Source: a virus
DNA length: 40,710 nt
Virus record (IMG/VR): IMGVR_UViG_3300028414_000021
Coordinates: 1-40,710 of that record
Strand: one strand, 5' to 3'
This document shows positions 1 to 40,710 of the stretch, piece by piece (position 1 is the stretch's first letter; each line of letters opens with the position of its first letter). The notes below the pieces were generated by a model. That model was not told where the DNA came from. It saw only the letters and a program-made list of their open reading frames with translations, and searched no databases. Both the position numbers and the translations under genes were made by a program.

Positions 1-587
1 CCTACAGTTAGAGGATGTGGCTTAAGATATACATCATCGGTTTCATTTATAAGTCTTAGGACATAGTCAACGTCAGCTAAGTCTAAAAGATTATGACCTG
101 GCATAAAGACAACATGATTTATACCTTGATATTTTTCTTCTATATCAAGAAGATCGTATTTATCAGACAGGGAATCAATAAAATGAGTAAGGGCTTCTTC
201 TCCTTTTAAACCTGATTCTTCCTTAGATGCAAAATCAATTAATCTGCAATTAATCTCGCGTGATTGTGTGGAACTATAAAGTCCACCAGCTGGGAATTCA
301 GTGTAGCAATATTCTGAGAAGTTGTTAGGTTGATTTGCTGAAACATCATAGGAGATATAATAGAAATCTGGGCACTTTTCGCGAAGAGTAGCTTCTTGAT
401 CAGTAGCCCAATTGTTTCTTTTAGATCTTGAGATATATGGACCTATCTTACCAGAACCGAACGTCTTTTCGTCAGACATAAGCTGATCAGATAATCGAGG
501 GGCAATTTTAGGTTCAATCTTAGGCTTTTTTTCTTCCTTTGCAGGAGAATAAGCCGCATACGGGTCCATATTTGTTTTTACTTCCAT
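1..587 (-). CDS. Hypothetical protein, 3' end cut by window edge
   Basis: Minus-strand frame open from the ATG at 585-587 to the window edge (195 codons, no stop). The start is supported by an AAGGT ribosome-binding-like sequence a few bases upstream. The N-terminus (about residues 1-45) is Lys/Pro/Glu-rich and probably disordered; the rest looks globular. The visible C-terminal part ends in a hydrophobic strand, an Asp-rich turn and a KPHP motif, which recalls the KPHP segment of CDP-glycerol/capsule-type glycosyltransferases, but that resemblance is weak. It is last in the tail-fibre gene run, directly downstream of the fibre-assembly protein. A role in fibre or host-surface modification is only a guess from position. 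Confidence 0.75.
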   Translation of the reverse strand, partial: MEVKTNMDPYAAYSPAKEEKKPKIEPKIAPRLSDQLMSDEKTFGSGKIGPYISRSKRNNWATDQEATLREKCPDFYYISYDVSANQPNNFSEYCYTEFPAGGLYSSTQSREINCRLIDFASKEESGLKGEEALTHFIDSLSDKYDLLDIEEKYQGINHVVFMPGHNLLDLADVDYVLRLINETDDVYLKPHPLTV

Positions 588-621
588 AGTATTACCTTAT
601 CAAAAATAACAAAAAGTATTT

Positions 622-1131
622 TTATTCTATAGTTATAGTACTAGCATCAATTAAGAACGGATCTTCATGTGAATCTGTAATATCAGCCATCTCTTGTGCC
701 TTAGCATATAGAGTATCTATATCGTCTGTAGGAGTAAGGCCTAAAGCAATCTCTCTTTGGTTTCTTATTACTCTCCAATCGATAGCCCTAAGAACTCTAT
801 CCCTTCTTGTTCGTATATAATTCCATCGGCCGGCAAGCCTTTGTAAACGACCACCTTCAGGTACTTCTACCAATCCATATTCTCTTATCCAGACTTTTGT
901 TTCAGGATCTTTTGAACAACCAACAGGCTCAATAGCCATTTCAGCAGTTGCCTGAACAGTAAGCTGATCTGGATGAATCGGGGGAACCAATACATAAGCA
1001 GTACCAGCTAGGGTCATTGAGGTAATTTTAGATGGCAGAGAGGTGTTTAAAAGAGCATTGCGAAGCTCTTTTTCTGTTATGGGAAACTCTAAGACCTCGT
1101 CAGTTTCTTTGTTTATTCTTGCATATAACAT
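622..1131 (-). CDS. Tail-fibre assembly chaperone-like protein (Phage_tail_APC-type)
   Basis: 169 aa, starting 10 bp after the stop of the large repeat fibre gene. The C-terminal half holds the pattern typical of phage tail assembly chaperones: a Trp/Tyr-Ile-Arg-x-Arg-Arg-Asp-Arg-x-Leu helix followed by DWRVIRNQ and a second helix (about residues 103-155). Such proteins usually lie immediately downstream of a receptor-binding fibre gene and help it fold or trimerise, as here. The N-terminal region (residues 1-95) is beta-rich and not recognised. Inference: chaperone for the adjacent Thr/Tyr-rich fibre. Alternative: a small structural adhesin adaptor. The family assignment is from motif recognition only. 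Confidence 0.7.
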   Translation of the reverse strand: MLYARINKETDEVLEFPITEKELRNALLNTSLPSKITSMTLAGTAYVLVPPIHPDQLTVQATAEMAIEPVGCSKDPETKVWIREYGLVEVPEGGRLQRLAGRWNYIRTRRDRVLRAIDWRVIRNQREIALGLTPTDDIDTLYAKAQEMADITDSHEDPFLIDASTITIE

Positions 1132-1141
1132 TTAATGCTCC

Positions 1142-3106
1142 TTATTGCGTGAACCAGGTCGTAGACCTAGAAGTCGTAAATGATGTTGTTATGTCATCAT
1201 CTGTTAACCAAGTTGTAATAACCTCGGTATCTCTTGATGTTTCTTGCTGGGTTAAAGTATCGGTATCATATGTAGTTGTAGTCTGATTCGACGTTGGAAC
1301 CTCATATGAAGTAGCACCTGTATTCTGTAAGAAAGTAGTTGTAGTCGTTTTTGAAGTAGGATTACTAGTAGGATAATCAGTATCTCTAAACGACGTTGTT
1401 ATACCTGTTTCAGTTTGATATGTAGTAGTTTCCAATAAGGAGCTAACAGTAGTAGAAAAACTGGTATATGTCGTTGGATCAAACCTTGTTTCTTGAACTG
1501 GTGTAAGGTTAGTATATGTCGTTGGATCAAACCTTGTTTCTTGAACTGTTGTAAAACTAGTATATGTTGTTGGATCAAACCTTGTTTCTTGAACTGGTGT
1601 AAGGTTAGTATACTGCGTTGAACCTGGTGTAAGGTTAGTATACTGCGTTGTACCTGGGGTAAAGCTGGTATACTGCGTTGAAGTAACATTATATCCCTCA
1701 CCCTGGGTATTAACATAATAACCGGAATCATAGTATGTTTCAGTGGGCGTTAAATTAGTATTAATTGTGTTACCGATAACTGTATTTACATTATAAGATG
1801 TATTTCTAGAGCTAGGTGCTACGTATCCTCCAGTTGGATTAGCAGCGATAATCTCCTCAGTGGTATTACACGTTAAACTACAATCTAGACAAGATGCTGA
1901 TAAATAAGTAACTTGTGTATACTGAGGAAGGGTATAACCTGAATTATAATATACTGTAACACTAACAGGGTAATTAGCATATGACGTGGCGATTGTGGAA
2001 GTAACCTCATAGATCGCACAAGGATAACAGTTAGACTCAGGACTTGCGCAATATTCGGCTGCATCTATTTCTGGATAACAACCCCCAAACGGGGGAGCAC
2101 CTAGGCCGTTTCCCACGTAAGTGTTTGAAGATGTTGTGGTATATGTTGTTTGTGTAGAAATATATGTTGACACATAAAAGGTTGCTTGAGAATAAGGATA
2201 ATCAGTAAATACATTTCCAGTAGAATATGTATCGCCGTTGGGGGCCGGAGTACAAGATACAATAGAGCAGTTACTTGGTACCGTGTCTCCTGATGTACCG
2301 GCCGGCGATCCGTCTACATTATATAGGTAGCATCCGGATGCAGAATCGGGATATGTATATGATGTTGTTGTCGTTGTAAATGTAGTATAGAAATATCCAG
2401 CAACAGTCGTATTTTGTGAATATTCTGTGGGCTGATAAATATCCTGAGTAACGTAAGTAGTGCTAATTGTAGGATGACTAGTTGGTTGTAAATATTGAGT
2501 GGGATAGGTATAAAAATAAGTATAATTAGTTGGAGTTGGGGTATAACTAGTGTACACAGTTGCCGTTGGCGTATAACTAGTGTACACAGTTGCCGTTGGT
2601 GTAAAACTAGTAGATGTAGTAGGCACAGTATATTGTGTTGTACCAGGTGTAAAACTAGTAGATGTAGTAGGCACAGTATATTGTGTTGTGCCAGATGTAA
2701 AACTAGTAGATGTAGTAGGCACAGTATATTGTGTTGTGCCAGGACTTATAGTTGTAGAAATATCTGTGTTATAATTACCCTTAAACGTTTGATTACTAGT
2801 CGGGGAATATATTGTGGTTTCAGCAAACGCAGTTGGTACAACATTCGCAAAGTTAGTAATATAATTTGTTATAAAAGAGCTTGAGTATTCAGTATCAATA
2901 CCAGGATCAGTAAATAAGGTGTTATAGGTTGTAGTCGTTAAATTTGACGTAGGTGTAGGTGTATACCACTGTGTTATAAAAGTAGTAGGAGTTAGCGTAG
3001 GAGCTGAAGTATTAAAAGTTGTATTAGTCAGTCTAGATGTAAGAAAGCTAGTAACAGCTGACGTGTACTGCCCTTTTGGAGTACCTAACCAGAATCTACG
3101 TGACAT
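1142..3106 (-). CDS. Large Thr/Tyr/Ser-rich repeat tail-fibre protein
   Basis: 654 aa, extremely rich in Thr, Tyr, Ser, Pro and Asn. The N-terminus begins MSRRFWLGTPKGQY, which may be an attachment segment. Most of the protein is built of short beta-type repeats: a 16-aa unit with core TTQYTVPTTSTSFTP repeated three times (DNA period 48 nt, 2601-2744), a second 16-aa unit with core QETRFDPTTYT three times (period 48 nt from 1464), and 10-aa units such as SYTPTATVYT and QYTNLTPGST (period 30 nt). A central, less repetitive part (roughly residues 255-440) carries Cys pairs including CYPC, suggesting a disulfide- or metal-stabilised domain. The neighbours are a short fibre protein and an assembly chaperone. 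Likely a distal receptor-binding or decoration fibre; no database family recognised. Confidence 0.8.
   Translation of the reverse strand: MSRRFWLGTPKGQYTSAVTSFLTSRLTNTTFNTSAPTLTPTTFITQWYTPTPTSNLTTTTYNTLFTDPGIDTEYSSSFITNYITNFANVVPTAFAETTIYSPTSNQTFKGNYNTDISTTISPGTTQYTVPTTSTSFTSGTTQYTVPTTSTSFTPGTTQYTVPTTSTSFTPTATVYTSYTPTATVYTSYTPTPTNYTYFYTYPTQYLQPTSHPTISTTYVTQDIYQPTEYSQNTTVAGYFYTTFTTTTTSYTYPDSASGCYLYNVDGSPAGTSGDTVPSNCSIVSCTPAPNGDTYSTGNVFTDYPYSQATFYVSTYISTQTTYTTTSSNTYVGNGLGAPPFGGCYPEIDAAEYCASPESNCYPCAIYEVTSTIATSYANYPVSVTVYYNSGYTLPQYTQVTYLSASCLDCSLTCNTTEEIIAANPTGGYVAPSSRNTSYNVNTVIGNTINTNLTPTETYYDSGYYVNTQGEGYNVTSTQYTSFTPGTTQYTNLTPGSTQYTNLTPVQETRFDPTTYTSFTTVQETRFDPTTYTNLTPVQETRFDPTTYTSFSTTVSSLLETTTYQTETGITTSFRDTDYPTSNPTSKTTTTTFLQNTGATSYEVPTSNQTTTTYDTDTLTQQETSRDTEVITTWLTDDDITTSFTTSRSTTWFTQ
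1464..1607 (-). repeat. Second 48-nt tandem repeat x3 in fibre gene
   Basis: Units start at 1464, 1512 and 1560 and encode the QETRFDPTTYT-type 16-aa repeat. They are followed by 30-nt units (from about 1608, 1638 and 1668) encoding QYTNLTPG-type 10-aa repeats. Confidence 0.85.
2601..2744 (-). repeat. 48-nt tandem repeat x3 in fibre gene
   Basis: Three near-identical 48-nt units starting at 2601, 2649 and 2697, each encoding 16 aa in frame. Differences are one or two bases, indicating recent amplification or ongoing homogenisation. Confidence 0.9.
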
Positions 3107-3115
3107 TATATTTCC

Positions 3116-3496
3116 TTATGCGTTTTGACGCCAAGCCTGAACACCTAACCAATTTGATCCGTTATCGTATGATTCTAGAATAATCAGAGTCTTACCGGAG
3201 GAATTAAGTACTGGATAATTTCCTTTGTCCCAAGTAGTAGTTGGTGGCCAGGTAATTGTTCCTGTCCCAGGATTAGTTAGATAAAAGAAAATAGTGTTTA
3301 CAGAACCGCTAACAATATTTGTAGCAGTGAATGTAGTATTGCCAGTAATGGTTGCTGTAACAGTTTCGCCATCATTCATATCTAGTGATATTACACCAGA
3401 GATGCTACCTAGATCCTGTTTTTTACCCCTGACATTGGCGTCGACAAGATTACGATTATCATCAATAATCGTAGTGCCTGATACCTTTATTGCCAT
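3116..3496 (-). CDS. Small fibre/virion structural protein
   Basis: 126 aa from the ATG at 3494-3496. This start is preferred over an upstream in-frame Met because it has an AGGAG site 8 nt before it and avoids overlapping the S74 fibre gene. It begins MAIKVSGTTIIDDNRNLVDA, an opening seen in many marine phage fibre-type structural proteins. It then continues as a beta-rich domain with FFYLTNPGTGTITWP and WDKGNYPVL and ends in a Trp-rich segment. It lies between the S74-chaperoned fibre and the large repeat fibre. Probable role: small subunit or tip component of the fibre apparatus; the exact function is unknown. Confidence 0.75.
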   Translation of the reverse strand: MAIKVSGTTIIDDNRNLVDANVRGKKQDLGSISGVISLDMNDGETVTATITGNTTFTATNIVSGSVNTIFFYLTNPGTGTITWPPTTTWDKGNYPVLNSSGKTLIILESYDNGSNWLGVQAWRQNA

Positions 3497-3530
3497 CTTC
3501 GTATCTCCTAGAGAAACTCGGCTGAAGGTC

Positions 3531-4487
3531 TTATTTGACTTTAGCTGATAACTCTTTAATTGCCTCGATGAGTATAGGAATAAGCGAGTCATATGATACT
3601 CTCTTAATTCCATCTGAACCTGTATTAACAATAGTTGGAACTACCTCTTCTACCTGCTGAGCAATTACACCTATAGCAGCTTTGGAGGAATCTTTCCATT
3701 CAAAGTTTACGCCTTCTAGTCTGTTTACCAGATCTAAAGCATTTTCTATAACTCTCACGTTTTTCTTTAAACTAATATCAGACGTTGAATTAAAGTCTGT
3801 TGCTGATATTGTTGATCCAGCGATTGGCGCAAGAGCAAAGCTAGCGTGACTCGTATTAATGTCAACACCAGCTGAAGGCTCTGGGGTATATCCCTGATAG
3901 AACTTCCAAGTTCCGCCGTCAGTAGCATCTCTAAATACGCCAGTGTGTGCATACCCGCCTGCTGTACCGTCTGAATTATATCCCCCTGCTAAACCAAGAT
4001 CTAGATTAACATAGGTCTTAGCATAGGTAGAACCACCAGATACATATGTGTCTGTATTTGTTGAAGCAATTGTAACTGATGTCTCTGTAGTTGCGGTAAT
4101 CAATGCTCCGTTAACATTAAAAGACGCTGGGGTAACACCCTGTACAACGAGGAAGTCCCCTACAACATAGTTATTATCAACTGTATATGTTACATTGGTT
4201 CCATCACCAGAAGCAGCAGTTAGTGTTCCCTCTGTTCGTTGGTTAACATAGATCATGGTATCAGCAACACCAAGATTCTGTACGTTAACAAAGGTGGTTG
4301 TACCTGATACTTCTAGATCGCCGTCTACAGTTAAAGCACCAGTAAATTGACCTGATCCAGTAAAGACCGGATTATTAATAGGTGCTTTAAGATCAAGTTC
4401 TGTGCTAATATTACTAAAGTTAGTATCGACTTCTGTATTAGTTAGTCGGGTACCTTTTACACTACGAAGTGTGAGTGCTACAGACAT
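3531..4487 (-). CDS. Tail fibre with C-terminal peptidase S74 intramolecular chaperone
   Basis: 318 aa. The N-terminal part (residues 1-60) has the LRSVKGTRLTNTEVDTNF opening common in marine phage fibres, then a beta-rich shaft (60-225). The C-terminal 83 residues are an S74 (endosialidase CIMCD-type) chaperone: SDISLKKNV starting at residue 236, then GVIAQQVEEVVP, VSYDSLIPILIEAIKEL and a terminal helix. In this family a Ser/Lys dyad cleaves the chaperone off after the fibre trimerises; here it would be S236 and K241. A possible late promoter box (TATAAATA, minus strand) lies at 4558-4565 in the preceding gene. High confidence for the S74 domain; the receptor specificity is unknown. Confidence 0.88.
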   Translation of the reverse strand: MSVALTLRSVKGTRLTNTEVDTNFSNISTELDLKAPINNPVFTGSGQFTGALTVDGDLEVSGTTTFVNVQNLGVADTMIYVNQRTEGTLTAASGDGTNVTYTVDNNYVVGDFLVVQGVTPASFNVNGALITATTETSVTIASTNTDTYVSGGSTYAKTYVNLDLGLAGGYNSDGTAGGYAHTGVFRDATDGGTWKFYQGYTPEPSAGVDINTSHASFALAPIAGSTISATDFNSTSDISLKKNVRVIENALDLVNRLEGVNFEWKDSSKAAIGVIAQQVEEVVPTIVNTGSDGIKRVSYDSLIPILIEAIKELSAKVK

Positions 4488-4498
4488 TGTGATTCCTA

Positions 4499-4750
4499 TT
4501 ATTTATTTACTAATGCAGTAAGCAGATTCTTAATATCAGATAAATCGGACTTAATATTATTTATATCCGATTCAACATCTTGCATCTGGGTTTCCATATT
4601 ATATTTAAAAGCTTCCTCTTCTCTGATTTTATTTCTTTTTGAAACATAATCAGAAAAAGCCTTATCGTCTTGGTTAATCACAGCTTTATTCCGAGTATCC
4701 TTTAGAAGATGTTCATAACCGTCAAATGGTTTTACTTTAACTAATGACAT
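4499..4750 (-). CDS. Small coiled-coil protein, probable fibre/baseplate accessory
   Basis: 83 aa. Its start codon overlaps the stop of the preceding DPLAQSF-family gene as TAATG, so translation is probably coupled. The N-terminal 25 residues contain KPFDGYEHLLKDTRNKAV. The second half (about 35-80) is a heptad-like, charged coiled coil (MQDVESDINNIKSDLSDIKNLL). It sits between a large baseplate/fibre-connector protein and the S74 tail fibre. Small coiled-coil proteins in this place in T4-like marine phages are virion-associated or assembly factors; no specific family recognised. Confidence 0.75.
   Translation of the reverse strand: MSLVKVKPFDGYEHLLKDTRNKAVINQDDKAFSDYVSKRNKIREEEAFKYNMETQMQDVESDINNIKSDLSDIKNLLTALVNK
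4558..4565 (-). promoter_or_regulatory. Possible late promoter box for the S74 fibre gene
   Basis: TATAAATA on the minus strand inside the small coiled-coil gene, 71 bp before the S74 fibre ATG. Chance occurrence in AT-rich coding sequence cannot be excluded. Confidence 0.35.
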
Positions 4751-6549
4751 TATGCTAACGCTATGATCCTTAGATTCTTACACTTAGGTACACTAGCAGA
4801 ATCTGTTGATGTAAATGCAATCTTAAATACGATGCTTTCAAAAGGAGGAAGATCAAGTAGCTCTACCTCTACTTCTTGGAATTTCTTGTCTAGAGATACC
4901 GGCAGAATAGGTATTAAGGCATCAATGTGTTTGAATTCGTTCTCTGCAATATCATCAGATTCACCAACTAGGCTTGACTTATAGAATACTTTAATGTTTG
5001 ATCCCGCCGGCCGATTAACATCTAATCTAAGGTTAATCGACGTAGACGGATTAGCAAAGTCAATTTTACGAGTAATATACTTAGAGTATACTGAACCGCC
5101 AGAAGGAGCTTCTTCAGCAACAAAGTTTCTACCAATTGAAATTGTATATGTTCCAGTATTAGTAGCACATGTACCTGAAATCTTAGTAAATAATATCTCA
5201 TCACCATTAGATGCGATATTTGATATACGATAAGTCCCAGTATTGGTAGTATTAGAATCAGTAATATATGCTGTTGTTCCTGGTATCAATTTAAGTGCAG
5301 CATCTTGTTGTGCCAGGGGTACCGTAAGTATTCCGGAAGTTGTTGTAATAGCTGTAAATGTTACAGAAGCCACAGAAGTCATAAAGTTTATAAGGTCTTC
5401 TGTTAATGGATTTTCAGTTGATTCGTCTGGGTTGTTTATTAAATTTTGTGCTGTTAATACCCCAAGCTGCTGCTGATCGATTACGGGAGATAGTCTAGTA
5501 TTCTGAGAGCTTAAACCAATTCTATAACTAAACGAATCTGCTCCTGATAGGTTTTCTGCTTTAGTAGTCGAGTTAGTAATAATTCTAGACTTAGATAATT
5601 CAGTTGTGCCAGGTTCAAGAACAGTGTAGGCTAGATCCTGAGAGTAATCAGAGTAAGTCCCTTTAAATAAATGCTGGACCTGTGTAGTTGTTTCTTCAAT
5701 CTTAGATGTAATAGGGTATAGAGCATTTACTACAATGTTTTCCGTAGCGGTTACTCGAGTTCCTCCAAATCTAGCATCAGCATTTGCTGCAGTAGGGAGT
5801 GTAACAGTATATCCGTTAAGACTAGCGTTTGCTATTACTAGAGCTGTATTCAATACATTTGTAAAGTCTACACCATGTATAGTTCCAGTTGTTCCGAATA
5901 CCTTATCTACTTCTGCAATACCAGATAACTTAACATAGGATCCATCAGTCATACCATGATTAAAATGGTTTACCCTCATTGTGGTAGACCCTGAGAAGGT
6001 CTGACAAGGATCTTCTTCTAGAACTTGTGTTTCCATAAGGGAATTGTTAACATTGAAATCAATACTACCAGCTGCAGTTGTATCAAATTTAGCTTTAAAA
6101 ATACTAAACTTAAGATCCTGCATTTGCTCGGGTGTCCAAGTTGAGGTATTTTGGGACTTGAACAGGGATCCTAGATAAGGCTGCTTAATAATTCTTTTAC
6201 CAGTAATCAGATCTGTAGTGTCTAGCTCAGATATAAACACGGTATATTTCTTTGAATCAGAACCGAGACAAAGAGCATATTCGCCTTTCTTTAAAAACAC
6301 AGGGCTATCAAATCTTACTATAGTACCCTTGGACCCGTCAGCTGAGGTAGATATATTTTTAGGATATACAAACTTGTCTGAAAGAGGAATAATATAATCT
6401 CCGGGGAATCCGTCTTTCATATCCCTTAACTGAATCCTCATAGGGGTCTTTCTGTCTATATTCTTAAAGAATAATTCTACCTTAGTAACTACACAGGTAT
6501 CCTCAACAAGAAAAGATTGAGCTAAAGGATCTACGACATTATATGACAT
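4750..6549 (-). CDS. Large virion structural protein, DPLAQ(S/T)F family (baseplate/tail-fibre connector)
   Basis: 599 aa. The N-terminus carries DPLAQSFLVED followed by TKVELFFKNIDRKTPMRIQLRD and GFPGDYIIPLS (residues 7-60), a module recurrent in marine T4-like phages and usually found with DUF4815-type proteins. Further on, a beta-rich body includes GEYALCLGSDSKKYTVFISEL and a C-terminal jelly-roll-like region (about 500-599) with ISLDKKFQEVEVELLDLPPFESIVFKIAF. It follows the DUF4815 gene by 21 bp. A TATAAATA box on the minus strand at 6600-6607 would give a leader of about 45 nt. Probable role: peripheral baseplate protein to which fibres attach. It is not clearly homologous to a single T4 protein. 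Confidence 0.8.
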   Translation of the reverse strand: MSYNVVDPLAQSFLVEDTCVVTKVELFFKNIDRKTPMRIQLRDMKDGFPGDYIIPLSDKFVYPKNISTSADGSKGTIVRFDSPVFLKKGEYALCLGSDSKKYTVFISELDTTDLITGKRIIKQPYLGSLFKSQNTSTWTPEQMQDLKFSIFKAKFDTTAAGSIDFNVNNSLMETQVLEEDPCQTFSGSTTMRVNHFNHGMTDGSYVKLSGIAEVDKVFGTTGTIHGVDFTNVLNTALVIANASLNGYTVTLPTAANADARFGGTRVTATENIVVNALYPITSKIEETTTQVQHLFKGTYSDYSQDLAYTVLEPGTTELSKSRIITNSTTKAENLSGADSFSYRIGLSSQNTRLSPVIDQQQLGVLTAQNLINNPDESTENPLTEDLINFMTSVASVTFTAITTTSGILTVPLAQQDAALKLIPGTTAYITDSNTTNTGTYRISNIASNGDEILFTKISGTCATNTGTYTISIGRNFVAEEAPSGGSVYSKYITRKIDFANPSTSINLRLDVNRPAGSNIKVFYKSSLVGESDDIAENEFKHIDALIPILPVSLDKKFQEVEVELLDLPPFESIVFKIAFTSTDSASVPKCKNLRIIALA

Positions 6550-6570
6550 TTATTAACTAGCCTCTTTGTA

Positions 6571-9500
6571 TTATACCAGGCTTCCGCCAGTTTCAGTATT
6601 ATTTATAAGAAGCCTAACAGCCTCTTTTGCCCAGCTTTCGTCTATCGCAGGGTTATCTATGTGTGTAGCAGCTGTAATTGCTTGAATAGCAATTTGGTTT
6701 GAAAGAGTTTCTACATTTGCACCTTCAACAGTATTTAGATAATTGGTTACAGATGCATCTGAATCACTTCCATATCCCCTAGCTACACCAACCTCAATCA
6801 TGGTTTTTACTGCAAGTGCTACTTTTTCTGCGTCTGCATTATAAGCATCAGGGACAACGTCAGCATCAATATATCCATTAGTAATGTTAGAGCCAGACGT
6901 TGTTGCATTTGCTAGGGTGTCTGCTGTAATACCGTTAGCATCGAAATAAGCCTGAGCTTCTCCTCTTTCTGCTTCTGTAAGGTTTCTACCAAATGCATAG
7001 TTAAATACACCACCTATAAATCCAACGGTATCTACAACTTGAGCTCGTGGAGGATCTAAGTCGCCGTCATCATCGTCGTCTGGATCTAGATCGACAAAGG
7101 TTTCAATAAAGATTGTATCTTTAGGAACTGTATAGTTACAGTAGAACTCAGAGTTAGCTTCAATTAGAACTGCAGTTTCTCCCCAGTTTCCATCAGCTAT
7201 CATTTCATAGTAATCAACGCCGCGACACTCATAACGATTATGTGTACCAGCTGCAATAGGATCAGCAGGATCATATGTTTCAGCAAGATCTTTTTCTTCC
7301 TGTGTAACAACTTCGCCCTCAGCTTCAGCTGCTGCGATTACTGCCGGAGTTACATATCCACATTCTACTGAACCGTATTCTTCAATGTTCTTATATGTTC
7401 CACCAAGTCCATCGTGATATTCTACATACTTAATAAATCCAGGCTGGTAGCATTCAGTGTTACCAGTAGGTACACCATAAGCAGTATGAAGTATATATTT
7501 ACAGTCTTCAACATTATTCGCTTCTATTAAGGATTGGTAAGTGTTGCAATCCCCAGTAACGTAGTTGTATGTACCGTCAAAGTATTGACCCCATAGATCT
7601 GTTTGATTCTTACAGAACGTCTGAGCTAGGGTTCCAGCAACATCGCACGGGCTAACTGGTGTACATTGGGTAGAACCAGTTTCGGTAATAACTGTTGTTG
7701 TTGTGCAATTCCCATTACCATCAGGTCCTGCAGCCACTGTTGCCATAAGATTAAAGGTAACAGCATCACAATAGGTATCAAGTATTGTTCCACCGGCCGG
7801 ACATGTCTGTACAACTACAGGGTTATCTGGCTCGATTGGGGTAGGGGTTATAATAGGCTTAACATATCCACATACACCAATATTCTTTGCATCTATAAGG
7901 ACTTCGTATGTACCGCCAGACCCGTCGTATTTTTCTTCATATAGATCAAATCCTTTACAAGACTTGCTCTTAAGCTTACCGCTTTCAAAATAGTCTGTTC
8001 TTGATGACTTTTCAATAACAGGCTTAGAAGTAACAATAGCATTTCGTGTTGATACGATTTCATTTTGTATATTATGAAGTTCTCCCGAAGAGGTAAACGT
8101 CATTTCTGCAGCAGTAAACTCATATGTTGGATTATTTTCAAAATCATCGGTCATTCGAATAATATATGATCCGGTGTTCCAATTATACTTTTCTGCAGAA
8201 TAATGGAATGTACCTTTTAGCTTTCCGTTATCATCTGTAGCAAGCATTTTCCCTTGCTGCCCAAAAGCATTAATAGTTGTATTAGAATCACCAGCTACAA
8301 GATCATGATCGTATAACAAAGTAGATTTACAATCTGCAGTAACATCTTGATTATTCATAAAGATGTACATTCTGGTGTCAGGCATTAAGCCCTCTGCCTC
8401 AAAGTTAATAGAAACATCTCTCATTTTAGCTATAACAGAAGAAGATCTTACTATATCATGTTTTGTTTCTGTTGTAATCTCTTCAGTGTAGGTTGTTTCA
8501 GTACCTACTCGGGTTCCAATTTCTTGTGTTCCTTGATATGTACCAAAATGGACTGTTTCCCATGCTCCCCAAACTGTGCCATATGTTCCCTTTGCCTTTG
8601 CATCAGCAGTAAGGGAAGAATAGTTGTCAACAGATACTGGAAGATCCGGAAGACGAATCGTATCAATCCATATGTCGGATTGCTTACCTTTCATCTTACC
8701 CCGGAAAGATACCACGTCATATGGGTTTAGATTCTCTACTTTAGAAGATCTATTATTTGAGATTAGTCTCTCTTCTGTATATGGAAGAGTGTACAAATCC
8801 CCAGTCTTAGCATATCCAGCTGCAGCTCTTTCAGCGTCTGTGGTTGCAACTTCTTTTAGGGTAAATGCCTCAGTCTTACATAGAGGTCTAAGTTCTCTCT
8901 TATCATAATCGATTGCAACACCATAGTCGGGGTTATATACGTCTCCTATCCCGTGACCTTGGAATGAATCTACAACAAAGCCATTCTTAAACTTATCAAA
9001 TCCATTAATATCCTTAATCTGATAGTTCTGGGTATCAACCTCAAGCTGGTTAAGAGAAGTATAGTATTCGATATTTTTAATTCTATTTTCTAACTTGCCA
9101 ATTTGACGCATAGTAAAGCGTCGGTTGTCAATTTTAACAATATCAATATCTGTAGATATATTAAAGACATATGGCTTTTGTTTAAGGATATACAAAGCCA
9201 TTGAGTCTTCAGGTGTGGTAGGCTCTTTTGCCTCGAATCCGCTTTCACCCTTAATTACCTTAATACGACCATCGCGATTGATAACAATCTTATCTGTTCG
9301 TGGTAAGTAATACTCGTATGATGTAGTAATATCGTTTTCAAAGTCTGGGAATTCACCAACGCTTGATCCAGCACCAGAGAAGCCGGTACCAGCATCGTTA
9401 ATCTTAGGTCTGAAATCTAAGCAGTCTCGAAGTACGTACTCGTTACCACCTAGAATAAGAGTTGGAATATCCTTATAGTCAATAGTATATGAATCAACAG

Positions 9501-11811
9501 AGAAGTAGTCGCCTGTTCCATGTGTAAAGTAGTCAAAGGTAATACGGATTGGCCCTGTAGGTGCATTTGATCCACTTTTTAGTCGAAGAGAACCTAATCC
9601 GTAGTATGTTGCCTTTTGACCGTTGTCAAGGGTATAACGATTAGTAATATCAACTTCTGTTGTACTGTTATACGATGCATCACCGAATACACCGGTTGTT
9701 GTCATCTTAACAGAGACTAATCTATAAATATCTGCCTTACCTAAAGAGATGCTTTGAGCAGTCGATGTTGCCTCTGTTAGGATGTCAAGCTGTTGATTCG
9801 CTTGCAGAGACTTAGTCTTTTTGTCAGCAGCCGAACCATTTTTTGAAACAGTAGCAATTAGCATAACTGTTTCTGTTGTATATCCTTGACCTGATATGTC
9901 TATTGTGAGTACTGTATTTGCTGCACCAGATATTGTTACGTCGCCAGTTATATCTACAACATCTCCATTAGAAACATATAGCTGCATATTATCAAGTGAT
10001 TCGGATGAGAAGCTTTCGTTAACGCCTGCATCTACTTGAACTACACCTGCTGTTAAAGTTCTTTCAAATATTCTTCGAGTCTCGTATACCGTATCTACTC
10101 CACTTGGATCAATTGACTTAACAATATTAACTGGTAAGGGGAATATGTATGAATTCCTATCGGTATTCCATAGTTTAGACTTTACAGATGAGAATACATA
10201 GCCTGACCGACTCTGGGTGGGCGTTGGTGATACTTCAATTCCTGTATCATCAATTATTGTAGTAACACGATGTGTATCCCCATCTATATTGATATAGTTG
10301 CCTATACTCAATTCTGTAAGGAATCGTGTACCAATACCTTGTATTGTTTGGGAAGCTCCAACGGTTGATATAGTACCTGTTAGGTTAGATAGTTCTTCAA
10401 CAACATCAGCAGTAAAGTCAGAAGAATATACTGAATTAATATAGACTATTTGCTTGGCATCGTTTGTAAACGAAAATCCAGTCCTCATCTTAATATCAAA
10501 GAGGTAAACGTTATACTGGGCAGTAGTTGTTCCTGGTGTACCAGAAAAGAATTCTGTATGACGAATACGAGCAGTACCGATTGCTATTCCTTCTGGTACA
10601 CCCGGGGTAGAAGTAAATTGGCTGTATATCTGTACTTCAGGAAGATTGTCTATTTCTTCTGATACACCATTAATATTGGTAACACGAACATAGTTACCAA
10701 ATGGGGTGTACACCGATCCTGATTCTACTAATGCTGTATCTCTTGCCTTGTCTCCAGCTATAGCTGCGCTTTTAACGTTATCAATCTCATACCCTTTAAC
10801 GTAAGCTTTACCAGGGGAGATCTTATTAATAAACTTATTAGCATCACCACCTTCGGCAGCAGTGTAGTATCCATCGTTTACAGATAGCGATGTCCTTTTA
10901 TGCTCTACCATTGAAAGATCATATGGACGAACTACATAATCGCCTGACTCGTCATATGTGCGACGAGCAAGGGTATCACCTAGAATATTATATGCAGTGC
11001 TTGTTACAGCAGATATAACTTTTTTATTTTGTATTCTAGCGATTTCTATAAAATCGGGATCAACTACATTATCAGCTTGCCAAGGTCTATTTGTAAGTGT
11101 AAGAGCTACTTGAAGACGATCAGCACCAGGAGCAGCATAGTTAAATGATCCGTTAGCTGGATCATTTAGGCTAGAGTCGTCTGTAAAATCTTTAATCGTT
11201 TGCTTAACATCGAATCCAACAATAATGTTGGTGATTGGACCATATTTGTTTAGGATAGCTGTCTGATCAGCAAAGTATACAAAGAATCCTCCAGCATATA
11301 CGATACCGTTTGTCATGGTATAAGCTGTTCCAACTGAATTTACAGAAGTAGCCGCAGTAGTAACGGAGACAGTTTTAGCCTCGTTCCATATTATCTCAGA
11401 CTGAGCAAATCCGGATTTTTCTTTACTTTTACCTGAGTTTAGATATTTAATAAAGATAGTTGGCGGATCGCCTGCCGCGGTCGCTTGGGTAGCATTAACA
11501 ACCTTAGCTTTAATACCGGATTTTAGTCCATATACCTCTTGATCAATTAATGACAATACAATTGAATCCGCAGCGGCAGTTAGCTTAACTGAGTGATACT
11601 GGGTATCTAGAGATTGATGACCACCTTGAATAAGAGCACCTTCTTTGAAGATGTTATCACCAAAAGATTTAATCTGATTCTGAAGAATAGATTGAATCTG
11701 GGTTAATTCTCTCGCTTGTACAGCAACACCTGGCTTAAAGAGTATTTGATGAAACCCTTTGGTATTATCAAAGTCGTCATAATACGGATCAGTGTTTAGA
11801 TTTATTGCCAT
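6571..11811 (-). CDS. Giant DUF4815-type baseplate/tail-fibre base protein
   Basis: 1746 aa, the largest protein in the window. The N-terminus has the diagnostic DUF4815 signature: LNTDPYYDDFD, FHQILFKPGVAVQARELTQIQSILQNQI and an IFKEGALIQGG turn (residues 5-67). Residues to about 900 are beta-rich; a middle part (about 1090-1270) includes TVWGAWETVHFGTYQGTQ and FEAEGLMPDTRMYIFMNNQDVT, typical of this family. Residues about 1283-1560 hold a Cys-rich region with three related modules. Then comes an acidic DPDDDDDGDLDPP linker and a helical C-terminal domain (about 1590-1746) with NYAFGRNLTEAERGEAQ, which recalls the GR-x-x-t-x-a-E pattern of DUF4214-like domains. A TATAAATA late box lies upstream at 11845-11852. 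Likely the large peripheral baseplate protein, in the position of T4 gp9-gp12. Confidence 0.85.
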   Translation of the reverse strand: MAINLNTDPYYDDFDNTKGFHQILFKPGVAVQARELTQIQSILQNQIKSFGDNIFKEGALIQGGHQSLDTQYHSVKLTAAADSIVLSLIDQEVYGLKSGIKAKVVNATQATAAGDPPTIFIKYLNSGKSKEKSGFAQSEIIWNEAKTVSVTTAATSVNSVGTAYTMTNGIVYAGGFFVYFADQTAILNKYGPITNIIVGFDVKQTIKDFTDDSSLNDPANGSFNYAAPGADRLQVALTLTNRPWQADNVVDPDFIEIARIQNKKVISAVTSTAYNILGDTLARRTYDESGDYVVRPYDLSMVEHKRTSLSVNDGYYTAAEGGDANKFINKISPGKAYVKGYEIDNVKSAAIAGDKARDTALVESGSVYTPFGNYVRVTNINGVSEEIDNLPEVQIYSQFTSTPGVPEGIAIGTARIRHTEFFSGTPGTTTAQYNVYLFDIKMRTGFSFTNDAKQIVYINSVYSSDFTADVVEELSNLTGTISTVGASQTIQGIGTRFLTELSIGNYINIDGDTHRVTTIIDDTGIEVSPTPTQSRSGYVFSSVKSKLWNTDRNSYIFPLPVNIVKSIDPSGVDTVYETRRIFERTLTAGVVQVDAGVNESFSSESLDNMQLYVSNGDVVDITGDVTISGAANTVLTIDISGQGYTTETVMLIATVSKNGSAADKKTKSLQANQQLDILTEATSTAQSISLGKADIYRLVSVKMTTTGVFGDASYNSTTEVDITNRYTLDNGQKATYYGLGSLRLKSGSNAPTGPIRITFDYFTHGTGDYFSVDSYTIDYKDIPTLILGGNEYVLRDCLDFRPKINDAGTGFSGAGSSVGEFPDFENDITTSYEYYLPRTDKIVINRDGRIKVIKGESGFEAKEPTTPEDSMALYILKQKPYVFNISTDIDIVKIDNRRFTMRQIGKLENRIKNIEYYTSLNQLEVDTQNYQIKDINGFDKFKNGFVVDSFQGHGIGDVYNPDYGVAIDYDKRELRPLCKTEAFTLKEVATTDAERAAAGYAKTGDLYTLPYTEERLISNNRSSKVENLNPYDVVSFRGKMKGKQSDIWIDTIRLPDLPVSVDNYSSLTADAKAKGTYGTVWGAWETVHFGTYQGTQEIGTRVGTETTYTEEITTETKHDIVRSSSVIAKMRDVSINFEAEGLMPDTRMYIFMNNQDVTADCKSTLLYDHDLVAGDSNTTINAFGQQGKMLATDDNGKLKGTFHYSAEKYNWNTGSYIIRMTDDFENNPTYEFTAAEMTFTSSGELHNIQNEIVSTRNAIVTSKPVIEKSSRTDYFESGKLKSKSCKGFDLYEEKYDGSGGTYEVLIDAKNIGVCGYVKPIITPTPIEPDNPVVVQTCPAGGTILDTYCDAVTFNLMATVAAGPDGNGNCTTTTVITETGSTQCTPVSPCDVAGTLAQTFCKNQTDLWGQYFDGTYNYVTGDCNTYQSLIEANNVEDCKYILHTAYGVPTGNTECYQPGFIKYVEYHDGLGGTYKNIEEYGSVECGYVTPAVIAAAEAEGEVVTQEEKDLAETYDPADPIAAGTHNRYECRGVDYYEMIADGNWGETAVLIEANSEFYCNYTVPKDTIFIETFVDLDPDDDDDGDLDPPRAQVVDTVGFIGGVFNYAFGRNLTEAERGEAQAYFDANGITADTLANATTSGSNITNGYIDADVVPDAYNADAEKVALAVKTMIEVGVARGYGSDSDASVTNYLNTVEGANVETLSNQIAIQAITAATHIDNPAIDESWAKEAVRLLINNTETGGSLV
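6600..6607 (-). promoter_or_regulatory. Possible late promoter box for the DPLAQSF gene
   Basis: TATAAATA on the minus strand within the last codons of the DUF4815 gene, 51 bp before the next ATG. It is plausible by spacing but lies in coding sequence. Confidence 0.45.
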
Positions 11812-11844
11812 TAACTTATTCCTAAAATTAAGTCTTATACCAAA

Positions 11845-11852
11845 TATTTATA
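11845..11852 (-). promoter_or_regulatory. T4-type late promoter box for the DUF4815 gene
   Basis: The plus strand reads TATTTATA, so the minus strand carries a perfect TATAAATA. It is 33 bp upstream of the giant structural gene's ATG, in a short non-coding gap, the expected arrangement for a late promoter read by the gp55/gp33 sigma system. gp33 is encoded in this window. Confidence 0.65.
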
Positions 11853-11853
11853 A

Positions 11854-13419
11854 TTAAAATTTGATGAATGATCTGAATGTTACAGTTTGTTCCTCAGAAG
11901 ATGTAAATGCTAGTCTATTATCAATAAACAGTATTTCGCCAGTCTTTTTGTTTATTTGAGGATTAGTAACTGCTGTAACTGTAAAGTAAGCAGTCTCTGC
12001 AGCATTAAAAAAGATATCACCAATTGCCGGTATTGTTCCATCAAGAGACTGAGCAAGTAATTTATTATCTTCGCTTGTTACAGTTCTTAATATCTTAACA
12101 CTACCCGCTGTAGCTACAAGCTGATCCTCTGGAAACGAATCACCAACCAATGTCCCTTCTACGAGATAGCATGCTGATCCAGAATCAGTAATATAATACC
12201 TCTTAGCATCAAAGATCTCGACGTCTTTAATAATCCCAAACTGTCTATATTGATTATTTACTAACACACCTTGATTTAATTCATTTTCGAAAGAAGTATG
12301 GAAGCAAAGCGTATCAGCGATTAACTCACGCGGAGCGTTAAATCCATGCCCATATTGGGGTGATATAACCGCACGAGCTGTAGCACTTCTAAGACCATCT
12401 AATTCCGCTGCTATTGATATATCCGCATAGGTATATCCTGATCCCCTATTATTTAGAATAATCTGAGAAACTGCGCCATTTACATCTAGTGTTGCTGTTG
12501 CTGTTGCTCCTGTGCCATCACCCGTAATAGTCACAGCTGGCACGCTTGTAAAAGAATTATCTGATCTTGTAACAACAATCTGTGATATGTCGCCATCTAC
12601 TGTAAGGGTTTCAACATCTGCTTGCTGAGAATCTAGATCTCCCGGAGAAGAAAGGACTAGATCAATATCAGCACCAGTACCTGGATCGAGTGCACCTTTT
12701 GTTACAGTTAGATAAGCAATAGTATAACCTGTACCAGGATTATCAATTGTGACTGCAGTAATCTGGCCATTCTCTATTGTAAGAGATGCTGCTCCGTCTG
12801 CACCATCACCCTGAATAACTGCATATGTCTCATCAGGATCATAGTCTTGGCCAGAGTCGTTTAGAACGTAGTTTTCAATAACTCCAGCTGAGTAGTACTG
12901 GTTTTTAACTTTCTTAATCACTGGCATATAGTTAGGTGTTAAGAACTTATTTCGCAATGCAAGCGGCATAAAGTACATAAACTTCCAAATATATCCATCA
13001 GCTGTAGAGGTATAACCAACATCAAAACCAGTTGGCTTAACCGTGGATACAGCACCCTTGTTATTTTCTATGCACTTATAAACATTAAAATCCTCTGTTA
13101 ATACGTAGAAATCTTCTTCTACCATAACAGTATCTAAATCATCGTAGGCATCAAATACCCTTGAAGACCAATCAATTCGACGAGTAATAAAAGATACGTC
13201 ATTAATGTTTATTTGCTTAATCCCGATCATATTATTACGGGAATCGTTCTCTTCATCCATATTATTGGATGGATTAGGTGCATCTGCAATAGCTCCTTCA
13301 AACTGCCATGGTAAAACCTTACCAAGGTAGTAATGATAGTTCGCCGATCTATTCTGAATCTTATCGTAAATCGATTCAGCCATCGTATGATGAAAGTTAG
13401 GTCTAATTACAGCAGACAT
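11854..13419 (-). CDS. 8: Baseplate wedge subunit, gp8-like
   Basis: 521 aa. The N-terminal half has hallmarks of marine T4-like gp8: YYLGKVLPW near residue 35, NINDVSFITRRIDWSSRVFDAYDD, then FYVLTEDFNVYKCIENNKGAVSTVKPTG and DGYIWKFMYFM (about 100-170). A middle segment (about 205-350) contains repeated IENGQITAVTIDNPGTGYT-like beta units (three copies with a GxGY turn), an insertion relative to T4 gp8 (334 aa). The C-terminus returns to a gp8-like fold. Gene order gp25-gp6-(gp7 position)-gp8 matches T4. In T4, gp8 dimers form part of the wedge linking gp7 and gp10. Assignment from motifs and synteny. Confidence 0.75.
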   Translation of the reverse strand: MSAVIRPNFHHTMAESIYDKIQNRSANYHYYLGKVLPWQFEGAIADAPNPSNNMDEENDSRNNMIGIKQININDVSFITRRIDWSSRVFDAYDDLDTVMVEEDFYVLTEDFNVYKCIENNKGAVSTVKPTGFDVGYTSTADGYIWKFMYFMPLALRNKFLTPNYMPVIKKVKNQYYSAGVIENYVLNDSGQDYDPDETYAVIQGDGADGAASLTIENGQITAVTIDNPGTGYTIAYLTVTKGALDPGTGADIDLVLSSPGDLDSQQADVETLTVDGDISQIVVTRSDNSFTSVPAVTITGDGTGATATATLDVNGAVSQIILNNRGSGYTYADISIAAELDGLRSATARAVISPQYGHGFNAPRELIADTLCFHTSFENELNQGVLVNNQYRQFGIIKDVEIFDAKRYYITDSGSACYLVEGTLVGDSFPEDQLVATAGSVKILRTVTSEDNKLLAQSLDGTIPAIGDIFFNAAETAYFTVTAVTNPQINKKTGEILFIDNRLAFTSSEEQTVTFRSFIKF

Positions 13420-13437
13420 AAGGTAGTCTCTATTCTA

Positions 13438-13893
13438 TTAAGATATTGTAATTGTCCAAGTGATAACCATAGAGTCATCTACTGCTTTATTTACGACAAG
13501 GAAAGTCGTTCGACAAAGTAGATCACCTGTGTTCGCTGCAGCATCATTAAAGATACCAGCTTCAGTGATCGCACCAGTACCAACTCCAGGAGCATAGGTA
13601 GCAATATAGGTAATAACGTTATCAACAGTATTATCTGAATCAAGAACAACACGAGTAAGCTCAGTTCCTAGAACTGTGTCACTTAATGTAGCTGCAGTTG
13701 AACCAGAACCAACTGCCATATGAGTCATTACGTCAGTCTGTGCTGTATCGTTCATACGCGAGGCAATATAGTTCCTACCAGTCTGTACGACTAGGTTTGG
13801 AATGTTTACCTTATCCTTAAGCTTGCCGTCTGGGCTAAATATCTCAATTGAGACTTGACCCTTGGGGCTAACTTGCTCGTTCATTAATGGCAT
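13438..13893 (-). CDS. Small conserved virion structural protein
   Basis: 151 aa. The sequence has the pattern of a family widespread in tailed phages: a beta N-terminus (GQVSIEIFSPDGKLKDKV), NLVVQTGRNYIASRM, MTHMAVGSGSTAATLSDT, GAITEAGIFNDAA, and a terminal FLVVNKAVDDSMVITWTIT. It lies between the gp7-position protein and gp8, so it is baseplate- or fibre-associated. No enzymatic motif is seen. The name is generic because the family's role is known mainly from its presence in virions. Confidence 0.8.
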   Translation of the reverse strand: MPLMNEQVSPKGQVSIEIFSPDGKLKDKVNIPNLVVQTGRNYIASRMNDTAQTDVMTHMAVGSGSTAATLSDTVLGTELTRVVLDSDNTVDNVITYIATYAPGVGTGAITEAGIFNDAAANTGDLLCRTTFLVVNKAVDDSMVITWTITIS

Positions 13894-13905
13894 TTTTTTC
13901 TTCTC

Positions 13906-16803
13906 CTAGGTAAATGAAGTTAATCCTTCGGAATAATCTTCAGCAAAATAATCTTCGGCGTAGATATCACCTAATATCTCTATAACGCCTGAATCATTAC
14001 TATTTATGACTTCTGTAAGCGGTTTTGCGTAACTAACTATAGCAAGTTCTGATATAGCTAAATTCTCTACCAGCTCCTTCATCTTAGTAATTGCGTATGT
14101 TAATTCATCGGTACTAAGTGCTGTATCTCCAAGAACTTTAAAGAAGTCTTTATATTCTGGATCTGGAACGTTTACAATCTCTGAAACATTCTTATAGAAA
14201 TCGTAGAACCAATCAGTAGTTGAAGCATAGGCTACATCTTCACGTGGCTTATACAGTGTCCAAAAATTTAGATCAATTGTATCGATAACATCTTCTTCAC
14301 GGTTAGTGAAGTAACGACGTAAGAGCTCGAACGCACGAGACATATCAAAAGAGTTATTAATCTCGAACTCACCAAACATAGCCATGCCAGCTGGGTGAAC
14401 TGTCTTATTAACAATATCCTTGTAGTTATCAAACTGCTGGGATGATCGAATAAGGTAAGAGAACTGCTGATAAAAGAAGTTGTCTTGTAGATATATATCG
14501 TCAGATAAAAAACCATTATTTGTAGAATATTCCCCACGATACTCTGCAAGAACTGACTCAGAGAATTTTATAATTGCTCGTGATGGATATGTAATCTTAT
14601 CCCCTGCAGGGTTTTGTGATATAATAAGATCAACCCCGCCAACTATTTCTGATCGAGGAATGATCATAGCATAGAACTCCGAAGAGTATCCTACACCAAA
14701 GTTTATAAATTTAATTTCTTCTAGAGCACCTGTTCCAGCATCTACCTTAGTTACTTTAAACTTAACGCCATCCCCATCTGATATGTCGTTAGCGTTATAT
14801 CCTGATTCACCAGCATCATTTGCTTGAAAAATATTTTTTAATACAGCAAAGTCTGGCTTGCTTAATACTGGGGCAAAGTAGGTATTGAATAAGGCATAGC
14901 CTAAAGGGTTGTTTGCCAGCATAAATGCCGGTGTTCTAAGTGTATCGCTCCACTCTGGGGCTAAAGATTCGTTCTCCCAGAACTCTTTCATATCCCACAT
15001 GGACCAGTTAAGAAGATACGCATATTCCTTATATGCTACAACTGCTGCTTCTGGGTCTGTGTCCCAATCTACAGCATAGCCGGAGGGATCAAATAAGCCT
15101 GCGTCGATTACCTCCTTCATAGCAAGGTGAAGAGCTGTGTTTTGCCAATCGAAAGCAGGACTCTGTTGAAGGAGTGTCGTCAGATAAGCCATTGGTACTT
15201 CAGCCTGTGAAGCAGCCACTGCACCTGGAATACCAAAGTTATGAATAGTATGGAACACGTGCTCCATAATTTCTTCAATGTCTCGATCACTTGTTGAGGG
15301 ATCTGGTCCTGAAACATTCTTATACCATACCATATCATCTTGGACATGGGTATCATATAAACCATTTAGGTTCCAATATTCAGTACCAGCATCAGTTAAG
15401 AAAGCTGGGGTATACTCTGATCCACCACCATATGCAATTCTTTGTAGTGTTGGAACTCCCGGGTGTGTAAGTGTGCCAGAATCGCCTGAAAGGGTTTTAA
15501 TTAAGTTTCTTTGATCAGCCTCATTAATACCAGCACCTGTCGGATCTGTCAGTAGCTCAATAACTCTTGCTGTCTTCTTAACCCATTCGTCTGGTACAGA
15601 ATCCTGACCGCCAACAGCGCCAGCTGATACGAGTCGAATGCCGTTTACTGTAAGTTCTTTCTGAAAGAAGTTCTCAGTAGCTCCAGCAATTGTATTTGCA
15701 GTACCTCCCATACCAGAGTGATTAGCACAATAGTAATATAGGGCAGGAGTATTTGCAGTAAGAACAATTTGTGTATATGCTCCTGCTGTACCGGGTGTTC
15801 CTACATATGTTACACCCGTAGTATACTCTGTTCCGGTACCGTGGGTACCGTTTGCCGTCTCTGAAAATTTAATTGGATGGAATGAATTACTTGAATCTGA
15901 TTGATCGAGTCTATAGGTTCTTTCTTCCACCAAATCTAGGTCAGGGCTTGCACCTGATAATCCGTCAATATAAAACTTATTTCCTGTACCATAGGCGTTA
16001 GTACCTGTAGCAACCGTTACGTTTTTTCCTATAAAGGTAGCAGAAGGTATAGAGGTTATAGCGATTAAATCGCCGGAATTATATTCTAAATCTTGAGATT
16101 GTGTAACGTCGACAAACTGTGCAATTCCAAAGCCTGTACCTGGATGATAGATCTCATACTTGTTTAAGGACTCGACAACAGTAGCCTTAACACCATACTG
16201 ATCTATCGTTGCTCCAGTAGTAACTCGCCGAGTGTTATTATCCTTTGTTATAAAGATCTCATAAAAAGCAGTTTCTTCGACACGCCGTATTCTTTCTACT
16301 TCAACCTTAACAACCCTATCAGTTGTGGTTACATCTGTAATGTTAGCAAAAAGGTCAAATGGATCACCTTCTGTAACCTCAATAAAGATTGAATTCTGCT
16401 GGATCCAACGCCCGTCTGAAGCTACAAGGATTTTTTCTTTAGGAAACGATATATCAATATCTGTATCATATAGAAGTCGAAAAAGAAGTTTAAATGATTC
16501 TTCAGAACCTTTTGCCTGATAAAACTGAACTATATTTTTATAGAGATTAGTCTTATTGGCTGCTAGATTAGTAGTAAATCCAGCTCCAATTTCTTTTTCT
16601 ACCAAAGATATAAAGGTATCTACAACTGTATCAACATCTTTATTTGCAAGAATGTTGTTTATTACATAGGAAGGTCCTTGCTCCTCGTGCATAAATCTAT
16701 AATATTCTTTTATAAACTCAATTAGTCCTCCTGCATCAGCTATTAACTGACGCGGGATTAACGATTCGAGTTTACTCGATTCTATATTAGATCTTATAGT
16801 CAT
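13906..16803 (-). CDS. Large baseplate wedge protein in gp7 position, with cupredoxin-like insert
   Basis: 965 aa; its ATG overlaps the gp6 stop as TAATG. Residues 1-150 contain IPRQLIADAGGLIEFIKEYYRFM and NLYKNIVQFYQAKGSEESFKLLFRLLYDTDIDISFP, a conserved start of marine T4-like baseplate proteins found between gp6 and gp8. Two inserted modules follow. Residues about 295-375 carry H309, C359, H362 and M365 in a context like type-1 copper proteins (YYYCANHSGMGG). Residues about 395-650 hold a domain with E514-H515-V-F-H518-T-I-H521 and LAPEWSDTLRTPAFMLANNPLGYALFNTY. The C-terminal third resumes the baseplate-type sequence. By synteny this replaces T4 gp7 (1032 aa, wedge), but sequence homology to T4 gp7 cannot be shown here. 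Confidence 0.7.
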   Translation of the reverse strand: MTIRSNIESSKLESLIPRQLIADAGGLIEFIKEYYRFMHEEQGPSYVINNILANKDVDTVVDTFISLVEKEIGAGFTTNLAANKTNLYKNIVQFYQAKGSEESFKLLFRLLYDTDIDISFPKEKILVASDGRWIQQNSIFIEVTEGDPFDLFANITDVTTTDRVVKVEVERIRRVEETAFYEIFITKDNNTRRVTTGATIDQYGVKATVVESLNKYEIYHPGTGFGIAQFVDVTQSQDLEYNSGDLIAITSIPSATFIGKNVTVATGTNAYGTGNKFYIDGLSGASPDLDLVEERTYRLDQSDSSNSFHPIKFSETANGTHGTGTEYTTGVTYVGTPGTAGAYTQIVLTANTPALYYYCANHSGMGGTANTIAGATENFFQKELTVNGIRLVSAGAVGGQDSVPDEWVKKTARVIELLTDPTGAGINEADQRNLIKTLSGDSGTLTHPGVPTLQRIAYGGGSEYTPAFLTDAGTEYWNLNGLYDTHVQDDMVWYKNVSGPDPSTSDRDIEEIMEHVFHTIHNFGIPGAVAASQAEVPMAYLTTLLQQSPAFDWQNTALHLAMKEVIDAGLFDPSGYAVDWDTDPEAAVVAYKEYAYLLNWSMWDMKEFWENESLAPEWSDTLRTPAFMLANNPLGYALFNTYFAPVLSKPDFAVLKNIFQANDAGESGYNANDISDGDGVKFKVTKVDAGTGALEEIKFINFGVGYSSEFYAMIIPRSEIVGGVDLIISQNPAGDKITYPSRAIIKFSESVLAEYRGEYSTNNGFLSDDIYLQDNFFYQQFSYLIRSSQQFDNYKDIVNKTVHPAGMAMFGEFEINNSFDMSRAFELLRRYFTNREEDVIDTIDLNFWTLYKPREDVAYASTTDWFYDFYKNVSEIVNVPDPEYKDFFKVLGDTALSTDELTYAITKMKELVENLAISELAIVSYAKPLTEVINSNDSGVIEILGDIYAEDYFAEDYSEGLTSFT

Positions 16804-18647
16804 TATTCGTGTCTGCTAAAGGTTGTATATGAGGATGCGCCGACTGAGCCGAGAGCAGCAATACTATCTGCTTCGCCTGTTATAACAATGCCAGGAGTCT
16901 GGTCTTTTTCAATCGATACTAGCTGATTAAACTTAGGTGCTATATCATTTGAGTCTGGATCTACAAAAATGAGTAGAGTCGCTACTGAATCTATTTGAAT
17001 CTGTGTTAGATTAACCATGCCAGTAGTAGGTGTGATTGTTCCTGCTGCAGAATTTACAATGGTTTTTGTTGAAGCATTACGTATCTGCACGATTCTATTT
17101 GGGTATGTATCAGAAGCTATATCAGATAGCTCACACTCTTGTCCAGCATAAGTAAACTTCGAAGAAGAAAGCGTTTGTTCTGTACTTGAAGTCCTATATA
17201 TCGGAGAAGAGAATTTAATAGGATAGTCGCGTATCTCACCAGTTATAGGAGAAACGTGCTTGTGCATCTTTAAACGAACTGTAGAGTTTAAAATGCCTTT
17301 ATCAGCATTATCAATTGCTTTTAATAACTTGGAGAATCGAAGCACGCCGTCAAATTTCTCTAGATTAACATCGTTATAATTTATTATAGCATCCTTAACC
17401 GCTAGCTCTAACTGAGCCTTAGATTTCGCTGTATTATCTGCGTCATACTTAAAGAACACTTCCATTGTAATATAGGTGAAGTCGGGGTTAACGATTTCAG
17501 TTGTAATTGATCCTACGTTTTTAGTAGAGAGAAATCGATTTACTATACTTTTAGTAGTAGTCGATAAATAGTCCCCGGTTGTAGGCTTAATTGATATAAA
17601 CACTTTACCATACGTTGGTGGATCGTTTACCTCACCACCCCATACAGATATATCTTCAATAAAATCGTATTCTAACTTAAGTATAGCGTTATAGTCAATA
17701 GATGTTACTGCACGATTCTGACTCTGAAAGGCCTTAGGTGCATTAAACTTAATTGAATCTATATCTTCTTTATCTGCTCCAGAAAATGTTTTAATAAATC
17801 CTGTCGAAAGAGCAGCTGTTGCTCCAGAAAATCCCCCAATAGTAGCGTCAGTAGTAAACGATGATGCACCGTTCGCTTCAGCACCATTGGTCTTAATATA
17901 AGCTATGTCTACTACCTGACCTGTTGTTGGCTTACTACCTATAATACCATCTCCAAAGTATACTTCGTACTCACCGCCATATCCCTCTTGTAAGAAATAC
18001 ACACGAGAGTCAGATTTTACATCAAGGATGTTGTTAAAGTGGGTGTAGATCTCAGACGTTTCAGATGTAGCTGAATCCCGTACGGCAACAACAAGAGTAG
18101 AGGTATCAACTTTGTTTGTTGGTATTTTAAACTTCTGATTTTCTATTTGTCCGTTTACACGATAGGTAAACGTTTCGATCTCACCCTCAAAGATTGAAAC
18201 ATTTTCAAATACATAACGATTTAAAATATTCTTAGAAGTAATATAGGATTCGTTAGTTATAAAGGTAAATTGCTTAGATCCAATTAGACCAGAGAATACT
18301 GTTCCTCGGGGTATAGTTGCAAAGGTATTGGATCCCGCTGCGCCTATAACGGTAACATCAATTTTAGCCTCAGATGACTTTGAAGAAGCTGGTACATATC
18401 CTAGGCTTTTAGCATGAGATACTACATTCGCACGCATCTGTGCTGTATCTAAGAACGCCTCATTTGCATTAGTGTGAGCTAGTAAAGCATTATATTGGGT
18501 ATTATATGCAAGGATATCAAGTAAGACTGCCATACCTGATCCATCGAAATCATAGTCAGCAAACTTATCTTGTCCTTGCAGATAAGCTTTTAGATTGACC
18601 TTAATCTGATCAAAGTCTAATTCAGTTACGTTCTTAATGTTCGCCAT
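16803..18647 (-). CDS. 6: Baseplate wedge subunit gp6
   Basis: 614 aa, close to T4 gp6 (660 aa). The N-terminus has the gp6 signature LDFDQIKVNLKAYLQGQ, DYDFDGSGMAVLLDILAYNTQYNA and NEAFLDTAQMRANVVSHAK (residues 9-82). The middle contains GGEYEVYFGDGIIGSKPTTGQVVDI and the C-terminal part AVTSIDYNAILKLEYDFIEDISVWGGE, both conserved in gp6/gpJ-type wedge proteins. gp6 dimers form the ring joining wedges around the hub. Start and stop overlap gp25 and the following gene by TAATG junctions, indicating one tightly coupled operon. Confidence 0.9.
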   Translation of the reverse strand: MANIKNVTELDFDQIKVNLKAYLQGQDKFADYDFDGSGMAVLLDILAYNTQYNALLAHTNANEAFLDTAQMRANVVSHAKSLGYVPASSKSSEAKIDVTVIGAAGSNTFATIPRGTVFSGLIGSKQFTFITNESYITSKNILNRYVFENVSIFEGEIETFTYRVNGQIENQKFKIPTNKVDTSTLVVAVRDSATSETSEIYTHFNNILDVKSDSRVYFLQEGYGGEYEVYFGDGIIGSKPTTGQVVDIAYIKTNGAEANGASSFTTDATIGGFSGATAALSTGFIKTFSGADKEDIDSIKFNAPKAFQSQNRAVTSIDYNAILKLEYDFIEDISVWGGEVNDPPTYGKVFISIKPTTGDYLSTTTKSIVNRFLSTKNVGSITTEIVNPDFTYITMEVFFKYDADNTAKSKAQLELAVKDAIINYNDVNLEKFDGVLRFSKLLKAIDNADKGILNSTVRLKMHKHVSPITGEIRDYPIKFSSPIYRTSSTEQTLSSSKFTYAGQECELSDIASDTYPNRIVQIRNASTKTIVNSAAGTITPTTGMVNLTQIQIDSVATLLIFVDPDSNDIAPKFNQLVSIEKDQTPGIVITGEADSIAALGSVGASSYTTFSRHE

Positions 18648-19090
18648 TATCGAATTCTCTCTAAGTAAATATCTATATCCACTAGATCAGGTACGTTTAT
18701 TATAGAAACTTTTACAGAAACAAACACAGCATTTTCGTCAGACTTATCACTTATTGATATACCTGCAAGTGATACTCTAGGTTCATGAAAGCTAATAGTA
18801 CGACTTATTGATTCCTGCATAGCTGCAACTGTAATTGGGGTAAAGTTTTCAAATAGCTGATCTGTAATAGCACAACCAATGGATGGCTGAAAAGGTCTTT
18901 CGCCATATCCTGTAAGAATAAGATTTCTTACAGAGTTCTTAATAGCAGCTATGTCTCGCAATGGTACCAGATCACCCAGGTTCGGATGGGGTTTAAATCG
19001 GAGATCAAGATCAGAGAAGTCACGTGAACGAGCAACAACTGAAGCTCGTGTAAGTTCTAAACTTTTATCTGATAGGATTTGATTACTCAT
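18647..19090 (-). CDS. 25: Baseplate wedge subunit gp25
   Basis: 147 aa, near T4 gp25 (132 aa). It has the gpW/gp25-family core: SDLDLRFKPHPNLGDLVPLRD, IKNSVRNLILTGYGERPFQPSIGC and a terminal beta/alpha segment with VSIINVPDLVDIDIYLER. gp25 nucleates wedge-sheath contact and is the sheath initiation point in the baseplate. It precedes gp6 with a one-base overlap. A CATAAATA late box (minus strand, 19097-19104) lies only 6 bp before the ATG, while a weak AAGGA lies upstream of that box, so the transcript could be almost leaderless. Confidence 0.9.
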   Translation of the reverse strand: MSNQILSDKSLELTRASVVARSRDFSDLDLRFKPHPNLGDLVPLRDIAAIKNSVRNLILTGYGERPFQPSIGCAITDQLFENFTPITVAAMQESISRTISFHEPRVSLAGISISDKSDENAVFVSVKVSIINVPDLVDIDIYLERIR

Positions 19091-19096
19091 AGTATC

Positions 19097-19104
19097 TATT
19101 TATG
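19097..19104 (-). promoter_or_regulatory. Possible late promoter box just before gp25
   Basis: Minus strand CATAAATA followed by GATACT and the gp25 ATG. If T4 late spacing holds (last A near -6), transcription would begin about one base before the start codon. It lies in the 18-bp gap between gp5 and gp25. Confidence 0.4.
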
Positions 19105-19108
19105 TCCT

Positions 19109-20434
19109 TTAGCCAATCGGTTTAGAGGTTGGTGTGCCCTGTTGGTTAGAAGTATGCTTATGATCCTTAAGAGATATCGAACCGGTCTTAACATCCGATG
19201 TAGATGTAATAATACCACCAGCATTGATTGTAGAACCCACAGTTTGTAGACCAGAGATAGCAACATTATTGTTAATCGATGTATTGCCAGATGCAGTTGT
19301 TGATTGTGCACCAGATATAGTCTCTGTTAATGCTCCTGATACTTCAAGAGTCATATCTTTTGCTATTGTCTGTGTAAAGTAATCCCCAGTAGTAAGAGTC
19401 ATGTAAGTGCCTATACCCTGAGCTAAGTATTCTGTTATGTCCAGAGTCATAAAGCCTTCAATCTTCTCAATAACGTTCTTCTTAACCGTTTTAAACTCTG
19501 AGCCATGTATAACCTGGGTAGAGTCACCGTATATGTGCTCTTCCTTATTACCTTGTATCTCAGTGTTACAGTTACCTACAACAAAGAGATTGCAGTCACC
19601 CTCGACTGTAACACGGGATGTACCTTTTACATTTACATACTCATCACCCAGTGTTACTTCATAGTTGTCTTTAACAACCTTGAGTACACGTGATCCGTCT
19701 GGATGTATCTCATAGAATGTACCAGATCGGTGATGCTCTTTAATACGCTGATAGTCTGCAGTATCATCTACTTCGAATACGTGTCCTGACTCAGACTCTG
19801 TAACCTTATTAAACGGATATTGGGGTTTAGATGGTGAAGGCGGCTCGTCAAACTGAAATATGTTAACAGGATCGGTGTCCTCTTCTGCCTCTAATGCAAA
19901 CGGTTCTGCCTTTGATTTAGATTCAACATATCCTAGATCGGTATTCGCATCTGAGTTAGCTACCTTACCTACTCGGATAGACTCCTGATTTAAATTGGCC
20001 TGTGTAGCTAATCCACGAGCAGCTTTATTAACATCAGACTCGTTTAAATAGTTTGTCTCTACATCATCTGTCTTCTTAGGGTAAAGACCAGCAGGATCAA
20101 AGAAGCCTATAGTTGTATCAGCTTCAGTAGTATTCAGTGCTGCAATAGAACCTAAAACGATAGGGTCTTGCGCGTCTGTGCCATCACGGAAGAATCCAAC
20201 TATCCACGATCCCTCAACTAATCCATGGGGACTGCGACCGACACCAGATGTGCCTGAATCAGTTGTAGGCATCATTATAGTTGCCCATGGAAGGTCTTCA
20301 GTGGGCAGTAACTCCTTATTTGGAGTATGATAACCAAAGGCACGTATACGTACTCTGTTTAAATAGAGAGGATCTGCTCGGTCTTCTACAACACCATGAA
20401 ACCAAACAAACTTTGTATCCATAAATTTATTCAT
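19109..20434 (-). CDS. 5: Baseplate central spike gp5-like, no lysozyme domain
   Basis: 441 aa. Residues 5-105 form the gp5/gpV-type OB-fold (WFHGVVEDRADPLYLNRVRIRAFGYH, LPWATIMMPTT, GLVEGSWIVGFFRDG, QDPIVLGSI). The middle (about 110-210) is a linker with none of the lysozyme signatures expected from T4 gp5. From about 225 a polar beta-helix follows (SRVLKVVKDNYEVTLGDEYVNVKGTSRVTVEGDC and repeats), forming the trimeric needle. The C-terminus has H425-K-H427, matching the HxH pattern that coordinates an iron ion at the tip of P2/phi92-type spikes. It overlaps the gp27-like gene by ATGA. Cell-wall degradation may rest on the separate SleB-type protein. Confidence 0.85.
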   Translation of the reverse strand: MNKFMDTKFVWFHGVVEDRADPLYLNRVRIRAFGYHTPNKELLPTEDLPWATIMMPTTDSGTSGVGRSPHGLVEGSWIVGFFRDGTDAQDPIVLGSIAALNTTEADTTIGFFDPAGLYPKKTDDVETNYLNESDVNKAARGLATQANLNQESIRVGKVANSDANTDLGYVESKSKAEPFALEAEEDTDPVNIFQFDEPPSPSKPQYPFNKVTESESGHVFEVDDTADYQRIKEHHRSGTFYEIHPDGSRVLKVVKDNYEVTLGDEYVNVKGTSRVTVEGDCNLFVVGNCNTEIQGNKEEHIYGDSTQVIHGSEFKTVKKNVIEKIEGFMTLDITEYLAQGIGTYMTLTTGDYFTQTIAKDMTLEVSGALTETISGAQSTTASGNTSINNNVAISGLQTVGSTINAGGIITSTSDVKTGSISLKDHKHTSNQQGTPTSKPIG

Positions 20435-21735
20435 CGTTTGTGCACCGAATCGCGACGTACCTTCACTTGTGTAAAGTAACCAAGACTATTAAAGGTATGT
20501 GTGCTTGACACTATTAGATAGCGTCCAGACATAAACTCATCGTTCTGTCTTCCTGCTCCTTCTACCTGTCCTGTCTTAGGAAAGTTTAAATTGATTATAG
20601 ATCCGGGTTTTAATCGCGAATCACCATATAGTTTAATTGAATGCTCTAGCTGTTCTAAATTAGAATAGACTGATCTCTTTGTTGCTTCTTTATATGCACC
20701 GAATTGATGATAGTTTATATCGCCAGTCTCTGCCATGGCAAGTGAGTTCTGGTTTATAAAGATATTACTTGTCTCTTTGAGTGTCGTAGGACCTACACCA
20801 GATACTGTAAACGATCTATTCCAGACTGGATCTGATTCCTCCCCATCTATAAGTGGGACCTTGTCTTCATAGGCATTAAAATCTATTCGCTCATATGTCT
20901 TATTTGATATATCGAGCTTATGCGTACGCGTAACATATGATCCATTCTTCATAGACTTATATGGAGAAAAGCCTATGTTTGATGCTGATTCGAGTATACG
21001 TAGTCTCTTTTCCTCAAATGAACCTTCTGTCTGTGACTCTTGTGTATAAAAATAACCTTGGGAATAGTTATCAACTATGTCAGACGTAATCATTTTATTA
21101 TAAGAGTTTAAAACAAATGCAGAGTCATGAAAGGTCTGATATGTAAAGAGTGGCGAACCATTAGGAGTCATACTCTTCTGCAGTACATTTGATATAGCAT
21201 CGGAATATGTTAGCTTAGGCGGAATAAACTTCATTGTGCCTAGACTCTGTGTCTCTTGCTTATCTATTGTTACCCCTACTTGTCTGTATAGTTCTTCTAT
21301 TATCTCAATAGAGGTACCAGATAAAGGAGAAGAGATACGGCGAAACTTAGATACTAGTCCAAAGGGAGTAATGCATCTTATACGATATGTAGCAAGATCT
21401 GGTTTAGGCTTACCGTATATAGGTATATCAAGAACATGCCAATCATTTTGTATGTCGATTGGGGGAGAACTCTTATCATTCTGCTTACGCACAACAGATA
21501 CTATCTTTTCATTACCTGATATGTTTAAATCTTCAAAGAGTGATATACCGTCTGATATATCAAATTCTGCCATAAGAGTTTGTTGAAAGATTGATTCATA
21601 TACTCTCATTGATGTAACAAGCTGTGATATGTCTCTTTCTTTACCGTTTGCTCCCTCGATCGTTACTGTTAGCCTAAAAGAATCAGGCGATATAGCAGAA
21701 AGATCTGTAGGATGTAAACCTTTTTGGAGGGGCAT
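20431..21735 (-). CDS. 27: Baseplate hub protein, gp27-like
   Basis: 434 aa (T4 gp27 is 391 aa). The N-terminal part has a hub-type beta domain: SFRLTVTIEG, ISQLVTSMRVYESIFQQTLMAEFDISDGISLFEDL (residues 18-70). The middle has IEIIEELYRQVGVT and KLTYSDAISNVLQKSMTPNGSPLFTYQTF. A C-terminal segment has LKPGSIINLNFPKTGQ and FMSGRYLIVSSTHTFN, typical of gp27/gpD/VgrG-N hub domains. It is followed by the gp5 spike with a 4-bp ATGA overlap, as expected for partners that assemble together. The hub forms the trimeric adaptor between the six-fold tube and three-fold spike. Confidence 0.8.
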   Translation of the reverse strand: MPLQKGLHPTDLSAISPDSFRLTVTIEGANGKERDISQLVTSMRVYESIFQQTLMAEFDISDGISLFEDLNISGNEKIVSVVRKQNDKSSPPIDIQNDWHVLDIPIYGKPKPDLATYRIRCITPFGLVSKFRRISSPLSGTSIEIIEELYRQVGVTIDKQETQSLGTMKFIPPKLTYSDAISNVLQKSMTPNGSPLFTYQTFHDSAFVLNSYNKMITSDIVDNYSQGYFYTQESQTEGSFEEKRLRILESASNIGFSPYKSMKNGSYVTRTHKLDISNKTYERIDFNAYEDKVPLIDGEESDPVWNRSFTVSGVGPTTLKETSNIFINQNSLAMAETGDINYHQFGAYKEATKRSVYSNLEQLEHSIKLYGDSRLKPGSIINLNFPKTGQVEGAGRQNDEFMSGRYLIVSSTHTFNSLGYFTQVKVRRDSVHKR

Positions 21736-21744
21736 ATTCTACTC

Positions 21745-22518
21745 TTAAGAATTAATGAGTTTGCGATAACGAGTGGCAAAAGTATCTATAGCAGCAGGAT
21801 TAATAACCCTAATTGATAGCTTAGCTTCGTTTACCTCTACCTCGTGCTCAAAGTTAGTCACAGGTAACTGGTTATCAGAGACGTTAAAGTTTAAACGATC
21901 TATTTCTCTTCCCTGTGAGTCTACATAATGATGTGGCGCATCCTTTTCCTTTGTAATAAAATGGTTAAATTGTGCGCCCTTTGCAAATGCTAATTCAGAA
22001 GTTAGAGTAATAAAGTCTTCGTTTATAAACGTACCAGTAACATTGGAAAGTATAAGGCTGTTTGTAGAATAATTTATTTTTGCTATCTTACCAGTTGCAT
22101 CTGATGTAAGACCCTTAACAGTCTCTCCTATTACGAGAGTAGGATAATTATATAGATGATGTGAATTACTTGATACCCCAAGCTTAGATTCCAAGGTAAG
22201 AGCAGTACGGAAGTAGGTCTCATCGACAAAGTTAGCTAATTCCTGGGAAGACTTAGGCCATTCATGTAATCCATTGCTTAGATCCTCATTGACTACAAAG
22301 AATGTCCAATAGTATGCTGGAGTACCATATAGCTTCATTGATACCTGATCGGGTCTTGCCCCGTCATTTACCTCGAAGTAGCGATAGGCATTTGCGTTAT
22401 CCATCTCGCTTAGATATGCACGAACATTACGACTTATATCAATAATAACGTTCTTTTCGTCTGATTCTTCATCAAACTGATACTGAACTAATGGGAACGA
22501 TTTAAAGAAATTTAGCAT
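21745..22518 (-). CDS. 53: Baseplate wedge subunit gp53
   Basis: 257 aa (T4 gp53 is 196 aa). The conserved core is visible: ISRNVRAYLSEMDNANAYRYFEVNDGARPDQVSMKLYGTPAYYWTFFVVNEDL (about residues 28-82), then LHEWPKSSQELANFV. The C-terminal extension (about 120-257) has GKIAKINYSTNSLIL and a segment carrying HHYVDSQGREIDRL. gp53 fastens wedges to gp6/gp25 in T4. It lies between the gp48-like and gp27-like genes, matching the order in other marine T4-like phages. Confidence 0.88.
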   Translation of the reverse strand: MLNFFKSFPLVQYQFDEESDEKNVIIDISRNVRAYLSEMDNANAYRYFEVNDGARPDQVSMKLYGTPAYYWTFFVVNEDLSNGLHEWPKSSQELANFVDETYFRTALTLESKLGVSSNSHHLYNYPTLVIGETVKGLTSDATGKIAKINYSTNSLILSNVTGTFINEDFITLTSELAFAKGAQFNHFITKEKDAPHHYVDSQGREIDRLNFNVSDNQLPVTNFEHEVEVNEAKLSIRVINPAAIDTFATRYRKLINS

Positions 22519-22523
22519 TAAGC

Positions 22524-23312
22524 TTACTCCGGCACATCAGCACCAATATCATTTTTAGTAAGAACACGAGTCTCTTGGAAAGTAAGAGATACGCCTACCG
22601 ATATAGGTGCACCTCCATCAAAATGCATATGGGCACTTTCATTAAAATTAGTCTGAAGATTAGTTAGGTTGCACTCAAATATTCTAGGATAGTATGGATT
22701 CTCCTGACCATTCTGTGTATAGAACTTAATTGAGAAGGTAGAGGGATAGGTTAGAATGTAAGAACCTACTCCGGCCTCTGGATACATTTCAGAGCGAAAG
22801 AATTCCTGGATCTTACGAATCTCATCTGACTCAGATGGATCTTCTGCAACAAGGGAGAAGTTAAAGCTAAACGAACGTAGTGTCATATTCTGAAATGCTA
22901 CAACAGTATTAGGGTTAGTAGCTACACCTTTAGACATACCATACATATCAGAAAGGTTCTCAGCTCCAGGTACTAAATTGCCTAGACCAGAATCTTTTGC
23001 TATTTTTAAACTCATCATGGATCGAAGATCAGAATTAGATCCTTCACCATTGATCTGTTGGTTTGCTTGCTTTGCTATCTCTACACCAGACCTACCTGAT
23101 TGAACACCTTCCATAAGCTGATTGCCAATTGGTCCCATATCCATAGACCCAAAACCAGCACCGTCTGAAAAAGAAACACCTGGCGGTTGATATAGAGTCA
23201 CGTGGCCTCGAGGCTGTCCTCCACCACCGTACTTATAGCGGTTAGCGGTTATTCTCATAAAAGGGACGTTGGCTCCGGCCAGATGAGATGGATATATGTA
23301 TTCGCGAGGCAT
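22524..23312 (-). CDS. 48: Baseplate-tail tube junction protein, gp48-like
   Basis: 262 aa. The N-terminal 70 residues are Gly/Pro-rich (RYKYGGGGQPRGHVTLYQPP), suggesting an extended arm. The C-terminal half has the tube-junction signature: LRSFSFNFSLVAEDPSESDEIRKIQEFFRSEMYP, ILTYPSTFSIKFYTQNGQ, YPRIFECNLTNLQTNF and a final ISVGVSLTFQETRVLTKNDI. This is characteristic of gp48-type proteins that cap the hub and start the tail tube. T4 gp48 is 364 aa; shorter versions are usual in marine relatives. gp48 and gp54 are related and could be swapped in name; gp54 is assigned to the plus-strand 305-aa protein. Confidence 0.7.
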   Translation of the reverse strand: MPREYIYPSHLAGANVPFMRITANRYKYGGGGQPRGHVTLYQPPGVSFSDGAGFGSMDMGPIGNQLMEGVQSGRSGVEIAKQANQQINGEGSNSDLRSMMSLKIAKDSGLGNLVPGAENLSDMYGMSKGVATNPNTVVAFQNMTLRSFSFNFSLVAEDPSESDEIRKIQEFFRSEMYPEAGVGSYILTYPSTFSIKFYTQNGQENPYYPRIFECNLTNLQTNFNESAHMHFDGGAPISVGVSLTFQETRVLTKNDIGADVPE

Positions 23313-23322
23313 ATCGTGACCT

Positions 23323-23330
23323 TATAAATA
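23323..23330 (+). promoter_or_regulatory. Late promoter box for gp4 operon
   Basis: Perfect TATAAATA in the 49-bp divergent gap, 31 bp before the gp4 ATG. It drives the plus-strand set gp4 to tape measure. It partly faces an oppositely oriented late box at 23349-23356. Confidence 0.65.
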
Positions 23331-23348
23331 AATTAGAAGTACTCTATC

Positions 23349-23356
23349 TATTTATG
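23349..23356 (-). promoter_or_regulatory. Late promoter box for gp48-gp53-gp27-gp5 operon
   Basis: Plus strand TATTTATG gives CATAAATA on the minus strand, 36 bp before the gp48-like ATG. It is back-to-back with the plus-strand TATAAATA, so both late units would initiate from one 49-bp gap. Confidence 0.55.
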
Positions 23357-23361
23357 GTGTT

Positions 23362-23814
23362 ATGGCAAAGACTTATAAAGGCAAATATAAATTAAAGAAA
23401 CCCGAGAAGTATCTGGGTGATCCATCCAAAGTAACATATAGGTCTTTATGGGAGCGCCAGGCTTTTCGCTGGTGTGAAGACCAAGATGCAGTTGTCGGAT
23501 GGTCTTCTGAGGAAGTAATTGTTCCTTATATCTGTAGGACTGACAATAAGCCTCATAGGTACTTTATTGATTTAAAAGTAAAATTCTCTGATGGAAGAAT
23601 AGTCCTTGTAGAGATTAAACCTAAATCACAATGCGCACCTCCTAAGAAGCCTGCCAGACAAACTAAAAGATATATCTCAGAGGTCATGACCTTTATTAAG
23701 AATGAATCAAAATGGAAAGCTGCTGAGAAGTACGCATCTAACCGTGGATATCATTTTGAGATATGGACAGAAGACACCTTAAAATCATTAGGAATAAGAC
23801 TCTTGACTGGGTAG
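23362..23814 (+). CDS. 4: Head completion nuclease gp4
   Basis: 150 aa, the same size as T4 gp4. Strong signature: MAKTYKGKYK, PEKYLGDPSKVTYRSLWERQAFRWCE, VVGWSSEEVIVPYICRTDNKPHRYFIDLKVKF, then VLVEIKPKSQ. D in YFID and the E-I-K in VEIKPK fit the PD-(D/E)xK nuclease core of the TnsA-like gp4 family. gp4 acts after DNA packaging to complete the head before tail joining. First gene of the plus-strand late operon, divergent from the baseplate operon. Confidence 0.92.
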   Translation: MAKTYKGKYKLKKPEKYLGDPSKVTYRSLWERQAFRWCEDQDAVVGWSSEEVIVPYICRTDNKPHRYFIDLKVKFSDGRIVLVEIKPKSQCAPPKKPARQTKRYISEVMTFIKNESKWKAAEKYASNRGYHFEIWTEDTLKSLGIRLLTG

Positions 23815-23845
23815 TATATCATCCCTCCTCAGAGAAGACTCTCTT

Positions 23846-23874
23846 ATTATATCATATATTCATAGGAATGTAAA
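23846..23874 (-). promoter_or_regulatory. Sigma70-type promoter pointing antisense into gp4
   Basis: On the minus strand TTTACA, 17-bp spacer, TATAAT with an extended TGA just before the -10. This is the same consensus-grade architecture as the gp32 promoter. No minus-strand gene follows directly; the transcript would begin near 23839 and run antisense through gp4 toward the gp48 operon. Confidence 0.6.
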
Positions 23875-23882
23875 CAAAATAG

Positions 23883-23890
23883 CATAAATA
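23883..23890 (+). promoter_or_regulatory. Possible late promoter box at the gp2-like start
   Basis: CATAAATA followed by GTACT and the ATG at 23896. With T4 late spacing the first transcribed base would coincide with the start codon. No clear ribosome binding site lies between box and ATG. Confidence 0.4.
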
Positions 23891-23895
23891 GTACT

Positions 23896-24483
23896 ATGGC
23901 AGATTCTCTATTCGACAAGTATCAAGCGCAAGCTTTTAAAGCTGGAATAACTCCACGTACAGATAGTTCTCGTGCTTGGTTCCAGGATAAGCTTAAAACA
24001 ATGCAAGGTGTAAGCCGTCGTGGTCTTTTAAAAGATCCGAATGTAATAGAACGAAAACGTTTACGCTCTGGATCAATGTACATGTATTTCTATGATCCTA
24101 AGAATCGAGAGACCTTACCGTACTATGACGCATTTCCTTTAGTTGTTATGGTAGAAGCAGCACCTGGTGGATTCTATGGCTTAAACCTACATTATCTCCC
24201 ACCGCCGCTTCGCGCTAAGATGCTCGATGGTCTTATGGATATAACAAACAATAAGAGATACGACGAGTCAACACGTTTTAAACTAAACTACAATCTATTA
24301 AAAAGTGTATCTAAATTAAAATGGTTTGCTCCTTGTTTTAAAAGATATTTATATAAGCATGTAGAAGGACAAGCTGCTATGGTACAGGCAACAGAATGGG
24401 AAATAGCAGTGTTCTTACCAACAGAGCAATTCCGTAAATCAGGCAAGAGAACAGTCTGGAAAGACTCAAGACAAAAGGTATAA
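23896..24483 (+). CDS. Conserved T4-like phage protein, possibly DNA end protector (gp2-like)
   Basis: 195 aa. Conserved-looking core: AWFQDKLKTM, RSGSMYMYFYDPKNRETLPYYDAFPLVVMVEAAPGGFYGLNLHYLPPPLRAKMLDGLMDI (about residues 27-115). A Lys-rich C-terminus follows. This pattern recurs in T4-like marine phages next to gp4 and has been labelled gp2/DNA end protector in some genomes. T4 gp2 is longer (274 aa), so homology is uncertain. It lies between gp4 and gp54, consistent with head completion or head-tail joining. The start lacks a good Shine-Dalgarno and may be read from a nearly leaderless transcript or by read-through from gp4. Confidence 0.55.
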   Translation: MADSLFDKYQAQAFKAGITPRTDSSRAWFQDKLKTMQGVSRRGLLKDPNVIERKRLRSGSMYMYFYDPKNRETLPYYDAFPLVVMVEAAPGGFYGLNLHYLPPPLRAKMLDGLMDITNNKRYDESTRFKLNYNLLKSVSKLKWFAPCFKRYLYKHVEGQAAMVQATEWEIAVFLPTEQFRKSGKRTVWKDSRQKV

Positions 24484-24485
24484 CA

Positions 24486-25403
24486 ATGATTTTTGATTCT
24501 CCAGTCCAGGATTTATCTTCAAGAATATCAGAGCGTGGCGGATTAGCCCGTCCTAATCTTTTTGCTATTACGTTTAATGGTCCAGCTTCTATTAATCCAG
24601 ATATGTTTCTTGTTAACGCTATATGCGAGTCTGCATCATTACCTGGTCGCTCTATATCTACTAACGAACATGTAACCACTAAGCATTCTACTAAAACACC
24701 TTATACGTTTATAAACGACGATGTAACTCTTACCTTCTTAGTTACAAATGATTTCTATATTAAGAATCTATTTGAGAAGTGGATGAAGCACGTTATAAAC
24801 GACGAAGACGGTAAGATATACTATAAATCGCAGTATGCCTCTGATATGACTATAACAATGCTATCTCTTGATGGCAAAATGGTACATAGGGTAAATCTAG
24901 AAAAAGCATTCCCTATTTCATTTAGTGCTATGGAGCTATCTAATACCGCTGAAAGCCAGGTCATGAAATTTACTGTTACAATGACCTATGATAACTTTAA
25001 AAGTAACACTACATACTTCACTTTGGCATCATCATTAGCAGAGTTTAAGAACTCATTGTCATTCCCTAACCCACTTATGCCTTCACTCCCCTTCTTCCCT
25101 TTTGGGGATTTGGGAGATCAGGCTGAAACACTTCTAGCAGGTTTAAAATCAGAATTAGCTGGAGAGATGACAACTGCTCTTAACTCTATTACATCACAAA
25201 TTCGAGATAAGATACTTGGTAATTCCGCATCTATAACAATACCATATGAAGGATCACTTGGATCTGTTATCTCACAAATATCTGGAAAGGTTACAAATAT
25301 ATTCGGTGCTGGTCTAGGAGGAACGGTTAATGAAGCAGCAAGTACTGCATCACAAGCTGTTATCTCTCGAACATCTTCAGCCGTTAAAGGTTTATCTGGT
25401 TAA
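24486..25403 (+). CDS. 54: Tail tube initiator, gp54-like
   Basis: 305 aa, near T4 gp54 (320 aa). The N-terminal domain is tail-tube-like: LARPNLFAITFNGP, MFLVNAICESASLPGRSIST, then VTLTFLVTNDFYIKNLFEKWMKHV and a beta segment AFPISFSAMELSNTAESQVMKFTVTMTYDNF (about residues 20-175). The C-terminal 110 residues contain a Pro/Phe-rich linker (PNPLMPSLPFFPFGDLGD) and small-residue helices. In T4, gp54 binds gp48 and starts gp19 tube polymerisation. An AAGG site sits 8 bases before the ATG. A simple gp19 tube protein would be about 160-200 aa, so length favours gp54. Confidence 0.72.
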   Translation: MIFDSPVQDLSSRISERGGLARPNLFAITFNGPASINPDMFLVNAICESASLPGRSISTNEHVTTKHSTKTPYTFINDDVTLTFLVTNDFYIKNLFEKWMKHVINDEDGKIYYKSQYASDMTITMLSLDGKMVHRVNLEKAFPISFSAMELSNTAESQVMKFTVTMTYDNFKSNTTYFTLASSLAEFKNSLSFPNPLMPSLPFFPFGDLGDQAETLLAGLKSELAGEMTTALNSITSQIRDKILGNSASITIPYEGSLGSVISQISGKVTNIFGAGLGGTVNEAASTASQAVISRTSSAVKGLSG

Positions 25404-25442
25404 TCGTTAGACGTGTAAGTTATATAATTATTGGAGAATATT

Positions 25443-26147
25443 ATGGCATTACCCAAGCTGGTCGCAGCTAAATATAGTTTAGAAGTACCGAGTACAAAGG
25501 AGGTAGTAGAATATCGGCCGTACTTAGTTAAAGAAGAAAAGATCTTAATGATGGCGTTTGAGACAAAAGACCAATCTCAAATGATATCAGCTCTTCGTGA
25601 TACAATCGCAGGTTGTACAGAGGGTAAAGTAAAGGTTGATAACCTTACTATCTTTGATCTAGAGTACATCTTCCTTAAGCTTCGGTCTAAGTCAGTGGGA
25701 GAGACATCTACCCTCGGTATTAAATGCTCAGACTGTTCTAAGACAAGTCAGGTGGAAATAAATTTAAACGACGTCGAGGTTGAAGGAGATATTAAACCAT
25801 CTGCCAAGATTGAGCTAACAGATACAGTTGGTCTAATGGTTAAGTATCCGACTGTTAAAGGGTTATATAGACAGCTTCAGAAGAGCAATGATACAGACTC
25901 AGTAATGTCAGCTGTTATCTCTTCAATTGAATCTATCTACGATGCTGAGAACGTTTATGCATCAGAAAATGAAACGGATGAGAGTCTAATGGAGTTTATT
26001 GATTCATTAACTTCTGATCAGTTTAAAAAGGTTACGTCGTTTTTTGACGATATGCCTAAGCTTAAGCATAAAGTATCTTTTCAGTGTCAAAGCTGTAAAG
26101 TAAAGAATGATATTGAGATCGAGGGCTTACAGAATTTTTTCTCGTAA
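25443..26147 (+). CDS. 26: gp26-like baseplate/tail assembly chaperone (T4_baseplate family)
   Basis: 234 aa from the ATG at 25443, chosen because GGAG lies 7 bases upstream; an in-frame TTG at 25431 includes that site and is unlikely. The sequence fits the gp26-type family (PF12322): VEYRPYLVKEEKILMMAFETKDQSQMISALRDTI, LTIFDLEYIFLKLRSKS and two CxxC pairs (near residues 95-98, CSDC, and 217-220, CQSC) that probably bind one zinc ion. The gene ends EGLQNFFS at a U UUU UUC slippery run that could shift ribosomes into the -1 frame. Position directly before the tape measure gene matches tail assembly chaperones of other phages. Confidence 0.82.
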   Translation: MALPKLVAAKYSLEVPSTKEVVEYRPYLVKEEKILMMAFETKDQSQMISALRDTIAGCTEGKVKVDNLTIFDLEYIFLKLRSKSVGETSTLGIKCSDCSKTSQVEINLNDVEVEGDIKPSAKIELTDTVGLMVKYPTVKGLYRQLQKSNDTDSVMSAVISSIESIYDAENVYASENETDESLMEFIDSLTSDQFKKVTSFFDDMPKLKHKVSFQCQSCKVKNDIEIEGLQNFFS

Positions 26148-26326
26148 GTCTTTCTCATGATTCATTGGAGAACCATTATAAGACTAATTTTGCATTAATG
26201 CAGCACCACAAGTACTCATTAACAGAATTAGATGATATGCTACCTTGGGAAAGAGAGATTTATATTATGTTATTACATCAGTATATCGAAGATGAGAACC
26301 AAAGAATAAAACAACAAAGTAAATGA
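26132..26326 (+). CDS. -1 frame extension of gp26 (probable frameshift product, gp51/gpT-like domain)
   Basis: Frame open from 26117 (after a TGA) to TGA at 26324-26326. It encodes FFLVSLSHDSLENHYKTNFA, LMQHHKYSLTELDDMLPWER, EIYIMLLHQYIEDENQRIKQ: a well-formed helical domain with no ATG or good start in its first 25 codons. It overlaps the end of the gp26 gene in the -1 frame exactly at TTTTTTC (26135-26141). The most economical reading is a gp26 fusion made by programmed -1 frameshifting, as for lambda gpG/gpGT, which also lies just upstream of the tape measure gene. Alternative: independent initiation at TTG 26166, which lacks a ribosome binding site. Confidence 0.65.
   Translation, partial: EFFLVSLSHDSLENHYKTNFALMQHHKYSLTELDDMLPWEREIYIMLLHQYIEDENQRIKQQSK
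26135..26141 (+). promoter_or_regulatory. Candidate -1 ribosomal frameshift slippery site
   Basis: T TTT TTC in the gp26 frame (X XXY YYZ form, U UUU UUC), four bases before the gp26 stop codon. Both tRNAs can re-pair in the -1 frame, which stays open for 62 further codons. A weak 5-bp stem (26152-26156 with 26168-26172) follows. Confidence 0.6.
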
Positions 26327-26337
26327 GAGAGACGGTA

Positions 26338-28281
26338 ATGGCTGAAGATAGTTTAAGTAGTCAACTAAAAGAGGTTACAGATCAACTTGCCGCTGCGACA
26401 GATGAGCAAAGTAGGATCTCAAAAGCCAGAGAGTCTGCAGAGGGGAAAAGCAACAAAAAGAAATTGACTAATCAGCTTAGAGTGCACTCTAAAGAACTAG
26501 AAGCATTAAATAGTACTAAGAAAATGCTAAGTGATAAGTTAGCTAATCTTACTGGCCTTCCAAAGCTTGTGGAAGACATGAAAGTAGAAAAGAAAGATAC
26601 TTTAGCAAATAAGACTGTTGCGCAGCTTGGTAATAAGCTTGAGTCTTTAAATGGGCTATTATCATCTACTGATAACTCTAAGGCATTACTGAAGTCGTTT
26701 GAAGAAACATCAGAGCGTTTAGAGAATCCTGATATAAGCTCTGAGGAAAAGGATCTATTGCTTAAGCAGATAGAAACAATTAAATCATCTGCAGACGACG
26801 AAGAGACTATTCGCGAGAATCGAAGACTATCAGAAGAAGGTAACTCTCGCCTGCTTCAAATGTCTAACGGTCTTGATAATGTAGGGGATAAGTTTGATAA
26901 GTTCTCAGATAACTTTAAGAAAGGTGCAGGACTAATTGGCGCTCTTGGTGCTATTGGCCTAATGCTATTCTCTCCGGAAACATTATATAAGATAATTGAT
27001 TCTGTTATTAACTTCTTTGATGGTATGTACAAGACCATCCAAGCTATTATTGGTGGCGATTGGGAAACAGCAAAAGTCCTTATAGGAGAAAATATTAAAG
27101 GTATAGGTATTGCCTTAGCAGGATTCTTTGCTATATTTGGCGGATCTATTATACGAGGATTTTCTTCTTTACTAAAAATGGCTAGATCTTTTGGTCAAAC
27201 CTTGGGTAAGGTCGGAAAAATCTTTGGAAAAATCTTTCTGCCCTTTACAATTGCTTTGGGTGCATTTTCTGCTATTACTGGCTTTATCGAAGGATTTAAA
27301 GAAGGTGGTTTAATAGGTGGTATCCAAGGGGCGATAACAAACCTATTTGATAATCTTGTTGCTGTTCCCCTCGATTTTATTAAAAATATAGTATCCTGGG
27401 TATTGGGTAAGCTAGGATTTGAAAACGCTGCAGAGATGCTAGAATCATTTTCATTCTCTGAATTGTTTACCTCAATGTTTGATAGTATATTCGGAATTGT
27501 AGGTTCAGCAGTTGATTGGGTAAAGGGAGTATTCTCTAACTTTGATATTGCTGAAACAATGCAAGCCCTATGGGAAGGACTAGTAGGTGAAGGTGGCTTA
27601 TTTGATATACTCTTTGCTCCTGTTGATATGGCTATTAACTGGATCATGGGTATGTTTGCCTTTGAGACACCAGAAGAAAGTTTCTCCCTACGCGAAATGA
27701 TTGGCGGTGTAGTTGATAATGTTATAAACTTCTTTTCAGAACTGTTTGACTTCCTCCCGTCTCTCGACGAGATCAGTGCTAAACTTAAATCTATACTGCC
27801 GTCCTGGTTGGGTGGTGAAGAGCCTGAGTTTAACGTTGCAACCGCAAACGACGAACAACTAAGAGCTCAAGCAAAAGATAATGCAGGATTCTTTGGAGAT
27901 GAAGCCGAAGAATACAATAAGCTAGTAGAACAAAAGAAAGATGCTATAGCTACTATAGAGACCAGAACGAGGTCAATGATCAGAGGATCTGATGAAGACC
28001 AATCTAATAATCTTATACAAGGCAGTGAACCTACCCCTCTAGCACCTCGTATAGAGCCCGCTACGACACCTGGAGCAGTACTCTCATCTACTAATACTAT
28101 GATGGACAATAAAGCGCAAGCAGCTGCACAAACTAATATGACTATTATTCAAGCTTCAAGCGGTGGAGGTGGTGGTAGATCAGGTGGCAACATTAATTCA
28201 GCTACAGCTATAACTAATAATATATCACAGGGTATATCAGCTGACGACCTTCAACGTCTGGACTTTATAAACCCCTTCTAG
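26338..28281 (+). CDS. Tail tape measure protein (gp29-like)
   Basis: 647 aa from the ATG at 26338 (MAEDSLSSQLKEV), preceded by GAGAG. An alternative in-frame ATG at 26323 overlaps the preceding stop as ATGA and adds five residues. Residues 1-195 are charged coiled coil (Lys/Glu/Ser-rich). Residues about 200-460 hold several hydrophobic helices rich in Gly, Ala and Phe (GLIGALGAIGLMLF, GIGIALAGFFAIFGGSIIRGF, LPFTIALGAFSAITGF), as in tape measure proteins that insert into the host membrane. The C-terminal region is Gly/Ser/Asn-rich and ends DLQRLDFINPF. T4 gp29 is 590 aa. It immediately follows the chaperone/frameshift pair, the expected order. Confidence 0.72.
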   Translation: MAEDSLSSQLKEVTDQLAAATDEQSRISKARESAEGKSNKKKLTNQLRVHSKELEALNSTKKMLSDKLANLTGLPKLVEDMKVEKKDTLANKTVAQLGNKLESLNGLLSSTDNSKALLKSFEETSERLENPDISSEEKDLLLKQIETIKSSADDEETIRENRRLSEEGNSRLLQMSNGLDNVGDKFDKFSDNFKKGAGLIGALGAIGLMLFSPETLYKIIDSVINFFDGMYKTIQAIIGGDWETAKVLIGENIKGIGIALAGFFAIFGGSIIRGFSSLLKMARSFGQTLGKVGKIFGKIFLPFTIALGAFSAITGFIEGFKEGGLIGGIQGAITNLFDNLVAVPLDFIKNIVSWVLGKLGFENAAEMLESFSFSELFTSMFDSIFGIVGSAVDWVKGVFSNFDIAETMQALWEGLVGEGGLFDILFAPVDMAINWIMGMFAFETPEESFSLREMIGGVVDNVINFFSELFDFLPSLDEISAKLKSILPSWLGGEEPEFNVATANDEQLRAQAKDNAGFFGDEAEEYNKLVEQKKDAIATIETRTRSMIRGSDEDQSNNLIQGSEPTPLAPRIEPATTPGAVLSSTNTMMDNKAQAAAQTNMTIIQASSGGGGGRSGGNINSATAITNNISQGISADDLQRLDFINPF

Positions 28282-28289
28282 CCACACAT

Positions 28290-28319
28290 AAAAAAGGGAG
28301 ACCGAAGTCTCCCAAAAAA
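28290..28319 (-). terminator. Intrinsic terminator of gp32 transcript
   Basis: Read on the minus strand: a 7-bp stem GGGAGAC/GTCTCCC (28296-28302 with 28307-28313) closed by a TTCG tetraloop, followed by six T. It lies 10 bp past the gp32 stop, in the convergent gap with the tape measure gene. Plus-strand reading gives the hairpin but no U-run. Confidence 0.9.
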
Positions 28320-28329
28320 CGCTAAGTTC

Positions 28330-29241
28330 TTACCCTTGCGTTGCTAACTTCTGAAAGTAACTTAATGTATCCTCTGTGTCATCATTATCAACAGAAGCTT
28401 GAACCGGAGCTGGAACTGGAGCCGGTTCTGCTGACCATGGGATTGAATCAGAAGATTCGTCCAATGAGATAGATTCTGCAGTAGTCATAACTTGTGCTTC
28501 ACCCAATACTTTGTTTAGGCGTTGCTTAAGTTCTTCATAGGTCTTATAGTTCTTAGGATCCATAAAATCCTGTAGACTATATAGCTTATTATAGATTGCT
28601 TCGATTTCAGTTTCATCTTGAGAGATTGCTGACATGCCATCAAATTCTGACTTGTCATAGTTAACCCAACCATCTACCTTACGAATCTTAATCTTAAAGT
28701 TTGCACCTTCCCAGAAATCAAAAGGATTAACTGGTTGCTCGTCTGCAAACTGAGGTTGCATAACATCCATAACTTTATCAAAGATCTTTTTGCCAAACTT
28801 GTAAAGGAATACTTTACCTTCGTTTTCTGGCTTAGAAGGATCTGAGATAACTTGAATATTCGCTACATAATGTAGACGACGCTTACGATCGCGAGCGATC
28901 TGCTTATCCTCATCCCTGCCGGTATTCCAAAGTACAGTATTCATTTCAGATACTGGATCTTGTTGTCCGATCGAGGTGAGTGAGCTTTCGATGTACCAAA
29001 GACCACCAGGACCTTGGAAGCCGTGATCCCAGTAACGAACCCAAGGGAGTTCTTCACCGGATGGGGCAGGTAAGAATCGAATTACTGCATAACCATTACC
29101 TGCTTTATCAGATGTTGGCTTCCAGAATCGATCGTCTACATAGCTTTTAGTTTGTTGTTGACCAGATCCAGCTGATTCTGCTGCTGCAGTAAGAGCTGAG
29201 ATTGCTGATGAACGGTTACGCTTGAGGTCTGCGAATGACAT
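28330..29241 (-). CDS. 32: Single-stranded DNA-binding protein gp32
   Basis: 303 aa from the ATG at 29239-29241, supported by GGAG 7 bases upstream; an upstream in-frame Met would lie without such a site. N-terminal FADLKRNRSSAISAL corresponds to the basic self-interaction (LAST-like) motif. The core matches T4 gp32: DKAGNGYAVIRFLPAP, DHGFQGPGGLWYIES, ISDPSKPENEGKVFLYKFGKKIFDKV, NPFDFWEGANFKIKIRKVDGW. The Cys residues of the T4 zinc finger are absent (one His, H73, remains). The C-terminus is acidic (DNDDTED), as needed to recruit gp59 and other partners. Own sigma70-type promoter upstream and a strong terminator downstream. Confidence 0.95.
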   Translation of the reverse strand: MSFADLKRNRSSAISALTAAAESAGSGQQQTKSYVDDRFWKPTSDKAGNGYAVIRFLPAPSGEELPWVRYWDHGFQGPGGLWYIESSLTSIGQQDPVSEMNTVLWNTGRDEDKQIARDRKRRLHYVANIQVISDPSKPENEGKVFLYKFGKKIFDKVMDVMQPQFADEQPVNPFDFWEGANFKIKIRKVDGWVNYDKSEFDGMSAISQDETEIEAIYNKLYSLQDFMDPKNYKTYEELKQRLNKVLGEAQVMTTAESISLDESSDSIPWSAEPAPVPAPVQASVDNDDTEDTLSYFQKLATQG

Positions 29242-29306
29242 ATTATTACTCCATATAGTTTGTATTAGTATTACTGAATTATCCACTTTCCCATAATATA
29301 GACTAC

Positions 29307-29335
29307 ATTATACCATACTTTTGCTATGATGTAAA
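29307..29335 (-). promoter_or_regulatory. gp32 promoter, sigma70-type
   Basis: Minus strand TTTACA (29330-29335), 17-bp spacer, TATAAT (29307-29312) with TGG just upstream of the -10 (extended). The -35 element is inside the last codons of gp59. The start codon is about 60 nt downstream of the expected start, leaving a sizeable leader that could serve for gp32 autoregulation. Confidence 0.8.
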
Positions 29336-29914
29336 CACCTTAAGAATAATTTTTTTCATTCTTTCAGGGTTCGCCATAACAAAAGGGGTATACTTACGAA
29401 TCTTTCGTGAGATGTCAGGCCACACGATAGTTTCCGTAATTTCTTTATCAGCCTTATTCATAAAGCCGACTAATTTATTTATTATAACAACTGTTTCTAA
29501 TGATATCTCATCCTGCATGTATTTTTCTACAATCTTAGGATGTACATCAATCTTAAACAAGTCGTCAAACGAGCTTATCTCCTCTGATAGTTTATATAGG
29601 TCTTGCTCAAAGATATAGCCAAGACTTTCGTTTATCCTAATCCAGTCATCATAAGGACCTTCGTTTGAGATCATATCACCTATCCACTTATTGTCTTTAA
29701 TGAAGTGGGAGATGTAATAGAACTTTAACTGCTCTGCTGTTTCAAACCTTTTACCAACTTTAGCAAAGAAATACTTATCCTTTCTTTTCCAAAAAGACTG
29801 TGGCTTAGCAGACGTTTTGTAGTTATACTTTACTGCATCGTAGCTATCACTTTCGAAGTGTAGCTTAATAGCTTGATATAGACTGAAGGCTTGGAAAGGT
29901 TCCATTTGTCTCAT
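29324..29914 (-). CDS. 59: Helicase loader gp59
   Basis: 196 aa (T4 gp59 is 217 aa). Diagnostic match: YDAVKYNYKTSAKPQSFWKRKDKYFFAKVGKRF, then FYYISHFIKDNKWIGDMISNEG, and EQDLYKLSEEISSFDDLFKI, corresponding to YDVIKYNW...RRDKYFFQKL...WIGD of T4. The C-terminal helical domain contains ISLETVVIINKLVGF and IVWPDISRKIRKYTPF. gp59 loads the gp41 helicase on gp32-coated forked DNA. It overlaps gp33 by ATGA, giving coupled translation, and is followed by gp32, the same order gp33-gp59-gp32 as in T4. A second Met at residue 4 could also be the start. Confidence 0.9.
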   Translation of the reverse strand: MRQMEPFQAFSLYQAIKLHFESDSYDAVKYNYKTSAKPQSFWKRKDKYFFAKVGKRFETAEQLKFYYISHFIKDNKWIGDMISNEGPYDDWIRINESLGYIFEQDLYKLSEEISSFDDLFKIDVHPKIVEKYMQDEISLETVVIINKLVGFMNKADKEITETIVWPDISRKIRKYTPFVMANPERMKKIILKVFTS

Positions 29915-30153
29915 ATAGGAAGCATGGTTGTATTATGAGAGGGAACCTTTACTAAATTTACCCTAGCAGCTTCTGCCTCAATCTTAGAGTATAAAGAGGG
30001 AGAGATAAGCCGACCAGCTTCTTCTGGAGGGAATTGGTGGTTCTCACAGACTTGAACACAGGCGTCAATGTAGCTACTCTCTAAGCCTTTTGCCATCCTG
30101 TTTTCTACTTCCTCTGAAAACCTTTTCTTAGTTAAGATTTTAGGTTCTATCAT
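29911..30153 (-). CDS. 33: Late transcription coactivator gp33
   Basis: 80 aa (T4 gp33 is 112 aa). Pattern: KKRFSEEVENRMAKGLESSYIDACVQVCENHQFPPEEAGRLISPSLYSKIEAEAARVNLV and a terminal LPI, resembling marine T4-like gp33. gp33 bridges the beta flap of host RNA polymerase and the sliding clamp to activate late promoters, in line with the TATAAATA boxes in this window. It overlaps both neighbours by ATGA. The partner sigma gp55 is not in the window. Confidence 0.75.
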   Translation of the reverse strand: MIEPKILTKKRFSEEVENRMAKGLESSYIDACVQVCENHQFPPEEAGRLISPSLYSKIEAEAARVNLVKVPSHNTTMLPI

Positions 30154-30329
30154 ACAACGCCTCGTCGGACAAGCTCTTTTCGAACCTTATTCTTCATCTT
30201 AGGCTTTGCTGAATTAGACTCTAATACGTCTTGCAGGGCTTTAACAGATACCCCGGACATGTAGGTATGAGATCCTACTTTAACACCCCCAACCCTCTTA
30301 TATGTAGACGGTTTAAACTTCGTTGGCAT
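30150..30329 (-). CDS. Small basic conserved protein, 59 aa
   Basis: Starts at the ATG 30327-30329 with a GAGGAG site 8 bases upstream; ends in a TGA overlapping the gp33 ATG. Sequence opens MPTKFKPSTYKRVGG and ends KMKNKVRKELVRRGVV; it is strongly basic. In T4 the small DNA-binding protein DsbA precedes gp33; this one is in the same place but no homology can be claimed. It looks like a small conserved protein seen in T4-like marine phages. Confidence 0.75.
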   Translation of the reverse strand: MPTKFKPSTYKRVGGVKVGSHTYMSGVSVKALQDVLESNSAKPKMKNKVRKELVRRGVV

Positions 30330-30347
30330 AGCTATACTCCTCAGTCA

Positions 30348-30962
30348 TTAGTTCCATTTATAAAATCTATGATCGCCTATATCATCAATGTAAGCGAGTG
30401 ATGATGCCCAATCAGGTTTTACATAGCGTGCATGATAGTGTGTTGCACCTTTTGTAATGTCCTGATTAGTATACCAGAGAACAATAGCTTTCTCTGTTAT
30501 ATACTGTACATACTTATATGCCTTTCTATCTTTAGGTCTATCGGACTTACCGTCGCAATACCAAGAGAACTGGCATTGGTTAAGCAGTATCCTACCCAGT
30601 CTATCATACTTAGTTTGCTTAATAACCTCGCATATTGTAGAAGGATAACGACTATCTTGGGTTCTATTTAAAGTAACCATGGCAACTGCCATAATAGCAT
30701 CTTCGTTCTGATTCCTAGCTTCATAATAGCTATTTAAAACTAAGCATTCAAAGTCTTTCTCTACGAATATATCAGTAGCATAGACAGTTTCATAAGGTGT
30801 GTGTTTTTCTACTACCTCAGGAATTACAATTGGCTCAGCTTTTACAGGGGTTGAATAATCCCATCGAGCTACAACTGCTAAGAGTCCGATACACGTAACA
30901 AGACACAGTCCTTGTTGATTCGCCCGTTGGGTTCGCTTGTCTTTGTAGTTAATTTTTGCCAT
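30348..30962 (-). CDS. SleB-type cell wall hydrolase (endolysin), membrane-anchored
   Basis: 204 aa. Residues about 17-33 (QQGLCLVTCIGLLAVVAR) form one N-terminal membrane segment, possibly a signal-anchor. From residue 70 the SleB/Hydrolase_2 pattern is clear: LNSYYEARNQNEDAIMAVAMVTLNR (catalytic Glu likely E81), YPSTICEVI, CQFSWYCDGK and a final THYHARYVKPDWA with HRFYKW. These enzymes cleave peptidoglycan between MurNAc and GlcNAc. The first 85 bases, encoding the anchor, overlap the 3' end of the preceding gene in another frame; a GAGG lies 13 bases before the ATG. It probably serves host lysis, replacing the absent gp5 lysozyme domain or a gpe-type lysozyme. Confidence 0.82.
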   Translation of the reverse strand: MAKINYKDKRTQRANQQGLCLVTCIGLLAVVARWDYSTPVKAEPIVIPEVVEKHTPYETVYATDIFVEKDFECLVLNSYYEARNQNEDAIMAVAMVTLNRTQDSRYPSTICEVIKQTKYDRLGRILLNQCQFSWYCDGKSDRPKDRKAYKYVQYITEKAIVLWYTNQDITKGATHYHARYVKPDWASSLAYIDDIGDHRFYKWN

Positions 30963-32011
30963 TCGTTATCAATTTGCCTCGGTGTTTTAGACTGTACAAT
31001 TGATAGGAACTCGTCTGGTTTACGTAATCTAACCTTACGTGATCCTCCCGCGAAGTTTTGCAATGAAGTCCCTTTCACTTCAAAGCCATTAACCGATTCA
31101 CTTATGAATTCAGTTAACTCTCTGGTTTTAACATTAAATACATATAACCTCATAGAGCCAACAATCTGTATAGGGAATATTGAAACAATTTTAAATTCAT
31201 TATTCTCTTTGCAGTAGTTTAATTTACTTACTTGCTTATCAGCAGCTCTAGGTTTCTTAATACGAGTCTTACGAACTGCCTTAGCTGCACTCTTAATCTT
31301 ATCAAGATCAGATAGCATAGCTTCGCAGGTCTTAATCCGTTGCTTAAGATTAGGCTTAGAGACATGTGAATACGCCTCGCTAAGCTGCTCACACGTTCCG
31401 CTATAAGCTTCTGTGTACTCATCCAACCATACACTAAGGACCTTACGAACGTGATCAGCAGCAGAGCCAGATAGGCCGTGTACCTTAAACTGGGTATAGA
31501 GATCGATAGTAGCTTTATTGTCACCATCTATCCACTTATCTTCAAGATCAAGAATATCCTGCATAACTGTATCGTTAATCTTATTGATTAGTCTTTGCTG
31601 AGGACTGAGTGTTACTACGTTTGTTCCAGCATTATCTTTGTTCTCAGCTTTTTCCTTAACAATAGATTGACCGATTTCAATAATGCTGGTATAGTAATCC
31701 TTAACAATATTAAACCAATTAGCATATGGTTCAGGATAAGGCATATTCTTCTTAGCCCAAAATATACACGATGCAAAGTGTGGATACATCGTAAAGTGAT
31801 ATTCGGGATTAGCTAGAATAGCCTTTGCTTCTTCTTTAGAAAAGGTTTCTTTGATCCAGGGCTTAACAACAGAAGATATTTCTTTTACTTCTATTTCATA
31901 GTGGAAGTACCACTTAAGCTTATAGAAATCAACAATGGTCTCAGCAGCATGGATTCCAGTCTTAGGTCTTACCCTGACTGTCTTCTTTAATTGCTTTCTA
32001 CCTATTGCCAT
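30878..32011 (-). CDS. Conserved hypothetical protein of T4-like marine phages
   Basis: 377 aa with an excellent ribosome binding site (AAAGGAGG, 6 bases before the ATG). The N-terminal third is helical and aromatic (YHFTMYPHFASCIFWAKKNMPYPEPYANWFNIVKDYY). A middle coiled region is basic. The C-terminal 120 residues look most conserved: LNYCKENNEFKIVSIFPIQIVGSMRLYVFNVKTRELTEF, KGTSLQNF, RLRKPDEFL and a terminal GRINKDCVLLRV. No catalytic motif is recognised. It has its own sigma70-type promoter and is followed by the lysin gene, which starts inside it. Confidence 0.8.
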   Translation of the reverse strand: MAIGRKQLKKTVRVRPKTGIHAAETIVDFYKLKWYFHYEIEVKEISSVVKPWIKETFSKEEAKAILANPEYHFTMYPHFASCIFWAKKNMPYPEPYANWFNIVKDYYTSIIEIGQSIVKEKAENKDNAGTNVVTLSPQQRLINKINDTVMQDILDLEDKWIDGDNKATIDLYTQFKVHGLSGSAADHVRKVLSVWLDEYTEAYSGTCEQLSEAYSHVSKPNLKQRIKTCEAMLSDLDKIKSAAKAVRKTRIKKPRAADKQVSKLNYCKENNEFKIVSIFPIQIVGSMRLYVFNVKTRELTEFISESVNGFEVKGTSLQNFAGGSRKVRLRKPDEFLSIVQSKTPRQIDNEWQKLTTKTSEPNGRINKDCVLLRVSDS

Positions 32012-32040
32012 AATAACCTCCTTTTGTTAATAATAAAATC

Positions 32041-32069
32041 ATTATATCACACTTTTCTAAAAAAGTAAA
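32041..32069 (-). promoter_or_regulatory. Sigma70-type promoter before the 377-aa gene
   Basis: Minus strand TTTACT (32064-32069), 17-bp spacer, TATAAT (32041-32046) with TGA just upstream (extended -10). It lies in the only real gap of the operon. A minus-strand CATAAATA (32072-32079) directly upstream might add late transcription for this gene and the lysin. Confidence 0.75.
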
Positions 32070-32074
32070 CATAT

Positions 32075-32323
32075 TTATGGAAGTAGAAAATCAAACGTCT
32101 GAACTGAATCAACCTTAAAAGAACGCCAACCGGATTTGTTTACATCAAAGACCCGAATAACTTCTTCCGGCCAAGCTGTAGATGAATCCTTAGGCTTCAT
32201 TGTATCTGGAATAGCATTCTCATTTAAAGTGCATGCCATTTCGCGAGATTCCCCGTTTACCTTAGTAAACTTAACTACGCACACCTGATCACGTAGCATT
32301 TCAATCATTTTATTGCGGTTCAT
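32075..32323 (-). CDS. WYL_2/DUF2693-type small protein
   Basis: 82 aa: MNRNKMIEMLRDQVCVVKFTKVNGESREMACTLNENAIPD, then WPEEVIRVFDVNKSGWRSFKVDSVQTF. This matches the small phage family DUF2693 (Sm-like beta barrel related to WYL domains), often found among early genes of T4-like phages. A nucleic-acid or nucleotide-sensing role is proposed for the family but not proven. Its ATG overlaps the preceding stop as TAATG. Confidence 0.8.
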   Translation of the reverse strand: MNRNKMIEMLRDQVCVVKFTKVNGESREMACTLNENAIPDTMKPKDSSTAWPEEVIRVFDVNKSGWRSFKVDSVQTFDFLLP

Positions 32324-32655
32324 TAACTTCTCCTCATTGTTGCATAATCTTGCGGATTATCTCCCCTTCCGACAGGGACGAGATTTGATTTGTGCATTGT
32401 TGCGATTCCTGTGACGTAGTCACCGGAGTACTCTGTTCTTCTTGGCTTTGCTGTTGCTGCCGCCGAATGTTCGAGTTTGCTGCTGACTGCACTTTCATAC
32501 TTCTGTTCCTCCTTGCGATAAATCGGTTTCGGGACATAGGGTATAAACTCCTTCTTATTTGAATTAACCGTAAACAACTTCTTACGTTCCTTCTCAATCT
32601 TTTCTTGGCGGTGAGCTTCCATTCTTGCTTCTTTTAAGCGACGAGGTGTAGACAT
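32323..32655 (-). CDS. Conserved small protein with YVTGIATMHKSNLVPV motif
   Basis: 110 aa. The N-terminal 40 residues are highly charged and basic, the middle is low-complexity, and the C-terminus has EYSGDYVTGIATMHKSNLVPVGRGDNPQDYATMRR. That C-terminal motif is recurrent in small proteins of marine phages, function unknown. Coupled to both neighbours through one-base TAATG overlaps, so it belongs to the same early-type operon. Confidence 0.8.
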   Translation of the reverse strand: MSTPRRLKEARMEAHRQEKIEKERKKLFTVNSNKKEFIPYVPKPIYRKEEQKYESAVSSKLEHSAAATAKPRRTEYSGDYVTGIATMHKSNLVPVGRGDNPQDYATMRRS

Positions 32656-33017
32656 TATAGTCCCAAGGACCCACGCAGATGAAATCTGCCTTTGGGCTTA
32701 GTAGGTATCTCAACGCTAGCATCTAAAGTAATAGCCTCTCTCAATTCAAAATCTAGGAGATCAGAAGCTTCTGGAAACCTAGATTCAAATTCATCCATGG
32801 TCATAACCTCAATAGGAAACTCTTTCCAGTTAACGGTATTCTCGATATTAGGTCCAGCAACATAAGCCATAGCGTCCTGGCTACGGGATAATCCTTTAAC
32901 GATATACGTTGATCCACCCTTAAACTTCCAGTAGGCATTGCCCGAAGAGAATTCCCCGTCGGTGGTATGCGATCCGTAGTTTTCAAGGATCTGTGTTGTT
33001 ACAACAAATGTTTCCAT
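32655..33017 (-). CDS. Conserved hypothetical protein, 120 aa
   Basis: Start at the ATG 33015-33017 (METFVVTTQILENYG), preceded by GTGGAA; upstream in-frame Mets would overlap the previous gene and give a poor basic extension. It contains GNAYWKFKGGSTYIVKGLSR, AMAYVAGPNIENTVNWKEFPIEV and a C-terminal KGRFHLRG. It looks like a compact beta-rich protein; no family recognised. Member of the small-gene early operon. Confidence 0.72.
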   Translation of the reverse strand: METFVVTTQILENYGSHTTDGEFSSGNAYWKFKGGSTYIVKGLSRSQDAMAYVAGPNIENTVNWKEFPIEVMTMDEFESRFPEASDLLDFELREAITLDASVEIPTKPKGRFHLRGSLGL

Positions 33018-33018
33018 A

Positions 33019-33297
33019 TTAATTCCACTCATTATCAAATCTAGTAGTTTCGCGATATATCTCACCAACAACAGAATCTGCGATTTGGCGAGCAACCTTT
33101 GGTTCAAGATGGTTATAGTTTTCGTCAAGCTCCTGTATCTCTTTCTCTGCCTGACGCTCTTGCTTAGCTCGAATGCGATCGATCTTCTTTTGGCAATCTT
33201 TAATAAACCTAGCGTTAGCCTTTTGCATAGTAGACTTAAATTCTGGATTGCCCTGAATCTTATGAACCGCATTCTTAATCATTTCGATCCTATTCAT
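33019..33297 (-). CDS. Small charged helical protein, 92 aa
   Basis: Start at the ATG 33295-33297, with an AGGGAGGGG run about 6 bases upstream and TAATG coupling to the preceding stop. It is almost wholly helical and charged (KIQGNPEFKSTMQKANARF, KKIDRIRAKQERQAEKEIQ). Function unknown; part of the early small-gene series. Confidence 0.7.
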   Translation of the reverse strand: MNRIEMIKNAVHKIQGNPEFKSTMQKANARFIKDCQKKIDRIRAKQERQAEKEIQELDENYNHLEPKVARQIADSVVGEIYRETTRFDNEWN

Positions 33298-33485
33298 TAT
33301 CGCCCCTCCCTCCGGCAAATGGCTCGAGGGTCTGGATCTATTTCCATTTGAAGAGAGTGTGCGTAATCTATCATATTGCACAGTGCTTTATGGGTTGTGA
33401 AATCACCCGCACCTTCTTCGACAAGATTTAAGAACTGCTTATAAGCAACGTTTATATCTGTAACCATTTTCTTATCAATATTCAT
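33297..33485 (-). CDS. Small hypothetical protein, 62 aa
   Basis: MNIDKKMVTDINVAYKQFLN at the start, helical throughout, ending DPDPRAICRREGR. AGGGG lies 8 bases before the ATG. The stop overlaps the next ATG (TAATG). No family recognised. Confidence 0.7.
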   Translation of the reverse strand: MNIDKKMVTDINVAYKQFLNLVEEGAGDFTTHKALCNMIDYAHSLQMEIDPDPRAICRREGR

Positions 33486-33487
33486 AA

Positions 33488-33577
33488 TTAAACCCCTAAT
33501 CCAAAAATAATTCCCATAACCAAACCAACCGAACCTGCAATAGCTATTTCAGTAAGTACGTATTTAACCTTTTCCAT
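33488..33577 (-). CDS. 29-aa single-span membrane peptide
   Basis: The ATG at 33575-33577 follows AAAGGACAAAGATT. The peptide is MEKVKYVLTE then a hydrophobic stretch IAIAGSVGLVMGIIFGLGV, i.e. one transmembrane helix. It is the first gene after the promoter at 33609-33638. Comparable small membrane peptides occur among early phage genes; function unknown. Confidence 0.6.
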   Translation of the reverse strand: MEKVKYVLTEIAIAGSVGLVMGIIFGLGV

Positions 33578-33608
33578 AATCTTTGTCCTTTTCCTAATTT
33601 ACGTGAGT

Positions 33609-33638
33609 ATTATACACTAGAACAGGGGGTCTTGTAAA
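33609..33638 (-). promoter_or_regulatory. Sigma70-type promoter for the small-gene operon
   Basis: Minus strand TTTACA (33633-33638), 18-bp spacer, TATAAT (33609-33614), then ACTCACGTAAATTA. A 17-bp box GTTACGAACTGTGACGA (33647-33663) lies 8 bp upstream of the -35; the same box recurs at the next promoter. Confidence 0.8.
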
Positions 33639-33649
33639 CAATTAATTCG

Positions 33650-33835
33650 TCACAGTTCGTAACTTGTTAGCAAATCATCTTTCATAGAGTTGTACTCATC
33701 CTTGAGCTCCTTTAGCTTGTTCTCGTCCTTAGCCTTATTTGGATAGTCGTTGGCATGCTTTAAACAAAAATCGTGGAACGACATATTAATTAGGTCGTCA
33801 TTAAACTCTTGGATGTACTGGCCCATCTTTGACAT
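33650..33835 (-). CDS. Small hypothetical protein, 61 aa
   Basis: Starts MSKMGQYIQEFNDDLINMSF and ends in a charged helix (KLKELKDEYNSMKDDLLTSYEL). AAAGGA lies 8 bases upstream of the ATG. Its last codons and stop lie inside the conserved upstream box of the next promoter, so coding and regulatory sequence overlap. Transcribed alone from its own promoter; no family recognised. Confidence 0.7.
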   Translation of the reverse strand: MSKMGQYIQEFNDDLINMSFHDFCLKHANDYPNKAKDENKLKELKDEYNSMKDDLLTSYEL

Positions 33836-33866
33836 AGGTTTGGTCCTTTATTTAATTTATGTGAGT

Positions 33867-33895
33867 ATTATACCCTAAAAAATACCTTTTGTGAA
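33867..33895 (-). promoter_or_regulatory. Sigma70-type promoter for the 61-aa gene
   Basis: Minus strand TTCACA (33890-33895), 17-bp spacer, TATAAT (33867-33872), then ACTCACATAAATTA. The box GTTACGAACTATGACGA (33904-33920) lies 8 bp upstream of the -35, the same spacing as at the sister promoter 33609-33638. Confidence 0.8.
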
Positions 33896-33903
33896 CCCCC
33901 AAA

Positions 33904-33920
33904 TCGTCATAGTTCGTAAC
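33904..33920 (-). repeat. Upstream promoter box, copy 2 (copy 1 at 33647-33663)
   Basis: GTTACGAACTRTGACGA, 16 of 17 positions identical between copies, both 8 bp upstream of a -35 element. Likely a binding site for a phage or host activator/repressor. Confidence 0.6.
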
Positions 33921-33929
33921 GTAAATTAT

Positions 33930-33937
33930 TATAAATA
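33930..33937 (+). promoter_or_regulatory. Late promoter box for the secreted-protein operon
   Basis: TATAAATA followed by GATAGG, 36 bp before the ATG at 33974. It is divergent from the early-type promoters in the same gap, separating early (minus) from late (plus) units. Confidence 0.65.
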
Positions 33938-33973
33938 GATAGGCAATAACTATCCCCCTAAAGAGAATTAACT

Positions 33974-35008
33974 ATGAAACGTTTATATCTCTTTGCTATG
34001 CTTTTGATGACTCCTATATTGTCTAACCCTGTATTGGCACAAGCAACTGGCACTTGTACTGCTGGAACCCAATACTGCGAAGGATCCACTGCGGAAACTG
34101 ATATCACGTCGACTTCAACATCGACCTCGACTGCAACTACCACAAATACTAACAACAATACAAATACCAACACTAGTACTGCTACCAATAATAATACAAA
34201 CACAAATACTAACAACAATACAAATACCAGTACTAGCACAAGTAGCAACACTAATGTTAATACTAACAATAACGTGATGAGTGGTGGCACTAGTAATACT
34301 AATGTGAATACTAATATCAATACCTCAAATAATACAAGCAACAATACAAGTAACAATACAAACAGTAATACCAATGTGAATACCAACACAAACACCAATA
34401 CAAATAGCAACACCAATGTTAATACTTCTACCAGTAACAATTCTAGTACTAGTAATAACACCAATGTGTCATCATCAACTAGTGACAATACAAACGTCAA
34501 CGTTTCTACATCTTCGTCATCTAATAATAACAACAGCGTTAGTGAGGTAACAACTGATAACACAAACAATAATGTAAACCAGAACATTAATCAATCACAA
34601 TCAACTCAAACCGTGACTCAGAAAATAGAGTCACCTCCGCCATCTGCTATTGCTCCTTCTATAGGTGCTTCATTCTCACAAGACTTGTGTACTACAGGTG
34701 TAGCAGGTGCTGTTCAAACTCAAATATTTGGTTTGTCGGCAGGCAAGTCGGTTACAGATACAAACTGTGAACGAATTAAACTTGCTAAGACAATATACGA
34801 TATGGGTATGAGAGTTGCTGCTGTATCTTTAATGTGTCAAGATGAGCGTGTATGGACTGCTATGAAGATGGCAGGAACTCCATGTCCTTACCAAGGTTTG
34901 ATTGGCGAAGAGGCGGGCGTTGCATGGGAAGAGAATCTTATAGATGTGCCTGGTGTAACCAAACGTAGTGTTAGGAAAATGACCTCCTCACCTAACATGC
35001 CTAATTAA
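33974..35008 (+). CDS. Secreted Asn/Thr-rich protein with conserved C-terminal domain
   Basis: 344 aa. A Sec signal peptide is evident: MKRLYLFAMLLMTPILSNP then VLA-QA (cleavage after about residue 23). Residues about 45-215 are almost pure Asn/Thr/Ser in NTN-type repeats, probably an extended, glycan-like or amyloid-like fibre. Residues about 225-344 form a compact domain with four or more Cys: FSQDLCTTGVAGAVQTQIFG, TNCERIKLAKTIYDMGMRVAAVSLMCQDERVW and AGTPCPYQG. The role is unknown; similar C-terminal domains appear in marine phage proteins by my recollection. It heads a late operon and its stop overlaps the next ATG (TAATG). Exported phage proteins of this size are uncommon. Confidence 0.8.
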   Translation: MKRLYLFAMLLMTPILSNPVLAQATGTCTAGTQYCEGSTAETDITSTSTSTSTATTTNTNNNTNTNTSTATNNNTNTNTNNNTNTSTSTSSNTNVNTNNNVMSGGTSNTNVNTNINTSNNTSNNTSNNTNSNTNVNTNTNTNTNSNTNVNTSTSNNSSTSNNTNVSSSTSDNTNVNVSTSSSSNNNNSVSEVTTDNTNNNVNQNINQSQSTQTVTQKIESPPPSAIAPSIGASFSQDLCTTGVAGAVQTQIFGLSAGKSVTDTNCERIKLAKTIYDMGMRVAAVSLMCQDERVWTAMKMAGTPCPYQGLIGEEAGVAWEENLIDVPGVTKRSVRKMTSSPNMPN

Positions 35009-37104
35009 TGAAAAAGTTATTTATAGCCTTAATGCTATTGAGCGGAATTGCTTATGGGCAATATCCGTCTGTGCTTGTAGACTTAAGAAATGATAACTCA
35101 GCAGTAAAGCTTGATATCGATGACCTCCAACAAGCTCAAGTTGATCTAGGGTTTGACTTTCCTTTCTATGATAACACATACGACAAAGCATGGGTCACTT
35201 ACAACGGTGTAGTGAACTTCCAAGATAATGGTGTTAAGGGACATACTTTTTGTTGTAGTGGATACGACTTAGAAGCTGAAATGTACAATACCGAGCAATG
35301 GAGAAACGGTAGCAAAGCGGATGCATTGAGTTATTCTATTTTCGGTCTTTGGACAGACTTAGCAGTAGAATATAATCCTAACCCTTGGTATAAAACAACA
35401 AGCAATACTGCCACGTTTGGCTGGTACGATATACCAGAATATTATAATGTTAATAGATTAAATAGCTTTGAAGTAAAGATTTTTGACACAGGTGATATTA
35501 AATTTAGATACGATAAAATAAAGATAAAGTCGCACAACACTACGGTAGGTACAGCAGGTGATTTGAGTATTGGTCAATATAATGTTCTTGAATATAAAAA
35601 GAATAAATGGGTTTCTAATATTCCATTTACAATGCAGTTTAATACAGTAACAGGTGCGTATGAGAATGCGAGCGGTGTTGATTCAGTATTAGATACTGTA
35701 AACTCCACTCTATCTAATTACGTAGCTGTAGATGAATGTGACGACAATCCACAGTCGTGTGGCATTTTTGATCCTGTAGGATCCTTTGATGGTACTGAAG
35801 TCTTTGGTGATAATGTATTTGATTTTGTTGATGATCCTTCACTTAATTTCGGCCCGGATCCTTTTGATACATATCAAGATACATTGACAGCTGGTCAAAC
35901 TCAAGAGGAGTTTTTTGGTGGTTCTTCTCTGGATGACTTTAACGGAATGGTAGCTGATACATTTGATGGATCAACACCTGATCTTTTTAATGGTGGTTCT
36001 TCTCTGGATGACTTTGGTGGTGGACCAGAACTAGACATGATGGAGCAAGAGTTCGATGAGGTAGTTGTACCAGAGATAGAGGAAACATATGAAGAATTTA
36101 CACCTGAAATAGAAAAGCAAATTGTAGATGTAAAAAAAGAAGAAAATTACACGCAACCCGAAGTTATGAGTAATTCTGATGACAATTTACTCATAAGAGA
36201 AGACATGATTGAAGTCGCTGTAGTCAAAGCAGCACCTGTTAATAGTCGATCTGGTCCAGTAGCAACAAGGCAAAACGCAGCTAGAAGAGTAGACGCTGTG
36301 GCCATTGCTATGAACCAGATACAATCTAGTGCAAACTTAGTTCAGTCATCGATAACATCAAGCAACAAGTTCGCTTTAAACAGCATAACACAGGCACAGC
36401 AACAATCCCAAATTCAAAGCTTTAGTGAAATAACCGAAGAAAGCATTGTTGAAGACTTAATAGAACAAAACTCAGGTAGTATGGGCATGGGAGATAGCGG
36501 TCAAACTTTTAACGGCGGGAAACAATCTTTCGGCGAAGAGACTAACCTTGATTTTAGCTTTGGAGGGCCTTCTATAATATTTTCAGCACTATCAATTGAG
36601 GCAACTAATCAACAGTCTGATACCCAAGATTTCACAGACACTTTATCGTCATCTGGTGTAACAACTTCAGACCAGAACTTTGGTAGTCAAACTAATCAAG
36701 CCTTCTCTAGTGGTGGATCGATAAGCGATGCTCTAACTTCAACAGCACCACCTGATTTCTCACGTTTTAATGTTGCGCCACCAAGTCAAGAAGAACAGGA
36801 GACTACAGACAAAGCAAACGCACAAGCTGAAAATATGTCTGACGAACAACTAGAACAAAACTTGGACGAGTTTGCTAGTAACATGCAAGACTCTGGCGGA
36901 TTCACAGATCAAAGCTTGACTGTATTCTTAATGGGTCGTAACAGTGCGTTTTCACAATACAGCGGACAACTACAAGATGTTAGCTTTTACACTGACAGAG
37001 GTATGCCGACGAGCAGTGTACAGAATGATAGAAACTCTATGCTGCGAATGATTGGCACAGATAAGAAATACAAAGAATTAATATCCTTACAATACGGGAG
37101 ATAA
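35008..37104 (+). CDS. Secreted nidogen-like domain protein with repeats
   Basis: 698 aa. N-terminal signal peptide MKKLFIALMLLSGIAYG, then a beta-sandwich (about residues 20-215) with VDLGFDFPFYDNTYDKAWVTYNGVVNF, IFGLWTDLAVEYNP and FEVKIFDTGDIKFRYDKIKI, a NIDO-like pattern. Residues about 240-360 are acidic with repeats (GGSSLDDF twice, DTFDGSTPDLF). A long Gln/Ser/Asn-rich region follows, then a C-terminal helical segment ending MLRMIGTDKKYKELISLQYGR. Co-transcribed with the Asn/Thr-rich protein. Possibly an envelope-associated or virion surface protein; no catalytic motif seen. The NIDO assignment is by pattern only. Confidence 0.78.
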   Translation: MKKLFIALMLLSGIAYGQYPSVLVDLRNDNSAVKLDIDDLQQAQVDLGFDFPFYDNTYDKAWVTYNGVVNFQDNGVKGHTFCCSGYDLEAEMYNTEQWRNGSKADALSYSIFGLWTDLAVEYNPNPWYKTTSNTATFGWYDIPEYYNVNRLNSFEVKIFDTGDIKFRYDKIKIKSHNTTVGTAGDLSIGQYNVLEYKKNKWVSNIPFTMQFNTVTGAYENASGVDSVLDTVNSTLSNYVAVDECDDNPQSCGIFDPVGSFDGTEVFGDNVFDFVDDPSLNFGPDPFDTYQDTLTAGQTQEEFFGGSSLDDFNGMVADTFDGSTPDLFNGGSSLDDFGGGPELDMMEQEFDEVVVPEIEETYEEFTPEIEKQIVDVKKEENYTQPEVMSNSDDNLLIREDMIEVAVVKAAPVNSRSGPVATRQNAARRVDAVAIAMNQIQSSANLVQSSITSSNKFALNSITQAQQQSQIQSFSEITEESIVEDLIEQNSGSMGMGDSGQTFNGGKQSFGEETNLDFSFGGPSIIFSALSIEATNQQSDTQDFTDTLSSSGVTTSDQNFGSQTNQAFSSGGSISDALTSTAPPDFSRFNVAPPSQEEQETTDKANAQAENMSDEQLEQNLDEFASNMQDSGGFTDQSLTVFLMGRNSAFSQYSGQLQDVSFYTDRGMPTSSVQNDRNSMLRMIGTDKKYKELISLQYGR

Positions 37105-37106
37105 TT

Positions 37107-37379
37107 ATGACAGAGTGTCCAGAAGAATTTGAAATATGTTTTACAAATAACGAATGGATAGAGTTCCATAACTACGTTGAATTTGACGATGCAGAAGCCT
37201 TTATACCTAAACATCCTATAGGCGATGCTGAAGCAGTAGCAAACTTTACATGGGAAATATTATTCTTATCCCCGTGGGAGCTAATATACATAGCGATGCC
37301 TATGAGCGTATTGGCTTGTTACGGTCTTACAATTTACTACACATTTAAATGGATTCAAAGGAAATTTTCAAATGGCTGA
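37107..37379 (+). CDS. Small membrane protein, 90 aa
   Basis: The acidic N-terminal half (residues 1-48) is soluble-looking (CPEEFEICFTNNEWIEFHNYVEF). The C-terminal half is hydrophobic (WEILFLSPWELIYIAMPMSVLACYGLTIYYTFKWI), one or two membrane helices, ending in basic residues (QRKFSNG). It starts two bases after the nidogen-like gene and overlaps the next gene by 8 bp. Function unknown; in a lysis-like or envelope-modifying cluster. Confidence 0.72.
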   Translation: MTECPEEFEICFTNNEWIEFHNYVEFDDAEAFIPKHPIGDAEAVANFTWEILFLSPWELIYIAMPMSVLACYGLTIYYTFKWIQRKFSNG

Positions 37380-37875
37380 AGTAGAAATAGGACAAATGAA
37401 AGTATCAGGCGGAAAGGCACTAATTCTTATCCCATTACTAGGCACTATACTTGGTGGCATGTGGGGAGGCTTTGAACTGTATCAGAGATTGCTCGATGCA
37501 GAACAAGCGGTAACAGAATATGTTGCTCCTGATATGTCTGGTATTAATCAGCAGTTAGCAGTACAGGCAGAGACAGTCGGTTCGCTGCAAGAAGATATAT
37601 CTCAGCAGTTTAATACTGTAACAACCTTATTTGAAAGTATAGCAGAAGACATAGACCGTGTTCGTGAAGACGTAGACGAGATGGATACATTCGTAAGAAC
37701 AATTGACGAGTCTACAAATGAGACACAAAGAGACTTACGCAACGATGTTTATGGTATGGAGACAGAGTTAAATGATCGTCTGAGAGATCTAGATGAAGAG
37801 TTGCGAGAAATGCGTGATGAACTAGAAGATAAAATCGAGCGTATACTCGATAACCCCCTGAACGACTCAGAGTAA
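37372..37875 (+). CDS. Membrane-anchored coiled-coil protein (possible inner-membrane spanin-like)
   Basis: 167 aa. One transmembrane helix near the N-terminus (about 14-36: GKALILIPLLGTILGGMWGGF), then a long acidic coiled coil (about 60-160: ELNDRLRDLDEELREMRDELEDKIERIL). This topology, with one N-terminal span and a long coiled coil, resembles i-spanins, but no outer-membrane partner lipoprotein is seen next to it. Alternative: a virion or envelope scaffold protein. Starts within the end of the preceding gene. Confidence 0.72.
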   Translation: MAEVEIGQMKVSGGKALILIPLLGTILGGMWGGFELYQRLLDAEQAVTEYVAPDMSGINQQLAVQAETVGSLQEDISQQFNTVTTLFESIAEDIDRVREDVDEMDTFVRTIDESTNETQRDLRNDVYGMETELNDRLRDLDEELREMRDELEDKIERILDNPLNDSE

Positions 37876-37878
37876 TTA

Positions 37879-37886
37879 TATAAATA
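37879..37886 (+). promoter_or_regulatory. Late promoter box
   Basis: TATAAATA immediately after the coiled-coil gene and 35 bp before the leader peptide ATG at 37921. Spacing matches the box at 33930. Confidence 0.6.
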
Positions 37887-37920
37887 AAGATATAGTTCTT
37901 ACCTTATAAGGGAGTAGCAA

Positions 37921-37974
37921 ATGAAACGCCTATATCTCTTTGTTATGCTATCAGTTCAAATGGATCGTTTATGA
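37921..37974 (+). CDS. 17-aa leader peptide, duplicated start of the Asn/Thr-rich gene
   Basis: MKRLYLFVMLSVQMDRL with a GGGAG ribosome binding site. The first 29 nt match the start of the gene at 33974 in 26 positions. Its stop overlaps the next ATG as ATGA, so it probably couples translation into the following gene. Likely a truncated duplicate retained as a translational leader. Confidence 0.5.
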   Translation: MKRLYLFVMLSVQMDRL

Positions 37975-38447
37975 TAGAAATCGCAGCAGCAGTCTCTATA
38001 GCAAACGGTGCCTATAAAACCATTAGAAAGGCAATGGATGCCGGAAAAGAAGCGCAAGACATGGCGCAGATGTTTGGCAAGTTTTTTGATGCCAAAGATA
38101 ATATTATTAAAGCCAACCATCTGAGTCAAAATGCGCCAATTGCATCTAAACTTCTTTCTGGTACTAGTGTCGAAGCACAAGCACTTGAAGCAACAGCCGC
38201 AAAACATAAAATCATGCAACTTGAAAAAGAATTGCGAGAATATTTGATATGGTCAGGACAGGGTGCATTTTATGAAGATATGATGGCGGAGCGTAGAAGA
38301 ATTATGAATGCACGAGCAGCGAAAGCAAAGGCGGAAGCAGAAAATAAAAAGTTCTGGTCCGATGTAATTACTATAGGGGCAGTTTGTATAATAGGAACTA
38401 TGATAATCGCGGTTATGATCGGCTTACTAGTGTCTAACACCCCTTAG
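37971..38447 (+). CDS. Tail-anchored membrane protein, 158 aa
   Basis: Residues 1-50 are amphipathic helices (AAAVSIANGAYKTIRKAMDAGKEAQDMAQMFGKFF), followed by a helical charged middle. A single hydrophobic span is close to the C-terminus (about 132-153: ITIGAVCIIGTMIIAVMIGLLV). The gene lacks its own ribosome binding site beyond a GGA and starts inside the stop of the 17-aa leader ORF. Function unknown; the position suggests a lysis or envelope role. Confidence 0.75.
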   Translation: MIEIAAAVSIANGAYKTIRKAMDAGKEAQDMAQMFGKFFDAKDNIIKANHLSQNAPIASKLLSGTSVEAQALEATAAKHKIMQLEKELREYLIWSGQGAFYEDMMAERRRIMNARAAKAKAEAENKKFWSDVITIGAVCIIGTMIIAVMIGLLVSNTP

Positions 38448-38477
38448 GGAAAAACATAAGAAAATCACCCGTTAATT

Positions 38478-38518
38478 ATTAATACGGGTAGATTCAAGGC
38501 AAATCTACCCGTATTAAT
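38478..38518. terminator. Long hairpin between convergent genes
   Basis: Perfect 17-bp inverted repeat (38478-38494 with 38502-38518; arms ATTAATACGGGTAGATT and complement) with a 7-nt loop. A third partial arm (ACCCGTTAAT near 38467) could pair alternatively with the left arm. It sits between convergent genes, so it probably stops both transcripts, although the U-run is poor. Confidence 0.7.
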
Positions 38519-38522
38519 CTTA

Positions 38523-38852
38523 TTATGGTTTCTTAGCAAATGCCTGAGCCCCAAAAAAGGCAGCAACAATACCAGCAACAGCAACAAAATATGTAGGTGC
38601 CATATCACCGAGAGTTGCCTGAGCTTGGTCTAATCCTGCAATGGATGCGACTACAACTGCAAAAGGATAAAGAAGCATACCACCTAAAGCAAACCATGCC
38701 ATCTTCCTTTGTGCATCCCGCATTGCATCTTGGTCTTCAAGCTCTTTACGCCTAAATTCCATGTACATATCTTGTTCTTTAGGGCTTACTTTACCATCAC
38801 CATTTGTATCGGCAGGATGATGACCAGATTTTTTTATTTCTGCTTCTGACAT
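38523..38852 (-). CDS. EF-hand membrane protein (possible holin-like)
   Basis: 109 aa. Residues 15-26 form a canonical EF-hand loop (DTNGDGKVSPKE: D15, N17, D19, K21 backbone, S23, E26), predicted to bind Ca2+. A charged helix follows, then two membrane spans (about 48-70 and 84-105). AGGA lies 8 bases upstream of the ATG. It is the gene after pqqA in the minus-strand cassette, but could also belong to the lysis set: small two-span phage proteins are often holins. Only one EF-hand is present, so a partner or dimer would be expected. No database family is claimed. Confidence 0.75.
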   Translation of the reverse strand: MSEAEIKKSGHHPADTNGDGKVSPKEQDMYMEFRRKELEDQDAMRDAQRKMAWFALGGMLLYPFAVVVASIAGLDQAQATLGDMAPTYFVAVAGIVAAFFGAQAFAKKP

Positions 38853-38881
38853 TTATTTTTCCTAGTTTGACAAGTTATAGA

Positions 38882-38953
38882 TTATCTAACACTAAAATAC
38901 ATAGTGATTTCAAATCCAAGTCTTATATTTTCATAAGCTGGTTTAGTCCACAT
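38882..38953 (-). CDS. pqqA: PqqA, pyrroloquinoline quinone precursor peptide
   Basis: 23 aa, with ATG at 38951-38953 and TAA at 38882-38884, and a strong AAGGGG site 7 bases upstream. It begins [13 protein letters not shown], followed by [10 protein letters not shown]. Known PqqA peptides have the same layout (WxKPA...LRxGxEVTxY), and the Glu-x3-Tyr pair, here E15 and Y19, is the substrate of the radical SAM enzyme PqqE, whose crosslinked residues become PQQ. The conserved length of 23-24 aa also fits. It starts 10 bp after the cytochrome c/PHM gene. None of pqqB-E is visible in the window, so the host would have to supply them. Alternative, less likely: a decoy or unrelated short peptide. 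Confidence 0.9.
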
Positions 38954-38963
38954 ATTAGTCCCC

Positions 38964-40208
38964 TTATAGGTTTTTCCAAGTAAATGCTCCAAAGAACATT
39001 TCATCTTCGCTCATCTGACCCCACGGTACGTCTCTGCTAGGATCGGGATTCATTTTATTCTCTGCTGAGTTGTCAAATGCTCCCTCTACAAACAGTCTTG
39101 TACCTACAGGTAAGAACTTAGGCTCTCTCCACGTGTATGATAGTTGCCAAGCATATTCATATCTTGGTACATCAATTAGTTCTTCTACAGTGCCGTCTGG
39201 ATAGAATGCAGTTGCTTTCATACTCTTGCCACGGAAGTGCATGTGTGGTAAGAATGTGTGCAGCATTACATCTTGCTTTAGAACTACTTCTGCTGTTTGT
39301 ACAAAGTTAGGATCAAATGCAGGGATAGTTGTCCAGTTGTTAGGGAAGATACAAGCACAGTCGCCTGCCATTCTCTCTTCTGGTACTACACCTTCATCGT
39401 GAAAGTACAAACCAATTCTTGCTTCGTCAGTTCTTGCTCTGCCGTCTGGTGTGTAGTGTAACTGTAAGTTTACTGTTGAACCTGCTCTTAACAAACCACC
39501 AGTGTTCTCGTCATAAAATTCTGGATCGCCTCCTGGTACATATGCACTCACACTAGCGTAGTTCATTTCTTCTTGTCCGCCACCTTGTGTGCCTAAGATG
39601 TTGCCATTACGCTCTCCCGGTACACTTACTGAGTTTAGCATGTGATGCATTACTGTAGGCTCTGAAGGCAAAAACTCTGAACCACGAAGCCATTTGTCTT
39701 CAGTTAGTCCTAAGTCTACACCAACATAACGATATGGAATCGCAGAAGGACCAGCAGGAATTTCTTGTGCTGGTACATAGACAATCATATCAGGCTCACC
39801 GTGTACCCACTCTGATGTTGAGTATACAGTTTCTGTTAGCGGATCTCTGTCACCTTCGACAGGAGCGCCTGCATCAATCCACTGTACAATAGTCTCCATT
39901 TCTGTATGACTGAGTGTGCGATGATTGATAATATCCTTTGCATATTTGCGATCAATCTGCCCGGGTGGCATTTCTAATGTTGTAACTGCTTCACGGATTG
40001 CAGGGGCGAATGCTTGCAACATTCTAAAGTCACTCATTGCCCACGGTGCAATACCACCTTCACGGTGGCAGCTTTGACATTGTTCTACAAAGATAGGGGC
40101 TACGTTCTCTGCGTAGTCGATCTTTACATCGTCATGCGCTTCTGCTCTAAGTCCAAGCATTAGCAATAGAACACCTAATGTTCCTGCCGCAGCGTTTATT
40201 TTATTCAT
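38964..40208 (-). CDS. Cytochrome c-PHM-like copper monooxygenase, periplasmic
   Basis: 414 aa. A signal peptide (residues 1-24, ending AEA) exports it. A cytochrome c domain follows: C44-Q-S-C47-H48 binds haem c and M80 (MPPG) is a likely axial ligand. Residues about 125-414 form a peptidylglycine alpha-hydroxylating monooxygenase (PHM)/DBH-type fold with all expected copper ligands: H188-H189 (HHML), H251 (HYT), H322-x-H324 (HMH) and M404 (SEDEM), with spacings close to rat PHM (107/108, 172, 242/244, 314). The enzyme class hydroxylates C-H bonds with O2 and an electron donor; the fused cytochrome could deliver electrons. Substrate unknown. GGGAGAAG lies 6 bases upstream of the ATG. Bacterial-type gene in phage context. 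Confidence 0.88.
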
Positions 40209-40359
40209 TTAAATCTTCTCCCATAATTGATAGTGTTACTAAATCATTTTGTAAAAGTTGGATCTCTTCAGTTAGTTCTTGGTATTCTTCCCAATCCCTA
40301 TCTATATCTAACCTATTGCGATTATCTATTAGCAAGCTCAACTCTTTCATTTCTTTCAT
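40201..40359 (-). CDS. Possible small coupling ORF, 52 aa
   Basis: ATG at 40357-40359, TAA at 40201-40203. It fills the 113-bp gap between the two PHM-like genes and overlaps both (38 bp with the upstream gene, 8 bp with the downstream one). The sequence is helical and acidic (DRDWEEYQELTEEIQLLQND). The ribosome binding site is weak (AGG). It may be a true small gene or a fortuitous frame. Confidence 0.4.
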   Translation of the reverse strand: MKEMKELSLLIDNRNRLDIDRDWEEYQELTEEIQLLQNDLVTLSIMGEDLNE

Positions 40360-40710
40360 CTTTTAGCCTATTATATCCTTCGTCATCTAGATGCGTAATA
40401 GCAAGCCACGCGTGCGTCATCTCATCGCCTGTTCTTGAGCCACCCATTACCCACATATCTGGATCTGGGTTATTTGGATTGTCTGATGTGTTATCGTACC
40501 ATTGCTTCAGAACAATCACTGCGCCTGCTGGTAAGAGTGGTGCTACATCTGGGTCATATAAATGACTGTGATGCCATGTTGCACTCCAATTACTTACTTG
40601 GCTAATCTGTTCTGTGCGTCCTGTCTCTGGATAGAATATTTCCAAACTTGCTGCGTTCATACGCAAGTGTCCATGTGGTTGAAAACTATCTAGTCTAACT
40701 GGATGATCAA
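40322..40710 (-). CDS. Second PHM-like copper protein, 5' end cut by window edge
   Basis: The frame is open to the right edge, so the N-terminal part is missing. The visible 128 residues start near DHPVRLDSFQPHGHLRM and carry H-G-H, then WHHSHLYDPDVAPLLPAGAVIVLKQWYDNT, NPNNPDPDMWVMGG and SRTGDEMTHAW. HGH and the Met of DEM correspond to the CuM-site ligands (HxH and Met) of PHM-type enzymes, and the order matches the C-terminal half of the neighbouring cytochrome c-PHM protein. It is a paralogue, not a fragment of the same gene, because both contain the same C-terminal motifs. Upstream copper site and signal peptide cannot be seen. Confidence 0.8.
   Translation of the reverse strand, partial: DHPVRLDSFQPHGHLRMNAASLEIFYPETGRTEQISQVSNWSATWHHSHLYDPDVAPLLPAGAVIVLKQWYDNTSDNPNNPDPDMWVMGGSRTGDEMTHAWLAITHLDDEGYNRLKDERNERVELANR

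Follow-up and report, generated by a model that had tools for sequence, protein, structure and literature searches.

What would a bacteriophage gain from a gene for the precursor of a bacterial cofactor? The question is raised by the window, as we call the whole stretch of DNA that was analysed, a viral record of 40,710 nucleotides. In what looked like an intergenic gap, the initial annotation had placed a 23-codon gene for PqqA, the precursor peptide of the cofactor PQQ. It had proposed that a T4-like phage supplies only this peptide and relies on the PqqBCDE proteins of its host. This interpretation is, as a whole, supported by our analysis. The main context of the gene was absent from it: directly upstream of pqqA lies a tandem pair of genes for copper-monooxygenase-like proteins.

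The gene is found exactly at the coordinates proposed, on the minus strand, which had been left unstated. It starts with ATG (38953-38951) and stops with TAA (38884-38882). The encoded peptide scores 41.2 bits against PF08042 (E 1.5e-10; cut-off 21.1) and 49.1 bits against TIGR02107 (E 3.4e-13; cut-off 20). It thus exceeds both curated cut-offs by far, and TIGR02107 is an equivalog model. The peptide contains W2, K4, P5, R11, G13, E15, T17 and Y19. In known PqqA peptides E15 and Y19 are the residues that become PQQ.

In TAAGGGGactaatATG a Shine-Dalgarno-like site lies 6 nt 5' of the pqqA start, and the gene for a 414-aa protein stops 10 nt before pqqA. The AAGGGG overlaps the stop codon of this upstream gene (TAAGGGG), and most relatives have AAGGAG at the same spot. 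The ORF is therefore that of a short peptide made by ribosomes; it has a start codon, a ribosome site and the E-x3-Y spacing of PqqA. Family-model scores, shuffles and relatives rule out a chance ORF; a PqqA DNA pattern has a single match in the window and none in 100 dinucleotide shuffles. Hence the identity, the correct length, the E15/Y19 pair and the ribosome site that had been read from the letters are all borne out, and at the level of sequence the minus-strand ORF is confirmed to encode PqqA. Its position and those of its neighbours are given in Table 1.

Table 1. Features in and around the pqqA locus of the window.
Feature	Position	Strand	Basis
pqqA, 23 codons	38882..38953	-	PF08042 and TIGR02107 scores; conserved in relatives
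Shine-Dalgarno-like AAGGGG	38960..38965	-	Sequence; 6 nt 5' of the pqqA ATG
Gene for 414-aa secreted protein	38964..40208	-	Alignment A1; Foldseek match to PHM/DBH
Gene for 431-aa paralogue, 3' end (leaves the window)	40322..40708	-	Whole in L052:8592-9887; Foldseek
52-aa ORF between, overlapping both copper-enzyme genes	40201..40359	-	ORF list; may be chance
109-aa gene downstream of pqqA	38523..38852	-	Membrane-protein-like, weak EF-hand-like segment

The genome that carries the gene is truly that of a phage. The window, an IMG/VR record of 40.7 kb, carries genes for a T4-type baseplate wedge, hub and tail tube and a gp32-like gene. The baseplate wedge protein has its nearest relatives in the phages Melnitz, HTVC008M and Mosig (~38%). 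Across all 40,710 bp, pqqA included, the window is 99.9% identical to a contig of 114,689 bp (G466), which carries many T4-like genes (function names judged by eye). The T4-like origin suggested by the initial annotation is therefore upheld.

Other parts of this phage genome show features of their own. A 654-aa protein rich in Thr, Ser and Tyr (1142-3106, minus strand) contains internal repeats, with self-similar stretches near 1457-1680 and 2528-2743. A 344-aa protein of low complexity, rich in Asn, Thr and Ser, is encoded at 33974-35008 (plus strand); the antisense Leu/Val-rich ORF opposite to it (33958-34587) is probably spurious. A probable lysis gene at 30348-30962 (minus strand) encodes a cell wall hydrolase (PF07486, SleB-like). 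On the longer contig a protein resembles, by eye, haem oxygenase (L260 7572-8129, that is G466:107572-108129).

How common is pqqA among phages? Two pattern-scan listings together with all other loci give at least 263 viral pqqA loci in at least 222 distinct contexts. At least 88 of these contexts are of the window type (RLGFE) and at least 130 of the methylophage type (RFGFE). The genes upstream of pqqA belong to at least 22 families in the window type and at least 68 in the methylophage type, a variety expected from repeated acquisition under selection. Some window-type loci come from podovirus-like phages, relatives of HTVC115P and HMO-2011, and there a capsid gene precedes pqqA. A PqqA reading frame is also present in every methylotroph-phage isolate that we met (Melnitz, Venkman, P19250A, MEP301, MEP401 and MEP402). 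The records of the Methylophilales phages (L086, L087, L090-L093) do not annotate this frame as pqqA; in Melnitz (L086 2998-3069) a hypothetical ORF is annotated over it on the opposite strand. Nor is pqqA mentioned in the papers on Melnitz, MEP301 and MEP402. Genes of 23 codons are easily missed by gene callers. As the isolate records lack the annotation and the isolate papers are silent, it is probable that a control of PQQ supply by phages has escaped notice.

As had been proposed, the phages carry the precursor only. We found no pqqBCDE in the 263 listed pqqA-bearing viral loci (2.39 Mb of contigs that are fragments), no PqqE in 7 records and, among 20 related records, none with a PQQ-dehydrogenase domain.

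Where does the gene come from? Complete pqqA-B-D-E-C operons are present in bacterial genomes from a gammaproteobacterial order, the one to which the MAG 'Gammaproteobacteria bacterium NP21' belongs. The operon PqqA of one such genome (G419) is identical to the window PqqA at 20 of 23 residues and has the same FSVR end. In two others the agreement with a phage peptide reaches 22/23: G729 matches the PqqA of phage locus L033, and G710 matches another phage variant. The bacterial variants thus differ in which phage variant they match. In addition, the 414-aa protein finds 24 matches in G729; the best, at 54%, is the highest identity that any chromosome-like contig of a bacterium reached. Similarity of both PqqA and the copper enzymes points to candidate hosts in this order. 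A methylotroph (OM43) host is not favoured for the window, since the window PqqA is of the RLGFE type, whereas OM43 phages and the genome G164, which has nine pqqA copies, have the RFGFE type.

The two genes upstream of pqqA encode predicted secreted proteins that combine a cytochrome c with a copper-monooxygenase-like domain of the PHM/dopamine beta-hydroxylase (DBH) fold. The 414-aa protein has a signal-peptide-like N-terminus, the c-type haem motif CQSCH and the copper-monooxygenase-like domain. Its paralogue, which is whole in a related contig, also has a signal-peptide-like N-terminus and a single CxxCH haem-c motif, CVVCH. In alignments, the copper-ligand positions are invariant in both families: H188 H189, H251, H322xH324 and M404 in the 414-aa family; H188 H189, H235, H315xH317 and M400 in the 431-aa family. 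From knowledge of PHM, we take the three His to be CuH and the HxH with the Met to be CuM.

The fold assignment comes from structure models of moderate confidence (pLDDT 61 for the 414-aa and 71 for the 431-aa protein). In Foldseek searches with these models the best 31 matches are all PHM or dopamine beta-hydroxylase, with best E values of 2e-9 (414-aa) and 5e-11 (431-aa) and TM scores of up to 0.58. The models show the two-domain PHM fold. A sequence-profile search of the PDB with the copper proteins gave no match, so the fold search was needed. No Pfam copper-monooxygenase family scores above its cut-off for either protein; hence we call them PHM-like and do not place them in the family. 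They resemble PHM and dopamine beta-hydroxylase in the predicted fold and in all copper-ligand positions. They differ in sequence (~11-16% identity in the fold alignment), in their N-terminal c-type haem motif and in being secreted proteins of phages and bacteria.

Among viruses, the pair is kept in dozens of IMG/VR contigs, and nearly all viral loci with enough flank have both genes. A 431-like protein is encoded in 269 viral stretches. No relative of the 414-aa protein was found among INPHARED phages, and a PHM-like fold was not found in a viral structure library, where the matches were low-TM noise. Among bacteria, some members of one gammaproteobacterial order have many copies per genome, and an AhpC/redoxin-like domain is added at the N-terminus of the three bacterial relatives that we examined. 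Conserved across dozens of marine viral contigs, the PHM-like pair (38964-40708, minus strand) is possibly more surprising than pqqA itself.

What, then, does the phage pqqA do? We consider it likely that it is a functional auxiliary metabolic gene that gives extra precursor to the PQQ pathway of the host. The carrier would be a T4-like phage, and its host a marine gammaproteobacterium with a PQQ synthesis of its own. One message probably serves for the translation of pqqA and of the two genes for secreted cytochrome-c/copper-monooxygenase-like proteins. In the cytoplasm of the infected cell, host PqqD would bind the phage PqqA, host PqqE would cross-link it at E15-Y19, and the remaining host pathway would mature the cross-linked peptide to PQQ. 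The added precursor would keep up or increase the PQQ that is available to the periplasmic quinoprotein dehydrogenases of the host, so that electrons and energy keep flowing during phage production. The phage's own periplasmic copper enzymes may act together with this supply. We infer that the phage PqqA is expressed, processed by cross-linking, limiting in dose and of benefit to the phage. For this reading we count the margins over the PqqA models, the synonymous variation, the recurrence, the carriage of the precursor alone and the identity to bacterial PqqA, all of which suggest a working gene.

Bacteria provide a precedent for dosing the precursor alone: Methylophilaceae have 3-12 copies of pqqA and usually one set of pqqBCDE (PMC4109929). 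In Acetobacter pasteurianus, overexpression of pqqAB gave 29% more PQQ (PMC7936290). For Methylovorus, PMC9851590 cites only a limited PQQ rise after overexpression of the whole pqqABCDE, which suggests that the precursor may not always be limiting.

Against the supply reading we count the distribution of pqqA at the site seen in the window. A search with the 414-aa protein found pqqA just downstream in 18 of 80 viral loci. With duplicates removed, pqqA follows the 414-type gene in 8 of 56 distinct loci and is missing from that site in the other 48. In two relatives without pqqA (L032 and L041) the 109-aa gene comes directly after the 414-aa gene; pqqA is therefore an optional element at this site.

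The same loci bear on a narrower version of the supply reading, and the confidence in the two overlaps. Here pqqA and the copper enzymes form one dedicated module: the PHM-like proteins would hydroxylate a periplasmic substrate, a PQQ dehydrogenase of the host would oxidise the product, and pqqA would supply the cofactor. Most pqqA-bearing loci of the 414 type fit this arrangement, with pqqA about 10-12 nt behind the 414-type gene. So does a second phage lineage (L289, L274 and L351) with the order 431-like gene, redoxin-cytochrome gene, copper-domain gene, pqqA, CopC-like gene (CopC and redoxin assigned by eye), and so does the bacterium G729 with its many copper-enzyme homologues and its pqq operon. 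However, most phages with the copper pair have no pqqA there, and pqqA is also common in phages without copper enzymes nearby, where it lies behind capsid or small late genes. Furthermore, the few cellular neighbourhoods that we inspected by eye showed no obvious PQQ dehydrogenase beside the copper enzymes. A dedicated module is thus a possibility to which we give somewhat less than even weight.

With the same reserve we suggest, tentatively, that marine gammaproteobacterial phages carry a periplasmic oxidation cassette. It would consist of the tandem cytochrome-c/PHM-type copper monooxygenases and pqqA, in one lineage also of the redoxin and the CopC-like protein. Alcohols or other intermediates would be made by the phage copper enzymes and oxidised by host dehydrogenases that run on the extra PQQ; the electrons would enter respiration during infection. 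If true, no PHM/DBH-type enzyme would have been recognised in a virus before these.

Could the peptide work against the host pathway instead? As a decoy it would occupy PqqD or PqqE and lower host PQQ. A phage could conceivably make a mimic of the substrate, and the peptide closely matches the bacterial substrates. Yet the reacting residues, which a decoy should tend to lose, are kept. E15 and Y19 are invariant in 14 distinct window-type and 100 distinct methylophage-type sequences, sets for which the search pattern fixed E and Y, and also in the 7 sequences obtained without the pattern. K4, Y7, R11, F14 and M18 are invariant in the window type although they were free in the search pattern, so that most of the recognition core does not vary. 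With phage peptides up to 22/23 identical to bacterial PqqA in addition, we regard a decoy as very unlikely.

Similarly, pqqA could be a recent passenger without function, acquired with neighbouring DNA. The gene is small and optional at its site, as such a passenger might be. In contrast, the nucleotide variation suggests purifying selection, and the synonymous-biased variation that the initial annotation expected of a real gene is found: pN/pS is 0.21 in 7 distinct sequences from relatives found without pqqA as bait. Lower values come from sets that include loci fetched with a pattern fixing several residues (0.12 in 14 distinct window-type sequences, 0.17 in another set). The ribosome site is conserved as well, and pqqA recurs in unrelated phages without a flanking pqqB. 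We therefore give the passenger hardly any weight and read phage pqqA as a host-derived metabolic gene that appears to be maintained by selection.

Finally, bacterial DNA misassembled into phage DNA or mistaken for it, as suggested by the bacterial INPHARED match 'Acinetobacter phage MD-2021a', is practically excluded, because the window matches the 114.7-kb T4-like contig at 99.9%, for which reason we reject contamination for the window, and pqqA is present in cultured phage isolates. The MD-2021a sequence (L088, CAKLQF020000010.1) holds a full pqqABCDE operon and a polyphosphate kinase and is bacterial DNA under a phage name.

How much of this is new? The window PqqA resembles bacterial PqqA (PF08042/TIGR02107) in its length, W-x-KP, R-x-G-x-E-x-T-x-Y and E15/Y19, with 20/23 residues shared with G419; it differs in being phage-borne, alone and without pqqBCDE. 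Nor is phage PqqA wholly new, although the initial annotation knew of no described case. A phage of Lake Baikal methylotrophs, VP_266, carries pqqA (Coutinho et al. 2020, PMC7678222), and a list of genes from viruses of reservoir sediment includes pqqA (PMC13188868). VP_266 is, like the window phage, a T4-like phage with pqqA, proposed to support PQQ enzymes of the host; it also encodes a methanol dehydrogenase and is assigned to Methylophilaceae (PMC7678222). In the window phage, by contrast, no PQQ-dehydrogenase domain was found, PqqA is of the gammaproteobacterial RLGFE type and copper-monooxygenase-like genes adjoin it. The cultured OM43/LD28 phages (the six isolates named above) share a short stand-alone pqqA; they differ in the RFGFEVTMYV type, in other gene neighbours and in having known methylotroph hosts. 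Three points appear new in the literature searched: that isolates and contigs so widely carry pqqA, that phages have a gammaproteobacterial type of it, and that it is linked to PHM-like copper enzymes; we found no paper there on an ascorbate-dependent monooxygenase as an auxiliary gene of phages.

Cyanophages carry copies of host metabolic genes, psbA and others, that are thought to sustain the energy supply of infection. Unlike these, pqqA encodes a cofactor precursor peptide and not an enzyme, and supplying a precursor is a strategy different from carrying an enzyme. Phages of methylotrophs have pqqA and so, by inference, do phages of marine gammaproteobacteria, which makes at least two host settings; the carriers include both T4-like and podovirus-like phages. 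For several carriers both phage and host are in culture, so that the supply idea can be put to a direct test. Besides pqqA, the PHM-like copper enzymes linked to it form another class of redox genes in phages, one that had gone unremarked. If pqqA works as proposed, viruses would influence the periplasmic oxidation of alcohols, methanol and sugars in the ocean through the precursor of a cofactor.
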